Shown here piece after piece: positions 1 through 64,000 of a stretch of DNA of 64,000 bases. Every line of letters starts with the position of its first letter. Position 1 is the stretch's first letter. A program made the position numbers and the translations under genes. Origin of the DNA: Pseudomonas baetica (GTDB lineage: Bacteria > Pseudomonadota > Gammaproteobacteria > Pseudomonadales > Pseudomonadaceae); assembly GCF_002813455.1 (NCBI RefSeq), contig NZ_PHHE01000001.1:2666001-2730000 (forward strand), given 5' to 3'. The notes under the pieces were generated by a model, which was given only the letters and a program-made list of their open reading frames with translations, was not told the origin of the DNA and made no database searches.

Positions 1-1839
1 CCGGGCGATGGCGGCACATCGTTACAGGCGCGGGGTTTTGCCGGGCAGAGTTCGGTGATGCAGCTGTATGACGGCAATCGGATGTACAGCGGCATGGGCA
101 CGGTGACCTTTCCGGTCGACACCTGGTCGGTGGACCGCGTCGATGTGCTGCGCGGCCCCGCTTCGGTGCTGTACGGCGAAGGCGCGACCGGCGCGGTGGT
201 CAACGTGATCCCGAAAAAGCCGTTCGCAGGCGAAATCGAAAACCATGTGCGCCTCGGCTATGGCTCCTACGACAGCCAGCAACAGGCCTTCGACAGCGGT
301 GGTTCGCTGAGCGATACCCTGAGCTATCGCCTCAATCTCAATCGCCTGCGCAGCAACGGCTGGATCGATCGCGGCGACTCGTCCAGCGACTTCATCAGCG
401 CCGCCCTGCGCTGGCAGGCCACTGATGATCTGACCTTCACCCTCGCCCACGACTACGGCGACCAGCGTCCGCAAAACTACTTCGGCACCCCGCTGATCAA
501 CGGCCACTTCAAGGACAGCCTGCGCAACAAGAACTACAACGTGCGCGACGACAAACAGCACTACAACGATCAGTGGACGCGGTTGACCAGCGACTGGCAG
601 ATCAATGATGCCGTCAGCGCCAGCAACGAGCTTTACTACCTCAAGGCCCAGCGCCGCTGGCAGAACGCCGAGAACTACAACTTCGACGCGGGCAGCCAAC
701 AACTGAGCCGCAGCGGTTACTTCGGCATCGGCCACCAGCAGGAGCAAGTCGGCGATCGTCAGACGTTCACCTTCAAGCATTCGCTGTTCGGCCTCGACAG
801 CCAGACCGTGACCGGCGTCGACTACAACCGCATCCGCTTCCAGCTCGACAGCAACTCGCCGTTCAACGATGTCTTGCCCAATGGCCAACCGCTGGATCTG
901 CATCATCCGCAACCAGGCTATTTCGAGAGCAGCAATCCATACCGCGACCAGTTCGACAGCACCACCAAACAGATGTCGGTGTTCGCCGAAAACCGCACGC
1001 AATTGAGTGAGCGCTGGTCGCTGGTGACCGGCGTGCGTCGCGACTATGTACACGTGGATCGCAACAATCTGGTCGACGATAGCCAAAGCGACAAGACCCT
1101 GACCGGCAACAACTGGAAGGCCGGGCTGGTGTTTGCGCTGACGCCCGAGACTTCGTTCTATGGCCAGGTCGCGACCAGTACCGATGGCATCGGCGGGCTT
1201 GTTTCACTGAGCCCGAGCCAGCAGCAATACGATCTGTCGACGGCCCGGCAGACGGAAATCGGCCTGAAGCAATTGTTCTGGGATCAGCGCGGCGAGTTCA
1301 CGTTGGCGGCGTATCGCATCGTCAAGAAGAAGCTGCTGACCGATGACCCGGGCAATCCGACGCTCAAGCAGCAGGTCGGCCAGCAATCGTCCAACGGTCT
1401 GGAAGCCAGCCTTGATCTGCAATTGCCGCACGCCTGGCAACTGCTGGCCAACGCGGCGATTGTGAAGGCGAAGTACGACGATTTTTCCGAAGTGGTGAAC
1501 GGGCAGACCCTGTCGTACAACGGCAATCGCCCGGTGGACGTGCCACGACGCACTGCGAATCTGTGGCTGAACAAAGCACTTACCGATGACCTGAAGGCCG
1601 GTGCGGGCGTGCGCTATGTCGATGCACGTTACGCTGATATGGCTAATCGCAATGAGCTGCCGAGCTACACCGTGGTGGATGCGACAATGTCGTGGCAGGC
1701 CTTGCGTAACACGACCCTGGGGTTGCAGGTGAACAATCTGTTTGACCGCCGGTATGCGCAAAGCCAATACAATGGCGGGCAGCAGTGGATCCTCGGCGAG
1801 CCGAGGTCGTTTTTTATCACTGCTGATTACACCTTTTGA
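1..1839 (+). CDS. TonB-dependent outer-membrane receptor (5' partial)
   Basis: The gene enters the window from the left in an open frame with no start visible. The visible 612 residues are the later part of the plug domain (segments such as VDVLRGPASVLYGEGATGA, typical of TonB receptor plugs) followed by the 22-strand barrel. The protein ends in aromatic Phe after an alternating beta pattern, as outer-membrane barrels do. Receptors of this family bind iron siderophores or other metal chelates and open when TonB pulls on the plug. An ABC importer with a FecB-like binding protein follows on the same strand, so the two probably handle one ligand. The ligand cannot be named from sequence. The TonB box and any signal peptide lie outside the window. 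Confidence 0.93.
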   Translation, partial: PGDGGTSLQARGFAGQSSVMQLYDGNRMYSGMGTVTFPVDTWSVDRVDVLRGPASVLYGEGATGAVVNVIPKKPFAGEIENHVRLGYGSYDSQQQAFDSGGSLSDTLSYRLNLNRLRSNGWIDRGDSSSDFISAALRWQATDDLTFTLAHDYGDQRPQNYFGTPLINGHFKDSLRNKNYNVRDDKQHYNDQWTRLTSDWQINDAVSASNELYYLKAQRRWQNAENYNFDAGSQQLSRSGYFGIGHQQEQVGDRQTFTFKHSLFGLDSQTVTGVDYNRIRFQLDSNSPFNDVLPNGQPLDLHHPQPGYFESSNPYRDQFDSTTKQMSVFAENRTQLSERWSLVTGVRRDYVHVDRNNLVDDSQSDKTLTGNNWKAGLVFALTPETSFYGQVATSTDGIGGLVSLSPSQQQYDLSTARQTEIGLKQLFWDQRGEFTLAAYRIVKKKLLTDDPGNPTLKQQVGQQSSNGLEASLDLQLPHAWQLLANAAIVKAKYDDFSEVVNGQTLSYNGNRPVDVPRRTANLWLNKALTDDLKAGAGVRYVDARYADMANRNELPSYTVVDATMSWQALRNTTLGLQVNNLFDRRYAQSQYNGGQQWILGEPRSFFITADYTF

Positions 1840-1848
1840 TTCACCGGC

Positions 1849-1919
1849 CCCTTCGCGAGCAAGCCCGCTCCCACATTGAAATGCGTTCCACTGTGGGAGC
1901 GGGCTTGCTCGCGAAGGCG
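1849..1919. repeat. REP pair, type A
   Basis: Two inverted copies of the Pseudomonas REP core (arms with GCGGGCTTGCTCGCG) face each other across a short spacer, forming a long hairpin between the receptor gene and the ABC ATPase gene. Confidence 0.9.
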
Positions 1920-1952
1920 TCATCAGCAGCACCCGATGTTTCAGAGTAGAAG

Positions 1953-2741
1953 ATGACCTCACTGACAATCGCCAACCTCGCCTGGACACCCCTGGGCCAC
2001 GGCCACTGCCATCACCAGTTCCAGCTGCGTGACGCCTCGTTGCGCGTGGCCGCCGGTGAGTTTGTAGGTCTGATCGGCCCCAACGGCAGCGGCAAGACCA
2101 GTCTGCTGCGGTGCGCCTACCGTTTCAGTCAGCCGGAACACGGTGAGGTAAACCTCGGTCACCACAACGTGTGGAAACAATCCTCACGCTGGTGCGCACA
2201 ACGCATCGCCGTGGTTTTGCAGGAGTTCCCCGACGCCTTCGGCCTGACCGTCGAAGAAGTGGTCGCCATGGGCCGCACGCCGCACAAAGGCCTGTTCGAC
2301 GGCGAAACCCTTGAGGATCAAAACCTCGCAACACAGGCGCTCAAATCAGTCGGCCTCGAAGGCTTCGAGGACCACGCCTTCGCCACGCTGTCGGGCGGTG
2401 AAAAACAGCGCGTAATCCTCGCCCGCGCCCTGACCCAGCAACCGCAACTGCTGATCCTCGACGAGCCAACCAACCACCTCGACCCGCGCTATCAGCTGGA
2501 ACTGCTGCAACTGGTCAAACGCTTGCAGATCGGCACCCTCGCCAGCATCCACGATTTGAATCTGGCCGCCGCGTTCTGCGACCGACTGTACGTGATCAAT
2601 CACGGTCGCATCGTCGCCAGCGGCACACCGCAAGAAGTGCTCACCACTGAACTGCTGCGCGACGTCTTCGGCGTCGACGCCTTGATCGACTCCCACCCCC
2701 TTCACGGCTACCCGCGAATCACCTGGATAACCCGACCATGA
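1953..2741 (+). CDS. ABC transporter ATP-binding protein, FecE/FepC family
   Basis: A 262-aa cytoplasmic ATPase that powers import of an iron-chelate or cobalamin-like substrate. The Walker A motif GPNGSGKTS is near residue 47, the signature LSGGEKQR near 148, and the Walker B LILDEPTNHLD near 168, all intact. The last bases overlap the start of the binding-protein gene (ATGA), so translation is coupled. It belongs with the permease two genes downstream and probably with the TonB receptor upstream. The REP pair between receptor and ATPase could separate their expression levels. Substrate is unknown. Confidence 0.93.
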   Translation: MTSLTIANLAWTPLGHGHCHHQFQLRDASLRVAAGEFVGLIGPNGSGKTSLLRCAYRFSQPEHGEVNLGHHNVWKQSSRWCAQRIAVVLQEFPDAFGLTVEEVVAMGRTPHKGLFDGETLEDQNLATQALKSVGLEGFEDHAFATLSGGEKQRVILARALTQQPQLLILDEPTNHLDPRYQLELLQLVKRLQIGTLASIHDLNLAAAFCDRLYVINHGRIVASGTPQEVLTTELLRDVFGVDALIDSHPLHGYPRITWITRP

Positions 2742-3685
2742 CTGTGCGTTCCCTGCTTTGCGTCGCTCTTTTGTTGTGCAGTGCCCAAGCGCTGGCCGAG
2801 GCCACGAAATACCCGCTGACGGTGCAAAGCTGCAACCGTGAAGTCACCTTCACGCAAGCGCCGAAACACGCGGTCAGCCACGACATCAACATGACCCAGA
2901 TGATGCTCGCCCTCGGCCTGAAATCGCGGATGGCCGGTTACAGCGGCGTCAGTGGCTGGAAGTCGGTCACCCCTGAGATGCAGTCGCTGCTCGACGGCCT
3001 GCCGGAGTTGGCCGCGAAGTATCCGTCGGTGGAAACCCTGCTCAACGCCAACGTCGATTTCTTCTTCGCCGGCTGGGATTACGGCATGCGCGTGGGCGGT
3101 GATCTCACGCCGCAGACCCTGCAACCGCTGGGCATCAACGTGTATGAGCTGACCGAGTCCTGCGCTTTCGTGATGAAACGCCCGGCCGCCTCGCTTGAAG
3201 ACACCTACAACGACCTGCGCAACCTCGGCAAAATCTTCGACGTGCAGGATCGCGCCAATGCGCTGATTGCCCGGATGCAGGCGCAAGTCGCCGAAGTGCG
3301 CAAAAACCTGCCGGCCGAAAAGCCGCGGGTGTTCCTCTACGACAGCGGTGAAGACCGTGCCATGACCTCCGGCCGCCTCGGCATGCCGCAAGCGCTGATC
3401 GACGCGGCCGGTGGGCGCAACATTCTCGATGACGTCGACGCGAGCTGGACGCGGGTCAACTGGGAGACCGTGGTCGAGCACAATCCGCAGGTGATCGTGA
3501 TCGTCGACTACAGCGAAATCACCGCCGATCAAAAGATTGAATTCCTGCTGAAGAACAAAGCCCTGCAATCGGTGGATGCAATCAAAAACCAACGCTTCAT
3601 TGTCATCCCTTATGTGCAAGCCACACCGGGCATCGACAATGTGCTGGCCGTTGAAACCCTGGCCAAAGGTTTCCACGGCGAATGA
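2738..3685 (+). CDS. Periplasmic binding protein of iron/cobalamin-type ABC importer
   Basis: A 315-aa protein with an N-terminal signal peptide (MTVRSLLCVALLLCSAQALA, then EATKY) and the two-lobed class III binding-protein layout: the first lobe includes VSHDINMTQMMLALGLKSRM and the second DSGEDRAMTSGRLGMPQALI. It would deliver the ligand from the TonB receptor to the inner-membrane permease. It overlaps the ATPase gene by four bases upstream and the permease gene by four bases downstream, so the three are one translationally coupled unit. Ligand specificity is not evident. Confidence 0.9.
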   Translation: MTVRSLLCVALLLCSAQALAEATKYPLTVQSCNREVTFTQAPKHAVSHDINMTQMMLALGLKSRMAGYSGVSGWKSVTPEMQSLLDGLPELAAKYPSVETLLNANVDFFFAGWDYGMRVGGDLTPQTLQPLGINVYELTESCAFVMKRPAASLEDTYNDLRNLGKIFDVQDRANALIARMQAQVAEVRKNLPAEKPRVFLYDSGEDRAMTSGRLGMPQALIDAAGGRNILDDVDASWTRVNWETVVEHNPQVIVIVDYSEITADQKIEFLLKNKALQSVDAIKNQRFIVIPYVQATPGIDNVLAVETLAKGFHGE

Positions 3686-4692
3686 TCAACCGTCGCTACG
3701 CCCTGTTGCTGATCGCCCTCGGCGCCGTGTTGTTGCTGTCGTGCGTGGTCTCGCTGGGCTTCGGGCCCGCGCGGGTGCCGGTGGATGTGGTGTGGCGGAT
3801 CCTGCTGCACAAGGCGTTCGGTTTCGGCGAAGTGAGCTGGAGCGCCGGGCAGGAACACATCGTCTGGCTGATCCGCGTGCCGCGCATGTTGCTCGGTGCG
3901 CTGGTCGGTGCTGGCCTCGCACTGATCGGCGCGGTGCTGCAAGCGGTGACGCGCAATCCGTTGGCCGATCCGCACCTGCTTGGCGTCACCTCCGGGGCAA
4001 CGCTGGGCGCGGTGATCGTGGTGCTGCATGTCGGTGAAATCATCGGCCTGCTGACCTTGCCGATTGCGGCGTTTATCGGCGCCTTGCTAAGCATGCTGGT
4101 GGTGTTGGCGATCGCCAGTCGCCATGGCCGGCTCGACAGCGACCGCTTGTTGCTCTGCGGTGTGGCGGTGTCGTTCGTGATGATGGCGATCGCCAATCTG
4201 CTGCTGTTCATGGGCGACCACCGCGCCAGCTCGGCCGTGATGTTCTGGATGCTCGGCGGCCTCGGTCTGGCGCGCTGGGAGTTGCTTGCAGTGCCAGCGG
4301 CCAGTGTGTTGCTCGGGTTGATCTTGCTGCTGGGCATGGCCCGCCCGTTGAACGCGTTGATGGCCGGCGAACAGACCGCCGTCACCCTCGGCCTGAACGC
4401 GCGGTCGGTACGTTTGCGGGTGTTTGTCATTGCCTCGCTGATGACCGGGGTGCTGGTGTCGATCAGTGGCTCGATCGGTTTTGTCGGACTGATGGTGCCG
4501 CACATTGCCCGGCGTCTGGTCGGTGCCGAACATCGGCGATTGCTACCGGTGTGCGTGCTGCTTGGCAGTGTGTTTCTGATCTGGGTCGACGTCGCCGCCC
4601 GCACAATGATCGCTCCCGAAGACTTGCCCATCGGCGTCGCCACGGCCGCAATCGGCGGGCTGTTCTTCATCGGTCTGATGCGCCGTCGCTGA
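3682..4692 (+). CDS. FecCD-family ABC transporter permease
   Basis: A 336-aa very hydrophobic protein with about nine to ten membrane segments. The family hallmark region GAVLQAVTRNPLADPHLLG sits near residues 87-105, and the coupling segment GFVGLMVPHIARRL near 263. In this family a homodimeric permease usually pairs with one ATPase and one binding protein, which matches the three genes here. No further gene of the operon follows; a REP pair and the urea-transporter promoter come next. Confidence 0.93.
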   Translation: MINRRYALLLIALGAVLLLSCVVSLGFGPARVPVDVVWRILLHKAFGFGEVSWSAGQEHIVWLIRVPRMLLGALVGAGLALIGAVLQAVTRNPLADPHLLGVTSGATLGAVIVVLHVGEIIGLLTLPIAAFIGALLSMLVVLAIASRHGRLDSDRLLLCGVAVSFVMMAIANLLLFMGDHRASSAVMFWMLGGLGLARWELLAVPAASVLLGLILLLGMARPLNALMAGEQTAVTLGLNARSVRLRVFVIASLMTGVLVSISGSIGFVGLMVPHIARRLVGAEHRRLLPVCVLLGSVFLIWVDVAARTMIAPEDLPIGVATAAIGGLFFIGLMRRR

Positions 4693-4710
4693 CGCTCCAC
4701 CTTTCAAAAC

Positions 4711-4800
4711 TGTGGGAGCGGGCTTGCTCGCGAAAGCGGTGTGGCAGTCAATGGATAAGGTGACTGACACGACGCCTTCGCGAGCAAGCCCGCTCCCACA
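4711..4800. repeat. REP pair, type A
   Basis: Inverted REP copies (GGGCTTGCTCGCG and CGCGAGCAAGCCC) around a 40-base spacer, directly after the permease stop codon. The hairpin could act as a transcription or mRNA-decay boundary between the iron importer and the urea cluster. Confidence 0.9.
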
Positions 4801-4849
4801 TTTGATTTTTGTTTACCACCAGATCGCGCCCCAATCTGGCGCGGCCGCC

Positions 4850-4885
4850 TGCACCAACGCTCCACGAGCGTTCCTTCATGGTGCA
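4850..4885 (+). promoter_or_regulatory. Possible NtrC-type enhancer half-sites upstream of urtA
   Basis: TGCACCA and TGGTGCA, the two halves of the NtrC consensus, occur 22 bases apart. In a textbook NtrC site the halves are separated by only a few bases, so each may be half of a weaker site. They lie about 55-90 bases upstream of the sigma-54 promoter, a normal enhancer distance. Confidence 0.35.
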
Positions 4886-4938
4886 CCCAACCCACGCGCA
4901 AGCGCTCTAAACCGACATTTTCCTGCCCATCCCCGACC

Positions 4939-4954
4939 GGGCACAGCCCTTGCA
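4939..4954 (+). promoter_or_regulatory. Sigma-54 (RpoN) promoter of the urt operon
   Basis: GGGCACAGCCCTTGCA matches the -24/-12 consensus TGGCAC-N5-TTGCA, with invariant GG and GC dinucleotides exactly ten bases apart. Transcription would start near 4964, about 55 bases before urtA. Urea uptake under nitrogen limitation is commonly NtrC/RpoN controlled, so the match fits the gene it precedes. Confidence 0.75.
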
Positions 4955-5019
4955 AAACACCCTTCAGTCGTCCGCATCTGCCAACCATAAAAAACTTTAA
5001 CGTTCATGGAGATCGCACA

Positions 5020-6285
5020 ATGAAGCGTCGCAGTTTGATCAAGGCTTTCACACTCACGGCATCCATTGCCGCGATGGGCATGACCTGGACCGTCCAGGCC
5101 GCCGAGACCATCAAGGTCGGGATTCTGCATTCGTTGTCCGGCACCATGGCGATCTCCGAAACGTCGCTCAAAGACATGGCGCTGATGACCATCGACGAGA
5201 TCAACGCCAAGGGCGGCGTGAACGGCAAGATGCTGGAACCGGTGGTGGTCGACCCGGCCTCGAACTGGCCGCTGTTCGCGGAAAAGGGTCGGCAGTTGCT
5301 GACCCAGGACAAGGTTGCCGTGGTGTTCGGCTGCTGGACGTCGGTATCGCGTAAATCGGTGCTGCCGGTGTTCGAAGAACTCAATGGCCTGCTGTTCTAC
5401 CCGGTGCAATACGAAGGCGAAGAGATGTCGCCGAACGTCTTCTACACCGGCGCAGCGCCGAACCAGCAGGCGATCCCGGCGGTTGAATACCTGATGAGCG
5501 AAGAAGGCGGCAGCGCCAAGCGCTACTTCCTGCTCGGCACCGACTACGTCTACCCGCGCACCACCAACAAGATCCTGCGTTCGTTCCTGCACTCCAAAGG
5601 TGTGGCCGACAAAGACATCGAAGAGGTCTACACCCCGTTCGGTCACAGCGACTATCAAACCATCGTCGCCAACATCAAAAAATTCTCGGCCGGTGGCAAG
5701 ACTGCCGTTATCTCCACGGTCAACGGCGACTCCAACGTGCCGTTCTATAAAGAACTGGCCAACCAAGGGTTGAAGGCGACTGACGTACCGGTCGTGGCGT
5801 TCTCGGTCGGCGAAGAAGAACTGCGCGGCATCGACACCAAACCGCTGGTGGGCAACCTCGCGGCGTGGAACTACTTCGAGTCGGTGGAGAACCCGCAGAA
5901 CCAGAAATTCGTCGCTGACTGGAAAGCCTACGCGAAGAAACACAACCTGCCCGGCGCTGACAAAGCGGTGACCAACGACCCGATGGAAGCCACTTACGTC
6001 GGCATCCACATGTGGGCGCAAGCGGTTGAAAAAGCCAAGTCCACCGACGTCGACAAGGTTCGCGAAGCGCTGGCCGGCCAGACCTTTGCTGCACCGTCGG
6101 GCTACACCCTGACCATGGACAAGACCAACCACCACCTGCACAAACCGGTGATGATCGGCGAGATCCAGGCGGACGGTCAGTTCAACGTGGTGTGGCAGAC
6201 CGAAGGGCCGATCCGCGCCCAGCCGTGGAGCCCGTTCATTCAGGGCAACGACAAGAAGCCGGATTATGCGGTGAAGAGCAACTGA
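5020..6285 (+). CDS. urtA: Urea ABC transporter substrate-binding protein UrtA
   Basis: A 421-aa periplasmic protein of the branched-chain amino-acid/amide binding family that captures urea. The signal sequence begins MKRRSLIKAF with paired arginines (Tat-like, though Sec export is also possible) and ends near VQAAE. The mature part starts with IKVGILHSLSGTMAISE, typical of UrtA. It opens the five-gene urt operon behind the sigma-54 promoter. The start has a GGAG ribosome-binding site eight bases upstream. A REP pair follows it, which could stabilise its mRNA and raise the amount of binding protein over the membrane components. Confidence 0.96.
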   Translation: MKRRSLIKAFTLTASIAAMGMTWTVQAAETIKVGILHSLSGTMAISETSLKDMALMTIDEINAKGGVNGKMLEPVVVDPASNWPLFAEKGRQLLTQDKVAVVFGCWTSVSRKSVLPVFEELNGLLFYPVQYEGEEMSPNVFYTGAAPNQQAIPAVEYLMSEEGGSAKRYFLLGTDYVYPRTTNKILRSFLHSKGVADKDIEEVYTPFGHSDYQTIVANIKKFSAGGKTAVISTVNGDSNVPFYKELANQGLKATDVPVVAFSVGEEELRGIDTKPLVGNLAAWNYFESVENPQNQKFVADWKAYAKKHNLPGADKAVTNDPMEATYVGIHMWAQAVEKAKSTDVDKVREALAGQTFAAPSGYTLTMDKTNHHLHKPVMIGEIQADGQFNVVWQTEGPIRAQPWSPFIQGNDKKPDYAVKSN

Positions 6286-6334
6286 GCCATTGGGTGTCAG
6301 CCTTGCGCTTGGCGTGAGGCCGACACAATCCACC

Positions 6335-6423
6335 TGTGGGAGCGGGCTTGCTCGCGAAAGCGGACTCACATTCAACATGTCAGTCGACTGACCAACCGCT
6401 TTCGCGAGCAAGCCCGCTCCCAC
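6335..6423. repeat. REP pair, type A, between urtA and urtB
   Basis: Facing REP copies with a spacer that contains the palindromic CAGTCGACTG. It fills most of the urtA-urtB gap. Confidence 0.9.
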
Positions 6424-6449
6424 CATTAGTCCGCGCAAGGCGATTCTTT

Positions 6450-7952
6450 ATGCCGACTACCCTTTACCGCTTCATCCTCGCCATCGCACTGCTGTTGCCG
6501 ATGGCTGCCTTTGCCGGCGACGCCGAAGACTTCGTCGCGGCCAATCCCGTGCAGCAGGCCAAACTGCTCGAAACCTGGGCCGCGCAGCCCGATCCGACCC
6601 GTATCGAACTGATCAACGCCCTGCAAAAAGGCGAACTGACCATCGACGGCCAAGCCAAAACCCTGCGCCTGAACAACCGCCTGCGGGGTCTGATCGACAC
6701 CGCCATGGCCAGCCACCAATTGCTCGCCGCCGACGCCAAAATCCGTCTGAGCGCCGCGCAGCAATTGCAGAAAAGCGCGAAACCCGCGCAGCTGAAATTC
6801 CTCGACCAGCAACTGGCGGGTGAAAAAGATGAAAGCGTCCACGCCGCCCTGAGCCTGGCGTTGGCCAATCTGCAATTGGTCGATACCGATCCGGCGGTGC
6901 GTCTGGCGGCCGTGCGCCTGCTTGGCGAAACCGGTGATCCACTGGCGCGCACGCGCCTAGAAGGCTTGCTCGAACCCGGCGTCGAAGCGGATGCCAATGT
7001 GCGTACCGCCGCCGAAACCAGCCTCGCTCAGGTCAAACGCAAACTGCTGATCGGCGAAATGCTCGGTCAGGCGTTCAGCGGCATGTCCCTCGGCTCGATT
7101 CTGCTGCTGGCTGCACTCGGTCTGGCGATCACCTTCGGCTTGCTCGGGGTGATCAACATGGCCCACGGCGAGATGCTGATGCTCGGCGCCTACTCGACGT
7201 ATGTGGTGCAGTTGATGTTCCAGCGTTATGCACCGCAGGCCATTGAGTTCTATCCACTGATCGCATTGCCGGTCGCATTTTTCGTCACCGCCGCCATCGG
7301 CATGGCGCTGGAGCGCACGGTGATTCGTCACCTCTACGGCCGACCACTGGAAACCCTCCTCGCGACGTGGGGCATCAGCCTGATGCTGATTCAACTGGTG
7401 CGCCTGCTGTTCGGCGCACAGAACGTCGAAGTGGCAAACCCGGCGTGGCTGTCCGGCGGCATTCAAGTGCTGCCGAATCTGGTGCTGCCGTACAACCGCA
7501 TCGTCATCATCGCCTTCGCGCTGTTTGTGGTTGTCCTCACCTGGCTGCTGCTGAACAAGACCCGGTTAGGCCTCAACGTTCGCGCAGTTACCCAGAACCG
7601 CAACATGGCCGCCTGCTGCGGTGTGCCGACCGGGCGCGTCGACATGCTCGCCTTCGGCCTCGGTTCGGGCATCGCCGGCCTCGGCGGTGTAGCGCTGAGC
7701 CAGATCGGCAATGTCGGCCCGGATCTCGGCCAGAGCTACATCATCGATTCGTTCCTGGTCGTGGTGCTTGGCGGTGTTGGCCAGTTGGCCGGCAGCGTGC
7801 TCGCGGCGTTCGGCCTCGGTATCGCCAACAAGATTCTTGAACCGCAGATCGGTGCGGTGCTCGGCAAGATCCTGATCCTCGCGCTGATCATTCTGTTTAT
7901 CCAGAAACGTCCGCAAGGCCTCTTCGCACTGAAAGGACGGGTGATCGACTGA
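6450..7952 (+). CDS. urtB: Urea ABC transporter permease UrtB
   Basis: A 500-aa inner-membrane permease. The start chosen (MPTTLYRFILAIALLL) gives a signal peptide; longer in-frame starts upstream fall inside the REP pair and are rejected. Residues ~20-205 form a soluble, alpha-helical, repeat-like periplasmic extension, usual for UrtB and absent from LivH. Residues ~210-500 are the LivH-like membrane domain (GLLGVINMAHGEMLMLGAYS; GLGSGIAGLGGVALSQIGNV). Its stop overlaps the urtC start by one base. It forms the translocation pore with UrtC. Confidence 0.95.
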   Translation: MPTTLYRFILAIALLLPMAAFAGDAEDFVAANPVQQAKLLETWAAQPDPTRIELINALQKGELTIDGQAKTLRLNNRLRGLIDTAMASHQLLAADAKIRLSAAQQLQKSAKPAQLKFLDQQLAGEKDESVHAALSLALANLQLVDTDPAVRLAAVRLLGETGDPLARTRLEGLLEPGVEADANVRTAAETSLAQVKRKLLIGEMLGQAFSGMSLGSILLLAALGLAITFGLLGVINMAHGEMLMLGAYSTYVVQLMFQRYAPQAIEFYPLIALPVAFFVTAAIGMALERTVIRHLYGRPLETLLATWGISLMLIQLVRLLFGAQNVEVANPAWLSGGIQVLPNLVLPYNRIVIIAFALFVVVLTWLLLNKTRLGLNVRAVTQNRNMAACCGVPTGRVDMLAFGLGSGIAGLGGVALSQIGNVGPDLGQSYIIDSFLVVVLGGVGQLAGSVLAAFGLGIANKILEPQIGAVLGKILILALIILFIQKRPQGLFALKGRVID

Positions 7953-9031
7953 TGAACCAGCCTCTATTAGTCACGGCCACGCAAAAGGCCGGCCCCAAAG
8001 TCACGATTGCAGTTGGCGTAGTCATCCTCGCCTTGCTGATCGCATTGCCGCTGCTGTCGCTGTTGTCACCGGACAGCGCGCTGCACGTCTCCGCGTACAC
8101 CCTGACGTTGGTCGGCAAGATTCTTTGCTACGCCATTGTCGCCCTGGCGCTGGATCTGGTCTGGGGTTACGCCGGTCTGTTGTCCCTCGGCCACGGCTTG
8201 TTCTTCGCCCTCGGCGGTTATGCGATGGGCATGTACCTGATGCGTCAGGCCGCCGGTGATGGCTTGCCGGCGTTCATGACCTTCCTGTCGTGGAGCGAAT
8301 TGCCGTGGTACTGGACCGGCACCAGCAGTTTTGTCTGGGCCATGTGCCTGGTGGTGCTGGCGCCGGGTTTGCTGGCGCTGGTGTTCGGTTTCTTCGCCTT
8401 CCGTTCGCGGATCAAGGGCGTGTATTTCTCGATCATGACCCAGGCCTTGACCTTCGCTGGCATGCTCCTGTTTTTCCGCAACGAGACCGGGTTCGGCGGC
8501 AACAACGGCTTCACCAATTTCCGCACGATTCTGGGTTTCGGCATCACTGAGCCCGGCACTCGCGCGGTGCTGTTTCTGGCCACGGTGTTGCTGCTGGTGG
8601 CGAGTCTGTTCATTGGCTGGCGCCTGGCGCAGAGCAAGTTCGGTCGAGTACTGACAGCATTGCGCGATGCGGAAAACCGTCTGATGTTCTGCGGCTACGA
8701 TCCGCGTGGTTTCAAGCTGTTCGTCTGGGTGTTGAGTGCGGTGTTGTGCGGTTTGGCCGGGGCGTTGTACGTGCCGCAAGTCGGGATCATCAACCCGAGC
8801 GAAATGTCGCCGACCAACTCGATTGAAGCGGCGGTCTGGGTCGCCCTCGGCGGTCGCGGCACCTTGATCGGCCCGTTGCTCGGCGCCGGTGTGGTCAACG
8901 GCATGAAGAGCTGGTTCACCGTGGCGTTCCCGGAATACTGGCTGTTTTTCCTCGGCGCGCTGTTCATCGTCGTGACCCTGTACCTGCCTAAAGGCGTGAT
9001 CGGTCTGCTGAAGAAACGAGGTGAATCATGA
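7952..9031 (+). CDS. urtC: Urea ABC transporter permease UrtC
   Basis: A 359-aa LivM-like permease with about ten membrane segments. Characteristic stretches are ALDLVWGYAGLLSLGHGLFF near residue 65 and the RALRDAENRLMFCGYD-like coupling region near 235 (here LTALRDAENRLMFCGYDP). It forms a heterodimer with UrtB. Its start codon shares the A of the urtB TGA and its end overlaps urtD by four bases, so urtBCD are translationally coupled. Confidence 0.95.
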   Translation: MNQPLLVTATQKAGPKVTIAVGVVILALLIALPLLSLLSPDSALHVSAYTLTLVGKILCYAIVALALDLVWGYAGLLSLGHGLFFALGGYAMGMYLMRQAAGDGLPAFMTFLSWSELPWYWTGTSSFVWAMCLVVLAPGLLALVFGFFAFRSRIKGVYFSIMTQALTFAGMLLFFRNETGFGGNNGFTNFRTILGFGITEPGTRAVLFLATVLLLVASLFIGWRLAQSKFGRVLTALRDAENRLMFCGYDPRGFKLFVWVLSAVLCGLAGALYVPQVGIINPSEMSPTNSIEAAVWVALGGRGTLIGPLLGAGVVNGMKSWFTVAFPEYWLFFLGALFIVVTLYLPKGVIGLLKKRGES

Positions 9032-9897
9032 GAGTCACGGCGAGCGCTGAATTCATGCTGGAGCCAGCCTTTTTCCCCGTCGAGCCGAACAAGGACGCCG
9101 GCACCAGCCGCGATTCCATCGGCCTCGGCCAACGCGTCGGCCCGGGGCTCGATACCCGCCACGGCACGATCCTGACACTTGAAGACATCAGCGTCAGCTT
9201 CGACGGCTTCCGCGCATTGAACAATCTCAACCTGTACATCGGCGTCGGCGAGCTGCGCTGCATCATCGGCCCCAACGGCGCCGGTAAAACCACGCTGATG
9301 GACGTGATCACCGGCAAGACCCGCCCCAGCCATGGCAAGGCGTGGTTCGGCGAAACCCTCGACCTGACGCAGATGAGCGAAGTGCAGATCGCCCAGGCCG
9401 GCATCGGTCGCAAGTTCCAAAAGCCGACGGTGTTTGAAGCGCTGAGTGTGTTTGAAAACCTCGAACTGGCGCAGAAGACCGACAAGTCGGTGTGGGCCAG
9501 TTTGCGCGCACGGTTGAGTGGTGAGCAGAAAGACCGCATCAGCGAAGTGCTGGAGACGATTCGCCTGACCACTTCGGTCAATCGCCCGGCGGGGTTGTTG
9601 TCTCACGGGCAGAAGCAGTTTCTCGAGATCGGCATGTTGCTGATGCAAGACCCGCAACTGTTGCTGCTCGATGAGCCGGTGGCGGGGATGACCGATGCCG
9701 AAACCGAGTTCACCGCCGAGTTGTTCAAGAGTCTGGCCGGCAAGCATTCGCTGATGGTGGTGGAACATGACATGGGCTTTGTCGGCTCGATTGCCGACCA
9801 TGTGACCGTGTTGCACCAGGGCAGCGTACTGGCCGAAGGATCGCTTGAGCAGGTGCAGGAAAACGAGCGAGTGATCGAGGTTTACCTCGGCCGCTGA
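9028..9897 (+). CDS. urtD: Urea ABC transporter ATP-binding protein UrtD
   Basis: A 289-aa ATPase of the LivG type. Residues 1-45 are an unusually long, poorly structured leader before the ATPase fold begins at ILTLEDISVSFDG. Walker A is GPNGAGKTT near 84, the signature is LLSHGQKQFLEIG near 190, and Walker B is LLLLDEPVAGM near 211. A downstream start just before the fold is possible, but the ATGA overlap with urtC favours this one. It pairs with UrtE to drive urea import. Confidence 0.94.
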   Translation: MRVTASAEFMLEPAFFPVEPNKDAGTSRDSIGLGQRVGPGLDTRHGTILTLEDISVSFDGFRALNNLNLYIGVGELRCIIGPNGAGKTTLMDVITGKTRPSHGKAWFGETLDLTQMSEVQIAQAGIGRKFQKPTVFEALSVFENLELAQKTDKSVWASLRARLSGEQKDRISEVLETIRLTTSVNRPAGLLSHGQKQFLEIGMLLMQDPQLLLLDEPVAGMTDAETEFTAELFKSLAGKHSLMVVEHDMGFVGSIADHVTVLHQGSVLAEGSLEQVQENERVIEVYLGR

Positions 9898-9917
9898 AAC
9901 TGCAAACACCTTTCCAA

Positions 9918-10007
9918 TGTGGGAGCGGGCTTGCTCGCGAATGCGGTGTGTCATTCAACGTTGATGGCGACTGATCCACCGCATTCGCGAGCAAGCCCGC
10001 TCCCACA
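9918..10007. repeat. REP pair, type A, between urtD and urtE
   Basis: Facing REP copies around a spacer with TCAACGTTGA. Placed inside the operon, in the only sizeable gap among urtBCDE. Confidence 0.9.
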
Positions 10008-10029
10008 GGGGATTTGAGGAGATCTGGAC

Positions 10030-10728
10030 ATGCTGCAAGTCGACAAGCTGCACCAGTACTACGGCGGTAGCCACATCCTGCGCGGCCTCACGTTTGACGT
10101 GAAGGTCGGCGAAGTCACCTGCCTGCTGGGCCGTAACGGCGTGGGCAAGACCACCCTGCTCAAATGCCTGATGGGTCTGTTGCCGGCCAAGGAAGGTGCG
10201 GTGAATTGGGAAGGCAAGCCAATCACCACGTTCAAGCCGCACCAACGGGTACACGCCGGCATCGCGTACGTGCCTCAGGGCCGGGAGATTTTCGGGCGGC
10301 TGACGGTGGAAGAAAACCTGCTGATGGGCCTGTCGCGTTTTCCCGGCTCCGAGGCCAAGGAAGTCCCGGCGTTCATCTACGAGTTGTTCCCGGTGCTGTT
10401 GCAAATGAAGCAGCGGCGCGGCGGTGACTTGTCTGGAGGCCAGCAACAACAACTCGCCATTGGTCGCGCACTGGCCAGCCGTCCGCGTTTGCTGATCCTC
10501 GACGAACCCACCGAAGGCATCCAGCCGTCGGTGATCAAGGAGATCGGCGCGGTGATCAAAAAACTCGCGGCTCGCGGCGACATGGCGATTCTGCTGGTCG
10601 AGCAGTTCTACGATTTCGCCGCCGAACTGGCCGATCAATACCTGGTGATGTCCCGGGGCGAGATCGTCCAGCAGGGCCGTGGAGAAAATATGGAGGCCGA
10701 GGGTGTGCGTGGGCTGGTAACCATCTAA
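10030..10728 (+). CDS. urtE: Urea ABC transporter ATP-binding protein UrtE
   Basis: A 232-aa LivF-type ATPase. Walker A GRNGVGKTT lies near residue 37, the signature LSGGQQQQLAIGRAL near 137 and Walker B LLILDEPTEGIQPSV near 157. GAGGAG lies just upstream of the start. It is the second nucleotide-binding subunit of the urea importer. ureD follows after 30 bases, so uptake and hydrolysis genes probably share a transcript. Confidence 0.95.
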   Translation: MLQVDKLHQYYGGSHILRGLTFDVKVGEVTCLLGRNGVGKTTLLKCLMGLLPAKEGAVNWEGKPITTFKPHQRVHAGIAYVPQGREIFGRLTVEENLLMGLSRFPGSEAKEVPAFIYELFPVLLQMKQRRGGDLSGGQQQQLAIGRALASRPRLLILDEPTEGIQPSVIKEIGAVIKKLAARGDMAILLVEQFYDFAAELADQYLVMSRGEIVQQGRGENMEAEGVRGLVTI

Positions 10729-10758
10729 CCTGTAGCTTCCTAACGATAATTAGAAAAT

Positions 10759-11598
10759 ATGAACTCGACTGTCTCACCTGCCCTGTTTACCCCGAGCTGG
10801 CACGCCGAGCTGGAACTGGCCTACGCCCGTTTCGGCGACTGCACGCGCCCGGTCATGCGCCGCCACCTCGGCCCGCTGCGGGTGCAAAAGCATCTGTACG
10901 CCGAGGGCCCTGAAGTCTGTCAGCACATCATCGTCCATCCACCAGGTGGCATTGCCGGCGGTGATCGGCTCAATATCAGCGCCCGTATCGAACAGGACGC
11001 CTGGGCACAGATCACCAGCCCCGGCGCAGCCAAGTGGTATCGCGCGGCGGGGCCCGCTTATCAGAAGCTCGACTTGCAGGTGGCTTGCGGGGCGACGCTG
11101 GAATGGTTGCCGCAAGAGACCATCGTTTACAGCGCCGCCCAGGCAGAGCTCACCACGTCGATTGATCTGGAGGGCGACGCCCGACTGTTCTACTGGGACG
11201 TGGTGGCGCCGGGTCGACCGGCCAGTGGCGAGCGTTTCGATCTCGGGCACTTTCAATCGCACCTGGATATTCGTCGCGATGGCCGGTTGCTCTGGCATGA
11301 ACGCCAGCGCATTGTCGGTGGTGACGGTTTGCTTGATTCGCCGATCGGGCTGGACGGGCAACCGGTGTTTGCGACGTTGCTGGTGACTGGCGAAATTGAT
11401 GCTGAACTGCTTGAGCGTTGTCGTTCGCTGGGGCATGAAGTGCGCGGGGATCTGACGCAGTTGCCGGGGTTGTTGGTGGCTCGTTGTCTGGCCAGTGAGG
11501 CATTACTCGCTCGCGCCTGGCTTATTGATCTTTGGCGTTTGCTACGCCCGGTGCTGCTCGGCCGCGAAGCTATGCCGCCCCGAATCTGGAACACCTGA
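10759..11598 (+). CDS. ureD: Urease accessory protein UreD
   Basis: A 279-aa cytoplasmic chaperone that docks on the UreABC apoenzyme and, with UreF and UreG, delivers nickel. Family features visible are [19 protein letters not shown] near residue 33 and [12 protein letters not shown] near 56. The segment before the start is A/T-rich with no strong ribosome-binding site, so translation may be modest, as suits an accessory protein. ureA follows across a REP pair. The other accessory genes, ureEFG, lie 33 kb away. Confidence 0.95.
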
Positions 11599-11611
11599 AA
11601 TGCATTCCAAC

Positions 11612-11700
11612 TGTGGGAGCGGGCTTGCTCGCGAAGGCGGCGTGTCATTCACACAGATGCTGGCTGACCTACCGCTTTCGCGAGCAAGCCCGCTCCCACA
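11612..11700. repeat. REP pair, type A, between ureD and ureA
   Basis: Facing REP copies filling most of the gap between the accessory gene and the first structural urease gene. Confidence 0.9.
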
Positions 11701-11745
11701 GGGGATTTGTGCACATTTTTCAATCTGCTCTGATGGAACCCCACA

Positions 11746-12048
11746 ATGGACCTGACCCCACGCGAAAAAGACAAGCTGCTGATCTTCACCGCCGGCCTCG
11801 TCGCCGAGCGCCGACTGGCACGCGGTGTGAAGCTCAACTACCCGGAAGCCATGGCCTACATCTCCGCCGCGCTACTCGAAGGTGCGCGTGACGGCCAGAC
11901 CGTGGCCGAGCTGATGCACTTCGGCACGACGCTGCTTTCGCGCGAGCAAGTGATGGAAGGCATCCCGGAAATGATCCCGGAGATCCAGGTCGAAGCGACG
12001 TTCCCCGATGGCACCAAACTGGTCACCGTCCACCAACCGATCATCTGA
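11746..12048 (+). CDS. ureA: Urease gamma subunit UreA
   Basis: A 100-aa structural subunit, the usual length. It starts [20 protein letters not shown] and ends with [14 protein letters not shown], both family signatures. With UreB and UreC it forms the (alpha-beta-gamma)3 enzyme that hydrolyses urea to ammonia and CO2. It is separated from ureB by two acetyltransferase genes, an arrangement typical of Pseudomonas. Confidence 0.97.
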
Positions 12049-12057
12049 GGCCGCGCC

Positions 12058-13129
<1,072 letters not shown>

Positions 13130-13130
<1 letters not shown>

Positions 13131-13435
13131 TGATTCCCGGTGAATACCAGATCCAGCCCGGCGACATCGAACTCAACGTCGGCCGCCGCACGGTCAGCCT
13201 GAAAGTCGCCAACAGCGGCGACCGGCCGATCCAGGTGGGTTCGCACTATCACTTTTTCGAAACCAACGATGCGCTGACGTTTGATCGAGCGGCCAGCCGT
13301 GGCATGCGCCTGAACATACCGGCCGGCACGGCAGTGCGCTTCGAGCCGGGGCAGAGCCGCGAGGTGGAACTGGTCGATTACGCCGGGCATCGGCGGGTGT
13401 TCGGCTTTGCCGGGCGGGTCATGGGTGATCTTTAA
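13130..13435 (+). CDS. ureB: Urease beta subunit UreB
   Basis: A 101-aa subunit with the family start [19 protein letters not shown] and the conserved [29 protein letters not shown] and GFAGRVMG motifs. The start overlaps the preceding stop codon (TGATG). It caps the UreC active-site domain. A longer upstream frame exists but lies wholly within the acetyltransferase gene and is not used. Confidence 0.97.
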
Positions 13436-13457
13436 CGGATGTGGAGTCCGCTGCGGC

Positions 13458-13543
13458 CCCTTCGCGAGCAAGCCCGCTCCCACAGTTGATCGCATTTCAA
13501 CTGAAGGAACGCGAGCGAATGTGGGAGCGGGCTTGCTCGCGAA
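13458..13543. repeat. REP pair, type A, between ureB and ureC
   Basis: Here the two REP copies point outward instead of inward (CGCGAGCAAGCCCGC first, GCGGGCTTGCTCGCG second). It separates the small from the large structural subunit gene. Confidence 0.88.
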
Positions 13544-13595
13544 TCTGTGAGCGCAGCGAACAGTCTCAAAACCAATTGAATCTCAAGGCATGCCC

Positions 13596-15296
13596 ATGAA
13601 AATCTCCAGACAAGCCTACGCCGACATGTTCGGCCCCACCGTCGGCGACAAGGTGCGCCTGGCCGATACCGAGCTGTGGATCGAGGTCGAGAAAGACTTC
13701 ACCACCTACGGCGAAGAAGTGAAATTCGGCGGTGGCAAGGTCATCCGCGACGGTCAGGGCCAAAGCCAGTTGCTCGCCGCCGAAGTGGTCGACACCCTGA
13801 TCACCAACGCGCTGATCATCGATCACTGGGGCATCGTCAAAGCCGACGTCGGCCTCAAGGACGGACGCATCGCCGCGATCGGCAAGGCCGGCAATCCGGA
13901 TGTGCAGCCGAACGTGAACATCGCCATCGGCGCCAGCACCGAAGTGATCGCCGGCGAAGGCATGATCCTCACCGCTGGCGGCATCGACACGCACATCCAC
14001 TTCATCTGCCCGCAGCAGATCGAAGAAGCGCTGATGAGCGGCGTCACCACCATGATCGGCGGCGGCACGGGCCCGGCCACCGGCACCAATGCGACCACTT
14101 GCACCTCGGGCCCTTGGCACCTGGCACGCATGCTTCAGGCCGCCGATGCCTTCCCGATGAACATCGGCCTGACCGGCAAGGGCAACGCCAGTCTGCCGGA
14201 GCCGTTGATCGAACAGGTCAAGGCCGGCGCCATCGGCCTCAAGCTGCACGAAGACTGGGGCACCACCCCGGCGAGCATCGACAACTGCCTGACTGTCGCC
14301 GACCAGTTCGACGTGCAGGTGGCGATCCACACCGACACCCTCAACGAATCCGGTTTCGTCGAAACCACCCTCGGCGCATTCAAGGGTCGCACCATCCACA
14401 CCTATCACACCGAAGGTGCCGGCGGCGGCCACGCGCCGGACATCATCAAGGCCTGCGGCTTCCCCAACGTGCTGCCAAGTTCGACCAACCCGACCCGGCC
14501 GTTCACCCGCAACACCATCGACGAACACCTCGACATGCTGATGGTCTGCCACCACCTCGACCCGAGCATTGCCGAAGACGTGGCTTTCGCCGAGAGCCGC
14601 ATCCGCCGCGAGACGATTGCCGCCGAAGACATCCTCCACGACCTCGGCGCGTTCTCGATGATCAGCTCCGACAGTCAGGCCATGGGCCGCGTCGGCGAAG
14701 TCATCACGCGCACCTGGCAGACCGCCGACAAAATGAAAAAACAGCGCGGTCCGCTGCCACAGGACGGCGCAGGCAACGACAACTTCCGCGCCAAACGTTA
14801 CATCGCCAAGTACACGATCAACCCGGCGATCACCCATGGCATCAGCCATGAAGTCGGCTCGATCGAGGTGGGCAAATGGGCGGATCTGGTGCTCTGGCGT
14901 CCGGCGTTTTTTGGCGTCAAACCGACGCTGATTCTCAAGGGCGGCGCCATTGCGGCGAGCCTGATGGGTGATGTAAATGCATCGATCCCGACACCGCAAC
15001 CGGTGCACTACCGCCCGATGTTCGCCAGCTACGGCGGTTCGCTGCACGCCACCAGCCTGACCTTCATCAGTCAGGCCGCGCAGGAAGCCGGATTGCCCGA
15101 AGCCTTGGGCCTGAAGAAAAAAATCGCGGTGGTCAAAGGCTGCCGCGACGTGCAGAAAACCGACCTGATCCACAACGATTACCTGCCGAACATCGACGTC
15201 GACCCACAGACCTATCAGGTCAAGGCCGACGGCGTGTTGTTGTGGTGCGAACCTGCAGACGTGCTGCCAATGGCCCAGCGTTACTTTTTGTTTTGA
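13596..15296 (+). CDS. ureC: Urease alpha subunit UreC
   Basis: The 566-aa catalytic subunit, the normal length, with a dinuclear nickel site. Nickel ligands are visible: His133 and His135 in DTHIHF, the carbamylated Lys216 in GLKLHEDWG, histidines in VAIHTDT and [17 protein letters not shown], and Asp in SSDSQAMGR. The mobile-flap motif is MVCHHLD. The ATG at 13596 is preferred over one six bases earlier because AAGG is seven bases upstream of it. An intrinsic terminator follows, closing the cluster. Confidence 0.97.
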
Positions 15297-15310
15297 ACCG
15301 CTGAGCCATG

Positions 15311-15347
15311 AAAAAGCCCGAAGATCTGATGACCTCCGGGCTTTTTT
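15311..15347. terminator. Bidirectional intrinsic terminator
   Basis: AAAAAGCCCG and CGGGCTTTTTT flank a 16-base loop. It has T-runs on both strands, so it can end both ureC and the convergent effector gene. A small extra hairpin (TCACCTC/GAGGTGA) lies just beyond it. Confidence 0.85.
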
Positions 15348-15387
15348 GCATCACCTCACAGGAGGTGAAACCGGTTTTACAGCGAGC

Positions 15388-18300
15388 TTAGAACGGATGC
15401 CTGAGCAGTTCCTCACGGGTCAACGTCTCAATCAGCACAGCCTCCTCGATCTGCAACTGCACATCCAGGTCCTGGGTCTGTGCCTCGAAATCCGCTTTTG
15501 ACATGGCCCCCGCTTGATAGCTTTCACGCAGGACGCTCATCTGCTCCTGATAGGGTTCGCGCTGGCGTTCGAATTGCGGTCGGTTGGCATCGGTGTTCAC
15601 CACATAATCCTTCCAGAAATCTTTCGCCAGCAACGACTGAAGTTCTTCAGCCGAATTATCCAGCGCCACCACCCGGTTGTACGCTTGATCAAGCATCGCC
15701 GGCGTAACCCGAGCCAGCCCGGTAAACCGCACTTGCTGCGGCTGTCCCGGCAGGCCGAGACGATCCTTGAGGCCGAAGCGGTAGGCGAGCCTGATTTCGA
15801 CCTCTTCGAGCAGGGCAATTCGTTCTGCCTTTTGTTCGGACGACAAGCCCGGCGTGTCGTTGATCGCCGTCGTACGTTGGTCGATGTCCGCCAGCGCGAT
15901 CTTTTCGACCTCTTCCAGTCGAAACAACCCCCTGGACAACTTCAGCAAAGCCGGCGCGTTTTCCCCTTGCACCGCCAGTGCTCTGGCCCGATACACCAGG
16001 GTCATGACCTCCATATTGCTGAACGACAACGCTGCACGATCAATACAGGCCGGGCGCCCCGCCCACTCGAACATTTCCTTGCGCAGTGCCTGCGAGGCCG
16101 GGGTTGGTTCGGTGATGCTGTCGATCACAGTCCACACGCGCTGCTGCAGGTCAGGGTAAGCCGCCCCTCCCACCTGAAGGTCATTGAGCACTCGAAGGAA
16201 GCCGTCAGCGTCAGGTTGACCGGTCAACATCTGCCATTGACGCTGTCTGCCGGCCAACTGATCCGCCGGCAGGTTTGTGCTCCAGCGCTGCAGACCGGTC
16301 AAGGGCTCAGGCCCGACTACCCGCCCTGGAGCCTGATAGACGAAAGCCCCCGGCACCCTGCGCTGCCAAAGATCCGGCCGCTCGCGCTCAAGCCGATCCC
16401 AATAGGCTTGAACCTGTTGCTGGGCGACTTCAGTTAACGGGTTACCGGTCAGGGTGGTCATGTTGTTCAACCGCGCCACGTGCTCCAGGCGCTCCGCGGT
16501 GGGCGCGACGAGTGCCTGCGGAAGGCTGCTGATCTGGTTGTTGCGCAAATGGATGCTGTCGAGCAGCGGTTGTTCGTCCAGCCCGACCGGCCAGGTATCG
16601 ACCCCTGCCGAGTTGAGGAAAACCGAGCGCATGTCGGTGATCCGGCTGAAATCCGGCAACCGGCCCAGCGGGTTATCCGACAGGTTCAAAGCCCTGAGGG
16701 TTGTGCGTTCCGCCAACAAGCTGGCCGTTTCAACGCTCAGTTGAATGCGGTTCTGTTGCAGAAACAAGCGGGTCAGGCCATGCATTTGGGCCAAGGCAGG
16801 CGGTATCTCGGTCAGCTGATTGCTCGACATGTCCAGCCAGCGCACCCCTCTGAAACGCGCCAGAAATCCTTCTGGGGAAACACTCAGCCCCATGTTGTTC
16901 AGTTTCAGCGAACCGACGTGGCTGAAGTCGGCTTCAAGATCCGGCACGCTGTCGAGCGTCTGCCCGCTCAGGTCCAGCTCATGACCGATCGGGGTACCGT
17001 CAACGGCATTGCGCTTGGGCGATTGCCGCCTCCAGCAATTGCGAATACGGTCGGCCGCTTCGTAACGGCTGGCCAGGCCAGTGAAATCCTGACGCTGCCC
17101 GGCGCGGACGTAGCGTTGCCGAGCACCACCGCCCGAAAACGCCCAGGCCGACAGCTGCTGGTTCAGCGTCTGGTATTCACTTTCCAGGCGCAGCAGTTGT
17201 GCATCGACTTCACTGTCGCCGCCAAGGGTCAGCAGAAACGCCGCGGTCTCTTGCGCGCTGAAGCCGGGATACAACTGCCGGACCCGCGCCGGTAGCGGGT
17301 CTTCAAGCATGAACGCGTCGTCCGGCCAGCCCGCCAGCAACGACGGGTGGGCCTGTGCCAGAGCGTTTCGATAATCGATGAGCTGTTGCCGTACCTGGCG
17401 TGGGAACGGGTTGGCGTCCAGCAGCGTGCCACGGTTGATGCGGGCAACCACCTCGGCATGATCCGGCTGGGGGGAAAGGTGTTCAAGAGGCACTTCGGTC
17501 AGTTGATTGCCGCGCAAATCGAGGTGCTGCAGCCCGGCCAGAGACGCGGTGCCCTTGGGCCACTGCCGGATGCCCGTCGAATACAGATTGATCTTCTTGA
17601 GCTGGGGCATCGCACTGAAGTCCGGAGATATCCCCAACGGATTGAGCTGCAGGTCAAGCTCTTCAAGCTGACTCATGGCACCGAGCAGGGCAACGCTGCG
17701 CGGATCCAGACGCAGGTCTGATTGGTGAAAACTGAAGTGGGTAAGCCCTTTCATTTCACCGAGGGCCTCAGGTAGAGGACGCAGACCTTGGGTTTGATAC
17801 AACGTCAGTTTCTTCACCCCGGTAAAACTTCTGAGGAACCCATCGACGTTGTCGACCGCCGACAACTCAAGGGTTTCGACATGCCTGAAGTCTGCGCTCA
17901 GTGTCGGCAGTTTTATCTGCGCACTGATGCGCAAGAACGCGCTGCTCTGCCGCCGCCAACACCGTTTGAGCAGACTGGCGGTTTCGTCATAACGCAGCCT
18001 CGCGAGCGTGCCATCCAGCGAGGCACGGTCGGTTGCCGAGCGCTGTGTTTGAACCCACGTATCCAGCTCACTTTTGAGTGTCCTGTACTCGACTTCGTAA
18101 CGCTCCAGGCCGCCACGAACATTCTCCCCCAACGACTGCAAGAAGGTCTCGACCTGCGCCTCGTTGAAGTCGGGGTACAGTTTGAGCACCCGCGCTCGGG
18201 GGCTGCGCAAAAAGTTAAGCAAGTGCGGCCCGGTCGGTAGCGGGCCACCGCCCAACAGCTTGACCCCCGGCTCGACCGTTGGCTTGAACACTCGATGAGC

Positions 18301-21300
18301 CTGCAGCGTTTTTCGAAACAGGTCGCGCGGCAACGGGTTTTGCTGCACCGCCCGGCGCAGCTTGTCGGCATCCTCCAGATTGAACCCGAGAGCCTGCCGC
18401 TCAGCCGGCGACAACGCCTGCAGGACCGAAGCATAGAGATTGCGCGAAGACGCCCCGGTGAAGGCGGATTGCTCATCCACCACCAGCGTGGCCCGCAACG
18501 GACTCTCAGGGTTGCCAAGGGTGTCGAGCAGACGTCCCGTTACGCCATACTCGCGTAACGCCAGATGCATCTCCTGCGGCCAGCCCGGCAAAGCTTGCAG
18601 GCTGTGCAAGGCCAGGCGTTCGCTGTCAGGGCCGGATGACGGGTCGAGGTAGAGGCCTTCGTAGGCGCGTGACAGGCGCTGTTCCTGGAGCGCTTGCTCG
18701 GCTTGCTGGTAAAGGCGCCGCGGCAAGGGGCCGGGCTTTTTCAGCAGGGCCAGCTCCTCCTCGGTCGCAGTGGCGAGTAGGCGTTCGACCATAATGGTCG
18801 CCAGTTTGGGAAAGACCGCTTTTGCCCGCAATACCGCCGGGGCGGTGCTGGCATCCTGTTCGCCGTACAGCAACTCGAACAGCGACTGTTTACGGCTTCG
18901 CACCCTGCGGGCGATCTCCTTGCGCAACTCGACCGCGCGTTGCGCAAGCGTCATCGCGGGCGTACCCGGAACCTCGGCGAGGTCGACATTGTTCACCTTC
19001 AGCATCTCCAGTAATGACGGGAGCATGCTGCCCTGCTTCGCCGCTTGATCACTCACGGAAAAAACCAGCCTGCGCGACGTCTCGGACGCTGCGAGCGTGT
19101 CCTCCCAGATCAGCGTGCCCCGGCTGTCCACCACCCGCAGGGCTTGCTCGGGCAACAAGGCCTGGGCGCGCATGACTCGAAATTGCAGGGCAATATCGGC
19201 TTGTGCGTAAACCCGCAGCTCGTCGCTGCCCATCTGGCGCCCGAAGGTTTCCAGCTCATCGCTGAGGCGGAACCGTGTGAGGGTGTCGGACAGTTGCGCC
19301 GTGGGGGGCAACTGGTCGACATGCAGGTGCCGTAACTGATCATGTTCAAGACCGCTGCTGATGCGCACCTGCTCCAGTTGCGTGTCAGTGAATGCCTCAG
19401 CCCGATAGCCCAGACGCCGCATCAGTGTTGTGCCTGCCCAGGTCAGCGGCTCTTCGGCCTCATGACGCCAGGCACCGGCACTGTTGTGCCGCAGACGCGG
19501 TTGATAGGCATCCGGCCGGCTGGGGTGCTGAATCCGGTACTGGCCGCTGTCGGCCTCCTGCCGGACGACATAGTGGCCGTCGTCCAGCGCCAGAATGTCC
19601 TGATGATCGAGGCGATGCAGGCCCAGTTCATTGGGTGTCGAGCCCGCCGGCAAGCGGATACCGGTCCGGTAGGGTTGCAGATCCGGTTTCCACAGGCGCT
19701 GTTTACCGTTAGGTAACGTGACCGGCTCCAGGCTGTCGACAACGGGCGGCGGTTTGAGCGCCTTGATTCGCGCGGCACCTTTGCCCACGCCGTGCATCAC
19801 CGCAATGAGCGCCAGATTCCCGGCAACGTCCGTCAGATGAGCCAGTGCTGCGCGGCGATCCCCCTCGCTCCATTCGATCGAGCCTTCAAACGTTTCATAC
19901 AGCAGTTGCCCGGCCATCACGCCGATCATCACTTCGCCCAGCACCGGAACGAACATCGATACGCCGTTGAGCACCAGCATGCCGATTTCCAGCAGCCTGG
20001 CGATTTTTTCGGCGCGCACCCGGGCATCGACGTCAGCCGTCGGCACCGCGTGATGCCGCGCGTCATCGATGATCTTGTCACGACTCAACTGATACAGATC
20101 CAGCCACAGGTCGGGGTTGTCCCCCCAAGGCGCGTTCGGCCCGCCACTGGTGGTTTTCAGGTAGGGATTGTCTTCGGGCTCCAGCCTGGAAGGCGACGCG
20201 GGGGGTAAATCGTTTGGCTTGAACAGGGCGCCGAGCGGGGTGACCGGTACCGCAATCTGCGCCAGCGGCGAGCGAATGCCGGCCAGTGGGTCGCCAGGCG
20301 AATCGGCCGCCGCACGGGTGAACTGGCTGAAATAGTAGGCGCGGTCCTTGTAGGCAACGAACTGGCTGAAGAAGCGCTGGAACGGCGTCGGTGTGCCGTC
20401 TCGCGGCAGCGCCGGATCGCGGGCGGTGAACTGGCGTTTGAGTTCTGCATCCATTTCATCGTAGGTGTAGCGCTTTAACGGATGCTCCGGATCATGCGGG
20501 ATGTAGAGGATCAGCTCATTGGAATAACGATATTTTTCACTGATGGAAAACAAGACGCAGCCGGTCATTCGCTTTTTCATCAGCCCGAAACGACGGAACC
20601 AGACCGGCACCCCGTCCACGGTCGGGTTCAGTTCGCCACCGATCACCGACAGGATCATCGTGTAGTCCTTGGGCTCGATGTCTTTCTTCAACAGGGCGAG
20701 TTCGGCCGCGGCACGCAGGGCATCTTTCTGACTGTTGACGAAGCGATGACGCAGCACCGCCTCGGCCACGGGATTGTCCAGCAGGAAACCCTTGAGGTAA
20801 GCCTGGTATTGGCCACCGATGTCGAGATCGCGGCACAGGGAAGTGAACTGCGCGACACTCAATGTCGTGTGCAGCTTGCGGTACTGGCCAGGCGAGACGT
20901 CTTCGAAAAGAAATCCGGATGATCGATGAAAGGCATTCGGCGTGCATTCTGCGGCTTCGAAGTTGTGCAGCGCCGCTTGCAGCAATGGCAGTTTCAAGGC
21001 TTCGAAGTGGCTGACTTCGACGCTGAACACACCCAACTCCACCGGCTTGTTCAGTTGAATGAAGGTTTTGTTCACGTCCAGCTCAACGGCAAACCGATCC
21101 TTCAGCGCCTTGCTCAGTAACGGCGCAGCGAAGGCATCAATGGGCTGCAGGTTGGCCATGCGTTGATCAAGCAGATTTTGCGAGGCGACACTGGCCGCAA
21201 AACACTGGTTCAGCGTCTGGCGTTGTTGCGCTGAAGCCGCCATATACCAATCAGGAAAAAACCCACCGGCGTTTTCCAGCGCGTCTCGCCGTTGGTCAGT

Positions 21301-21405
21301 GGCGTTCACCCACCAGTCGGGGATCGACTCGGCAATGAATTGCGCGTGCTCACTCTGTTCGGCCATTGCCGGCGCAACGGCTTTGTCTGTGTTCTGGTTT
21401 TGCAC
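15388..21405 (-). CDS. Giant NEL-type E3 ubiquitin ligase, dermonecrotic-toxin-like N-terminus, two LRR blocks
   Basis: A 2005-aa protein. I start it at a GTG with AAGGA eight bases upstream; the frame stays open for 17 more codons. Residues ~1-560 resemble the DUF6543/dermonecrotic-toxin N-terminal family and include a hydrophobic stretch (~472-505, FVPVLGEVMIGVMAGQLLY). Leucine-rich repeats lie at ~1170-1310 and ~1495-1640, each preceded by a similar spacer, so a unit of about 300 residues is duplicated. The C-terminus matches NEL domains of IpaH/SspH effectors: catalytic Cys1787 in ACIDRAALSFSNMEV, with the C-x-D spacing. Such proteins transfer ubiquitin inside eukaryotic cells. No secretion system is in the window; export route and host target are unknown. 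Confidence 0.85.
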   Translation of the reverse strand: MQNQNTDKAVAPAMAEQSEHAQFIAESIPDWWVNATDQRRDALENAGGFFPDWYMAASAQQRQTLNQCFAASVASQNLLDQRMANLQPIDAFAAPLLSKALKDRFAVELDVNKTFIQLNKPVELGVFSVEVSHFEALKLPLLQAALHNFEAAECTPNAFHRSSGFLFEDVSPGQYRKLHTTLSVAQFTSLCRDLDIGGQYQAYLKGFLLDNPVAEAVLRHRFVNSQKDALRAAAELALLKKDIEPKDYTMILSVIGGELNPTVDGVPVWFRRFGLMKKRMTGCVLFSISEKYRYSNELILYIPHDPEHPLKRYTYDEMDAELKRQFTARDPALPRDGTPTPFQRFFSQFVAYKDRAYYFSQFTRAAADSPGDPLAGIRSPLAQIAVPVTPLGALFKPNDLPPASPSRLEPEDNPYLKTTSGGPNAPWGDNPDLWLDLYQLSRDKIIDDARHHAVPTADVDARVRAEKIARLLEIGMLVLNGVSMFVPVLGEVMIGVMAGQLLYETFEGSIEWSEGDRRAALAHLTDVAGNLALIAVMHGVGKGAARIKALKPPPVVDSLEPVTLPNGKQRLWKPDLQPYRTGIRLPAGSTPNELGLHRLDHQDILALDDGHYVVRQEADSGQYRIQHPSRPDAYQPRLRHNSAGAWRHEAEEPLTWAGTTLMRRLGYRAEAFTDTQLEQVRISSGLEHDQLRHLHVDQLPPTAQLSDTLTRFRLSDELETFGRQMGSDELRVYAQADIALQFRVMRAQALLPEQALRVVDSRGTLIWEDTLAASETSRRLVFSVSDQAAKQGSMLPSLLEMLKVNNVDLAEVPGTPAMTLAQRAVELRKEIARRVRSRKQSLFELLYGEQDASTAPAVLRAKAVFPKLATIMVERLLATATEEELALLKKPGPLPRRLYQQAEQALQEQRLSRAYEGLYLDPSSGPDSERLALHSLQALPGWPQEMHLALREYGVTGRLLDTLGNPESPLRATLVVDEQSAFTGASSRNLYASVLQALSPAERQALGFNLEDADKLRRAVQQNPLPRDLFRKTLQAHRVFKPTVEPGVKLLGGGPLPTGPHLLNFLRSPRARVLKLYPDFNEAQVETFLQSLGENVRGGLERYEVEYRTLKSELDTWVQTQRSATDRASLDGTLARLRYDETASLLKRCWRRQSSAFLRISAQIKLPTLSADFRHVETLELSAVDNVDGFLRSFTGVKKLTLYQTQGLRPLPEALGEMKGLTHFSFHQSDLRLDPRSVALLGAMSQLEELDLQLNPLGISPDFSAMPQLKKINLYSTGIRQWPKGTASLAGLQHLDLRGNQLTEVPLEHLSPQPDHAEVVARINRGTLLDANPFPRQVRQQLIDYRNALAQAHPSLLAGWPDDAFMLEDPLPARVRQLYPGFSAQETAAFLLTLGGDSEVDAQLLRLESEYQTLNQQLSAWAFSGGGARQRYVRAGQRQDFTGLASRYEAADRIRNCWRRQSPKRNAVDGTPIGHELDLSGQTLDSVPDLEADFSHVGSLKLNNMGLSVSPEGFLARFRGVRWLDMSSNQLTEIPPALAQMHGLTRLFLQQNRIQLSVETASLLAERTTLRALNLSDNPLGRLPDFSRITDMRSVFLNSAGVDTWPVGLDEQPLLDSIHLRNNQISSLPQALVAPTAERLEHVARLNNMTTLTGNPLTEVAQQQVQAYWDRLERERPDLWQRRVPGAFVYQAPGRVVGPEPLTGLQRWSTNLPADQLAGRQRQWQMLTGQPDADGFLRVLNDLQVGGAAYPDLQQRVWTVIDSITEPTPASQALRKEMFEWAGRPACIDRAALSFSNMEVMTLVYRARALAVQGENAPALLKLSRGLFRLEEVEKIALADIDQRTTAINDTPGLSSEQKAERIALLEEVEIRLAYRFGLKDRLGLPGQPQQVRFTGLARVTPAMLDQAYNRVVALDNSAEELQSLLAKDFWKDYVVNTDANRPQFERQREPYQEQMSVLRESYQAGAMSKADFEAQTQDLDVQLQIEEAVLIETLTREELLRHPF

Positions 21406-21456
21406 GGTACATATCCTTATGTACAAATGATTGAAAGTTGCTGACAACCGGCCCAC

Positions 21457-24400
21457 TCACGTCCCGACGGTAAGGGGCAGCTCCACCCGTTGCAGCCTTG
21501 CGCGGTCGATGGCTTGTCGGGTCAAGCTCAACTTGCATTCCTGTATGGCATTAAACCGGGCGTTCTCGTCCTCTATGGGAATTGCGCTTTGCGCCGCCTC
21601 GAGTTCCTCGGCGTAGGTATGCTCGAGGAAGTTGTCCCAGAGCGGCTGTTCCATGATCAAAGGCGCGAGCAACTCACCCTCCTCCTGGACCAGCACCAGC
21701 TCGCAGGCGTCTTCAATCATCTTCGTTGTCACACCGGCGATTTTGCGGAACAACATCCCGCGTGACTGCCACGGCAGGTCCAGGCGCTCCGCCAGATCGG
21801 TCATATAGGCCAGATGAACCTCCACCTCATCGATGGTGCCCGTGACCACGCCTCCCACCTGCCGACGGAACGTTTCTTTCGCCTTTAGACGCTCAGCCAC
21901 GCGCCGCCGGGCGATCCTTCCCAGTTCATCCAGACGTGATTTGCCTCGAGCGAGCGACACCAGTTCGGCTTCGACCAGATCGGTGCTGGCCAGGGCATAC
22001 GCTTCGTGTACCAGCACTTCCACGCCCATCGCATTGAAGAACTGGGCACCGGCATCAGCACACTCTGTGGCCCACATCGCCTGAGCAAAGATCTTCTCGC
22101 GCAACGCGGTGTTCTCCCTCATGGCAGAGAGCATGCGCCAGACCTTCGCCGTGAGATCCGCTTTATACCGACCGCCATCAAGCTTGAAATCGGCGGAGTC
22201 GGTCAGTTTTCGCAGCTCTTTGAAAAATGGTTCGGAGCCGAACTCGTCCTCCACTTCATCCCAGATCGGCTGACGAGCGTTCCATTCGTCCTGGGTCAGC
22301 CCTTCATCCCACAATGATGAATCAATGGTGCCCCGTGGCGGGTAGGGACGCTCCGGATCCAGGCCGACCGACTCGATATACAGTCTGAGTTGCTCCAGGT
22401 TTGCCTGTGACAACCAGACACGTTCACGACTGATGACGGTCCGGGCTATCACCTCCGCACTCATTGAACCGGGCGCTACCGTCGGCAGTTCACGGATGAT
22501 GTTGTAGCGCAGGTCGAGGAATATATTGCGCGGGCGCGGGATCGCGAATAGCCCGATCGGCAAGCGCTCGATCCCGGTATTGTCCAGCGTCAATATCAGC
22601 AGGTCGCGCATCTGGCTGATGTCTGGAACCCGCCCGAGTGGATTGCCATCGAGCTTCAGCGCTCTTAGCCGAGTCATGGTTCGCAGCCTCGCGACGCTTT
22701 CTTCGGTCAACACGAGCTCGTTATCGGTGAGCAGCAGATTGCGCAAGAAACGCATGTCAGTGATCACCTTGGGTAGAAAGCTCAACTGGTTCGAGACCAG
22801 ATCCAGGCTGCGTAACCCGGTAAAAGAGGCGAGCAAGTGTTGTTGAGCGCTGCGCATCTGTGCCCCGCGCAGGTTCAACTCCGTTACATGATCAAAATTG
22901 GCGGTCAGCAAGGGCATGCCGTCAAGGTGCTGATCCATGTCCAACCCCTCCAGCACCAACGCCTGTGGCTGGATAATCCCCGGCACCGCACTGCCCTGAG
23001 GCCCGGTCCGCTGCCAGCATTGCCGGATGGCCTTGTAGACCTTGTTTCTGGAAGTCCACTCGGCGACACCGGCCGGGCTGAAACGCATCGCTTTGGTCGG
23101 TGAATTCATCCACAGGCGGAACGAACGGTTCAACTGATCGAACTCTCTCTCGAGCATCTTGATGCGTAGAACGGCATTGCCGTGATCCAGCCCCTCAAGC
23201 AATGCCTGGGCCTGCGCCTCGCCGAACGAGGGGTACAGCGCACTGACACGCTGCTTCAAAGCATTCCACAGTGAAGGATGCATCGGATAACCCTGCATGC
23301 CTCCGCGCAAACGCGTGTTTTGCGGGTCATAGGCAGGCTTGCGCACTGGATGCTCCAGCAGCACGGTTTCCAGTTGCTCGTGGCTCAGGGGTGCCCCTTG
23401 TATCGCGGCCTTGAGCTTTGCGCCTTCGAAGATCTCGTACCCGAGGGCTTTGCGCTCCGCGTCCGGCAGTGCGTGCAGCAGTGAACTGTAGAAATCGTCA
23501 GCCCCGTGCAGATGCTGATCACGTTCGTCGCGGGTGTTATAGCGGCCCTCCTCGTCAAGGATCAGGACTTTGCGAATGGGCGCGTCCTCGGCGCCGACGC
23601 TGGCTTGCAACTGGCCGGAGAACGAGAACTCCCGGATCTCGATACGAACGTTCGGCGACCAGCCGGGCAGGGTCTGCAGCGTGCCCAGTTCCAGTCGGCG
23701 GGTATCGGCATTGGTCAGCTTTTCGAGGTAAAGACCTTCATACGCACGGGCCACGCGCACCGTATTGCGTGCCGCACGAATCTGCTCGCGTAGCTTCAGG
23801 GGTATACGGTTGTTTTCTTTCAGAAAGCGCAGGTCTTCGGCATCGGCATCGGCCAACAGCTGTTCGGCGATTGCCCGTGGCAGGTCGGCGTATTCGCCTT
23901 GCAGCAGGCCGACGCGGGCATCGGCAGCGTATTGCTTACCCTTGTAAATCGACTCGAAAATCTTCGCGGTGCGTTTATTCGCCTGCCTGGCCAGTTGCTC
24001 GCGCAGCGCTTCAATGCGTACTTGCTTGTCGGAGGAAATGGCTTTGCCCAGCAAGGCTTCAATGTCCGGTATATCGAGGAACTGCAGGACCCGACGTTCC
24101 AGCGCGCCCGCCTTGAGTTCGGACAAGGTCAGCGTCAGCGTGTCTGCGGGCTTCGCGCTGGCATTGCCATAGGTCACCGGGTCACCGCTACCAAGCGGTA
24201 ACGGGTCACTCAGGCTGATGGCTTTGGACTCGGGCCAGCGCGGCAATTCGCTCATCAGTTCGGGCAGATATCCCGCCAATGACTCCTCAATGCTGCCGGC
24301 TAGAATCTGTTGAGCGAGCCTGCCGGCGTCGCCATAGGCCTTGAAACGTTCGAGGGTGTCGCTCAATAAAACCGGCGGCAGTTCGTGCTCGACATGCATT

Positions 24401-26550
24401 CGACGCAGCAGGTTTTCGTCGACACCGCTGACCCGTTGTATTTGCTCCAGGGCCGTATCGCTGAAGGTGTTGGCCAACGGGTTGAGGCGACGCAAAATGC
24501 GCGCCTTGTCCCATTCGCGGGGGCGGTCGAGTTCGGTTTTCCAGGCACCGGCAGCGTTGTGCTCGACCTCGGGCGCGTAGGCCGTGGGCCGGGTTGGATG
24601 CTGGAGGCGATGCTGAGCGGTTTGGGGATCTTTCTTGACCACATAGTGCTTGTCTTCAAGACGCAGCACGTCATTGCCATTGTGTGGGTGCAAACCCAAT
24701 GCATCGGGGCGGGAGTGTTCGGGCAGTGCAATCTTCTGCTCGTAAGGCGTGAGGTCGGGATTCCACAGGCGAGTGGAACCGTCGGGCATCGACACCGGTT
24801 GCAGTTTATCGATGAACGTTGAGGGTTTGATCGCTGCGGCACCGGAAGGCAACACATGGCCCGCACTCATCAGCGCCAGTTGGGCAAAGTTGATGATCAC
24901 GCTGTTGATGTGGGCAGAGGCTTGATCCTTGTCGCCCTGACTCCAGTCCTCAACGCCCTCGGCGAGTTCCGCCAGCAATTGAGCAACCATGACCCCGAGC
25001 ACGACTTCGCCCATTCCGGGCACCAGCATCACCGCGAAGTTGAAGATGTTCCAGCCGATATCCAGATAGCTGACCAGTCGATTCCAACGGGTTTTGGCAT
25101 CTTCGTCTCCCGTGGGCACGGCAATCAGCCGTGCATCGGCGATCGCCTTGTCGCGCTTTTCGCGATACAGATACTCCCAGAGGTTCTCCAGGATCGGCAC
25201 GGTGATGGGTTCGACATGGGGGTTTTCGATCGCGGTCTCCCGCCACCACGGCCCCATGTTCAGCGGTGCACGCTGTTGCCAGGTGATTTCGGACAGCCGT
25301 TCGCTGACCCGCTTGAAAAATTTCGGCTTGTCTTTCTGGGCGATAAATCGACTGAAGAATTGCTGATACTGCGGTTCGCGCAGTTGCGTGATCAACTCTC
25401 TCAGAAACGCCGTCAGCGACGGATATTCCTTCAAGGGATGTAAGGGATCATCAGGCACATAGGCAATAAGCGGCCCGACCAAACGACTTTGATCATAAAA
25501 GTCCGAGCGCCGCGTATATTCTTCCGTGACTGCATCGGGGCCATTGGCAAACACATCACTGAGCAGTTTGTACTTTTCATAAGCACTGTCATTCAGGCCC
25601 GGCACGCGCTTGGACCACTCGTATAAAAACAAGGCTTCTTGCGGAAGCAGATTGAACAGGGTTGTTTCGATATCACGCTTTTGCGCAACAGCACTGAACA
25701 GCACCACACCGGACAACTTCAAACCCATTATCCTCAGCCGATGGGATAAAAGATTTTGGCCATGGTATTTCAAAGACTGCTTGCCGTTGACCAGATCCTT
25801 GATGGCTTCCAGACCCTGCAGGCTGATATCCGAGGCCATCAAGGCCGTCTTCGCCGCCACTTTCATTGCCGACAGTTCAACGGCGACCGCTTGCTTGTGT
25901 AACGTTTTTCGTTGCTCGGTGGAAGCCGGCGTGAGGAGTGACTGGAGGTGTTTCTGGTACTGCGCACCAATGTCCAGCGAACGGCAGAGCGCCGTAAATT
26001 GCTCAGTGGTAATGGCGTGCAGCTTCGGCGCTCCGGTCTCATCAAGGGTGTAGACGCCTGAGCCGCTGCGATAGAAACCGGATTCGGTTTCTATCGCCTC
26101 GAAGTTATGCAGCGCGGCGTCAAGCAATGAGGAGTGCCTGGAACGCGTGGCGCCACGATCGATGCCAAATATGATTTTGTCGGGTACATACAGTTTCAGG
26201 GTGGTTGTTTCAACATCCAGATCGACGCTGAATGTTTCTCTGATGCCTTTCTCCAACAACGGCCTGGCAAACGCCTGAATATTTTGCTGGAGGGATTTCA
26301 ATGTCGAATCCACGTCAGCCTGCAACGTCCAATACTGCAGCAAAAGCACTTTCAACTCCTGTCGCTCGTCCGGCGGCAACAATAGATAACTTTCCGCAAC
26401 AGCGACACTTTGTTTCAATGACGCCAACCTGTGCGCCGGTGCTTGTTTTATCGCTGCTGGAATAAGTGCTTCAATTCTTTCCTGATGCACGCCTTTGGTA
26501 TTTTCAACAGCTGCATGGCCTGAGCCCGAAGCCAATACTGAAACAGACAT
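21457..26550 (-). CDS. Giant NEL-type E3 ubiquitin ligase, dermonecrotic-toxin-like N-terminus, one LRR block
   Basis: A 1697-aa paralogue of the neighbouring protein, first gene of the pair; only 51 bases separate its stop from the next start. Shared landmarks are a hydrophobic segment at ~493-530 (MLVPGMGEVVLGVMVAQLL), the SRLW/RLWNPDLTPY-like linker, a single LRR block at ~1218-1370 (LRSLDLVSNQLSFLP, LRALKLDGNPLGRVP) and a C-terminal NEL domain with Cys1497 in TECADAGAQFFNAMG. C-x-D is kept, though the following Arg of classical NELs is replaced by Ala. Predicted role is ubiquitin ligase acting in a eukaryotic host cell, by family. The substrate is unknown. Confidence 0.85.
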   Translation of the reverse strand: MSVSVLASGSGHAAVENTKGVHQERIEALIPAAIKQAPAHRLASLKQSVAVAESYLLLPPDERQELKVLLLQYWTLQADVDSTLKSLQQNIQAFARPLLEKGIRETFSVDLDVETTTLKLYVPDKIIFGIDRGATRSRHSSLLDAALHNFEAIETESGFYRSGSGVYTLDETGAPKLHAITTEQFTALCRSLDIGAQYQKHLQSLLTPASTEQRKTLHKQAVAVELSAMKVAAKTALMASDISLQGLEAIKDLVNGKQSLKYHGQNLLSHRLRIMGLKLSGVVLFSAVAQKRDIETTLFNLLPQEALFLYEWSKRVPGLNDSAYEKYKLLSDVFANGPDAVTEEYTRRSDFYDQSRLVGPLIAYVPDDPLHPLKEYPSLTAFLRELITQLREPQYQQFFSRFIAQKDKPKFFKRVSERLSEITWQQRAPLNMGPWWRETAIENPHVEPITVPILENLWEYLYREKRDKAIADARLIAVPTGDEDAKTRWNRLVSYLDIGWNIFNFAVMLVPGMGEVVLGVMVAQLLAELAEGVEDWSQGDKDQASAHINSVIINFAQLALMSAGHVLPSGAAAIKPSTFIDKLQPVSMPDGSTRLWNPDLTPYEQKIALPEHSRPDALGLHPHNGNDVLRLEDKHYVVKKDPQTAQHRLQHPTRPTAYAPEVEHNAAGAWKTELDRPREWDKARILRRLNPLANTFSDTALEQIQRVSGVDENLLRRMHVEHELPPVLLSDTLERFKAYGDAGRLAQQILAGSIEESLAGYLPELMSELPRWPESKAISLSDPLPLGSGDPVTYGNASAKPADTLTLTLSELKAGALERRVLQFLDIPDIEALLGKAISSDKQVRIEALREQLARQANKRTAKIFESIYKGKQYAADARVGLLQGEYADLPRAIAEQLLADADAEDLRFLKENNRIPLKLREQIRAARNTVRVARAYEGLYLEKLTNADTRRLELGTLQTLPGWSPNVRIEIREFSFSGQLQASVGAEDAPIRKVLILDEEGRYNTRDERDQHLHGADDFYSSLLHALPDAERKALGYEIFEGAKLKAAIQGAPLSHEQLETVLLEHPVRKPAYDPQNTRLRGGMQGYPMHPSLWNALKQRVSALYPSFGEAQAQALLEGLDHGNAVLRIKMLEREFDQLNRSFRLWMNSPTKAMRFSPAGVAEWTSRNKVYKAIRQCWQRTGPQGSAVPGIIQPQALVLEGLDMDQHLDGMPLLTANFDHVTELNLRGAQMRSAQQHLLASFTGLRSLDLVSNQLSFLPKVITDMRFLRNLLLTDNELVLTEESVARLRTMTRLRALKLDGNPLGRVPDISQMRDLLILTLDNTGIERLPIGLFAIPRPRNIFLDLRYNIIRELPTVAPGSMSAEVIARTVISRERVWLSQANLEQLRLYIESVGLDPERPYPPRGTIDSSLWDEGLTQDEWNARQPIWDEVEDEFGSEPFFKELRKLTDSADFKLDGGRYKADLTAKVWRMLSAMRENTALREKIFAQAMWATECADAGAQFFNAMGVEVLVHEAYALASTDLVEAELVSLARGKSRLDELGRIARRRVAERLKAKETFRRQVGGVVTGTIDEVEVHLAYMTDLAERLDLPWQSRGMLFRKIAGVTTKMIEDACELVLVQEEGELLAPLIMEQPLWDNFLEHTYAEELEAAQSAIPIEDENARFNAIQECKLSLTRQAIDRARLQRVELPLTVGT

Positions 26551-26808
26551 ATCCGTACTACCTGATTTTTATAAACAGACCCTCAGGTTACTGATCAGGT
26601 TTGAAAACAAAAAATCAAATAGCCGTTAATAAACACGGAAAAAACAGCATAACCATTCCACTATTAAAGAGTTAAAAACATATATATACCGCACCTGCTC
26701 ACGCCCCCCGTGTGTAGCGCTTTTTCCGCCCGGCGCATTGCGTCTGTGCAAAGGGCTCGGGATGCACCACACTTGCTGACTATCATCACCTCGCCAAGGC
26801 ATGCATCC
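26551..26808. promoter_or_regulatory. AT-rich divergent intergenic region
   Basis: About 130 bases upstream of the effector pair are markedly A/T-rich, with a TATATATA run near 26682 and several A-tracts, unlike the GC-rich surroundings. It must hold the promoters of the effector operon (minus strand) and of the sensor kinase (plus strand). I see no GGAACC...CCAC hrp box by eye. Silencing by MvaT-type proteins is plausible but is inference. Confidence 0.5.
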
Positions 26809-27933
26809 ATGCGTTTAGCTGAATTTATCGTGCAGCATGTGGATACCATCGTTGATCACTGGGAAGTCTTTGCCAAAGATATCAGCGCCGACCAGGCTCT
26901 GGATCGCACGACACTGCGCGATCACGCGAAATCGATCCTGCTGGCCGCAGCAAGCGACATGGGCAAGGCGCAAAGTGCCAGCGAGCAAGCAGCCAAGGCC
27001 AAGGGTGAAGGCCCGGAGAAGACCCCGAGTCTGGACGAGGCTGCCGCCAGCCATGGTGAACTGCGCCATACCGTGGGTTTCGATCTGGTGCAAATGACCT
27101 CCGAGTTCCGTCACTTGCGCGCCTGTGTGATCGGTCTGTGGGTCGAGAGTCTGCAGTCACCGGACATGCACTACTTTCAGGATCTGATCCGCTTCAATGA
27201 AGCCATCGACGAGGCGCTCGCCGAATCGACCGCGGCATATGCCGAACAGGTCGATCGTTCGCGGGACATTTTTCTCGCCATCCTCGGCCACGACCTGCGC
27301 GCGCCTCTGCAGGCGGTGAGTCTGTCCAGCGAAATGCTGCTGCGTAAAAGCAAACTCGAAGGCGATGCACTGACCTGTGCCGTGAACATCAAGCAGAGCA
27401 CGCGGCACATGGCCGCGATGGTGGGTGACTTGTTGGAGCTGGTGCGCAGTCGCCTCGGCAAAAGCCTGCCGATCGAGCCGGCGCCGATGGATCTGGCCGA
27501 CGCGGCACGCGCAGCGATTGCCGAAGCGTGCGCGGGCAATCCGGAATGCGACCCGACCTTGAAGATCGAAGGCGATACTCGCGGTACCTGGGACGCCGGT
27601 CGGCTCGATCAATTGCTGCAGAACCTCATCGGCAATGCCTTGCAGCATGGCAGCGACCTGCGTGAGTTGATCGTTACCCTGCGCGGGGACGCCGACACCG
27701 TGCAGCTCAGCGTGCATAACTACGGCACGCCGATTCCCGTTGAAGCGATCGGCACAATTTTCGATCCACTGGTACGCAGCGCCAATGAAACACTCGGGCA
27801 ACCGTCAACCAGCCTCGGCTTGGGCTTGTTTATCGTCAAGGAAGTGGTGAACGCCCACGGCGGGACGATTAACGTCAGCTCGAGCGAGGCTGACGGCACG
27901 CTGTTCAGTGTGGTGCTGCCCAGAAACCTGTAG
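26809..27933 (+). CDS. Sensor histidine kinase
   Basis: A 374-aa soluble kinase without membrane segments. The start at MRLAEFIVQHVD has AAGG nine bases upstream; a longer frame to 26710 lacks a ribosome-binding site. Residues ~1-145 resemble the RsbRD N-terminal sensory family. The phosphoacceptor is His161 in ILGHDLRAPLQ. The ATPase domain shows the N box NLIGNALQHG (~265) and the G boxes SLGLGLFIVKEV (~338). No response regulator is adjacent, so it is an orphan kinase here. It is divergent from the effector operon; whether it controls that operon is unknown. Confidence 0.88.
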   Translation: MRLAEFIVQHVDTIVDHWEVFAKDISADQALDRTTLRDHAKSILLAAASDMGKAQSASEQAAKAKGEGPEKTPSLDEAAASHGELRHTVGFDLVQMTSEFRHLRACVIGLWVESLQSPDMHYFQDLIRFNEAIDEALAESTAAYAEQVDRSRDIFLAILGHDLRAPLQAVSLSSEMLLRKSKLEGDALTCAVNIKQSTRHMAAMVGDLLELVRSRLGKSLPIEPAPMDLADAARAAIAEACAGNPECDPTLKIEGDTRGTWDAGRLDQLLQNLIGNALQHGSDLRELIVTLRGDADTVQLSVHNYGTPIPVEAIGTIFDPLVRSANETLGQPSTSLGLGLFIVKEVVNAHGGTINVSSSEADGTLFSVVLPRNL

Positions 27934-28011
27934 GAGCTGCCGCAGGCTGCGATCTTTTGACTTGGCTTTTAAAAGATAAGATCAAAAGATCGCAGCCTGC
28001 GGCAGCTCCTA
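27929..28011. repeat. Extragenic hairpin repeat (GTAGGAGCTGCCGCAGG family), interrupted at its end by the IS
   Basis: A long near-perfect inverted repeat: TGTAGGAGCTGCCGCAGGCT, then AGATCGCAGCCTGCGGCAGC on the other arm. A relative lies at 50309-50387. The outer end of the right arm (AGCTCCTA) runs directly into the IS element, so the insertion is in the repeat tip. Confidence 0.85.
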
Positions 28012-28059
28012 TGTATGGACTCGCCCCCACTGTCTACCCGTTTTTTGAAAACTGTCGCC

Positions 28060-28200
28060 CCGTTGCATCTATGTATTAGGCCTATTCGTGGAAGCCGTCT
28101 TCGGCCTCTGGCCAAAATTGGAAGAGCTCGTGGCATGCCGATTACAGTCAGGCCTCGAAGGCCAGTAGGAGCTTAGGCATCAATCCACGCCGGTCTTACC
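28060..28200 (-). ncRNA. Candidate bridge (seeker) RNA of the IS element
   Basis: Read 5'-3' on the minus strand, the 3' non-coding end of the element shows a stem ATGCC/GGCAT (28176-28180 with 28135-28139) enclosing AGCTCCTAC (28165-28173), a GGCCTTCGAGGCC hairpin, and CTGTA (28143-28147). Next come TCCAATT (28116-28122), a GGCC-AGA-GGCC hairpin, and ATACATA (28070-28076). The first pair matches the top strand of the left target half and the bottom strand of the right half (AGCTCCTA|CAG). The second pair does the same for the joined element ends (TCCAATTA|TGTAT). Target loop before donor loop is the order known for IS110-family bridge RNAs. Transcript ends are estimates. Confidence 0.7.
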
Positions 28201-28281
28201 TGGGGTCAATTTTTTTCAGCAAAGGGTCGGACAGTCAGTACCTCGGTGGCAGAACTCGGTCGCTCAGTGGCTTATCGTCGC

Positions 28282-29367
28282 TTACTGACCATTACCAGCA
28301 TGACGACGATAAGACTGGTCATTCTGTAGAAGCACCCAGACGATTCGTAGGTTGCGGTTGGCTAACCTGATCGCAGCCTCCTTACGGCCCAGTCGGCTCA
28401 TCCACCGCAACAAGCGGCGGTCATCGGGTTGCAGGGAATCAGGTCGCAGTTGTTGCAGGACCGAATGGGCTCCCTGGATCATCAAGCTGCGTAAATAAAC
28501 ATCACCTCGCTTGGTCATGTCGCCCAGCCGGACCGTCTGCCCGCTGCTGTGCTGGTCAGGCACCATGCCAAAGTACGCGGCAAACTTGCGGGCATTGGGA
28601 AACCGCTCAGGGTTGGTTTCCTTGGCCACCAGTGCCGTGGCAATGACTGGGCCAATGCCGCGCACGGTCATCAGTCGCCTCGCTGTCATGTCGGCGTTAG
28701 CGGCCACTTCCAGGCGGCCCGTCAACACGCCGATGCGCTCGCCCAAATGGCGCCACTCAGCCAACAGTTCGTCGATCAATTCACGCAGCAGGCCAGGCAG
28801 TGGCTGGGTCGCATCTTCCAGTACCCGCGGAATCTTCTGACTGATCGCAACATCGCCCTGCGCCAAGGCCACGCCGTGCTCGAGCAGCAGGCCGCGCATC
28901 TGATTGCTGACCGCCGTGCGTCGACGCACATAGCCCTGACGGGCGCGATGCAGCGCTTGCATTGCCAGCGCAGCAACGCTTTTGACCGGTACCGCGCAGA
29001 TTTTTTCATCGCGACCAGCGCGCAGAATCGCCAGCGCATCGTTGCGATCATTTTTAGGCCCACTGCGGTGTGTGGTCACCAAACCGGCTGGAAGAATCCG
29101 CGCCAGATTACCTTTGTCTTGCAACTGCCGGGCCCAGGCTTGAGCTCCCGGACCGGTCTCCATCAAAACCACGACATGAGGCGGCAGCTGTTGGAGAAAC
29201 TCATAAAACGCCTCACGCGACTTGATCCGCTGTTCATAGCGCACCTGGCCGAGGACATCTTCACCAGCGACCTGAAAGACCTGTTTGGCCAGATCTACCG
29301 CCAAAGTTGTGCAGGCCGACAAATCGGAAGAAGACAGGGATTGATCATTCGAACTATGATTTTTCAT
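28282..29367 (-). CDS. IS110-family (IS1111-group) DEDD transposase
   Basis: A 361-aa recombinase that appears intact. The RuvC-like catalytic residues are visible as Asp25 (LAVDLAKQVF), Glu70 (LMETG), Asp107 and Asp110 (KNDRND). The C-terminal Transposase_20 domain has GIGPVIATAL near 237 and the serine motif QHSSGQ (Ser274/Ser275). These enzymes move a circular double-stranded intermediate without target duplication and are guided by an element-encoded RNA. Only short non-coding DNA precedes the start, while about 270 bases follow the stop, the polarity expected of the IS1111 group. Confidence 0.95.
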   Translation of the reverse strand: MKNHSSNDQSLSSSDLSACTTLAVDLAKQVFQVAGEDVLGQVRYEQRIKSREAFYEFLQQLPPHVVVLMETGPGAQAWARQLQDKGNLARILPAGLVTTHRSGPKNDRNDALAILRAGRDEKICAVPVKSVAALAMQALHRARQGYVRRRTAVSNQMRGLLLEHGVALAQGDVAISQKIPRVLEDATQPLPGLLRELIDELLAEWRHLGERIGVLTGRLEVAANADMTARRLMTVRGIGPVIATALVAKETNPERFPNARKFAAYFGMVPDQHSSGQTVRLGDMTKRGDVYLRSLMIQGAHSVLQQLRPDSLQPDDRRLLRWMSRLGRKEAAIRLANRNLRIVWVLLQNDQSYRRHAGNGQ

Positions 29368-29493
29368 GGACTCGCCCTCGCTGTCGATGGCTGTTTAGAC
29401 TGCCACCGTGGCGCATTGACGCCTCGGCTTGGGCGAGTCCATCCAATTACACGTATCGCGTCGAATGCAAAGTTTATGAACGACGCAGAACCC

Positions 29494-29521
29494 TGTGGGA
29501 GCGAGTCTGCTCGCGAAGAGG
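29494..29521. repeat. Single REP copy, type B variant
   Basis: One REP arm (GTGGGAGCGAGTCTGCTCGCG) without its partner, downstream of cbpM. The core GAGTCTGCTC carries one change from the usual type B GAGCCTGCTC. Confidence 0.75.
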
Positions 29522-29540
29522 CTGGATCAGACAAGCAAAA

Positions 29541-29846
29541 CTATTCGACCACCAACCGCCCCAATCGCTGGCGCAGCATGCGGTTCTCCGCGCGCAGTGC
29601 CTGCACTTCTTCCAGCAGATTCAACGCCAGCGCGACGCCTTCCCACTCCAGGTCCAGATCGCGCCGCAGCTTGGCGGCGCGTTTGGCCAAGGCCAGTTCG
29701 TAATCGGTGAAGCGCCATTCCCGGGGCTGCGCGCCCTGAGGTTCGAGGATGCCGTGTTCGACGATTTCGATCACGTAGACGTCCGACAAATCGGCCGCCT
29801 CACAGAATTCTGCCATGTCCAGTTGAACGATCAGGGGGCTGCTCAT
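29541..29846 (-). CDS. cbpM: Chaperone modulator CbpM
   Basis: A 101-aa MerR-like helical protein. CbpM binds the J-domain of CbpA and blocks its DnaK co-chaperone and DNA-binding activities. Family features are the N-terminal MAEFCEAADLSDVYVIEIVE, the REWRFTDYELALAKRA-like segment near 42-57, and a C-terminal coiled coil (LLEEVQALRAENRMLRQRL). It starts 23 bases after the cbpA stop, so the two are an operon. Confidence 0.92.
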   Translation of the reverse strand: MSSPLIVQLDMAEFCEAADLSDVYVIEIVEHGILEPQGAQPREWRFTDYELALAKRAAKLRRDLDLEWEGVALALNLLEEVQALRAENRMLRQRLGRLVVE

Positions 29847-29869
29847 GATGGGCTACTCCGTCGTCGGGT

Positions 29870-30820
29870 TCAGAAGTTCTCTCGCGGATTGAAGGCGGCT
29901 TTCTTCGCCAGTTCCTGCCACAACGCCTTGACGTCATCGTCTGCGGCCTTCGGCATCACGGCCTTGAGCTGTACGAACAGATAACCGCGCTCGCCGGCCT
30001 TGTTTTTCAGACCATGGCCCTTGGCGCGCATGCGCTGACCGTTCTGGCTGCCGGCCGGAACCTTGAGGTTGATCTTGCCGGTCAGGGTCGGCACGGCCAC
30101 TTCAGCACCCAGCGCCAGTTCCCACGGCGCCAGCGGCAGCGTGATGATCAGGTTTTCGCCTTCGACATCGAATTTCGGATGCGGCGCGAAACGAATCGTC
30201 AGGTACAGATCGCCATTGGCACCGCCACCCACGCCCGGAGCGCCCTGGCCTTTGAGGCGGATACGCTCGCCGTCGGTCACGCCCGCCGGGATCTTCACGT
30301 TCAGGCTCTTGCTGGTGTTGCTGACGTGCTGGCCGTTGGCGTTGTATTGCGGCACCTGAAAGGTGACCTTCTTCGATTCGTTCGAGAGCGTTTCCTCGAG
30401 GAAGATCGGCAGTTCCATTTCCACGTCTTGCCCTCGGCGCCCTGCACTGCGTTGTTGCCGACCTTCGCCGCCACCGAAACCGGGGCCACGATTGCCGAAG
30501 ATCGAACTGAAGAAGTCCGAGAAGTCGCCGGTGTCGCCACCGCCGCCGCCAAAACCGCCACGGCTCTGCCAGCCCGGTGGCCCCTGGAACGGCTGACCGT
30601 GCTGGCCATAGCGGCGCAGCTCGTCGTATTCGGCGCGTTTGTCGGCGCTTTTCAGCGCTTCATAGGCTTCCGAGGCGTCCTTGAACTTGGCCTCGGCGTC
30701 TTTTTCCTTGCTGACATCGGGGTGGTATTTGCGCGCCAGCTTGCGATAGGCCGCCTTGATGGCCTTGTCGTCTGCCGTCGGCTCCACACCGAGTATCTTG
30801 TAATAGTCTTTGAAGTCCAT
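29870..30820 (-). CDS. cbpA: Curved-DNA-binding J-protein CbpA
   Basis: A 316-aa DnaJ paralogue without the zinc-finger domain. The J-domain (1-70) has [20 protein letters not shown] and a HPD motif in [11 protein letters not shown] Gly/Phe-rich region follows (~75-130, [11 protein letters not shown]), then two beta-barrel client-binding domains. The start at [10 protein letters not shown] matches the family; an in-frame ATG five codons upstream is less likely. It serves DnaK as co-chaperone and can bind curved DNA in stationary phase. It is divergent from the DnaK-like yegD. Confidence 0.94.
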
Positions 30821-31112
30821 TGAAGGAATCACCATCCGTTATCGATTTCGCGCCGCTGCCAGCATGCGCCGATTCGCGCGTGCCGGGTTGACCGATCTCA
30901 AGTTTGTGACCGGGTGGCGCAGCAGAAGTTTATCGGCAGTGGGCGACGGTTCTTGCGACCGCCGGTATGTCTGCCGGCCCATGCCAGCAAGTTTGGGGCG
31001 AAGCGGCGACTTTCAACCCACTCTAGTCGCGAAATAGCTGATGACCGGCCTTCGAATCTGCCGCGCACTGACATACACTGCGCGGCCGTTTTTTGACCGG
31101 AACCCGAAAGAC

Positions 31113-32387
31113 ATGAATAACGCCTCTCCAGCCCGTGCCTGCGGCATCGACTTCGGCACGTCCAACTCCACCGTCGGCTGGCTGCGCCCCGGCATGGACA
31201 CGATGATCGCGCTGGAAGACGACAAGATCACCCTGCCGTCGGTGGTCTTCTTCAACATCGAGGAACGCCGCCCGGTCTACGGTCGCCTGGCGCTGCACGA
31301 ATACCTGGAAGGCTACGAAGGCCGCCTGATGCGCTCGCTCAAGAGCCTGCTCGGTTCCAAGCTGATCAAGCACGACACAAGCGTGCTCGGCACGGCGATG
31401 CCGTTCAAGGACTTGCTTGGCCTGTTCATCGGCCAGCTCAAGAGCCGCGCCGAAACGGCTGCCGGTCGGGAGTTCGAGCAAGTGGTGCTGGGCCGTCCGG
31501 TGTTCTTCGTCGATGACGATCCGCTGGCCGACCAGGAAGCTGAAGACACGTTGGTGGAAGTGGCACGCAAGATCGGCTTCAAGGACGTGTCGTTCCAGTA
31601 CGAACCGATTGCCGCGGCATTCGACTACGAGTCGACCATCGAAAAGGAAGAGCTGGTACTGATCGTCGACATCGGCGGTGGTACCTCCGACTTCTCGCTG
31701 GTGCGCCTGTCGCCCGAGCGTCGCGGTGTGGATAACCGCCACGACGACATCCTCGCCACCGGCGGCGTGCACATCGGCGGTACCGACTTCGACAAACAAC
31801 TGAGCCTGCAAGGCCTGATGCCGCTGTTCGGCTACGGCAGTCGCATGAAGAGCGGCGCCTACATGCCGACCAGCCACCACATGAACCTGGCAACCTGGCA
31901 CACGATCAACTCGGTGTATTCGCAGAAATCCAGCCTGGCGCTGGGCAGCATGCGCTACGACATCGAAGACACCGGCGGCATCGATCGCCTGTTCAAGCTG
32001 ATCGAACAGCGCGCCGGGCACTGGCTGGCGATGGAAGTGGAAGAAACCAAGATCCAGCTGACCCACGCCGACAGCCGCCACGTGCCGCTGGACCGGATCG
32101 AGCCGGGGTTGAGTGTGGAACTCACGCGGGCGTTGTTTGAGTCGGCAATCGATGCGCTGCTGGAACGGGTGCGCGGCAGTGTCACGCAGTTGCTGAACGA
32201 CGCGAATGTATCGGTGGCGCAGGTGGATACGGTGTTCTTCACCGGCGGTTCCAGCGGCATACCGGCGCTGCGCAACAGCGTTTCGGCGATGTTGCCGAAT
32301 GCACGACATGTTGAAGGGAATATCTTTGGCAGCATTGGTAGCGGCTTGGCGATTGAAGCCATGAAGCGTTACGGTTCGATGGCCTGA
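31113..32387 (+). CDS. yegD: DnaK-like Hsp70-family protein YegD
   Basis: A 424-aa protein with the actin-like nucleotide-binding fold of Hsp70: phosphate 1 loop GIDFGTSNSTVGW at residue ~9, phosphate 2 VDIGGGTSDFSL near 185, and VFFTGGSSGIPALRNSV near 375. It is too short for the Hsp70 substrate-binding domain and lid, as is usual for YegD. The start at MNNASPARACGIDFG is chosen by family; the longer frame is not supported. It lies divergent from the J-protein cbpA. Function of YegD proteins is not well established. Confidence 0.92.
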   Translation: MNNASPARACGIDFGTSNSTVGWLRPGMDTMIALEDDKITLPSVVFFNIEERRPVYGRLALHEYLEGYEGRLMRSLKSLLGSKLIKHDTSVLGTAMPFKDLLGLFIGQLKSRAETAAGREFEQVVLGRPVFFVDDDPLADQEAEDTLVEVARKIGFKDVSFQYEPIAAAFDYESTIEKEELVLIVDIGGGTSDFSLVRLSPERRGVDNRHDDILATGGVHIGGTDFDKQLSLQGLMPLFGYGSRMKSGAYMPTSHHMNLATWHTINSVYSQKSSLALGSMRYDIEDTGGIDRLFKLIEQRAGHWLAMEVEETKIQLTHADSRHVPLDRIEPGLSVELTRALFESAIDALLERVRGSVTQLLNDANVSVAQVDTVFFTGGSSGIPALRNSVSAMLPNARHVEGNIFGSIGSGLAIEAMKRYGSMA

Positions 32388-32405
32388 TCCAGAATCGGCG
32401 GCGCG

Positions 32406-32495
32406 CCCTTCGCGAGCAGGCTCGCTCCCACACTTTGAGCGCATTCCTTCAGTTGAAATGCGATCCACTGTGGGAGCGAGCCTGCTCGCGAAGAG
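32406..32495. repeat. REP pair, type B
   Basis: Outward-facing REP copies with core GCGAGC/GCTCGC, lying between the convergent yegD and AI-2E transporter genes, where it could act as a bidirectional transcript end. Confidence 0.88.
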
Positions 32496-32521
32496 GCCGC
32501 TCAAACACTACAAAATCTGAA

Positions 32522-33535
32522 TCAAACCATCCCGCCCAGCTTCAACTCACTCTTCAGGTACGCATAATAAATCGGCCCCGCCACCACCCCCGGCAGGCCG
32601 AATGCGGCCTCGAACACCAGCATCGCCAACAGCAACTCCCACGACTTGGCACTGATCTGCCCGCCGACAATGCGCGCGTTGAGGAAGTATTCGAGCTTGT
32701 GGATAAAAATCAGGTAACCCAGCGCCGCCAGCGCCACCCAGATCGACAGCGACAGGCCGACGATCGTGATCAGCGTGTTCGATATCAGGTTGCCGATCAC
32801 CGGCAACAGGCCGAGCAGGAAGGTCAGCACGATCAGGGTCTTGGTCAGCGGCAGATGAATGCCGAACATCGGCAGGATCACCGCAAGAAAGATCCCGGTG
32901 AAGAAGGTGTTGAGCAGGGAAATCTTGATCTGCGCGAAGACAATGTTGCGAAACGCCTGCACCAGCAGGTGCAAACGGTCGAACAGCGCGGCGGCCAGTG
33001 GTTTGCGCTTGGTGACATCAGGTATGCGCTGCAAGGCGATGATCGCGCCGAGCACCATGCCGATCAGCAGCGTCACGAACATGTGCGCCGCGTCCTTGCC
33101 CACCAGTTGCAGGTCGGCCAGGTGTTTGCTCGCCCACTCGCCAATCGCTACGCGAAACTCCGCAGCGCTGGCCGGCAGGTAGGCATCGACAAACGGCGGC
33201 AACTGACCGCGGGCACGGTCGACCACGCCCATGAATTTGTCGAGTGACGCGCCGGGGTTTTCCGCCTCGTGCAAGAGGAAACTGATCGCCCCGGCGAAGA
33301 TCAGCGCCAGCACACTGACCACCAGCGTGCCCAGCAGCGCCACCGCCAGCCAACGCGCGCGCCGCCCTTCGATCAGCCGTTGCAGTTGCGGGGTGAGCAT
33401 GTTGACCAGCTCGAACACCAGCAAGCCGGCAAGCAGGCTGGGCAGTAAGCGCAGCGGCAGTACCAGCAGCAAACCGCCGAAAATGATGATGCAGCTGACC
33501 CAGAACACAACATGACGCTCAGAAAACGTTGGCAT
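32522..33535 (-). CDS. AI-2E family transporter (PerM/YdiK-like)
   Basis: A 337-aa inner-membrane protein with about seven to eight membrane segments. N-terminal paired helices (FWVSCIIIFGGLLLVLPLRL) come first, then a hydrophilic middle region (~95-145), then the conserved GVVAGPIYYAYLKSEL end. Family members export small molecules such as autoinducer-2 or act as sodium/proton antiporters, and specificity cannot be told here. No operon partner. Confidence 0.85.
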   Translation of the reverse strand: MPTFSERHVVFWVSCIIIFGGLLLVLPLRLLPSLLAGLLVFELVNMLTPQLQRLIEGRRARWLAVALLGTLVVSVLALIFAGAISFLLHEAENPGASLDKFMGVVDRARGQLPPFVDAYLPASAAEFRVAIGEWASKHLADLQLVGKDAAHMFVTLLIGMVLGAIIALQRIPDVTKRKPLAAALFDRLHLLVQAFRNIVFAQIKISLLNTFFTGIFLAVILPMFGIHLPLTKTLIVLTFLLGLLPVIGNLISNTLITIVGLSLSIWVALAALGYLIFIHKLEYFLNARIVGGQISAKSWELLLAMLVFEAAFGLPGVVAGPIYYAYLKSELKLGGMV

Positions 33536-33637
33536 ACAGCCTCAAAACGAACGGCGTAAAAGGATGGGCAGTCTGCCAGCGATCCGGGGGGAGCACTAGG
33601 AATATGCAGGGGCGGAGAGTGTTGTCGCGCTCAATGG

Positions 33638-33710
33638 CCCCTTCGCGAGCAGGCTCGCACCCACAAGGGGTACGCCTTTCAATGTGGGAGCGAGCCTGCT
33701 CGCGAAGAGG
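33638..33710. repeat. REP pair, type B
   Basis: Outward-facing REP copies in the gap between the AI-2E transporter gene and psiF. One arm has GCTCGCAC in place of GCTCGCTC. Confidence 0.85.
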
Positions 33711-33739
33711 CCGGCCCGTTCACCACAAATACTTACTGA

Positions 33740-34045
33740 TTACTTTTTCTTCAGGCATTCACTCATGAAGGTCTTGCGCGCATCGCCGGCCAGCGCCTTG
33801 GTTTTCGCATCGGCGTTGCAGGTTTTCATCTTTTCCTGCTGTGGCGTAAGGGCCTTGGCATCGTTGGCTGCCGGCGCTGCCTTGAGGCAGGTGCTCATGA
33901 ACGTTTTGCGCTCATCGCCTTTCAGACTCTTGGCGGTTGCATCGGCATTGCACGTCGTCATTTTGTTCTGTTGCGCCGTGGCGGCGAAACCTTGGGAACA
34001 CAGGAGCAGACCAATCATCAACAAAGGGGCACGCAACATCTTCAT
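33740..34045 (-). CDS. psiF: PsiF-repeat periplasmic protein
   Basis: A 101-aa protein with a signal peptide (MKMLRAPLLMIGLLLCSQGFA) and two PsiF repeats, each with the pattern M-x-x-CNA-x(3)-K-x(4)-GD-x-RK-x-FMS-x-CL. The start has AGGAG eight bases upstream; a longer frame is ignored. In E. coli psiF is induced by phosphate starvation; the molecular role is unknown. I do not see a clear Pho box. Confidence 0.88.
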   Translation of the reverse strand: MKMLRAPLLMIGLLLCSQGFAATAQQNKMTTCNADATAKSLKGDERKTFMSTCLKAAPAANDAKALTPQQEKMKTCNADAKTKALAGDARKTFMSECLKKK

Positions 34046-34168
34046 GGAGTTTTCTCCTGGTCGCCGCACCGATGGATGCGGCCTCGCTGTGAAGTGTAGA
34101 CAAAGGCTGTTACACATCACCAGTGGGCCACATCTCAAGAACGCCTCAGGCGTTTCTCCCAGCGAGGA

Positions 34169-35935
34169 TCATGGCGTAGCGTTGTCATCCGGCAGGAAGA
34201 TTGCCTTGAAACGCTCATATGCAGCGCTTCGCCGCTCGATCACCGACAGTGGCACCTTCTCAAAGGAAACGGGCACCTCGCCCGGCATATGATAAGTGGA
34301 GCCCAGCGTACCCAGGGAGATCCACTCGGCGTAGCCGTTTTTGTGCATTTTGCTGACCTTTAGTTCCCGGATCGTACTGTCTTCAACGACGGCTGGAAGC
34401 CTGGCAGACCCCGGCGCGGTATCGTTGATGAAGCTGTACTCTGCGACAGCAGGGCCTGGTTCCAGGGTCTCGAGAGGGGGCAACTTGAAATTGAACTTAC
34501 CGTTGTCAACCGTGTGGGCTGCCGGGAACTCAACCCAGGAATCGGCGACGACCAGGTCGGAGGGTTTTCCGTGAAGATCACCGATCAGCACATACTGGTG
34601 GTCAACTTGTGAACCTGCGATTCCAGGCCCTGTCGCCTGGACGATGTGAATCGGGGAGGTTCTCGGTTGACTGGCAAGAATCGAAAACACCACTTTGGAG
34701 TTTTCCGAACAGTTGCCACTTTTAATCTCAATGGCTTTTTGCGCATGTTCGGCAATGGTCATATCGGCAGTGAATTCCTGGGTCACCGCATTGAATTTTC
34801 GAAGGTTCTTGACCTTCGCAATGCCCGCCCCGCCTTTCTCAAAAATGCTGGGCAACTGATTACCCGACATCGGCAGCAGCTCCCTGGCGCGATAGATAGC
34901 ACGCTGTGCCTGTTGCAGGCTGGACATCACTTGCGCTGTCACCTCGGTTGGCGCTTGCCGCTGCGGTGGCGCATCGGTGCCGTGCCCCCGAAACGTTTCA
35001 CGCAGCTCCTGTAATTCTTCCGGAATCGCCCGTGCCTCTCGGGTGGCGAGTTGCAATGAATCGTAGTCGTCGAACCGCCCGGTCTGCTGCAGATTGCGCG
35101 CATAAGCGCCCAGGTTCCTTTCGAACTCGGTCAGCGGCACCAGTCGTTCTGCGGTGAACATGCGTTCAGTCAGTGCATCGAACTGCTCGGGCGTCATCAA
35201 TCTCTGCAGATCCGGCAACGCTTCCACGCTCTTTATCGTCTGTTGGCTGGCGTCCCAGTCTGCGGCCAGGTTGGCCTGCGCCAGGGCATTCCAGAGAAAG
35301 TTGTCTTTCGGGTATTCCTCAAGCCATTGCAAACCGCGCAAAAAATCGAATCGTTCAAAATCCGCAGTGTTCGAATCAAATGCCATGTCGACAACATCCT
35401 TGTAACGAACGCCGATTTCTTTCAGTTGCGTCGCCTCCCCCACATACGGATACCAAAGCCTGCTATCCGGATCCTGTAAGAGAATCGGGCCGGAGGCGAC
35501 TGTTTCCCTCAACAACTTGGCACGGTATTGCCCCAGAGCCGGGTCCATGACGACATGAACAATTCCGAGATTTTCGACGTCGACGTACTGTCGGCCATTG
35601 AGCGTTCGTAAACCGTCGACATCAGCTGTCGGTAACTTCGCAACCTTGGGAATCTTGTAATCGCTCATAGGACGCGACACGGATGCCGCTGCCGGTTGCC
35701 CGCTGCCGAGGTTCAAATCGCCGATCGTCACCGATGATTCAACTGTGGGCACATTCACATCAATGCCCCCGGGAGTGTGGCTCGTCCCCGGCGTCGGTGG
35801 CCGGCTCGATCCCGGAAAAACATCGACCGTGATACGGGGCGTTGAGTCGGGTCGTGGTACCGGACTTACAGGGCGCGAACCTGGCGCATGGGCATCGACT
35901 CTAACGGTGCCATTGGAGGGGGGTCTGCGAATCAT
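34169..35935 (-). CDS. Putative secreted effector with Cys-His-Asp triad
   Basis: I do not recognise the whole 588-aa protein. Residues 1-90 are Pro/Ser-rich and probably disordered, like effector leaders. The middle (~100-340) is helical with no motif I know. Near the C-terminus, KSGNCSENSKVVF (Cys409), VDHQYVLIGD (His446) and LVVADSWVEF (Asp465) form the pattern of papain/transglutaminase-like proteases and deamidases such as the catalytic domain of Pasteurella multocida toxin, where Cys, His and Asp are spaced 40 and 15 apart (37 and 19 here). No signal peptide is seen. AAGGA lies nine bases before the start. It stands alone between psiF and an AraC gene, downstream of the NEL effectors and the IS, in an accessory-looking stretch. 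Confidence 0.6.
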   Translation of the reverse strand: MIRRPPSNGTVRVDAHAPGSRPVSPVPRPDSTPRITVDVFPGSSRPPTPGTSHTPGGIDVNVPTVESSVTIGDLNLGSGQPAAASVSRPMSDYKIPKVAKLPTADVDGLRTLNGRQYVDVENLGIVHVVMDPALGQYRAKLLRETVASGPILLQDPDSRLWYPYVGEATQLKEIGVRYKDVVDMAFDSNTADFERFDFLRGLQWLEEYPKDNFLWNALAQANLAADWDASQQTIKSVEALPDLQRLMTPEQFDALTERMFTAERLVPLTEFERNLGAYARNLQQTGRFDDYDSLQLATREARAIPEELQELRETFRGHGTDAPPQRQAPTEVTAQVMSSLQQAQRAIYRARELLPMSGNQLPSIFEKGGAGIAKVKNLRKFNAVTQEFTADMTIAEHAQKAIEIKSGNCSENSKVVFSILASQPRTSPIHIVQATGPGIAGSQVDHQYVLIGDLHGKPSDLVVADSWVEFPAAHTVDNGKFNFKLPPLETLEPGPAVAEYSFINDTAPGSARLPAVVEDSTIRELKVSKMHKNGYAEWISLGTLGSTYHMPGEVPVSFEKVPLSVIERRSAAYERFKAIFLPDDNATP

Positions 35936-36114
35936 CGGGTTTCATCCTTGTCGTACTGCTGCGGCTACATGCCGGGTGATTTCTCGACGGTTTTACAGCG
36001 CCCTCTCAGAAAATTCCCAAACAATGTTATGCAGCACTTTTCGCCGTGCAGACTTCGCACTCGCTGCAACGGCGCAAGTGAAAAAAACCGCTGACTTTTC
36101 AAGAAACCAACCAA
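35936..36114. other. Intergenic region upstream of the triad protein
   Basis: About 180 bases, more A/T-rich than the surroundings (for example AAACCAACCAATCAAAACATATT). It must hold the promoter of the 588-aa gene and the 3' end of the AraC-type gene. No recognised site seen. Confidence 0.5.
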
Positions 36115-36897
36115 TCAAAACATATTGTTTCGGCGGTAGTGCTCAGGTGTGCACCCGGCCTGACGGGCAAACATCGCGATGAAGGCCGAGCCGCTGCTGT
36201 AGCCAAGATCAAAGGCGATCTCCTGCACGCTGCGCGATGTTTCCAGCGCTTCGATCGCGGCGAGATAACGCAGGCGCTGACGCCACTCACCGAAACTCAT
36301 GCCCAATTCACGCACGAACTGCCGCGCCAACGTGCGCTCGCTCACATGCACCTGCGCCGCCCAGTGCGCCAGCGGCTGGTTATTGCCCGGTTCGGCCTGG
36401 AGGGTTTCAAGAATCGCCAGCAATCCCGGGCTGCTCGCATACGGCAGATAACACTCATGCACCGGCGCCTGGCGCAGTTGATCAACCAACACCTGCGCCA
36501 GTCTCTGATCGGCGTCGAGTGCAGGAATCTTCACATCGCGCGCGGCGAAGTCTCTGAGAATCGCTTTGAGAATATCGCTGATCGCCAACGTGCAGGCGCG
36601 CCCGGGCAACTCGGCGCAGACCTTGGGGTCGAGACACACCGCGCGATAGTTGACCGGTTGATGACTGTAGAAACTGTGCTCGACCTGCGGCGGCACCCAC
36701 ACCGCGTATCGCGGCGGCGACATGAAACGGCTGCCGTCGACGTCCATGTGCAGCACGCCGTGAGCGGCGTACTCCAGCGTGCCCCACGGATGGCGGTGTG
36801 GCGCAGCGAATTCGTGGGCGTTGAAGTCGGCGTAGCGAAAGTACACCGCCGACGGCAGTTCGCTGAAATCCAGCAGATCGATGTGTTTACTGTTCAT
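36115..36897 (-). CDS. AraC-family transcriptional regulator
   Basis: A 260-aa regulator: an N-terminal cupin sensing domain (HPWGTLEYAAHGVLHMDVDG) and a C-terminal double helix-turn-helix (HVSERTLARQFVRELGMSFG; VQEIAFDLGYSSGSAFIAMF). I start at MNSKHIDLLDF by family fit; a GTG 23 codons upstream is possible. It is divergent from the EamA transporter gene across about 100 bases, so it probably controls that exporter and itself. The ligand is unknown. Confidence 0.9.
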   Translation of the reverse strand: MNSKHIDLLDFSELPSAVYFRYADFNAHEFAAPHRHPWGTLEYAAHGVLHMDVDGSRFMSPPRYAVWVPPQVEHSFYSHQPVNYRAVCLDPKVCAELPGRACTLAISDILKAILRDFAARDVKIPALDADQRLAQVLVDQLRQAPVHECYLPYASSPGLLAILETLQAEPGNNQPLAHWAAQVHVSERTLARQFVRELGMSFGEWRQRLRYLAAIEALETSRSVQEIAFDLGYSSGSAFIAMFARQAGCTPEHYRRNNMF

Positions 36898-36993
36898 GCT
36901 GTCCGGTTTCAAAGGCAGGTTGTCCGGTTCGAAGTATAGGGCTGCATCCAGACAGGGGATAATCACGTTTCATCAACGTACTGGTTTCAACGC

Positions 36994-37881
36994 ATGCAAT
37001 ACGCTTTTCCTCTGCTGGCGATTTTTATCTGGGCCGGCAATACCGTGATCAACAAACTCGCGGTCGGTGCGATCTTCCCGGCCGAGATCGGTTTCTACCG
37101 CTGGCTGCTCGCGGGTCTGCTGTTCACGCCGTTCATGCTTAAGCAAGTGATCGCGTACTGGCCGCAGATTCGCCCCAACCTGGGCAAGATTTTTGTCCTC
37201 GGCGTGCTCGGCATGGCGGTGTATCAGAGCCTGGCCTACTTCGCCGCGACCCTGACCACGGCGACCAACATGGGCATCATCCTGTCGCTGATGCCATTGA
37301 TGTCGCTGGCCATGGCGATCATCAGCCTCGGCCAGCGCCTGACGGCCGGTGCGCTGGTTGGCGCGGTATTGTCGTTCGCCGGAGTGTTGGTGGTGGTGTC
37401 GTCCGGGAGTCTCGGCGCGCTGCTGCAACACGGGGTGAACCTGGGTGACGCGATGATGCTGATCGCCACTCTGGCCTATGCGATTTACAGCACCCTGCTG
37501 AAAAAATGGCAGCTGCGCCTGCCGCCGCTGGTGCTGCTGTACTTGCAGGTGCTGGTGGCGATTGTGGTGCTGTTCCCGCTGTACGCCGCTTCACCGAAAA
37601 CCGGGCTGACGCTGCAGAACATTCCGCTGGTGCTGTATGCGTGCCTGCTGGCTTCGATGCTCGCGCCCTTGGCGTGGATGCAGGCGGTGCAGCGTTTGGG
37701 GCCGAGCCGGACAACGCTGTTCTTTAATTTGCTGCCGTTGATTACCGCGCTGATTGCGGCGGTGGTGCTTAAAGAACAACTGGCGATGTATCACCTGATC
37801 GGCGGTTTGCTGACTTTGGGTGGGGTGATTTTGTCTGAGCGCTGGACCACCGTGCTGGGCCGCCGGGCCAGCATTGCCTGA
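36994..37881 (+). CDS. EamA/DMT-family transporter
   Basis: A 295-aa inner-membrane protein with ten predicted helices from two EamA repeats; the start MQYAFPLLAIFIWAGNTVIN and SMLAPLAWMQAVQRLGPSRT are family-typical. Such proteins export amino acids, metabolites or drugs. The adjacent divergent AraC gene is the probable regulator. No stop-proximal terminator is seen, but a REP pair of another type follows. Confidence 0.9.
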   Translation: MQYAFPLLAIFIWAGNTVINKLAVGAIFPAEIGFYRWLLAGLLFTPFMLKQVIAYWPQIRPNLGKIFVLGVLGMAVYQSLAYFAATLTTATNMGIILSLMPLMSLAMAIISLGQRLTAGALVGAVLSFAGVLVVVSSGSLGALLQHGVNLGDAMMLIATLAYAIYSTLLKKWQLRLPPLVLLYLQVLVAIVVLFPLYAASPKTGLTLQNIPLVLYACLLASMLAPLAWMQAVQRLGPSRTTLFFNLLPLITALIAAVVLKEQLAMYHLIGGLLTLGGVILSERWTTVLGRRASIA

Positions 37882-37888
37882 TCAGGCC

Positions 37889-37981
37889 TCATCGCTGGCA
37901 AGCCAGCTCCCACAAGGATTGGGTTGTTCGCAAAATCTGTGTTCAACACAAAACCTGTGGGAGCTGGCTTGCCAGCGATGA
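37889..37981. repeat. REP-like pair, type C (GCTGGC/GCCAGC core)
   Basis: Outward-facing copies of ATCGCTGGCAAGCCAGCTCC and its inverse. The overall layout is that of types A and B, but the core stem is GCTGGC-TT-GCCAGC. It separates convergent genes. Confidence 0.85.
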
Positions 37982-38001
37982 ACGATAACCTGATGGAACT
38001 G

Positions 38002-38880
38002 TTAGACCCCCGCAGCTTTTAGCCGCGCCGCATGCTCGACAAACAGCCGCACCGGATCGGCGCCCTTGCCGACCAGCCCCAGCGACTGGTTGACGATGTC
38101 GAAGTGATCCAGCGGATAGTCATCGCCAATCACCGTCCCCAGATGTGAGCTGTAACGCCCGACCATCCCGTCACACTGCCCCGGCTCACGCACGAAAGTC
38201 TTGGCAAACAACCGACAACTGCGATTGGTCCCGTCAAACAGATTACCGCCGCGATCAGTCTTGCCCGGCTGCAACGTTCCCGACCACGAGTAGTAGCGCA
38301 CACCGTTGACCTCCTCCGGCCCGTGCCCGCCCCAAGTCTCGGGCAAGCCCTGTGGATAACGCTGATTGAACAGCGCCACCCCCTCAGTCGTCAGCGATTG
38401 GTGCGAAGCGTGGATATCCACCGGCAGTTTCGGTCCGTGGTAACCGGTTTCCAATACCGCCATCAGCCAGCCGATCAGGCGCAGCAGCGCTTCAAGGATT
38501 CGGCCCTTGGCGCTGTCGGCCGGGTAGTGTTTTTGCAGATAGTCGGCCAGTTCGGAACCGTGATTGGGCCCCGCCACCGACGTTACCGAGGCCACCAGAT
38601 CCGGGCGTTTTGCCGCCGCATAACGCGCCGTCAGCGAGCCCTGACTATGGCCAAACAGGTTGACCTTGGCGGCACCGGTCTCGCGCAGGATCTCCTCGAT
38701 CCGCGCCAGCAATTGCTCGCCCCGCACCTCGCTGGAGTTGAGCGGCGAAACCTGCACCGCAATCACCGTCGCACCACCACGGCGCAAAGCCTTGATAATC
38801 CCGTACCAATACGGATAAAGCACAAGCCGGATAAACCCCAGCATTCCCGGCACCAGCACCAGCGGATAACGCGTCGACAT
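38002..38880 (-). CDS. Triacylglycerol lipase, family I.1-like
   Basis: A 292-aa alpha/beta hydrolase aligning with mature P. aeruginosa LipA (YPLVLVPGMLGF at the start, VNLFGHSQGSLTARY, SSHLGTVIGDDY). Inferred triad: Ser79 in GHSQG, Asp237 in QCDGMVG, His259 in LDHFDIVNQ. Unlike LipA it has no signal peptide with this start (AGGA nine bases upstream). The longer in-frame extension is not a convincing signal either. One of the LipA disulfide cysteines is absent. No lif-type foldase gene is adjacent, so it may be cytoplasmic or leave by another route. Confidence 0.88.
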   Translation of the reverse strand: MSTRYPLVLVPGMLGFIRLVLYPYWYGIIKALRRGGATVIAVQVSPLNSSEVRGEQLLARIEEILRETGAAKVNLFGHSQGSLTARYAAAKRPDLVASVTSVAGPNHGSELADYLQKHYPADSAKGRILEALLRLIGWLMAVLETGYHGPKLPVDIHASHQSLTTEGVALFNQRYPQGLPETWGGHGPEEVNGVRYYSWSGTLQPGKTDRGGNLFDGTNRSCRLFAKTFVREPGQCDGMVGRYSSHLGTVIGDDYPLDHFDIVNQSLGLVGKGADPVRLFVEHAARLKAAGV

Positions 38881-39115
38881 GGGCAAACATCCTAGTGGTC
38901 GGTGAATGGATGCAAGGCGTGCAAAACGCCCGCCAAGCATCCGCTGCAATGATGACAACTCGACGAGCAGTCTGCCGACAGCCGCTTGACGGGCCGGCGA
39001 CAGGATGGCGGGAAAATCCCATAAAACTTTTTGCATCGCAAAGGACTCACAACCTGGGTAGGTGATCACGACTGTAGAGCGTGGCGCCAATCGGATTAGC
39101 CTCCAGGAGATTGAA

Positions 39116-39646
39116 ATGAGCGACCTGCATTTGTCTGATGTTCAAACCCTGCGTGAACGCGCACGGCAACACGTGGAAAACGGCGCGGTGACCGAAGGTT
39201 ACAGCGCTAACCGTGAAGAAGTGCTGCGCTTGCTCAACGAATCGCTGGCCACCGAACTGGTCTGCGCATTGCGCTACAAACGTCACTACTTCATGGCCAA
39301 CGGCGTGAAGGCCCACGTCGCCGCTGAAGAGTTTCTCGAGCACGCGAATCAGGAAGCCGAGCACGCCGACCGTCTGGCCGAGCGTATCGTGCAACTGGGC
39401 GGCGAGCCGGAATTCAACCCCGACATGCTGTCGAAAATGTCCCACGCGCAGTACGTGGCCGGCAACACCTTGAAGGAAATGGTCTACGAAGACCTCGTCG
39501 CCGAGCGGATCGCCATCGATAGCTACCGCGAGATCATTCAGTACATCGGTGAGAAAGACCCGACTACCCGGCGCATCTTCGAAGACATCCTCGCGCAGGA
39601 AGAAGAGCATGCCGATGACATGGCCGACATCCTGAACGACCTCTGA
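39116..39646 (+). CDS. Ferritin-like (bacterioferritin/Dps-type) protein
   Basis: A 176-aa four-helix ferritin-like protein. Iron ligands are recognisable in the helix motifs LATELVCALRYKRHY (Glu), EEFLEHANQEAEHAD (Glu and His), YEDLVAERIAIDSYRE and AQEEEHADDMADIL. Members store iron or protect against peroxide. AGGAG lies six bases upstream of the start at MSDLHLSDV. The gene stands alone, divergent from the lipase across about 235 bases in which I see no recognised regulatory box. Confidence 0.9.
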   Translation: MSDLHLSDVQTLRERARQHVENGAVTEGYSANREEVLRLLNESLATELVCALRYKRHYFMANGVKAHVAAEEFLEHANQEAEHADRLAERIVQLGGEPEFNPDMLSKMSHAQYVAGNTLKEMVYEDLVAERIAIDSYREIIQYIGEKDPTTRRIFEDILAQEEEHADDMADILNDL

Positions 39647-39658
39647 TACCTGATGACT

Positions 39659-39770
39659 GATCGTTCCCACGCTCTGCGTGGGAACGCAGCCCGGCACGCT
39701 CTGCGTGCCTTTTTAATGCCGAACGCGGAGCGTCCGTTGAGGCGTTCCCACGCAGAGCGTGGGAACGATC
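39659..39770. repeat. Extragenic palindromic repeat (CGTTCCCACGCTCTGCG family)
   Basis: Copies of GTTCCCACGCTCTGCGTGGG, each itself a hairpin, sit at both ends in inverted orientation, and further GCACGCTCTGCGTGC hairpins lie between. A family distinct from the REP types elsewhere in the window. Confidence 0.85.
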
Positions 39771-39788
39771 GGGAGGGATGCTAAATGG

Positions 39789-41864
39789 TTACTTGCTTGG
39801 CTTGACGGTCACAGGTGCCTTGCCGGCCTTCATCTGCTCCAGCAGCGGCGCACACTGATTCGGCTCGCCACCGCTTGGCGCCACCAGCGCCAACAAGCCT
39901 GCCGCCGGCGCGGCAATCACCCCCAGCGCAACCATCCCCGCCCCGCGCAACAACAACGGCACGGCTTTGACCCCCGCATCCGGCTTGATGAACTTGCCGC
40001 GCACATACAGCGGCGAACGCAGCGAGATCAAGCGCCAGCCCTTGGATTCCGGCGTCACCGTCAGGTCCAGTTGCTCGGTGGCCATGTTCGCCGTGCCATC
40101 GATGTAGATGATCGCGTTCTCGGTGTCGAAGACAAACAGCCGCGTAGTCGCCAGGCCAGTCTTGATATCGAAATCCGCCGCCGCGCAGTTGATCTTCACT
40201 TCCTTGTCGCCAAAGATCTTGCCGACCACGTAGTTGCCGACGTTGAGCCCCGCCAGTTCCATCAATTCACGGCTGATCGCGCCATCGTTGATCAGCATCT
40301 TCAGATTGCCATTCGCACCGCCCAGCAGCTTGGCCACCGAGTTACCGCGACCGGTGATATCAGCATCACCATTAAGCTCGCCGAAACTGGTTTTCATCGG
40401 CTCGAAGGTCGGGAACAGCTCCTTGAGCTTGAACCTGCGCGCCGTCAACTTCGCCCGGCCTTCCAGCGGTTCGGTGCGACCGTTGAGGCGGATCTGCGCG
40501 TCCAGATTGCCGCCAGCCACGCCAAAACGCAGCGGCTCCAGGCTGAGTTCGCCATCGTTGAGTTTCAGATGGGTATAAAGGTCAGTGAACGGCAACTTCT
40601 CGCTGTGGACGATGCGTTTGCCGGTGAACTCGACATCGGCGTCCATCGCACGCCAACGGTCAGTCTTGAACTCTTCCACCGGCAGCACTTTGTCCGCCGG
40701 TTGCTTGCTCTCGCCGCCGCGGGCCTTTTGCTTGTCGTTGGAGTCGGCGCCGATCAATGGGGCGAGGTCGGCGAACAGCAGTTGATTGGACAGCAGCGCG
40801 CCGCTGAGTTTTGGCCGTGGCTGGCTGGCGACGTAGGTCAGGTCACCATGGATGTCGCTGCCGCCGATCTTGCCGTTGAATTTCTCATAGGTGAATTTCG
40901 CCCCGGCCTCATCATGCAGCTTGGCGATCAAGTGGCCATCGGTGGAATACGGCGGCGTGTCCGGCAGGGTCACACCGGTCAGCGGGTAAAGGTTGCCGAG
41001 GCTGGCGCCGGCCAGTTTCAAACGCAGGTCGAGGGCGCCAAGGTTGAGTGGATCGGTCAAGGTGCCGGCCAGCTCGATGCTGGTGTCGCCGATTTTCGCC
41101 TGGGCCTGCAGCGGGAACGGTTTACTCGCGTCCTGCAACGCCAACAGTCCACCGATCTTGCCTTGGCCGGTGAGATTCTGGCCGTGGTACTGACCTTTGA
41201 CCTTCAAGGCAAAAGCATAGTCCTGCGGTGCGCCACCCTTGTCCTGCGCGGTTTTCGCCGCTTTGTCACCGACGATTTCGCTGAACGGAATCGGCTTGCC
41301 CAGCGGATCGATCAGCACATCAAGATTGGTTTTAAGCGTCTGGTCATCAAGGGTGACGTGGCCCTTGTCGAACTTGATGGCGCCGATATCGACCACCCAG
41401 CTCGACGGCTCGGCATTCGGATCCTTGGGATCGAACTTGAACGTCCAGTTGGCGCGACCGTCGGCCAGGCGCTGCAACTCGGCGTTGGGTTCGGTCAGGT
41501 CGATGCGCGGAATCACTACTCGTTGCGCCAGCAAGGCCAGCGGTGAAATACGCAGTTCAACGCGTTTGAGCGTGACCATCTGCGGTTTCTTCGACCAGTC
41601 AGGATTGCCCAGGCGCAAATCCTCGGCGACCACATGCGGCCACGGCACCCAGGCACGCCAGCCGCCCTCATCCGGCTCGCGCTGCCAGATCACTGCGAGG
41701 TTGCCGTTGATGGCAAACGGTCGGTGCAGTTCTTGCGAAACTTTGGCATTGAGCGGCGGTTTGATTCGGTTCCAGTCGAAGAACACGATGATCAACACCA
41801 GTACCGCCAAGAGCAGTACGAGGATGGCGAAGGTCCAGCTGAAGATTTTCCCGGTGCGCGTCAT
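39789..41864 (-). CDS. AsmA-family protein
   Basis: A 691-aa protein anchored by one N-terminal helix (IFSWTFAILVLLLAVLVLII) with a large periplasmic beta-rich body. The N-terminal AsmA region (~30-200, PHVVAEDLRLGNPDW, VELRISPLALL) and the C-terminal AsmA_2-like region (GNLDAQIRLNGRTEPLEGRA; FDTENAIIYIDGTANM) are recognisable. AsmA-like proteins are bridge-forming lipid-transfer proteins that help maintain the outer membrane. The ATG at 41864 has AGGAG eight bases upstream. A long frame on the opposite strand is a coding shadow. Confidence 0.9.
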   Translation of the reverse strand: MTRTGKIFSWTFAILVLLLAVLVLIIVFFDWNRIKPPLNAKVSQELHRPFAINGNLAVIWQREPDEGGWRAWVPWPHVVAEDLRLGNPDWSKKPQMVTLKRVELRISPLALLAQRVVIPRIDLTEPNAELQRLADGRANWTFKFDPKDPNAEPSSWVVDIGAIKFDKGHVTLDDQTLKTNLDVLIDPLGKPIPFSEIVGDKAAKTAQDKGGAPQDYAFALKVKGQYHGQNLTGQGKIGGLLALQDASKPFPLQAQAKIGDTSIELAGTLTDPLNLGALDLRLKLAGASLGNLYPLTGVTLPDTPPYSTDGHLIAKLHDEAGAKFTYEKFNGKIGGSDIHGDLTYVASQPRPKLSGALLSNQLLFADLAPLIGADSNDKQKARGGESKQPADKVLPVEEFKTDRWRAMDADVEFTGKRIVHSEKLPFTDLYTHLKLNDGELSLEPLRFGVAGGNLDAQIRLNGRTEPLEGRAKLTARRFKLKELFPTFEPMKTSFGELNGDADITGRGNSVAKLLGGANGNLKMLINDGAISRELMELAGLNVGNYVVGKIFGDKEVKINCAAADFDIKTGLATTRLFVFDTENAIIYIDGTANMATEQLDLTVTPESKGWRLISLRSPLYVRGKFIKPDAGVKAVPLLLRGAGMVALGVIAAPAAGLLALVAPSGGEPNQCAPLLEQMKAGKAPVTVKPSK

Positions 41865-42249
41865 GCACAAAACTCCTGATCACCACTGCACGCCGAAAAC
41901 CCGGCGCACAGCTGAAACGGCGGGCCAAAGCGGCCCCTATGAAATCTGTGACTGGCAAAAGGCCCGCAGGTTTAGTCGAAAGGCAGATTCCGCCGCAAAA
42001 AATCACGCTAATTCTGACTGATCGGTCGAACAGCGTTACCGCCCCCCGCACTTTTGCGAGGCACGAGTGGGTCGAAAATACCCACTGCGGTGCAAAAGCA
42101 CATGGCTGAAAGGCCCGGTCTAGAGCCTCCCGCCAGAACAATCAATTCTGTTGATTATTACCATTACGTTTATGAACTTTCATATCGACTTATCGAGAGT
42201 AGCATTGCCCTCGTACCCACTTTATCGCCCTCCCAAGGAGCAACCCATC
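41865..42249. other. 385-bp intergenic region
   Basis: Holds the divergent promoters of the AsmA gene and the repeat-protein gene. A perfect 7-bp hairpin AGTGGGT-N7-ACCCACT lies at 42066-42086 and an A/T-rich stretch at 42140-42200. No recognised operator and no gene. Confidence 0.5.
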
Positions 42250-42666
42250 ATGAAACGCCAATTACTGCTCAGCCTTACCCTGTCGATGCTAGCCAGCACT
42301 GCTTTCGCCCTGCCCGCTGCCGACCAGGCTACTCCGCAAGTAAAAGACAGCCACTCGGTGTTCAGTCAAACCCTCGCCGAAGACGGTTATGACAAAACTC
42401 CACAAGGTCAGACCCTGGCTGAAGATGGCTACGACAAGACTCCACAAGGTCAACTTGCCGAAAACGGTCGCAACCGCCTCGAAGAAAAAGGACTGGTTGA
42501 AGACGGTTACGACAAGACCCCACTGGGCCAAGCTGTCGCCGAAGGTGGCCGTGATCGCCTCGAAGAAAAAGGTCTGGTCGAAGACGGCTACGACAAAACC
42601 CCACAGGGTCAACTCGCCGAAGGTGGTGGTGACCGTGTAATCGAACGCAACAGTGCCTTGAGCTAA
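42250..42666 (+). CDS. Small exported tandem-repeat protein, function unknown
   Basis: I do not recognise a function. The 138-aa protein has a clear signal peptide (MKRQLLLSLTLSMLASTAFA, then LPAAD). The mature part is built of repeats: LAEDGYDKTPQGQ twice in a row, then LAENGRNRLEEKGL, then VEDGYDKTPLGQ, a second GGRDRLEEKGL, and VEDGYDKTPQGQ. It is acidic and hydrophilic with no cysteine, so likely a periplasmic or secreted extended polypeptide. AAGGAG lies nine bases upstream of the start. A strong terminator follows. Confidence 0.85.
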   Translation: MKRQLLLSLTLSMLASTAFALPAADQATPQVKDSHSVFSQTLAEDGYDKTPQGQTLAEDGYDKTPQGQLAENGRNRLEEKGLVEDGYDKTPLGQAVAEGGRDRLEEKGLVEDGYDKTPQGQLAEGGGDRVIERNSALS

Positions 42667-42682
42667 GCCCATGGCGGCCCGG

Positions 42683-42712
42683 AAAAAAGCCCAATCAGCG
42701 GATTGGGCTTTT
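42683..42712 (+). terminator. Intrinsic terminator after the repeat-protein gene
   Basis: AAAAAAGCCCAATC-AGCG-GATTGGGCTTTT: a perfect stem with T-run, 16 bases past the stop codon. It is bidirectional in form. Confidence 0.88.
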
Positions 42713-42836
42713 GACTTTTCAGCTGTTGCTATTAATAAGTCGTTATTTCCCCGCTGCATCCCCCGCTGCCGTTCGACGCCGATAAAGCCGATTTGCTAGA
42801 GTGCGGCGCTTGTCTTGTCGAAGAACACACCTTGCG

Positions 42837-43469
42837 ATGCTGCCCCGCGCCGAACAGAAGCAACAGACCCGCAACGCCCTGATGGACGCTGCCCGCCACC
42901 TGATGGAAAGCGGCCGAGGATTCGGCAGCCTGAGCCTGCGCGAAGTGACGAAAACCGCCGGCATCGTGCCCACCGGTTTCTACCGGCATTTTGCCGATAT
43001 GGACGAGCTCGGTCTGGTGCTGGTCAGTGAAGTCGGCCAGACCTTCCGCGAAACCATCCGCCTGGTGCGCCATAACGAGTTCGTCATGGGCGGCATCATC
43101 GATGCGTCGGTGCGGATCTTTCTCGATGTGGTCAGCGCCAACCGCTCGCAGTTTCTGTTTCTCGCTCGCGAGCAGTACGGCGGTTCGCTGCCGGTTCGCC
43201 AGGCGATCGGTCGTTTGCGCGAGAACATCAGCTCCGATCTGGCCGCCGACCTGACGATGATGCCCAAGCTGCAGCATCTGGACGCGGAGGGTCTGAGCGT
43301 AGTGGCGGATCTGATCGTCAAATCGGTGTTCGCCACCCTGCCGGACATCATCGACCCGCCGGCCGAAGCCTTGCCGGAACATCTGACGCCACAGGCGAAG
43401 ATCACCCAGCAACTGCGCTTCATCTTTATCGGGCTCAAGCACTGGCAAGGGCTCGGCAGTACCGAGTAA
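42837..43469 (+). CDS. desT: TetR-family regulator DesT
   Basis: A 210-aa repressor very like P. aeruginosa DesT and related to FabR. DesT senses the ratio of unsaturated to saturated acyl-CoA and controls fatty-acid desaturase and fabAB genes. The N-terminal helix-turn-helix LSLREVTKTAGIVPTGFYRHF is diagnostic of the FabR/DesT branch. The start at MLPRAEQKQQTR is by family fit; upstream there is no strong ribosome-binding site. It lies next to ureE, as in P. aeruginosa, but no desaturase genes are in the window. Confidence 0.88.
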   Translation: MLPRAEQKQQTRNALMDAARHLMESGRGFGSLSLREVTKTAGIVPTGFYRHFADMDELGLVLVSEVGQTFRETIRLVRHNEFVMGGIIDASVRIFLDVVSANRSQFLFLAREQYGGSLPVRQAIGRLRENISSDLAADLTMMPKLQHLDAEGLSVVADLIVKSVFATLPDIIDPPAEALPEHLTPQAKITQQLRFIFIGLKHWQGLGSTE

Positions 43470-43500
43470 CCCTCCTCCCTCCAAATAGTCATACATCTCC

Positions 43501-43589
43501 TGTGGGAGGGGGCTTGCTCCCGAATGCAGTGTGCCCGTCGAAACATGCCTGCCTGAGACACCTCTTTCGGGAGCAAGCCCCCTCCCACA
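43501..43589. repeat. REP-like pair, type D (GGGGGC/GCTCCC core)
   Basis: Inward-facing copies of TGTGGGAGGGGGCTTGCTCC. The inner stem differs from types A-C but keeps pairing, between desT and ureE. Confidence 0.85.
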
Positions 43590-43769
43590 ATTGGATCAGC
43601 GTCACGGCCTCCATTTGGTGCATGTAAAAATCTTCATGCACCAAAACCTCTCAAATCTCCGCAACATTTCGAAACATACACTACGATCCGACAGGGATTT
43701 CCTACATCTCGTCCGATTGGCAAGCCCCTTGCTCTAGCCTGAGTATTGTCCACTGCTGGAAGCTTTCCG
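43590..43769. promoter_or_regulatory. Upstream region of ureEFG
   Basis: About 180 bases between the REP pair and ureE, presumably with the ureE promoter. I find no sigma-54 consensus like that before urtA; a TTGCTC...TATTGT arrangement near 43728-43748 is weak. Nothing firmer can be said. Confidence 0.35.
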
Positions 43770-44270
43770 ATGCTGGTGATTCATCGCAGAATCGACCCTC
43801 AACCCGTCTGGGCCGCCGAGTTGCACCTGACCTTCGAAGCACGAAGCAAAAGCCGTTTGCGCTGTTTCAGTGCCGAGAACGAAGACGTCGGGTTGTTTTT
43901 GGAGCGCGGTCAGCCACCGTTGTATGACGGCGAATACCTACAGGCTGAAGACGGCCGGATCGTCCGCGTCTGCGCCCGCCCCGAGCAACTGCTGCACGTC
44001 ACCTGTGCCAATGCTTTCGAACTGACCCGCGCCGCCTATCACCTGGGCAATCGCCACGTCGCCCTGCAAGTCGGTGACGGCTGGCTGCGCCTGCTCGACG
44101 ACTACGTGCTCAAAGCCATGCTCGAACAGCTTGGCGCACAGGTCGAAGCGATTGAAGCCCCGTTTCAGCCGGAACACGGTGCCTACGGCGGCGGCCATCA
44201 CCATTCGCGGCACGGCGACGAAGACTTCAACTACGCGCCCAAACTCCACCAGTTCGGCGTACGCCTGTGA
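43770..44270 (+). CDS. ureE: Urease accessory nickel metallochaperone UreE
   Basis: A 166-aa protein with the UreE N-terminal fold (LTFEARSKSRLRCFSAENED), the metal-binding core (GNRHVALQVGD, with the conserved His) and a His-rich tail (GGGHHHSRHGDED) that binds nickel. It passes Ni(II) to UreG. The start at MLVIHRRID follows the family. ureF overlaps its stop (GTGA). Confidence 0.95.
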   Translation: MLVIHRRIDPQPVWAAELHLTFEARSKSRLRCFSAENEDVGLFLERGQPPLYDGEYLQAEDGRIVRVCARPEQLLHVTCANAFELTRAAYHLGNRHVALQVGDGWLRLLDDYVLKAMLEQLGAQVEAIEAPFQPEHGAYGGGHHHSRHGDEDFNYAPKLHQFGVRL

Positions 44271-44941
44271 ATCCGGCCTGGGCGCTGCTGCGCCTGGCCA
44301 GTCCGCAATTGCCGATTGGCGGCTACAGCTATTCGCAGGGTCTGGAAATGGCGGTGGATAACGGCCGCGTGAACAACCCGGACAGCGCCAGGCGCTGGAT
44401 CAGCGATCAACTGCTGCTCAACCTCGCCCGCTTCGAGGCGCCGTTGCTGCTTGCCCATTGCCTGGCCGCTGCCGAGGAAAACTGGGGCGAACTGCTGCAG
44501 ATCTGCGAAACCCACCGCGCCAGCCGCGAGACCCGCGAGCTGCATCTGGAGAGCCGGCAGATGGGTTATTCGTTGCAGCAACTGCTCAACGGCTTGCCTG
44601 AACTCGACGCACCGGCACGCCACTTCCTCGATCAATGCGCCGAGCCGCACCTGGCCCTCGGCTGGGCTCTGGCGGCCCGCGCCTGGGGCATCAGCCCGCA
44701 GGACGCCCTCGCCGCGTGGCTGTGGAGCTGGCTGGAAAACCAGCTCGCCGTGTTGATGAAAACCCTGCCGCTGGGCCAGCAAGCCGCCCAGCGCCTGACC
44801 AGCGAATTGCTGCCGCTGCTGCAACAAGCCCAGCAGGACGCCACCCGAATCAACCCCGAACACATCGGCAGCGCTGCGTTCGGTCTGTCCCTGGCGTGCA
44901 TGGCCCATGAGCGCCAGTACAGCCGACTGTTCCGTTCCTAG
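44267..44941 (+). CDS. ureF: Urease accessory protein UreF
   Basis: A 224-aa helical protein with the family start [20 protein letters not shown]. It forms the UreD-UreF-UreG complex that activates the nickel site, acting as an effector of the UreG GTPase. It begins with GTG inside the ureE stop region, so translation is coupled. ureG follows after 23 bases. Confidence 0.95.
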
Positions 44942-44964
44942 GGCCTGTTATTTTGGAGAAGCAT

Positions 44965-45579
44965 ATGAACACACAACCTCTGCGCGTCGGCATCGGCGGC
45001 CCGGTCGGTTCCGGCAAAACCGCGTTGACCCTGGCCCTGTGTCTGGCGCTGCGCGAGCGCTACAACCTCGCCGTAGTGACCAACGATATCTACACCCGCG
45101 AAGACGCCGATTTTCTGGTGCGCAACGAAGCGCTGGCGCCGGAACGGATCATCGGCGTGGAAACCGGCGGCTGCCCGCACACGGCAATCCGCGAAGACGC
45201 CTCGATCAACCTCGAAGCGGTGGATCAACTGAACCGGCGCTTCCCGGGGCTGGATCTGATTCTGGTGGAGTCCGGTGGCGACAACCTCTCGGCAACCTTC
45301 AGCCCGGAACTGTCCGACCTGACCATCTACGTGATTGACGTCTCGGCCGGCGACAAGCTGCCGCGCAAGGGCGGGCCCGGTATCTGCAAGTCCGACCTGC
45401 TGGTGATCAACAAGATTGACCTCGCGCCGCTGGTAGGCGCCTCGCTGGAAATGATGGACAGCGACACCAAACGCATGCGTAACGGCAAGCCGTTTGTGTT
45501 CAGCAACCAGAAAACCGGTCAGGGCCTGGACGACATCATCGCCTTCATCGAACGCCAGGGCCTGCTGAGCGCAGCCTGA
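44965..45579 (+). CDS. ureG: Urease accessory GTPase UreG
   Basis: A 204-aa SIMIBI GTPase. The P-loop is [14 protein letters not shown] at residue ~10, the nickel motif CPH in [15 protein letters not shown] near 72, and the base-recognition NKID near 145. It dimerises on nickel and GTP and delivers the metal to UreC. GGAG lies eight bases before the start. Confidence 0.97.
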
Positions 45580-45606
45580 TTCACTTATCAACAAGGAAGC
45601 TTATCC

Positions 45607-46179
45607 ATGACACTCAAACGCATTCTTGGCGCCGTGGCGCTGCTGCTGACCCCGGCGCTGGCCTTTGCTCACCCGGGCCATGGCGACAGCGGTTTGATCG
45701 CCGGTATCAGCCACCCGATTGGCGGACTCGACCATTTGCTGGCGATGATTGCCGTCGGTTTGTGGGCGGCTCAGCAACAAGGCGCGGCGCGTTGGGCGCT
45801 GCCATGTACGTTTGTCGGCACCATGCTGATAGGCGGCATGCTCGGTTTTGAAGGATTGGAATTGCCGGCACTGGAAAGCGGGATTGCTGCGTCGGTGTTG
45901 GCGTTGGGCCTGGCCGTAGCGCTGGCAGCGCGTCCGCCGCTGGTGATGGCGGTGGCGGCGACGGCATTGTTTGCGTTGTTCCATGGGGTGGCGCATGGGC
46001 TGGAGTTGCCGGACATGTCCAGTCCTTGGGCGTATGCCGCAGGCTTTGTGGCGGCGACTGCTGCGCTGCATGCTGCCGGTTATGCGGTGGTTCGCTTTCT
46101 GCCTCAGGCTGCGGCGCCATTGGTGCGTCTTGCAGGCGCGGCGTCGGCGATGACTGGGGCCTGGTTGCTGGCCGGCTGA
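45607..46179 (+). CDS. HupE/UreJ-family metal permease
   Basis: A 190-aa membrane protein with a cleavable-like leader ending ALAFA, followed by the family signature HPGHGDSGLIAGISHPIGGLDH, whose histidines probably bind nickel. A second His motif, FHGVAHGLELP, lies near 125. About six membrane helices. Members facilitate nickel entry or diffusion. It is 27 bases downstream of ureG, and the ureEFG-hupE order suggests supply of nickel to urease. Confidence 0.9.
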   Translation: MTLKRILGAVALLLTPALAFAHPGHGDSGLIAGISHPIGGLDHLLAMIAVGLWAAQQQGAARWALPCTFVGTMLIGGMLGFEGLELPALESGIAASVLALGLAVALAARPPLVMAVAATALFALFHGVAHGLELPDMSSPWAYAAGFVAATAALHAAGYAVVRFLPQAAAPLVRLAGAASAMTGAWLLAG

Positions 46180-46201
46180 TTTTTTAGCGCCTGTGCTGGC
46201 C

Positions 46202-46490
46202 TCTTCGCGAGCAAGCCCGCTCCCACATTGGATTTGTGCCGTATACAAAACCTGTGGGAGCAGGCTTGCTCGCGAAGGCGGCCTGACAGACACCGTCTCT
46301 CTCTGGCCGTGCTCTCCCACACTGGATTTGTGCCGTATACAAAACCTGTGGGAGCGGGCTTGCTCGCGAAGGCGGCCTGACAGACACCGGGTCTCTCTGG
46401 CCGTGCTCTCCCACATTGGATTTGTGCTGTATACAAAACCTGTGGGAGCGGGCTTGCTCGCGAAGGCGGCCTGACAGACACCGGGTCTCT
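46202..46490. repeat. REP array, type A, with 94-bp tandem repeat
   Basis: A REP arm opens the region. Then a 94-bp unit beginning TCCCACATTGGATTTGTG repeats at 46221, 46315 and 46409 (the last unit is partial), each carrying one intact REP arm (CTGTGGGAGCGGGCTTGC) and GTATACAAAA. The units differ at only a few bases, so they arose by recent tandem duplication. It fills the gap between hupE and the AGE epimerase gene. Confidence 0.9.
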
Positions 46491-46549
46491 AAAGCCCGCT
46501 GCTCTGCTACCATGTCGCGCAATCGCCCCTGCCGTGACGACGTCCGCCA

Positions 46550-47683
46550 ATGCCCCATGCTTCCCGCTCCAACTCCCTGCCTGAATTGACCGCCCTGTTC
46601 AGCGACGTGCAGCAGCACTTCGTCAACGTGATCGTGCCCCTCTGGCAAGGCCCGGGCTGGAACGCCGACATGGCGTTGCCTTATGAAGCGCTGGACGCCG
46701 CGCATCAACCATTGCCACCGCAACGCTATCGGGCGATGGCCTGCGCGCGGCAGCTGTACCTGTTTTCCAGCCTGATCGGGGTTGTGGATAACGCCGAAGT
46801 GCGCGCGGCGGCGCTGTTCCGTTCCCTGCAACGGCATTTCCACGACGCCGAGCACGGCGGCTGGTTCTACAGCATCGATCCACAGGGCAAACCGCTGGAT
46901 CAGCGCAAGGATCTCTACACCCACGCGTTCATCCTGTTTGCCTGCGCACATTACTGGGAAAAGTCCCGTGAGCCGCTGGTGGAGTCGACGCTGAACGCCG
47001 CGCTGGAAGTCATCGGCCGACGCTTTGCCACCGGTGATGGCTTGTATGAGGCTTGCCTTGACCGCGACTGGATCACCCTGGAAACCGGCCCGCTGCAAAA
47101 TCCGTTGATGCATCTGGCCGAAGCCTTCCTCGCCACCCTCGCCGTGCGTGAAGACGCGGCGACGCAACAGGCTTTGCTCGAGTTATGCACAGCCATGCAC
47201 AAGCGCTTCGTCGACCCGCAACAGGGCGTGTTGATGGAGAAACCGCTGGGCGCTGTGGATAACTGGTACGAGCCGGGGCATCAGTTCGAGTGGTATTTCC
47301 TGCTCGAGTCTTCGCCGTTGTTGCGCGGCTCGAAACTGCATACGGCGCTGGATCGGGCGTTTGCGTTTACTGAACATCACGGGGTGGAACAACCGTCAGG
47401 CGCGGTGCGGGCGATGCTCGATCTGCGGCAGGATGGGCAGCCGAAGGATTCGACTCAACGAATCTGGGCGCAGGCGGAATATTTGCGTGCGCTGACCTTG
47501 CGTCAGGGCAGCGAGGCGGTGGTATTGCGTCAGTTGCAGGCATTGCAGCAGCGTTTTCTGCATGCCGGTGGCTGGCATGAATGCCGGGATGAGTTGGGTG
47601 AGGTGAGTCGCAAGGACATGCCTTCTACTACGCCGTATCACCTTGCGACTTGCTATAGCGGCCTGGCTGAATATTTGCGCTGA
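46550..47683 (+). CDS. AGE-family sugar epimerase/isomerase
   Basis: A 377-aa cytoplasmic (alpha/alpha)6-barrel enzyme of the N-acylglucosamine 2-epimerase family, which includes mannose isomerases. Recognisable segments are RYRAMACARQLYLFSSL (~65), DLYTHAFILFACAHYW (~125), LMEKPLGAVDNWYEPGHQFEWYFLL (~225-250, with the active-site His) and the final TPYHLATCYSGLAEYLR. No sugar-transport genes adjoin it. No good ribosome-binding site precedes the ATG. Substrate unknown. Confidence 0.88.
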   Translation: MPHASRSNSLPELTALFSDVQQHFVNVIVPLWQGPGWNADMALPYEALDAAHQPLPPQRYRAMACARQLYLFSSLIGVVDNAEVRAAALFRSLQRHFHDAEHGGWFYSIDPQGKPLDQRKDLYTHAFILFACAHYWEKSREPLVESTLNAALEVIGRRFATGDGLYEACLDRDWITLETGPLQNPLMHLAEAFLATLAVREDAATQQALLELCTAMHKRFVDPQQGVLMEKPLGAVDNWYEPGHQFEWYFLLESSPLLRGSKLHTALDRAFAFTEHHGVEQPSGAVRAMLDLRQDGQPKDSTQRIWAQAEYLRALTLRQGSEAVVLRQLQALQQRFLHAGGWHECRDELGEVSRKDMPSTTPYHLATCYSGLAEYLR

Positions 47684-47694
47684 CCGTTACACCG

Positions 47695-47762
47695 CTTTCG
47701 CGAGCAAGCCCGCTCCCACAGGAGAATGCATTCCAAATGTGGGAGCGGGCTTGCTCGCGAAT
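47695..47762. repeat. REP pair, type A
   Basis: Outward-facing REP copies between convergent AGE epimerase and CDF transporter genes; the last type A pair before type B takes over. Confidence 0.88.
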
Positions 47763-47778
47763 GGCCGTTACACGATCT

Positions 47779-48684
47779 CTAGGCAATCCACTTTTTGTCG
47801 CCGGTAAAACTGATCGTCAACCAGCGCGCTGCGTCCGGTTTGCCCAGCTTCATCGAAATCTCCTCACGCAACGCGTCCAACTGACCGACGCTGCTCAGCG
47901 AATAGTCCGCCGGCAACACCACATGAATCTCGATAAACCGTGCCCGTCCGTGTTTCTGCACATACGACACGTAATCATCGAAACCATGCTCGACCTTCGC
48001 CGCCTCCATCACCTGACGTACCTGCTCATCCAGCGTATCCGGGGCGATACCCAAAACATCACGCAACGCCGGACCAAGAATCTTGAACGCCGGTGGCAGC
48101 ATGGTCAGGGCCAATACGATCAGGATCAGCGGATCGACAAACTTCGCCCACTCGCCATAGCCCTGGGACTTGAGCAGCAGCGCCGCGAGGAAACTGATCA
48201 ACAGGCCAACCGAGAGCATCGCATCCACCAGCCAACTGATGTTGTCGAACTGGATCAGACTGGATTTGAGCTTGCGATTGCGCCGGCGCACATAGAAGAA
48301 GTAGCCGAACTCGACCACGGTAAACACTGCCGCGTAGATGATCACCAGGCCCAGTTCGATCTCGCGGCCACCGTTGATGATGCCGAACACACCGTTGAGA
48401 AACGCGTAGATGGCGATCAACAGCAGGAAACTGCCTTCGATCAGCAGCACCATCGGCTCCAGATGCCAGAAGCCGAACTGGAAGCGGTGATTACTTTCCT
48501 TGGCGATCAACCTGGCAGTGATCAGCATCAGGACTTTGATGAATGTGGCGATCAGCGAAAAAAAGCCATCGAACAGGATGGATTGGGAGCCGGAAACAAA
48601 ACCGGTGACGATCCCGGCGATCGCCACGGCGAACATCAGGATGGTCGATTGTTTGAGCAGCGACTGCTCACCTCGGTTACTCAC
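47779..48684 (-). CDS. Cation diffusion facilitator family transporter
   Basis: A 301-aa protein: six membrane helices (residues ~12-215) and a C-terminal cytoplasmic metallochaperone-like domain (VQKHGRARFIEIHVVLPADY). The substrate-site motif of helix 2 is FDGFFSLIAT and of helix 5 NISWLVDAMLSVG. The first lacks the second acidic residue of the usual HxxxD pattern, so the metal (zinc, iron or manganese) cannot be predicted. Confidence 0.88.
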   Translation of the reverse strand: MSNRGEQSLLKQSTILMFAVAIAGIVTGFVSGSQSILFDGFFSLIATFIKVLMLITARLIAKESNHRFQFGFWHLEPMVLLIEGSFLLLIAIYAFLNGVFGIINGGREIELGLVIIYAAVFTVVEFGYFFYVRRRNRKLKSSLIQFDNISWLVDAMLSVGLLISFLAALLLKSQGYGEWAKFVDPLILIVLALTMLPPAFKILGPALRDVLGIAPDTLDEQVRQVMEAAKVEHGFDDYVSYVQKHGRARFIEIHVVLPADYSLSSVGQLDALREEISMKLGKPDAARWLTISFTGDKKWIA

Positions 48685-48776
48685 TTTAACTCCTCAAAAA
48701 ACCTTGAAAACCGCAGGGTGCGGTGGGGTTGTTACGAGAGGAGTTTACCTTATCGCCATGTTTTGACCGTTTTGGC

Positions 48777-48844
48777 CTCTTCGCGAGCAGGCTCGCTCCC
48801 ACGTTGAAACGCATTCCAATGTGGGAGCGAGCCTGCTCGCGAAT
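48777..48844. repeat. REP pair, type B
   Basis: Outward-facing copies with the GCGAGC/GCTCGC core, between the CDF gene and the short-chain dehydrogenase gene. Confidence 0.88.
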
Positions 48845-48858
48845 GCCTCAACCCGGTC

Positions 48859-50308
<1,450 letters not shown>

Positions 50309-50387
50309 TGTAAGAGCTGCCGCAGGCTGCGATCTTTTGATCTTGCTTTCAAAGATCAAAAGATCGCAGCCTGCGGCAGTTCCTACA
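50309..50387. repeat. Extragenic hairpin repeat (GTAGGAGCTGCCGCAGG family)
   Basis: A second copy of the repeat that the IS invaded at 28 kb. Arms TAAGAGCTGCCGCAGGCTGC and GCAGCCTGCGGCAGTTCCTA. Its tip (AGTTCCTACAG) is one base away from the predicted IS target. Confidence 0.88.
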
Positions 50388-50412
50388 GGGTTTTGCAGGA
50401 TTTTGGAGATGT

Positions 50413-50443
50413 AAAAAGCCCCGGGACTTGCGTCGCCGGGGCT
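50413..50443 (-). terminator. Intrinsic terminator of the liv operon
   Basis: On the minus strand AGCCCCGG, an 11-base loop, CCGGGGCTTTTTAC: strong stem plus T-run, 20 bases beyond the livF stop. Confidence 0.88.
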
Positions 50444-50462
50444 GTGTGTATCTGGGGATCAG

Positions 50463-51179
50463 TCAGTGCCCGCCCAGATAGGCGTTACGCACCTCCTCGT
50501 TCACCAGCAACTCCTTGCCGGTGCCGGTCAGGCGAATCTCGCCGTTGACCATCACATAGGCCCGATCCGACAGCTTCAACGCATGGTTGGCGTTCTGCTC
50601 GACGAGGAAAATGGTCATACCGGTTTTCGCCAGTTCACGTAGCGTCGCGAAGATCTGCTTCACCACGATCGGCGCCAGGCCCAGGCTCGGCTCATCGAGC
50701 AGCAACAACTTCGGCCGACTCATCAATGCGCGGGCGATGGCGAGCATTTGCTGCTCGCCGCCGGACATGGTCATCGCTCGTTGGTTACGCCGCTCTTCCA
50801 GCCGCGGGAACAGCTCGAACATCCGTTGCATATCCTCTTTGGCGTACTTGTCGCCAATCGGAATGGTGCCCATCAGCAGGTTTTCCTCGACGGTCATGTC
50901 GGGGAACACCCGCCGGCCTTCCGGCGACTGGGCGATACCGTTGGAGGCGATGTAGTGCGAGGACTTGTGGGTAATGTCGACGCCTTGATAAAGGATCTGC
51001 CCACTCGCCGCCCGTGGCTGGCCAAAGATCGACATCAGCAACGTCGACTTGCCCGCACCGTTGGAGCCGATCAGGCTGACGGTTTCGCCTTCGTTGATCT
51101 GCAGCGAAACGCCCTTGAGGGCCTGGATCGGGCCGTAGAACACGTCCAGGTTTTTCAGTTCGAGGATCGGTTGGCTCAT
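50463..51179 (-). CDS. livF: Branched-chain amino-acid ABC transporter ATPase LivF
   Basis: A 238-aa ATPase with Walker A GSNGAGKST near 37, signature MSGGEQQMLAIARAL near 140 and Walker B LLLLDEPSLGLAP near 160, plus the LivF-type tail VNEEVRNAYLGGH. It is the last gene of the operon and overlaps livG by four bases. It powers uptake of leucine, isoleucine, valine and, in some systems, alanine or other amides. Confidence 0.94.
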   Translation of the reverse strand: MSQPILELKNLDVFYGPIQALKGVSLQINEGETVSLIGSNGAGKSTLLMSIFGQPRAASGQILYQGVDITHKSSHYIASNGIAQSPEGRRVFPDMTVEENLLMGTIPIGDKYAKEDMQRMFELFPRLEERRNQRAMTMSGGEQQMLAIARALMSRPKLLLLDEPSLGLAPIVVKQIFATLRELAKTGMTIFLVEQNANHALKLSDRAYVMVNGEIRLTGTGKELLVNEEVRNAYLGGH

Positions 51180-52048
51180 ACCAGTTCCTCTTCGTCTGCG
51201 CCCAGGTAGGCCGCGATCACTTTCGGATCGTTACGGATGGCTTCAGGCCCGCCTTCGGCGATAACGACGCCGTGGTCCAGCACCACGATGTGGTCGGAAA
51301 TGCTCATGACCATGCCCATGTCGTGTTCGATCAGCACCACGGTCAGATCATGCTCGTCGCGCAGCAGCCGGATCATCGCGCTCAGCGCTTCGGTTTCCTG
51401 AGGGTTGAGGCCGGCGGCCGGTTCGTCGAGGCAGATGATCTGCGGCCGCGTGCACATGGCCCGGGCAATCTCCAGACGGCGTTGCTGGCCGTAAGAGAGT
51501 TCACCGGCCAGACGGTTGGCGCAGTCCACCAGATCGACCACTTCCAGCCAGTAGAACGCGCAATCGAGTGCGTCGCTTTCGACCTTGCGATAGCCCTTGG
51601 TGTTGAGGATGCCGGCGAGCATGTTGCGGTTGACCCACATGTGTTGGGCCACCAGCAGGTTTTCCAGCACCGACATTTCCTTGAACAGGCGAATGTTCTG
51701 GAAAGTCCGCGCCAGGCCTGCACGGTTAACCAGGTGAGTCCCACCGAACATCTTGTAGTACATACGACTGAGGAAGGATTTCGGCGAAACAAAATCGGTC
51801 GGCTTGAACGACTCGCCCAACAACTGGATGACGTTGGTCTGCTGGCCACGCACGTTGAGTTCGATCTTGCCGCCAGAGGCCTTGTAGAACCCGGTCAGGC
51901 AGTTGAACACCGTGGTCTTGCCGGCGCCGTTGGGGCCGATCAGGGCGAAGATCGAATTGCGTTTGACCTTCAGGCTGACATCGCTCAAGGCCTTGATGCC
52001 GCCGAAATGCATCATCAGTTTTTCAACAGAGAGTACGACTTCACTCAT
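51176..52048 (-). CDS. livG: Branched-chain amino-acid ABC transporter ATPase LivG
   Basis: A 290-aa ATPase: Walker A GPNGAGKTTVFN near 37, signature ELSYGQQRRLEIARAM near 190, Walker B IICLDEPAAGLNPQ near 208. Residues ~65-115 form the insertion typical of LivG. Four-base overlaps at both ends couple it to livM and livF. Confidence 0.94.
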   Translation of the reverse strand: MSEVVLSVEKLMMHFGGIKALSDVSLKVKRNSIFALIGPNGAGKTTVFNCLTGFYKASGGKIELNVRGQQTNVIQLLGESFKPTDFVSPKSFLSRMYYKMFGGTHLVNRAGLARTFQNIRLFKEMSVLENLLVAQHMWVNRNMLAGILNTKGYRKVESDALDCAFYWLEVVDLVDCANRLAGELSYGQQRRLEIARAMCTRPQIICLDEPAAGLNPQETEALSAMIRLLRDEHDLTVVLIEHDMGMVMSISDHIVVLDHGVVIAEGGPEAIRNDPKVIAAYLGADEEELV

Positions 52049-53346
52049 GGCGCAGTCCTCTCATAGTGAATGGCACCTTTGCGTGGAGTGACCCCGGTAC
52101 GGCTGATGCGAATCAGCCCGCGTGGTCGCCAGATCATCATCAACACCATCAGGATGCCGAACAGCAGCACGCGATACTCGGCGAAGCTGCGCAGCAGTTC
52201 CGGGGCGACGGTCAACACGAAGGCTGCGATCACCACGCCGATGGTCGAACCCATGCCGCCGAGCACGACGATGGCGAGGATCAGCGCCGATTCGAAGAAG
52301 GTGAACGAGGTCGGGTTGACGAAGCCTTGATACGTGGCAAAAAACACCCCGGCCAGACCGGCAGTCGAGGCACCGATGGTGAACGCCGAAAGCTTGACCA
52401 GTACGTGGTTAAGGCCCATCGAACGGCAGGCAATCTCGTCTTCACGCAGTGCTTCCCAGGCACGCCCCACAGGCATTTTCACCAGACGATGCTTGATGTA
52501 CAGCACGGCCAGTACCACCAGGAACAACACCGCGTAGATGAAATAATACTTCACGTCCGGGTTGTAGGCGATGCCGAAGAACTCGTGAAACGGCACCCCG
52601 CCATCCTTGGCCCGCTTGCCGAATTCCAGACCGAAGAACGTCGGCAGTGGCGCCGGCATACCGTTCGGGCCACCGGTCAGGGACAGCCAGTTGTTGAGGA
52701 CCAGGCGAATGATTTCACCGAAGCCCAGGGTCACGATCGCCAGATAGTCGCCGTGCAGGCGCAGTACCGGGAAACCGAGGATGCAGCCGGCCAGCCCCGC
52801 CGTGATCGCCGCCAGCGGCAGCACCGTCCAGAAGCCCAGGCCGAGGTACTGGTAACCAAGCGCCAGACCGTAAGCACCGATGGCGTAGAACGCCACGTAA
52901 CCGAGGTCGAGCAGACCGGCAAGACCGACCACGATATTCAGCCCCAACCCGAGCAGCACGTAGATCAAGCCAAGGATGACCACGCCCAGCAGATAGGAGT
53001 TGGAAACGAACGGCACCGCCACAGCAATCACAATCAGCAGCGGGATGATCCAGCGCAGGCTTGATTTGTGATCGGCCGGCAGCACATGCACACCGGAACC
53101 GGTGCTCTCGAATCCGTCGAGAATCTTCAGGCCCTTGGGCGTTTGCAAAAACAGGCTGAGGGCAAACCGGCCGACCATGACGATGCCGATAATCCACGCC
53201 ACGCGGGTCGTCTCGAGGTTGAAGCTGTAACCGTCGAGCACCACGCCGACAATCGGGCCGAATACGATCAGGGCAATCAGGCCGGCCAGAATCGCCTCAA
53301 CCAGGCTTTTTTTGATATCGATGTTTTTTTGAGTGGTTGAAGACAT
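52045..53346 (-). CDS. livM: Branched-chain amino-acid ABC transporter permease LivM
   Basis: A 433-aa permease, about 100 residues longer at the N-terminus than the minimal LivM fold, as is usual for BraE/LivM; the extra part has additional helices. Core motifs are GLGLNIVVGLAGLLDLGYVAF near 132-152 and WEALREDEIACRSMGLN near 300. It partners LivH. Confidence 0.94.
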   Translation of the reverse strand: MSSTTQKNIDIKKSLVEAILAGLIALIVFGPIVGVVLDGYSFNLETTRVAWIIGIVMVGRFALSLFLQTPKGLKILDGFESTGSGVHVLPADHKSSLRWIIPLLIVIAVAVPFVSNSYLLGVVILGLIYVLLGLGLNIVVGLAGLLDLGYVAFYAIGAYGLALGYQYLGLGFWTVLPLAAITAGLAGCILGFPVLRLHGDYLAIVTLGFGEIIRLVLNNWLSLTGGPNGMPAPLPTFFGLEFGKRAKDGGVPFHEFFGIAYNPDVKYYFIYAVLFLVVLAVLYIKHRLVKMPVGRAWEALREDEIACRSMGLNHVLVKLSAFTIGASTAGLAGVFFATYQGFVNPTSFTFFESALILAIVVLGGMGSTIGVVIAAFVLTVAPELLRSFAEYRVLLFGILMVLMMIWRPRGLIRISRTGVTPRKGAIHYERTAP

Positions 53347-53349
53347 CGC

Positions 53350-54264
<915 letters not shown>

Positions 54265-54380
54265 AACGCAATCTCACGCAGTGAGAACCTGCACACCCTG
54301 AGGTGTGCGGCTCTTCTAGGAAAAATACAGATTTACGTCGGAGTAATGTCAGCCACGATCCGCCCGTCCCACACCGTTCC

Positions 54381-54470
54381 TGTGGGAGCGAGCCTGCTCG
54401 CGAATGCGGTCGATCATTCAACACATGTGTTGGCAGTCATTCCGTCTTCGCGAGCAGGCTCGCTCCCACA
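54381..54470. repeat. REP pair, type B, between braC and livH
   Basis: Inward-facing REP copies with type B core, inside the operon immediately after the binding-protein gene, the same position as the pair after urtA. Confidence 0.9.
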
Positions 54471-54505
54471 TTGGATTGGTGGGGTTCAAACGATCACGTC
54501 AGCCC

Positions 54506-55639
54506 TTACTTCTGTTTTTCCAGCTGGTGATATTTGCCGTCCTTGTCCCACTGGTAAACCACGTAGTCGGAGACTTTCAGGTCGCCCTTGGAGTCCCAGG
54601 TCTTCTCGCCCATGACGGTCTTGACCGGGTTTTTCTTCAGCCATGCAGCGGCTTCTTCGCCCTTGTTGGACTTGGCGCCGTTGAAGGCGGCAGCCAGGGT
54701 CTGGACCGAGGCGTAGGCGTACAGGGTGTAGCCTTCTGGTTCGGTGCCGGCCTTGCGGAACGCGTCTACCACGGTCTTGCTGTCTGGCAGCAGGCGTGGG
54801 TCGGCGCCGAAGGTCATCAGTACGCCATCGACGAATTGTGGGCCGCCAGCGGTGGTGACCAGTTCGTCAGTGACGATGCCGTCATCGGACATGAACTTGA
54901 CGTCTTTCAGGCCCTGCTCACGCAGTTGGCGCACCAGCGGGCCGGCTTCCGGGTGCAGACCACCGAAGTAGACGACATCGGCGCCAGCGCCACGGATTTT
55001 GGTAACGATGGTGCTGAAGTCTTTTTCACCACGGGTCAGGCCTTCATACAGGACCGGAGTGACGCCGCGCTTGACCAGTTGTGCCTTGGTGGCATCCGCC
55101 AGACCCTGGCCATAAGTGTCTTTGTCGTGCAGCACGACAACCTTTTTGCCCTTGAGCACGTCGACGATGTAGTCACCGGCGACGATGCCTTGCTGGTCAT
55201 CACGCCCGCACATACGGAACATGGCGCTCAGGCCACGCTCGGTCACCTGTGGGTTGGTGGAACCCGGGGTGATCGCGATGATGCCGGCTTCGTCGTAGAT
55301 TTCCGACGCTGGAATGGTCGAAGAGGAGCAGAAGTGGCCGACCACACCGGCAACTTTCTGGTTGGTGAGGTCCTTGGCGACCGTTACGGCCTGCTTCGGT
55401 TCGCAGGCGTCATCGCCCTTGACCAGTACGATTTTCTCCCCGTTGACGCCGCCCGCCGCGTTGACTGCGTCCGCCGCTGCCTGTGCACCCTTCATGTACT
55501 GCTCGCCAAATGCCGCGTTGGCGCCCGTCATTGGACCCGCTACACCGATTTTCACATCAGCTTGAGCAAACGCAGAAACACCCAACGCAGTAGCCACTGC
55601 GAGGGCCAGAAAGCCTTTCTTGTAAAACGTCTGGGACAT
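54506..55639 (-). CDS. braC: Branched-chain amino-acid binding protein BraC/LivJ
   Basis: A 377-aa periplasmic binding protein with signal peptide (MSQTFYKKGFLALAVATALG, cleaved after SAFAQA) and the family start DVKIGVAGPMTGANAAFGEQ. Two cysteines (CEPKQAV and FRMCGRDDQQG) can form the conserved disulfide. GGAG is nine bases before the start. It is the first gene of the operon and captures leucine, isoleucine, valine or related amino acids for LivHMGF. Confidence 0.94.
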   Translation of the reverse strand: MSQTFYKKGFLALAVATALGVSAFAQADVKIGVAGPMTGANAAFGEQYMKGAQAAADAVNAAGGVNGEKIVLVKGDDACEPKQAVTVAKDLTNQKVAGVVGHFCSSSTIPASEIYDEAGIIAITPGSTNPQVTERGLSAMFRMCGRDDQQGIVAGDYIVDVLKGKKVVVLHDKDTYGQGLADATKAQLVKRGVTPVLYEGLTRGEKDFSTIVTKIRGAGADVVYFGGLHPEAGPLVRQLREQGLKDVKFMSDDGIVTDELVTTAGGPQFVDGVLMTFGADPRLLPDSKTVVDAFRKAGTEPEGYTLYAYASVQTLAAAFNGAKSNKGEEAAAWLKKNPVKTVMGEKTWDSKGDLKVSDYVVYQWDKDGKYHQLEKQK

Positions 55640-55857
55640 GAGGTGGTGCTCCAAGGTTTTTTTTAATTGGCACTGCGACTTCACTTCTCTTGATGCTCAG
55701 AGCAAGGGCCGTGCCATCGGTTTTTTATTCTTCAAAAAGTCGCTGCTTTCTTGTTATTTCGACTGTTTCGTTCCCATTTTCATTGGGCGTGCAACCGTCT
55801 AAACCGCGGAAGGTGAAACCATTTATTTTTTCAGGCGCAACCCGCACGCGCCATCAT

Positions 55858-55873
55858 TGCAACCGCGGCGCCA
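55858..55873 (-). promoter_or_regulatory. Possible sigma-54 promoter of braC-liv
   Basis: On the minus strand TGGCGCCGCGGTTGCA has GG and GC exactly ten bases apart and a good TTGCA; the -24 box departs from TGGCAC at one position. Transcription would start near 55848, leaving a 200-base leader. No experimental support, and a sigma-70 promoter nearer braC is equally possible. Confidence 0.4.
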
Positions 55874-55887
55874 AACGACGTGCAACC

Positions 55888-55961
55888 AGCCTGTAACAGC
55901 CCGCGTCACCGAACTGCACACTGCTGGTGCGGGACTGCTACAACCCGCACCATTACAGGCT
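55888..55961. other. Nested inverted repeats, mutually exclusive hairpins
   Basis: Outer arms AGCCTGTAA and TTACAGGCT enclose a 9-bp hairpin TGGTGCGGG-N10-CCCGCACCA. A third segment, CCCGCGTCACC, can pair instead with GGTGCGGG. It lies just 3' of amaA and 5' of the braC promoter candidate, so it may be a terminator, an operator or an attenuator. No T-run follows. Confidence 0.5.
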
Positions 55962-56007
55962 AGTCGCTGCATCGAAAAGCGCTGCTTCCAGCAACATATT
56001 TCAACAC

Positions 56008-57291
56008 TCAAATGACGATGCGCAGGCACTGGCCTGCGTGATACAGCGAGAACCCGGCCTCGTACAGACAACTGCGCAAGCCCACACCGCTCAAGGGCTG
56101 CATCGGTGCAAAGGGAATCGGCAGGGCCTGCAGATTTGTGTCACACAGGTAGTCGGCGAACGCCTTGCCGACCACGGTGCCGGTGGTCACGCCACGGCCG
56201 TTGTAGCCGGTAACCGCCACCAGACCGGGTGCCGGTTCGAACAGCCGCATCAAGTGATCGGGCGTGAACGCAATGCGCCCGGTCCAGGTGCACTCCCACT
56301 CGACGGGTTTCAAATTGGGGAAGTAATGCTGCTGCACCCGGTCGGCCCAGGCCTTGAGGAACCAGGTGGGTTTCTGATTGCCGTTGCCGAGGCTGCCAAG
56401 CAACAAGCGCCCTTCCTTGTCACGGCGGATGCTGCTCAATACCTGACGGGTGTCCCACGAGCCCTGCCCGCCCGGAAGAATTTCCTGCGCGGCGTCTTCG
56501 GTCAGCGGCACCGAGGCGACCTGATAGTAGTAACCGGGGAAGAAGTTGCGCTTGAGCTCGGTCCAGTCGCCTTCGGTGTAGGCGTTGGAGGCGATGACCA
56601 CCTGCTCGGCCAGTACCGAGCCGTGCTCGGTCTGCACCGACCATTTCTGCCCTACGCGTTCGAGACGGATGACCGGGGAATGATCGAACATCTGCCCGCC
56701 CAGTCCGATCACCGCGTTGGCCAGCCCGGTGACATAAGCCATCGGATTGAGCGTCCCGGCACGACGGTCAAGCAGAGCGGCGGCAATCTTTTGCGTGCCG
56801 GTGGCTTGCTCGCAGGCCTTGCCAGTCAATAATTCGACCGTTGCGCCGCGGCGCTTCCATTGTTGCTCGCGACTGCGCAGATCCGCTTCGCCCTTGGCGT
56901 TGTGTGCCATGTGCAGGGTGCCTTCGCGGCGCAACTGGCAATCAATGTTGTACTTATCCACAAGGCTGAACACCAGCGCCGGTGCCGCACCGAGCATGCG
57001 GTTGAGCTGGCTGCCGACCTCCAGGCCGAACCCGGCTTCGATCTCGTCCGGCGGGATCCACATCCCGGCGTTGACCAGCCCGACGTTGCGTCCGGAACCG
57101 CCGTGACCGGCGCGATGGGCTTCCAGCACGCAGACCGTCTTGCCCTTTTCCAACAGATGCAGCGCCGCCGACAACCCGGTGAACCCGGCGCCGATCACGC
57201 AGACATCGACTTTGACTTCACCCTTGAGCGCCGTGTTATCGGGCCTTTGCGGCGTAAGTTGTTCCCACAGACATTCTTCGCGTAACGGCAT
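56008..57291 (-). CDS. amaA: FAD-dependent amino-acid oxidase, probable L-pipecolate oxidase AmaA
   Basis: A 427-aa DAO-family flavoenzyme. The FAD-binding loop VCVIGAGFTGLSAALHLLEK is near residue 28, with GGSGRNVGLVNAGMW near 65 and the C-terminal VTGYNGRGVTTGTVVGKAFA. Identification as AmaA rests on its neighbour AmaB and the LysR gene, the same order as the P. putida lysine pathway (D-lysine via L-pipecolate). Without that context it would only be a glycine/D-amino-acid oxidase. GGAG is seven bases before the start. Confidence 0.8.
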   Translation of the reverse strand: MPLREECLWEQLTPQRPDNTALKGEVKVDVCVIGAGFTGLSAALHLLEKGKTVCVLEAHRAGHGGSGRNVGLVNAGMWIPPDEIEAGFGLEVGSQLNRMLGAAPALVFSLVDKYNIDCQLRREGTLHMAHNAKGEADLRSREQQWKRRGATVELLTGKACEQATGTQKIAAALLDRRAGTLNPMAYVTGLANAVIGLGGQMFDHSPVIRLERVGQKWSVQTEHGSVLAEQVVIASNAYTEGDWTELKRNFFPGYYYQVASVPLTEDAAQEILPGGQGSWDTRQVLSSIRRDKEGRLLLGSLGNGNQKPTWFLKAWADRVQQHYFPNLKPVEWECTWTGRIAFTPDHLMRLFEPAPGLVAVTGYNGRGVTTGTVVGKAFADYLCDTNLQALPIPFAPMQPLSGVGLRSCLYEAGFSLYHAGQCLRIVI

Positions 57292-57331
57292 TGCCAGACT
57301 CCAACAGAAACCTAACAAACACTGCATACCC

Positions 57332-57421
57332 TGTGGGAGCGAGCCTGCTCGCGAAAGCGGTATATCAGTCAACATCTATGTCGACTGACCCACTGCATTC
57401 GCGAGCAGGCTCGCTCCCACA
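57332..57421. repeat. REP pair, type B, between amaB and amaA
   Basis: Inward-facing REP copies with a spacer containing ATGTCGACTG, inside the probable ama operon. Confidence 0.9.
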
Positions 57422-57447
57422 AGGGGATCTCCACCTGACCGAAGGAC

Positions 57448-58938
57448 TCAATCGAAGGTAATGCCCTGCGCCAGTGGCAGCTCCAGCGAATAGTTCACGG
57501 TATTGGTCTGGCGGCGCATGTACGCGCGCCATGCATCCGAACCCGACTCACGACCGCCACCGGTCTCTTTCTCGCCACCAAACGCGCCGCCGATTTCCGC
57601 GCCGCTCGGGCCGATGTTGACGTTGGCAATGCCGCAGTCGCTGCCGATCGCCGACATGAACTGCTCGGCCTCGCGCACATCGGTGGTGAAGATGCACGAC
57701 GACAGGCCTTGCGGTACCGCGTTGTTCAGGCGCAGCGCTTCCTGGAAGTCGTTGTAGCCGACCACATACAGAATCGGCGCGAAGGTTTCGCTGCAGACCA
57801 CATCGCTCTGCTCCGGCATTTCCACAATCGCCGGCGAGACGTAGTACGCGTGCGGGAACTGCTCCTCCAGTTGACGCTTGCCGCCAAACACCCGGCCGCC
57901 CTCGCTCAACGCCTGCTCCAGGGCATCCTGCATGTTTTCGAAGCTGTGTTTGTCGATCAGCGGACCGACCAGATTGCCTTCCAGCGGATGGCCGATACGC
58001 ACTTTGGCGTACGCGGCTTTGAGGCGGCTGACGATTTCTTCTTTCACCGATTCATGGGCGATCAGGCGACGCAGCGTGGTGCAGCGCTGACCGGCGGTGC
58101 CGACCGCGCTGAACAGGATGGCGCGCACGGCCATGTCCAGATCGGCGCTCGGGCCGAGGATCATCGCGTTGTTGCCGCCCAATTCAAGGATGCTGCGGGC
58201 AAAACGCGCGGCGACTTTCGGCGCGACTTCGCGGCCCATGCGGGTGCTGCCGGTGGCGCTGATCAACGCGACACGCGGGTCATCGACCAGCGCTTCACCA
58301 GCGTCACGGCCACCGATGATCACTTGGCACAGGTTTGCCGGGGCATCAGTGAAATTCTTCACCACGCGGTCGAACAGCGCCTGACAGGCTAGCGCCGTCA
58401 GCGGGGTTTTCTCCGACGGTTTCCATACCACCGGGTTGCCGCAGACCAGCGCCAGCGTGGTGTTCCACGCCCACACCGCGACCGGGAAGTTGAACGCACT
58501 GATCACGCCAACCACGCCCAGCGGATGCCAGGTCTCCCGCATGTGGTGGCCCGGGCGCTCGGAGGCAATGGTCAAACCGTACAACTGGCGCGACAGACCG
58601 ACGGCGAAGTCACAGATGTCGATCATCTCCTGCACTTCACCCAAACCTTCCTGAGTGATCTTACCGGCCTCCCACGACACCAGCTCGCCAAGATCCGCCT
58701 TGTACTCGCGCAGCACTTCACCGAATTGACGCACCAGTTCACCGCGACGCGGGGCCGGCACCTTGCGCCATGCCTCGAACGCATGATCTGCGCGACTGAT
58801 GTGCTGCTCGACTTCGGCCGGGCCTTCCCAGTTCACGGCGGCGATGCGGCTGCCGTCGATCGGCGAATGCACCGGCACTTTGCCGTTCTGATAAAGGGCC
58901 GGGTTCACACCAAGACGATCAAGCAATGCGGCAACCAT
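57448..58938 (-). CDS. amaB: Aldehyde dehydrogenase, probable aminoadipate-semialdehyde dehydrogenase AmaB
   Basis: A 496-aa ALDH7/antiquitin-type enzyme that would oxidise 2-aminoadipate 6-semialdehyde to 2-aminoadipate with NAD. The catalytic Glu is in ILELGGNNAMI (~258) and Cys in GTAGQRCTTLRRL (~292); EIGGAFGGEKETGGGRESGS near 450 is the ALDH7 signature loop. It heads the gene pair amaB-amaA. A divergent LysR gene is the probable regulator. Confidence 0.9.
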   Translation of the reverse strand: MVAALLDRLGVNPALYQNGKVPVHSPIDGSRIAAVNWEGPAEVEQHISRADHAFEAWRKVPAPRRGELVRQFGEVLREYKADLGELVSWEAGKITQEGLGEVQEMIDICDFAVGLSRQLYGLTIASERPGHHMRETWHPLGVVGVISAFNFPVAVWAWNTTLALVCGNPVVWKPSEKTPLTALACQALFDRVVKNFTDAPANLCQVIIGGRDAGEALVDDPRVALISATGSTRMGREVAPKVAARFARSILELGGNNAMILGPSADLDMAVRAILFSAVGTAGQRCTTLRRLIAHESVKEEIVSRLKAAYAKVRIGHPLEGNLVGPLIDKHSFENMQDALEQALSEGGRVFGGKRQLEEQFPHAYYVSPAIVEMPEQSDVVCSETFAPILYVVGYNDFQEALRLNNAVPQGLSSCIFTTDVREAEQFMSAIGSDCGIANVNIGPSGAEIGGAFGGEKETGGGRESGSDAWRAYMRRQTNTVNYSLELPLAQGITFD

Positions 58939-59101
58939 GGGTCACTCCTCAAGCAAAAAACTGAATGTGTGCGGTCGCCATTTCACGACCGGGCAGGCCT
59001 TTAGTTGTAGCGTCAGTACGGCGAGGCAACAAACGACCTTTACGCGAGATATCATTCCGTTTATTCATGCTGCGCATAGAAAGACAAGAAAAGGATCCGC
59101 C

Positions 59102-60004
59102 ATGCTGAACAAACGCCACTTGCCATCGATCACCGCGCTGCAGTGCTTCGAGGCCGTGACCCGGCACCTGAGTTTTACCCGGGCTGCCGAGGAACTGAAC
59201 CTGACCCAGAGCGCAGTCAGTAAACAGGTCGCGCAGCTTGAGGAATTGTTGCAGCACTTGTTGTTCCGTCGGGTACGCCGCCGCTTGCAGATGACCCCGG
59301 CCGGGGATTTGTACTTGGTGGAGGTCAGAAAAATCCTTACCCAGGTTGAGATGTCGACGCATTACCTGCGTTCCTACGGCGGTGAGACCGAAGTCCTGCG
59401 GGTTTCCACACCCTCGACCTTCGGCGCCCGCTGGCTGGTGCCACGCTTGAAAGGCTGGCGCTTGCGCCATCCGTCAATCCATCTGGATTTGTGCAACGAG
59501 CAGGAGGCGGACGATTTGCTCCAAGGGCGCAGCGATCTGGCGTTCTACTACGGCCAGGGTTCGCGCCCCGGCACCGAATGCCTGAAGCTGTTCGGCGAAG
59601 AGCTGGTGCCGGTCTGCGCGCCGGGCAGTCTGCCTGATACGCCGTTCACTGATCCGACGCAACTCACCGATCTGGTGCTGCTGCAAAATGCGTCGCGCCC
59701 GCAAGCGTGGCACGACTGGTTCGACAGTCAGGGCTACCAGACCGAGCACAGCTACCACGGGCCGCGTTTCGAAACCTTCTATATGTGCATTCGCGCGGCG
59801 CAAGTCGGCTGCGGCGTGGCGTTGCTGCCACGGTTTCTGGTGGAAGAGGAATTGGCCGACGGCAAACTGGTCATTCCCTGGCAGCATGCAATGCCCAGCA
59901 CCGACGCCTATTACCTGGCGTACCCAGAACACGCGGCGGAAGTGCCCAAAGTGCGCGACTTCGTAAAGTGGATGCTGGAGCAGATCGACAATCCGAATGA
60001 CTGA
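59102..60004 (+). CDS. LysR-family transcriptional regulator
   Basis: A 300-aa regulator: helix-turn-helix LSFTRAAEELNLTQSAVSKQ at residues ~22-41, then a substrate-binding domain (TPSTFGARWLVPRLKGW; LLPRFLVEEELADGKLVIPW). AAGGA precedes the start. It is transcribed divergently from amaB across about 160 bases, the usual arrangement for a LysR activator and its target; the ligand may be a lysine-pathway intermediate, but that is inference. Confidence 0.92.
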   Translation: MLNKRHLPSITALQCFEAVTRHLSFTRAAEELNLTQSAVSKQVAQLEELLQHLLFRRVRRRLQMTPAGDLYLVEVRKILTQVEMSTHYLRSYGGETEVLRVSTPSTFGARWLVPRLKGWRLRHPSIHLDLCNEQEADDLLQGRSDLAFYYGQGSRPGTECLKLFGEELVPVCAPGSLPDTPFTDPTQLTDLVLLQNASRPQAWHDWFDSQGYQTEHSYHGPRFETFYMCIRAAQVGCGVALLPRFLVEEELADGKLVIPWQHAMPSTDAYYLAYPEHAAEVPKVRDFVKWMLEQIDNPND

Positions 60005-60017
60005 CCCGATTGAAAAC

Positions 60018-60107
60018 TGTGGGAGCGAGCCTGCTCGCGAAGAGGCCGGCACATTCAGTATCAATGTTGACTGAAATGACGCCTTCGCGAGCAGGCTCGC
60101 TCCCACA
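60018..60107. repeat. REP pair, type B
   Basis: Inward-facing REP copies between the LysR gene and pncB. Confidence 0.9.
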
Positions 60108-60216
60108 AGGTTCTGCAGTGATCTAAAAAATTACTGGCAATCTTCGTCGCTGATATGCGCCACTAGCGCCATTGATTGAGACCGCGCAACGGCGCGGCGC
60201 ACCTGGAGACCCCGTT

Positions 60217-61440
60217 ATGAGCGAGAGCGTGTTTGCCGATCGCATCGTGCAGAACCTGCTCGACACCGACTTCTACAAGCTGACGATGATGCAGGCGGTG
60301 CTGCACAACTACCCCAACGTCGAAGTCGAATGGGAGTTTCGTTGCCGTAACAGCGAGGATCTGCGCCCGTATCTGGCCGAGATCCGCTATCAGATCGAGC
60401 GTCTGGCCGAGTTGAGCCTGAGTGCCGATCAGTTGAGTTTTCTTGAGCGCATCAGCTTCCTCAAACCGGACTTCCTGCGTTTCCTCGGCCTGTTCCGCTT
60501 CAACCTGCGCTACCTGCATACGGGCATCGAGAACGGCGAGTTATTCATCCGCCTGCGTGGGCCATGGTTGCACGTGATCCTCTACGAAGTGCCGCTGCTG
60601 GCGATCGTCAGCGAGGTGCGCAACCGCTATCGCTACCGCGAAACCGTGCTTGAGCAGGCACGTGAGCAACTCTATCGCAAGTTCGACTGGCTGACCGCTA
60701 ACGCCTCGGCCGATGAGTTATCGCAATTGCAGGTCGCCGATTTCGGCACCCGCCGCAGGTTTTCCTACCGCGTGCAGGAAGAAGTGGTCAACGTGCTCAA
60801 GCACGATTTCCCTGGGCGCTTCGTCGGCACCAGCAACGTGCACTTGTCCCGCGAGCTGGACATGAAACCGCTGGGCACCATGGCCCACGAGTGGATCATG
60901 GCGCATCAGCAACTTGGCCCACGGCTGATCGACAGCCAGATCGCCGCACTTGACTGCTGGGTGCGCGAGTACCGGGGTTTGCTGGGCATCGCCCTGACCG
61001 ACTGCATCACCACCGATGCCTTCCTCGGTGATTTCGACCTGTTCTTCGCCAAGCTTTTCGATGGCTTGCGCCACGATTCCGGTGACCCTGTGGCCTGGGG
61101 TGAAAAATGCATCGCCCACTATCACAAGCTCGGCATCGATCCGATGAGCAAGACCCTGGTGTTCTCCGACAGCCTGACCCTGCCCAAGTCGCTGGAAATA
61201 TTCCGCGCGCTGCACGGTCGGATCAACGTGAGCTTCGGCATCGGCACCAACCTCACTTGTGATATTCCGGGTGTCGAACCGATGAGCATCGTGCTTAAAA
61301 TGACCGCCTGCAACGGCCAAGCGGTGGCGAAGATCTCCGACGAGCCAGGCAAGACCCACTGCAAAGACCCGAATTTTGTTGCCTATTTGCGACACGTTTT
61401 CCAGGTTCCTGCCGATTCCAGTCTATCTAGCAAGGAGTGA
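60217..61440 (+). CDS. pncB: Nicotinate phosphoribosyltransferase PncB
   Basis: A 407-aa enzyme of NAD salvage: nicotinate, PRPP and ATP give nicotinate mononucleotide. Family features are [20 protein letters not shown] near residue 11, the autophosphorylated His in [12 protein letters not shown] near 220, and the PRPP-site region [17 protein letters not shown] near 320. GGAG lies upstream of the start at [10 protein letters not shown]. nadE follows after four bases, so the two are an operon. Confidence 0.96.
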
Positions 61441-61444
61441 ATTC

Positions 61445-62272
61445 ATGCAAGCCGTACAGCGTGAGATTGCTGAACAGCTCAAGGTGCAACCGCCGTTTGC
61501 CGACTACAAGGCACTCGAAGCGGAAGTCGCCCGACGTATCCGCTTTATTCAGGATTGCCTGGTCAATTCCGGGCTCAAGACGCTGGTGCTCGGTATCAGC
61601 GGCGGCGTCGACTCGCTGACCGCAGGCCTGTTGGCCCAGCGCGCGATGCGCGAACTGCGTGATCAAACGGGCGACCAAAGCTACAAGTTCATCGCCGTGC
61701 GCCTGCCGTACGAAACCCAGTTTGACGAACACGACGCCCAAGCCTCGGTGGACTTCATCGCCCCGGACGAACGCCACACGGTCAATATCGGCCCGGCGGT
61801 GAAATCGCTGGCCGCAGAAGTGGCGGCGTTTGAAGGCAAGCATGCAGTGTCGGTGGATTTCGTGCTCGGCAACACCAAGGCGCGGATGCGTATGGTGGCC
61901 CAGTACACCATCGCTGGCGCTGCCCACGGTCTGGTAATTGGTACTGACCATGCGGCAGAAGCGGTGATGGGGTTCTTCACCAAATTCGGTGACGGCGCTT
62001 GCGACCTGGCCCCGCTCAGCGGTCTGGTGAAAAACCAGGTTCGCGCAATTGCCCGCAGCTTCGGCGCGCCCGAGTCGCTGGTGGAAAAAGTCCCGACTGC
62101 CGACCTTGAGGACCTTTCCCCGGGCAAGCCCGACGAAGCCTCCCACGGCGTGACCTATGCCGAGATTGATGCCTTCCTGCACGGCGAGCCGGTGCGTCAG
62201 GAAGCGTTCGACATCATCGTGAACACCTACAACAAAACCCATCACAAGCGCGTCATGCCGTTCGCGCCTTGA
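61445..62272 (+). CDS. nadE: Ammonia-dependent NAD synthetase NadE
   Basis: A 275-aa ATP-pyrophosphatase enzyme that amidates deamido-NAD. The PP loop is [15 protein letters not shown] near residue 47, with [13 protein letters not shown] near 150 and the [19 protein letters not shown] segment near 173-195. No glutaminase domain, so ammonia is the direct nitrogen donor. AAGGAG is just upstream of the start. A strong terminator follows. Confidence 0.96.
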
Positions 62273-62286
62273 TTGGCGATGGAATG

Positions 62287-62323
62287 AAAAAGCCCGCTGA
62301 GGAGTGATCCTCAGCGGGCTTTT
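62287..62323 (+). terminator. Intrinsic terminator of pncB-nadE
   Basis: AAAAAGCCCGCTGAGGA, loop GTGA, TCCTCAGCGGGCTTTTC: a perfect 12-bp GC-rich stem with flanking A and T runs, 14 bases after the stop. Confidence 0.93.
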
Positions 62324-62354
62324 CTTTGGCCATTGCATTGATTGATGCTGATGG

Positions 62355-62449
62355 CCCCTTCGCGAGCAGGCTCGCTCCCACAGGTTTTGTGTCGGTCACA
62401 CATTTTGTGGGCAACCGGGACACGATGGGAGCGAGCCTGCTCGCGAAGA
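62355..62449. repeat. REP pair, type B
   Basis: Outward-facing REP copies between the convergent nadE and azurin genes. Confidence 0.88.
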
Positions 62450-62470
62450 ACGATGACGCGGTGAACCTGC

Positions 62471-62914
62471 TTACTTGACCGTAATGGTGCCTTTCATCAT
62501 CGAGATGTGGCCCGGGAACGAGCAGAAGAAACCGTAGCCGCCGTCCGCTACCTTGGACACGTCGAAGGTCACCGAGTCGGTTTCCTTGGCGCCGATGATT
62601 TTGGTGTGGGCGATGACACGTGCGTCACCTTCCTTCAGGTAGTTCTTGTCGATACCGGCAGCCAGGCCATCGGTGGCGATCGGCTGCATGTCAGCTTCTT
62701 TGCTGATCACCAGGTTATGGCCCATGACGTTCTTCGGCAGGCTGCCGGAGTGGGTCAGTTCGACGGTGAAAGTCTTGCAGCTCTTGTCGATCACGATTTC
62801 CTTGGTGTTGAAGGACATCTGATCGGTGGAGTCAACGGTGGTTTTGCACTCGGCAGCCATCAATTGGCTGCTGGCCAGCGCCAGCAGGGATACCGCAACA
62901 ACTTTGGAAAACAT
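62471..62914 (-). CDS. azu: Azurin
   Basis: A 147-aa precursor with signal peptide ([20 protein letters not shown]) and a mature type-1 copper protein beginning [13 protein letters not shown]. The copper ligands are visible: His in VMGHNLV, and Cys, His and Met in [14 protein letters not shown]; the disulfide Cys pair is in AECKT and DKSCKTF. A periplasmic one-electron carrier for denitrification and redox stress. The start is the conserved MFSKV; a longer frame reaches 63013 but lacks sense. Confidence 0.97.
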
Positions 62915-63107
62915 GGTGAATCTCCAAGGCAGGGTTAACAAAATCACGAATGGTGGAAAGACTGCCTGAATTCTTCGCAAGTTCCTATGACTTGAGTCAA
63001 AAATTGTATACAACTTTCAGGCTATGACACTCATCGACACAATCTAACGGTCAGATCACGCGGCTGAACCTATGATCGAGCCATCCCATTGAGACGGAGT
63101 GCCTGTC

Positions 63108-63197
63108 ATGTTCTTTAACGGTCTGTTGTGCAGTTTGCTCGCCGCCTACGCCTGTGGCGCCAGCGGAACCTTTGAATCGCCAGAACGCGAAGTCTAG
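63108..63197 (+). CDS. Possible 29-aa membrane/exported micropeptide
   Basis: A short frame, [20 protein letters not shown] followed by TFESPEREV, starts seven bases after GGAG. It has a hydrophobic, Cys-containing N-terminus like a tiny membrane or lipoprotein peptide. It stops 58 bases before the LOG gene. Too short to judge by composition; could be a leader peptide or chance. Confidence 0.4.
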
Positions 63198-63255
63198 ACC
63201 TTGGATCGAGGCCTGCCAGCCGTTACCCTGTGACGGATTGACCCAGGAGGAAGGC

Positions 63256-63843
63256 ATGTCTCTGAAATCCGTTTGTGTATTTTGCGGTGCCAACGCCGGC
63301 ACTGATCCGGCTTATACCGAAGCCGCCAAAGCCCTTGGCCGGGCCCTGGCCGAGCGCAAGTTGACGCTCGTTTACGGCGGTGGCGCCGTGGGTTTGATGG
63401 GCATCGTTGCCGATGCCGCACTGACCGCTGGCGGGGAAGTGATCGGCATCATCCCGCAAAGCCTGATGGACAAGGAAATCGGCCATAAGAGCCTGACGCG
63501 CCTGGAAGTGGTCGACGGCATGCACGCCCGCAAGGCGCGGATGGCCGAACTCAGCGATGCGTTTATCGCGTTGCCCGGCGGCCTTGGCACGCTGGAAGAG
63601 TTGTTCGAAGTCTGGACCTGGGGCCAGCTCGGCTACCACGGCAAGCCGCTGGGCCTGCTGGAAGTGAACGACTTTTACAGCAAACTCACAGCTTTTCTTG
63701 ACCATATCGTCGGCGAAGGCTTCGTTCGCGCGCCACACCGTGACATGCTGCAAGTGAGCGAATCACCGCAAACCCTGCTCGAGTCCCTCGATAACTGGAA
63801 GCCGACCGTCACGCCAAAGTGGGTCGACCAAAAACCCGGCTAA
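63256..63843 (+). CDS. LOG family protein (cytokinin-type phosphoribohydrolase)
   Basis: A 195-aa Rossmann-like protein of the Lonely Guy family. The nucleotide-binding loop is [15 protein letters not shown] near residue 40 and the PGGxGTxxE motif [20 protein letters not shown] near 98. Enzymes of the family release free bases such as cytokinins from nucleoside monophosphates. AGGAGGAAGGC gives a strong ribosome-binding site. A small gene of unknown function starts 69 bases later. Confidence 0.93.
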
Positions 63844-63911
63844 CCGCCGGGCACAGATACAGGGCAGAATACGCGCCGCTCAACCTCACCTTCGACCCAA
63901 GAGGATCGCCC

Positions 63912-64000
63912 ATGGCCAAACCCAATTACTCCTTCGCCAAACGTCAACGAGACCTGGAAAAGGAAAAGAAGAAAGAGGAAAAGCTTCAGCGCAAGAAACA
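63912..64000 (+). CDS. Small highly charged protein, 3' partial
   Basis: Starts MAKPNYSFAKRQRDLEKEKK and continues Lys/Glu-rich to the window edge. AGAGGA lies just upstream. A short, basic, probably helical protein of unknown function; its end is not in the window. Confidence 0.75.
   Translation, partial: MAKPNYSFAKRQRDLEKEKKKEEKLQRKK

Follow-up and report, generated by a model that had tools for sequence, protein, structure and literature searches.

A two-loop RNA encoded downstream of the transposase as the probable guide of a REP-inserted IS1111-group element and its close relatives

The locus at 28012-29447 of the 64,000-nt stretch of DNA analysed here (the window) raises the question of what directs an insertion sequence to the same end of one repeat at every site that it occupies. 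The element, an IS1111-group insertion sequence of 1436 bp, lies on the minus strand in a 6.9-Mb single-contig genome, which carries nine copies with identical ends; eight of these, including the window copy, are identical across the 1436 bp, and one has a single base change. On either side of each copy are TGTA and TAGGAGCTG, the latter being the outer end of a REP, and the nine near-identical copies share a single specific target and a fixed orientation, with the insertion point between TGTA and GGAGCTG of the REP. A TA common to the element and the target is found at both junctions (28010-28011 and 29448-29449). The genome has 142 occurrences (69+73) of the pattern CTGTAGGAGCTG, as compared with 8 (4+4) for the pattern read backwards.

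In the window, the target (TGTAGGAGCTG) is the outer end of a REP doublet with two inverted 30-nt arms (27931-28011, plus strand), and the far side of the interrupted target lies at 29448-29451 (plus strand), reading TGTA on the minus strand. At an orthologous intergenic site in a relative (L245; kinase gene 80% identical), the doublet is uninterrupted and ends CAGCTCCTACAGGGG. A REP of the same type was absent from that site in six other relatives examined there.

The transposase gene (28282-29367, minus strand) encodes 361 amino acids with the PF01548 (DEDD_Tnp_IS110, N-terminal; 41.7 bits, cut-off 29) and PF02371 (Transposase_20, C-terminal; 82.3 bits, cut-off 21.3) domains, and the protein scored 277 bits (cut-off 140) with the NCBIfam model for 'IS110 family RNA-guided transposase'. 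The G--P----SG motif described for such transposases (PMC11187229) is present as GMVPDQHSSG. Subterminal inverted repeats of 12 bp, ATGGACTCGCCC on the left (29431-29442, minus strand) and GGGCGAGTCCAT on the right (28015-28026, minus strand), are within the range of 7-17 bp given for the IS1111 group (PMC11208160), and the non-coding sequence downstream of tnp (270 nt, 28012-28281) is longer than that upstream (80 nt, 29368-29447). As judged by its domains, subterminal repeats, long 3' non-coding end and single target, the element belongs to the IS1111 group of the IS110 family. Its nearest named relatives are from Pseudomonas.

A preliminary description, made from the sequence alone, had placed a bridge or seeker RNA in the 3' non-coding end, with the target loop ahead of the donor loop. 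All motifs quoted in it were located on the minus strand: AGCTCCTAC (28165-28173) and CTGTA (28143-28147) on either side of GGCCTTCGAGGCC (28151-28163), within an ATGCC/GGCAT stem (28176-28180/28135-28139), followed by TCCAATT (28116-28122), GGCCAGAGGCC (28103-28113) and ATACATAG (28069-28076), which contains ATACATA. A two-loop core was placed at 28057-28200 (minus strand), defined by the consensus fold and by the covariance model R1, which scored the window RNA at 165 bits with an identical RNA among the model's own sequences.

This fold was predicted unaided by RNAalifold from 29 diverse cores, with compensatory changes in nine of its 28 pairs, so that the conserved two-loop structure looked for in related elements was recovered. 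The target loop consists of an outer stem (CGCGG/CCGCG in the consensus; CGTGG paired with CCACG at 28185-28189/28129-28133 of the minus strand), an inner stem (TGCC/GGCA) and an apical GGCC/GGCC hairpin, which forms the tip of the loop as GGCC-TTCGA-GGCC (28151-28163, minus strand). The donor loop is built of GC/GC, GGCC/GGCC and GAAGCC/GGCTTC pairings, and a short 5' hairpin lies ahead. In the window, the apical part of the donor loop (28079-28113, minus strand) pairs GGCC (28110-28113) with GGCC (28079-28082) around GAGGCC (28103-28108) and GGCTTC (28091-28096). In a 26-pair version, 98.7% of the cells are paired across the 29 aligned RNAs, and nine pairs show changes on both sides as compared with 2.7 in shuffles (none of 500 as high), although the fold was derived from the same alignment that was used to score it, which favours the fold. 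In the outer stem of the target loop, each of the five pairs covaries through changes on both sides, and the signal was lost when the pairing partners were slid. When the whole non-coding region was folded as a single sequence, the result was only weakly better than shuffles (z -1.43).

The preliminary description had also drawn a GGCC-AGA-GGCC hairpin in the donor loop; this did not hold for the group, as 28 of the 29 aligned RNAs do not form its pair at columns 99-103. The hairpin is thus particular to the window sequence, and the conserved pairing is that between the GGCC segments at 28110-28113 and 28079-28082. A candidate outer stem, GACCCC/GGGGT, that would enclose the two loops (alignment A2) was not adopted, as by eye it is without compensatory changes. 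An Rfam search of 27800-29600 matched no seekRNA family. Its 16 matches were sub-threshold microRNA models on the palindrome of the REP doublet (27931-28011); they were taken as noise, and are a reminder that long hairpins produce such Rfam hits.

Relatives were collected by several searches. A contig scan of genomes gave 29 loci, and a protein search of 398 genomes of the genus, with no more than five candidates scored in each, gave matches in 137. Among these, a close group (identities of 62-96%, mostly at least 71%) has the same ends wherever the sequence covers them. The right-end pattern was present in three of 390 genomes of the order, two of 369 of the class and 16 of 398 of the family, the genome of the window being counted in each. 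No relative of the element was found in the viral contigs searched, and among the 5000 plasmid matches listed all were below 60% identity, with no close relative among them. All right ends were taken by the pattern GGCGAGTCCATACATA, so that the invariance of the right end and the TA of the guide 8-mer are built into these counts; the right ends found when GGCGAGTCCA alone was asked for also continue as TACATA. A looser set comprises 137 parsed right ends, of which 110 have the whole RNA core, with 42 distinct RNAs. Of the 128 right ends in a stricter set, 101 have the core, 23 are truncated by contig ends and four (L054, L168, L173 and L176) are without the core inside longer sequence. The stricter set leaves out one nested right end and eight possible duplicates, and merges two real copies of the element's own genome that share a 30-nt flank.

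Whether the RNA and the target change together was assessed by an unbiased scan of the 42 distinct RNAs, in which every RNA column was compared with 14 right-flank positions for identity and complementarity against shuffles. The six best pairs were columns 27-32 with flank positions 7-2 (counted from 0), which form one complementary antiparallel diagonal. This diagonal is the variable part of an 8-nt target guide, in which six positions are informative and the last two (TA) are fixed by the search pattern. In the window, the guide on the 5' side of the target loop is AGCTCCTA (28166-28173, minus strand), complementary to TAGGAGCT of the REP. With the same reservation for TA, guide and own target match at 8/8 positions in 94 of the 101 copies of the stricter set; the looser count, 103 of 110, includes duplicates and one misassigned row. 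Among the seven mismatching copies, five have one mismatch, L194 matches at 5/8 and L100 at 4/8 positions. Of the distinct RNAs, 39/42 match their own commonest target, as compared with a mean of 6.4 and a maximum of 18 in permutations, which, like the shuffles, ignore the relatedness of the sequences. Ten guide 8-mers were found: AGCTCCTA, AGCTGCTA, GGCTCCTA, CGCTCCTA, CGCTCTTA, CCCTCCTA, CGGTCCTA, CCAACCTA, CCATCCTA and CCACCCTA. Homologues in different flanks thus do not keep identical guides, the ten 8-mers tracking their own targets, and the claim that the element is RNA-guided to the REP is supported by this covariation.

The two sides of the target loop fared differently. While the 8-nt side of the proposed guide pair was upheld by the scan and the permutations, on the second side (TGTA at 28143-28146, minus strand) GTA was found in 83 of 83 cases, in 69 of which the next base, T or C, follows the RNA (mean of 57.0 and maximum of 67 in shuffles), with no covariation signal past GTA and this one base. 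The segment read as CTGTA thus exceeds the supported guide by about one base. Similarly, CAG had been given as the outer target half, but in tnp orientation the base before TGTA is C in only five of the nine own copies and G in the window copy, so that this half is not recognised in full. With tnp as the reference orientation, the top strand is the one to which the 5' guide segment is complementary, which is the IS1111 order, with the top-strand match 5' of the bottom-strand match.

Recognition of the REP by the transposase alone, with the likeness of the RNA to the target accidental or merely inherited, has a precedent in REP-targeting elements of the IS3 family, in which the transposase is thought to choose the target (PMC1525189), and here too both protein and target are common to close relatives. 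However, six neighbouring positions of guide and target change together across ten guide types, transposases 95-96% identical to that of the window go with another guide and another target (AGCTGCTA in place of AGCTCCTA), and one protein clade of the transposase tree bears several guides. Targeting by the protein alone is therefore extremely improbable. A match could also arise if elements occasionally copied the flanking target into the loop and so recorded history, not present targeting. Nothing found here speaks against such capture as a source of new guides. As an account of the match itself, though, it is very improbable: the copies of one element at independent sites keep one guide, and these sites share the guided target bases while the sequence beyond them differs. 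History alone would not put new copies there.

The favoured reading is that of an autonomous IS1111-group insertion sequence with a DEDD transposase that is very probably aimed by a 3'-encoded two-loop seekRNA (bridge RNA). The sequence itself shows the element ends, the copies at one target, the fold with its compensatory changes and the covariation of guide and target. From these we infer transcription and processing of the RNA, formation of a circle, strand exchange and use of the donor loop. The element would excise as a circle with the predicted junction CATACATAATTGGATGG, and the joined ends would form a promoter, TAGACA-17-CATAAT, for transcription of tnp and of the RNA downstream. Of the two strands of the REP end, the target loop would pair with one over 8 nt (AGCUCCUA) and with the other over about 4 nt (UGUA), and the donor loop would pair with the joined element ends. 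Recombination around the shared TA would then place the circle in the outer REP end, between TGTA and GGAGCTG, in one orientation.

As to the junction, TAGACA (28031-28036, minus strand) is a -35-like box situated 17 nt before the CATAAT that would be formed at the joined ends. In the looser set, all 92 copies with both ends yield a CATAAT when these are joined, and a -35-like box precedes it by 16-18 nt. These candidates have 9-11 of the 12 consensus bases, and the inserted right end, which has no CATAAT, scores one or two less. A junction promoter is thus suggested by consensus matches, which are not proof.

The donor loop is the part of the reading for which a different account has to be weighed. 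On the left, the putative donor guide CCAAT (28117-28121, minus strand) matches the left end ATTGG. Across the set, the left ends beside the core are ATTGG, ATTGT, ATTGA, ATTAC, ATCGG, ATCG or ATCAG. The guide follows the left end in all 29 distinct RNAs at position 3 from the core, where shuffles reached at most 27. At position 4 it does so in 27 of 29, a value reached by 0.7% of the shuffles. Position 5 is weak (18 of 29, with 6% of the shuffles as high), and position 7 (21 of 29, 0.02% of the shuffles) owes its signal to one clade with ends shorter by one base. On the right, the putative guide ATACATA (28070-28076, minus strand) is the same as the element's right end, which is invariant across the set. 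The assignment of donor guides thus appears partly supported, and the statement in the preliminary description that all four guide segments can be read was too strong: one target guide stands, the other stands in part (GTA and one base), and the left donor guide is partly supported.

If only the target loop were functional, the protein would read the ends via the subterminal repeats, and the donor loop would be a structural remnant or a processing signal. An 82-nt seekRNA suffices for transposition of ISEc11 (PMC11187229), several lineages (ends ATTAC, ATTGA and ATTGT) have mismatches at the outer donor positions, and the subterminal repeats are strongly conserved, all of which favour this alternative. 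It is nevertheless rather unlikely, as the 29 aligned RNAs keep the pairs of the donor loop, the hairpin of which shows compensatory changes, and the left guide covaries with the left end at positions 3 and 4, the ends ATCGG and ATCAG being paired with the guides CCGAT and CTGAT, respectively.

In the RNA-guided reading, the target guide would have been repeatedly re-aimed among relatives, mostly, as far as the cases were read, towards a palindromic host repeat. On a transposase tree of 32 rows, from which the frame-broken long-branch row c35_L183 and rows of fewer than 200 residues were left out, nine guide types need 10 guide changes, and the targets need 11. Guide AGCTGCTA appears through two changes on well-supported branches, and is most simply taken to have arisen twice.

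Host repeats were counted with four 10-mer patterns in 17 host genomes; the sites for G264, G1375 and G1206 and the host of L055 are outside these counts. YGTAGCAGCT occurs 191 times in G129 and 225 times in G046, as compared with 4-13 times in the other 15. These two are the hosts among the 17 with guide AGCTGCTA, and both are rich in TGTAGCAGCT sites; the host of L055 also has this guide. The sites listed for G046 are mostly inverted pairs about 120-140 nt apart. In each of the 14 hosts whose guide is among the four patterns, the cognate site occurs at least 115 times per genome, and it is outnumbered by another of the four in G129, G275, G182, G104 and G046. A control with the patterns read backwards gave 33-203 sites per genome over the four patterns, including 152 (G129) and 156 (G046) for YGTAGCAGCT, which is not small for 10-mers, so that the contrast between genomes is what counts. 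The only copy read in G046 has guide AGCTGCTA yet is inserted at AGCTCCTA, the site of which is also abundant there (525).

The lineage could be read as a record of natural retargeting, with about 10 and at least eight guide changes, AGCTGCTA reached twice, and each change leading to a palindromic repeat of which the present host has many copies. The donor guide would co-evolve with the left end, insertions with a single mismatch would be stepping stones, and guides would pursue host repeats. The case for such pursuit is evenly balanced, its odds being lowered slightly by the backward control, which is not small.

In G264 (L064 and L113-L117), the guide is CGCTCTTA, and the flank in the copies read is another repeat, TAAGAGCGAAACCATAGG...CCGTTACCGC; one copy, L115, has diverged from this repeat and has one mismatch to the guide.

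Much of this has published counterparts, as IS1111 seekRNAs, REP-targeting insertion sequences, natural re-aiming and two-loop bridge RNAs are already known, the kind having been described in 2024. SeekRNAs of the IS1111 elements ISPa11, ISEc11, ISKpn4 and ISPst6, and natural re-programming among relatives, are described by Siddiquee et al. 2024 (PMC11187229). As described there, these elements, like that in the window, have a DEDD transposase, subterminal repeats, a 3' non-coding RNA and a circle-junction promoter, the RNA carries two target-matching segments with the top-strand match followed by the bottom-strand match, and ISPa11 inserts into a Pseudomonas REP. Unlike ISPa11, from which they are set apart by its description in that report, the window element and its REP are others. 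In addition, as compared with the account of the ISPa11 group there, the second conserved loop of the window element partly covaries with the left end, and the guide types are set against host repeat counts. The bridge RNA of IS621, of the IS110 group, likewise has two loops with target and donor guides and a core dinucleotide, with guides of 8-9 nt on one side and 4-7 on the other, and covaries with target and donor, according to Durrant et al. 2024 (PMC11208160). It differs, in that account, in lying in the left end and in its CT core; the window element has its RNA 3' of the gene, shares a TA with its target and carries subterminal repeats of 12 bp.

ISPpu9 and ISPpu10 of Pseudomonas putida are also IS110-family elements at a fixed REP position, with seven copies each, and ISPpu9 has a small RNA, Ssr9, downstream of tnp (PMC1525189, PMC8450116). 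Likened to the window element by description, ISPpu9 differs in an AG repeat at the junction in place of TA, and its Ssr9 is interpreted in these papers as a counterweight to an antisense RNA. Among the titles and abstracts of the open-access literature, with subscription papers and preprints mostly outside, no paper was found that matches guide types to host repeats for the group.

What is new here, and well supported, is a further RNA-guided IS1111 element with an unusually clear natural data set of guides and targets. It comprises one close group with ten natural guide types and the targets of these, together with intermediates that carry mismatches and counts of the host repeats, and lets one test natural guide change, the mismatch that transposition tolerates and the real use of the IS1111 donor loop. 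The latter was left open in the 2024 reports, in which a short target-matching RNA was sufficient for ISEc11 (PMC11187229) and donor pairing was predicted (PMC11208160).

Beyond the close group, the RNA covariance model matched 14 of 34 other loci at E ≤0.0022, the E-values being rough, and all 14 matches adjoin transposases of about 35-41% identity. These loci represent seven genomes, and several are copies of one element or overlap. Weaker matches were obtained for L168 (E 0.0075) and for L144 and L145 (both E 0.88). The target loop was compared with the downstream flank at 12 of the 14 loci; at L073 the contig stops before the flank. Junction matches of 7 nt in 3/3 copies of G277 and of 9 nt in 2/2 copies of G389 were found, and in G138 the matches of the three copies are 10, 6 and 6 nt long. 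A match of at least 6 nt was absent in the copies read in G333, G187 and G049.

Several copies of the close group have unusual structures. In Pseudomonas sp. Irchel s3h14, L054 has an intact right end at the repeat type TAGCAGCTG and lacks the RNA core, while L055 of the same strain has the core at the same repeat type; a copy such as L054 would need RNA supplied in trans. L173 and L176 are right ends with neither an RNA core upstream nor a left end found, and are remnants or very short derivatives. In G255, two copies (L099 and L100) are neighbours, and the second, with a further right end 73 nt after it, abuts TAGGCCTGATACATAG; this is non-coding sequence of the element itself, as though the copy had inserted into, or recombined with, another of its kind.

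The genome of the window harbours two other IS110 elements, and the RNA model did not match the four loci searched from these. One, unrelated, with a 464-aa frame, is present in three copies (L026, L027 and L028), edged by CTGTAGGAG on one side and, in two of the three, by GAGC and then REP sequence on the other; it apparently uses the same REP, a few bases away. The other, with a 328-aa frame, is present in seven copies (L019-L025), five of which have an identical flank on one side; on the other, the shared stretch ends with CTCCCAC, which we take to resemble the end of another REP class.
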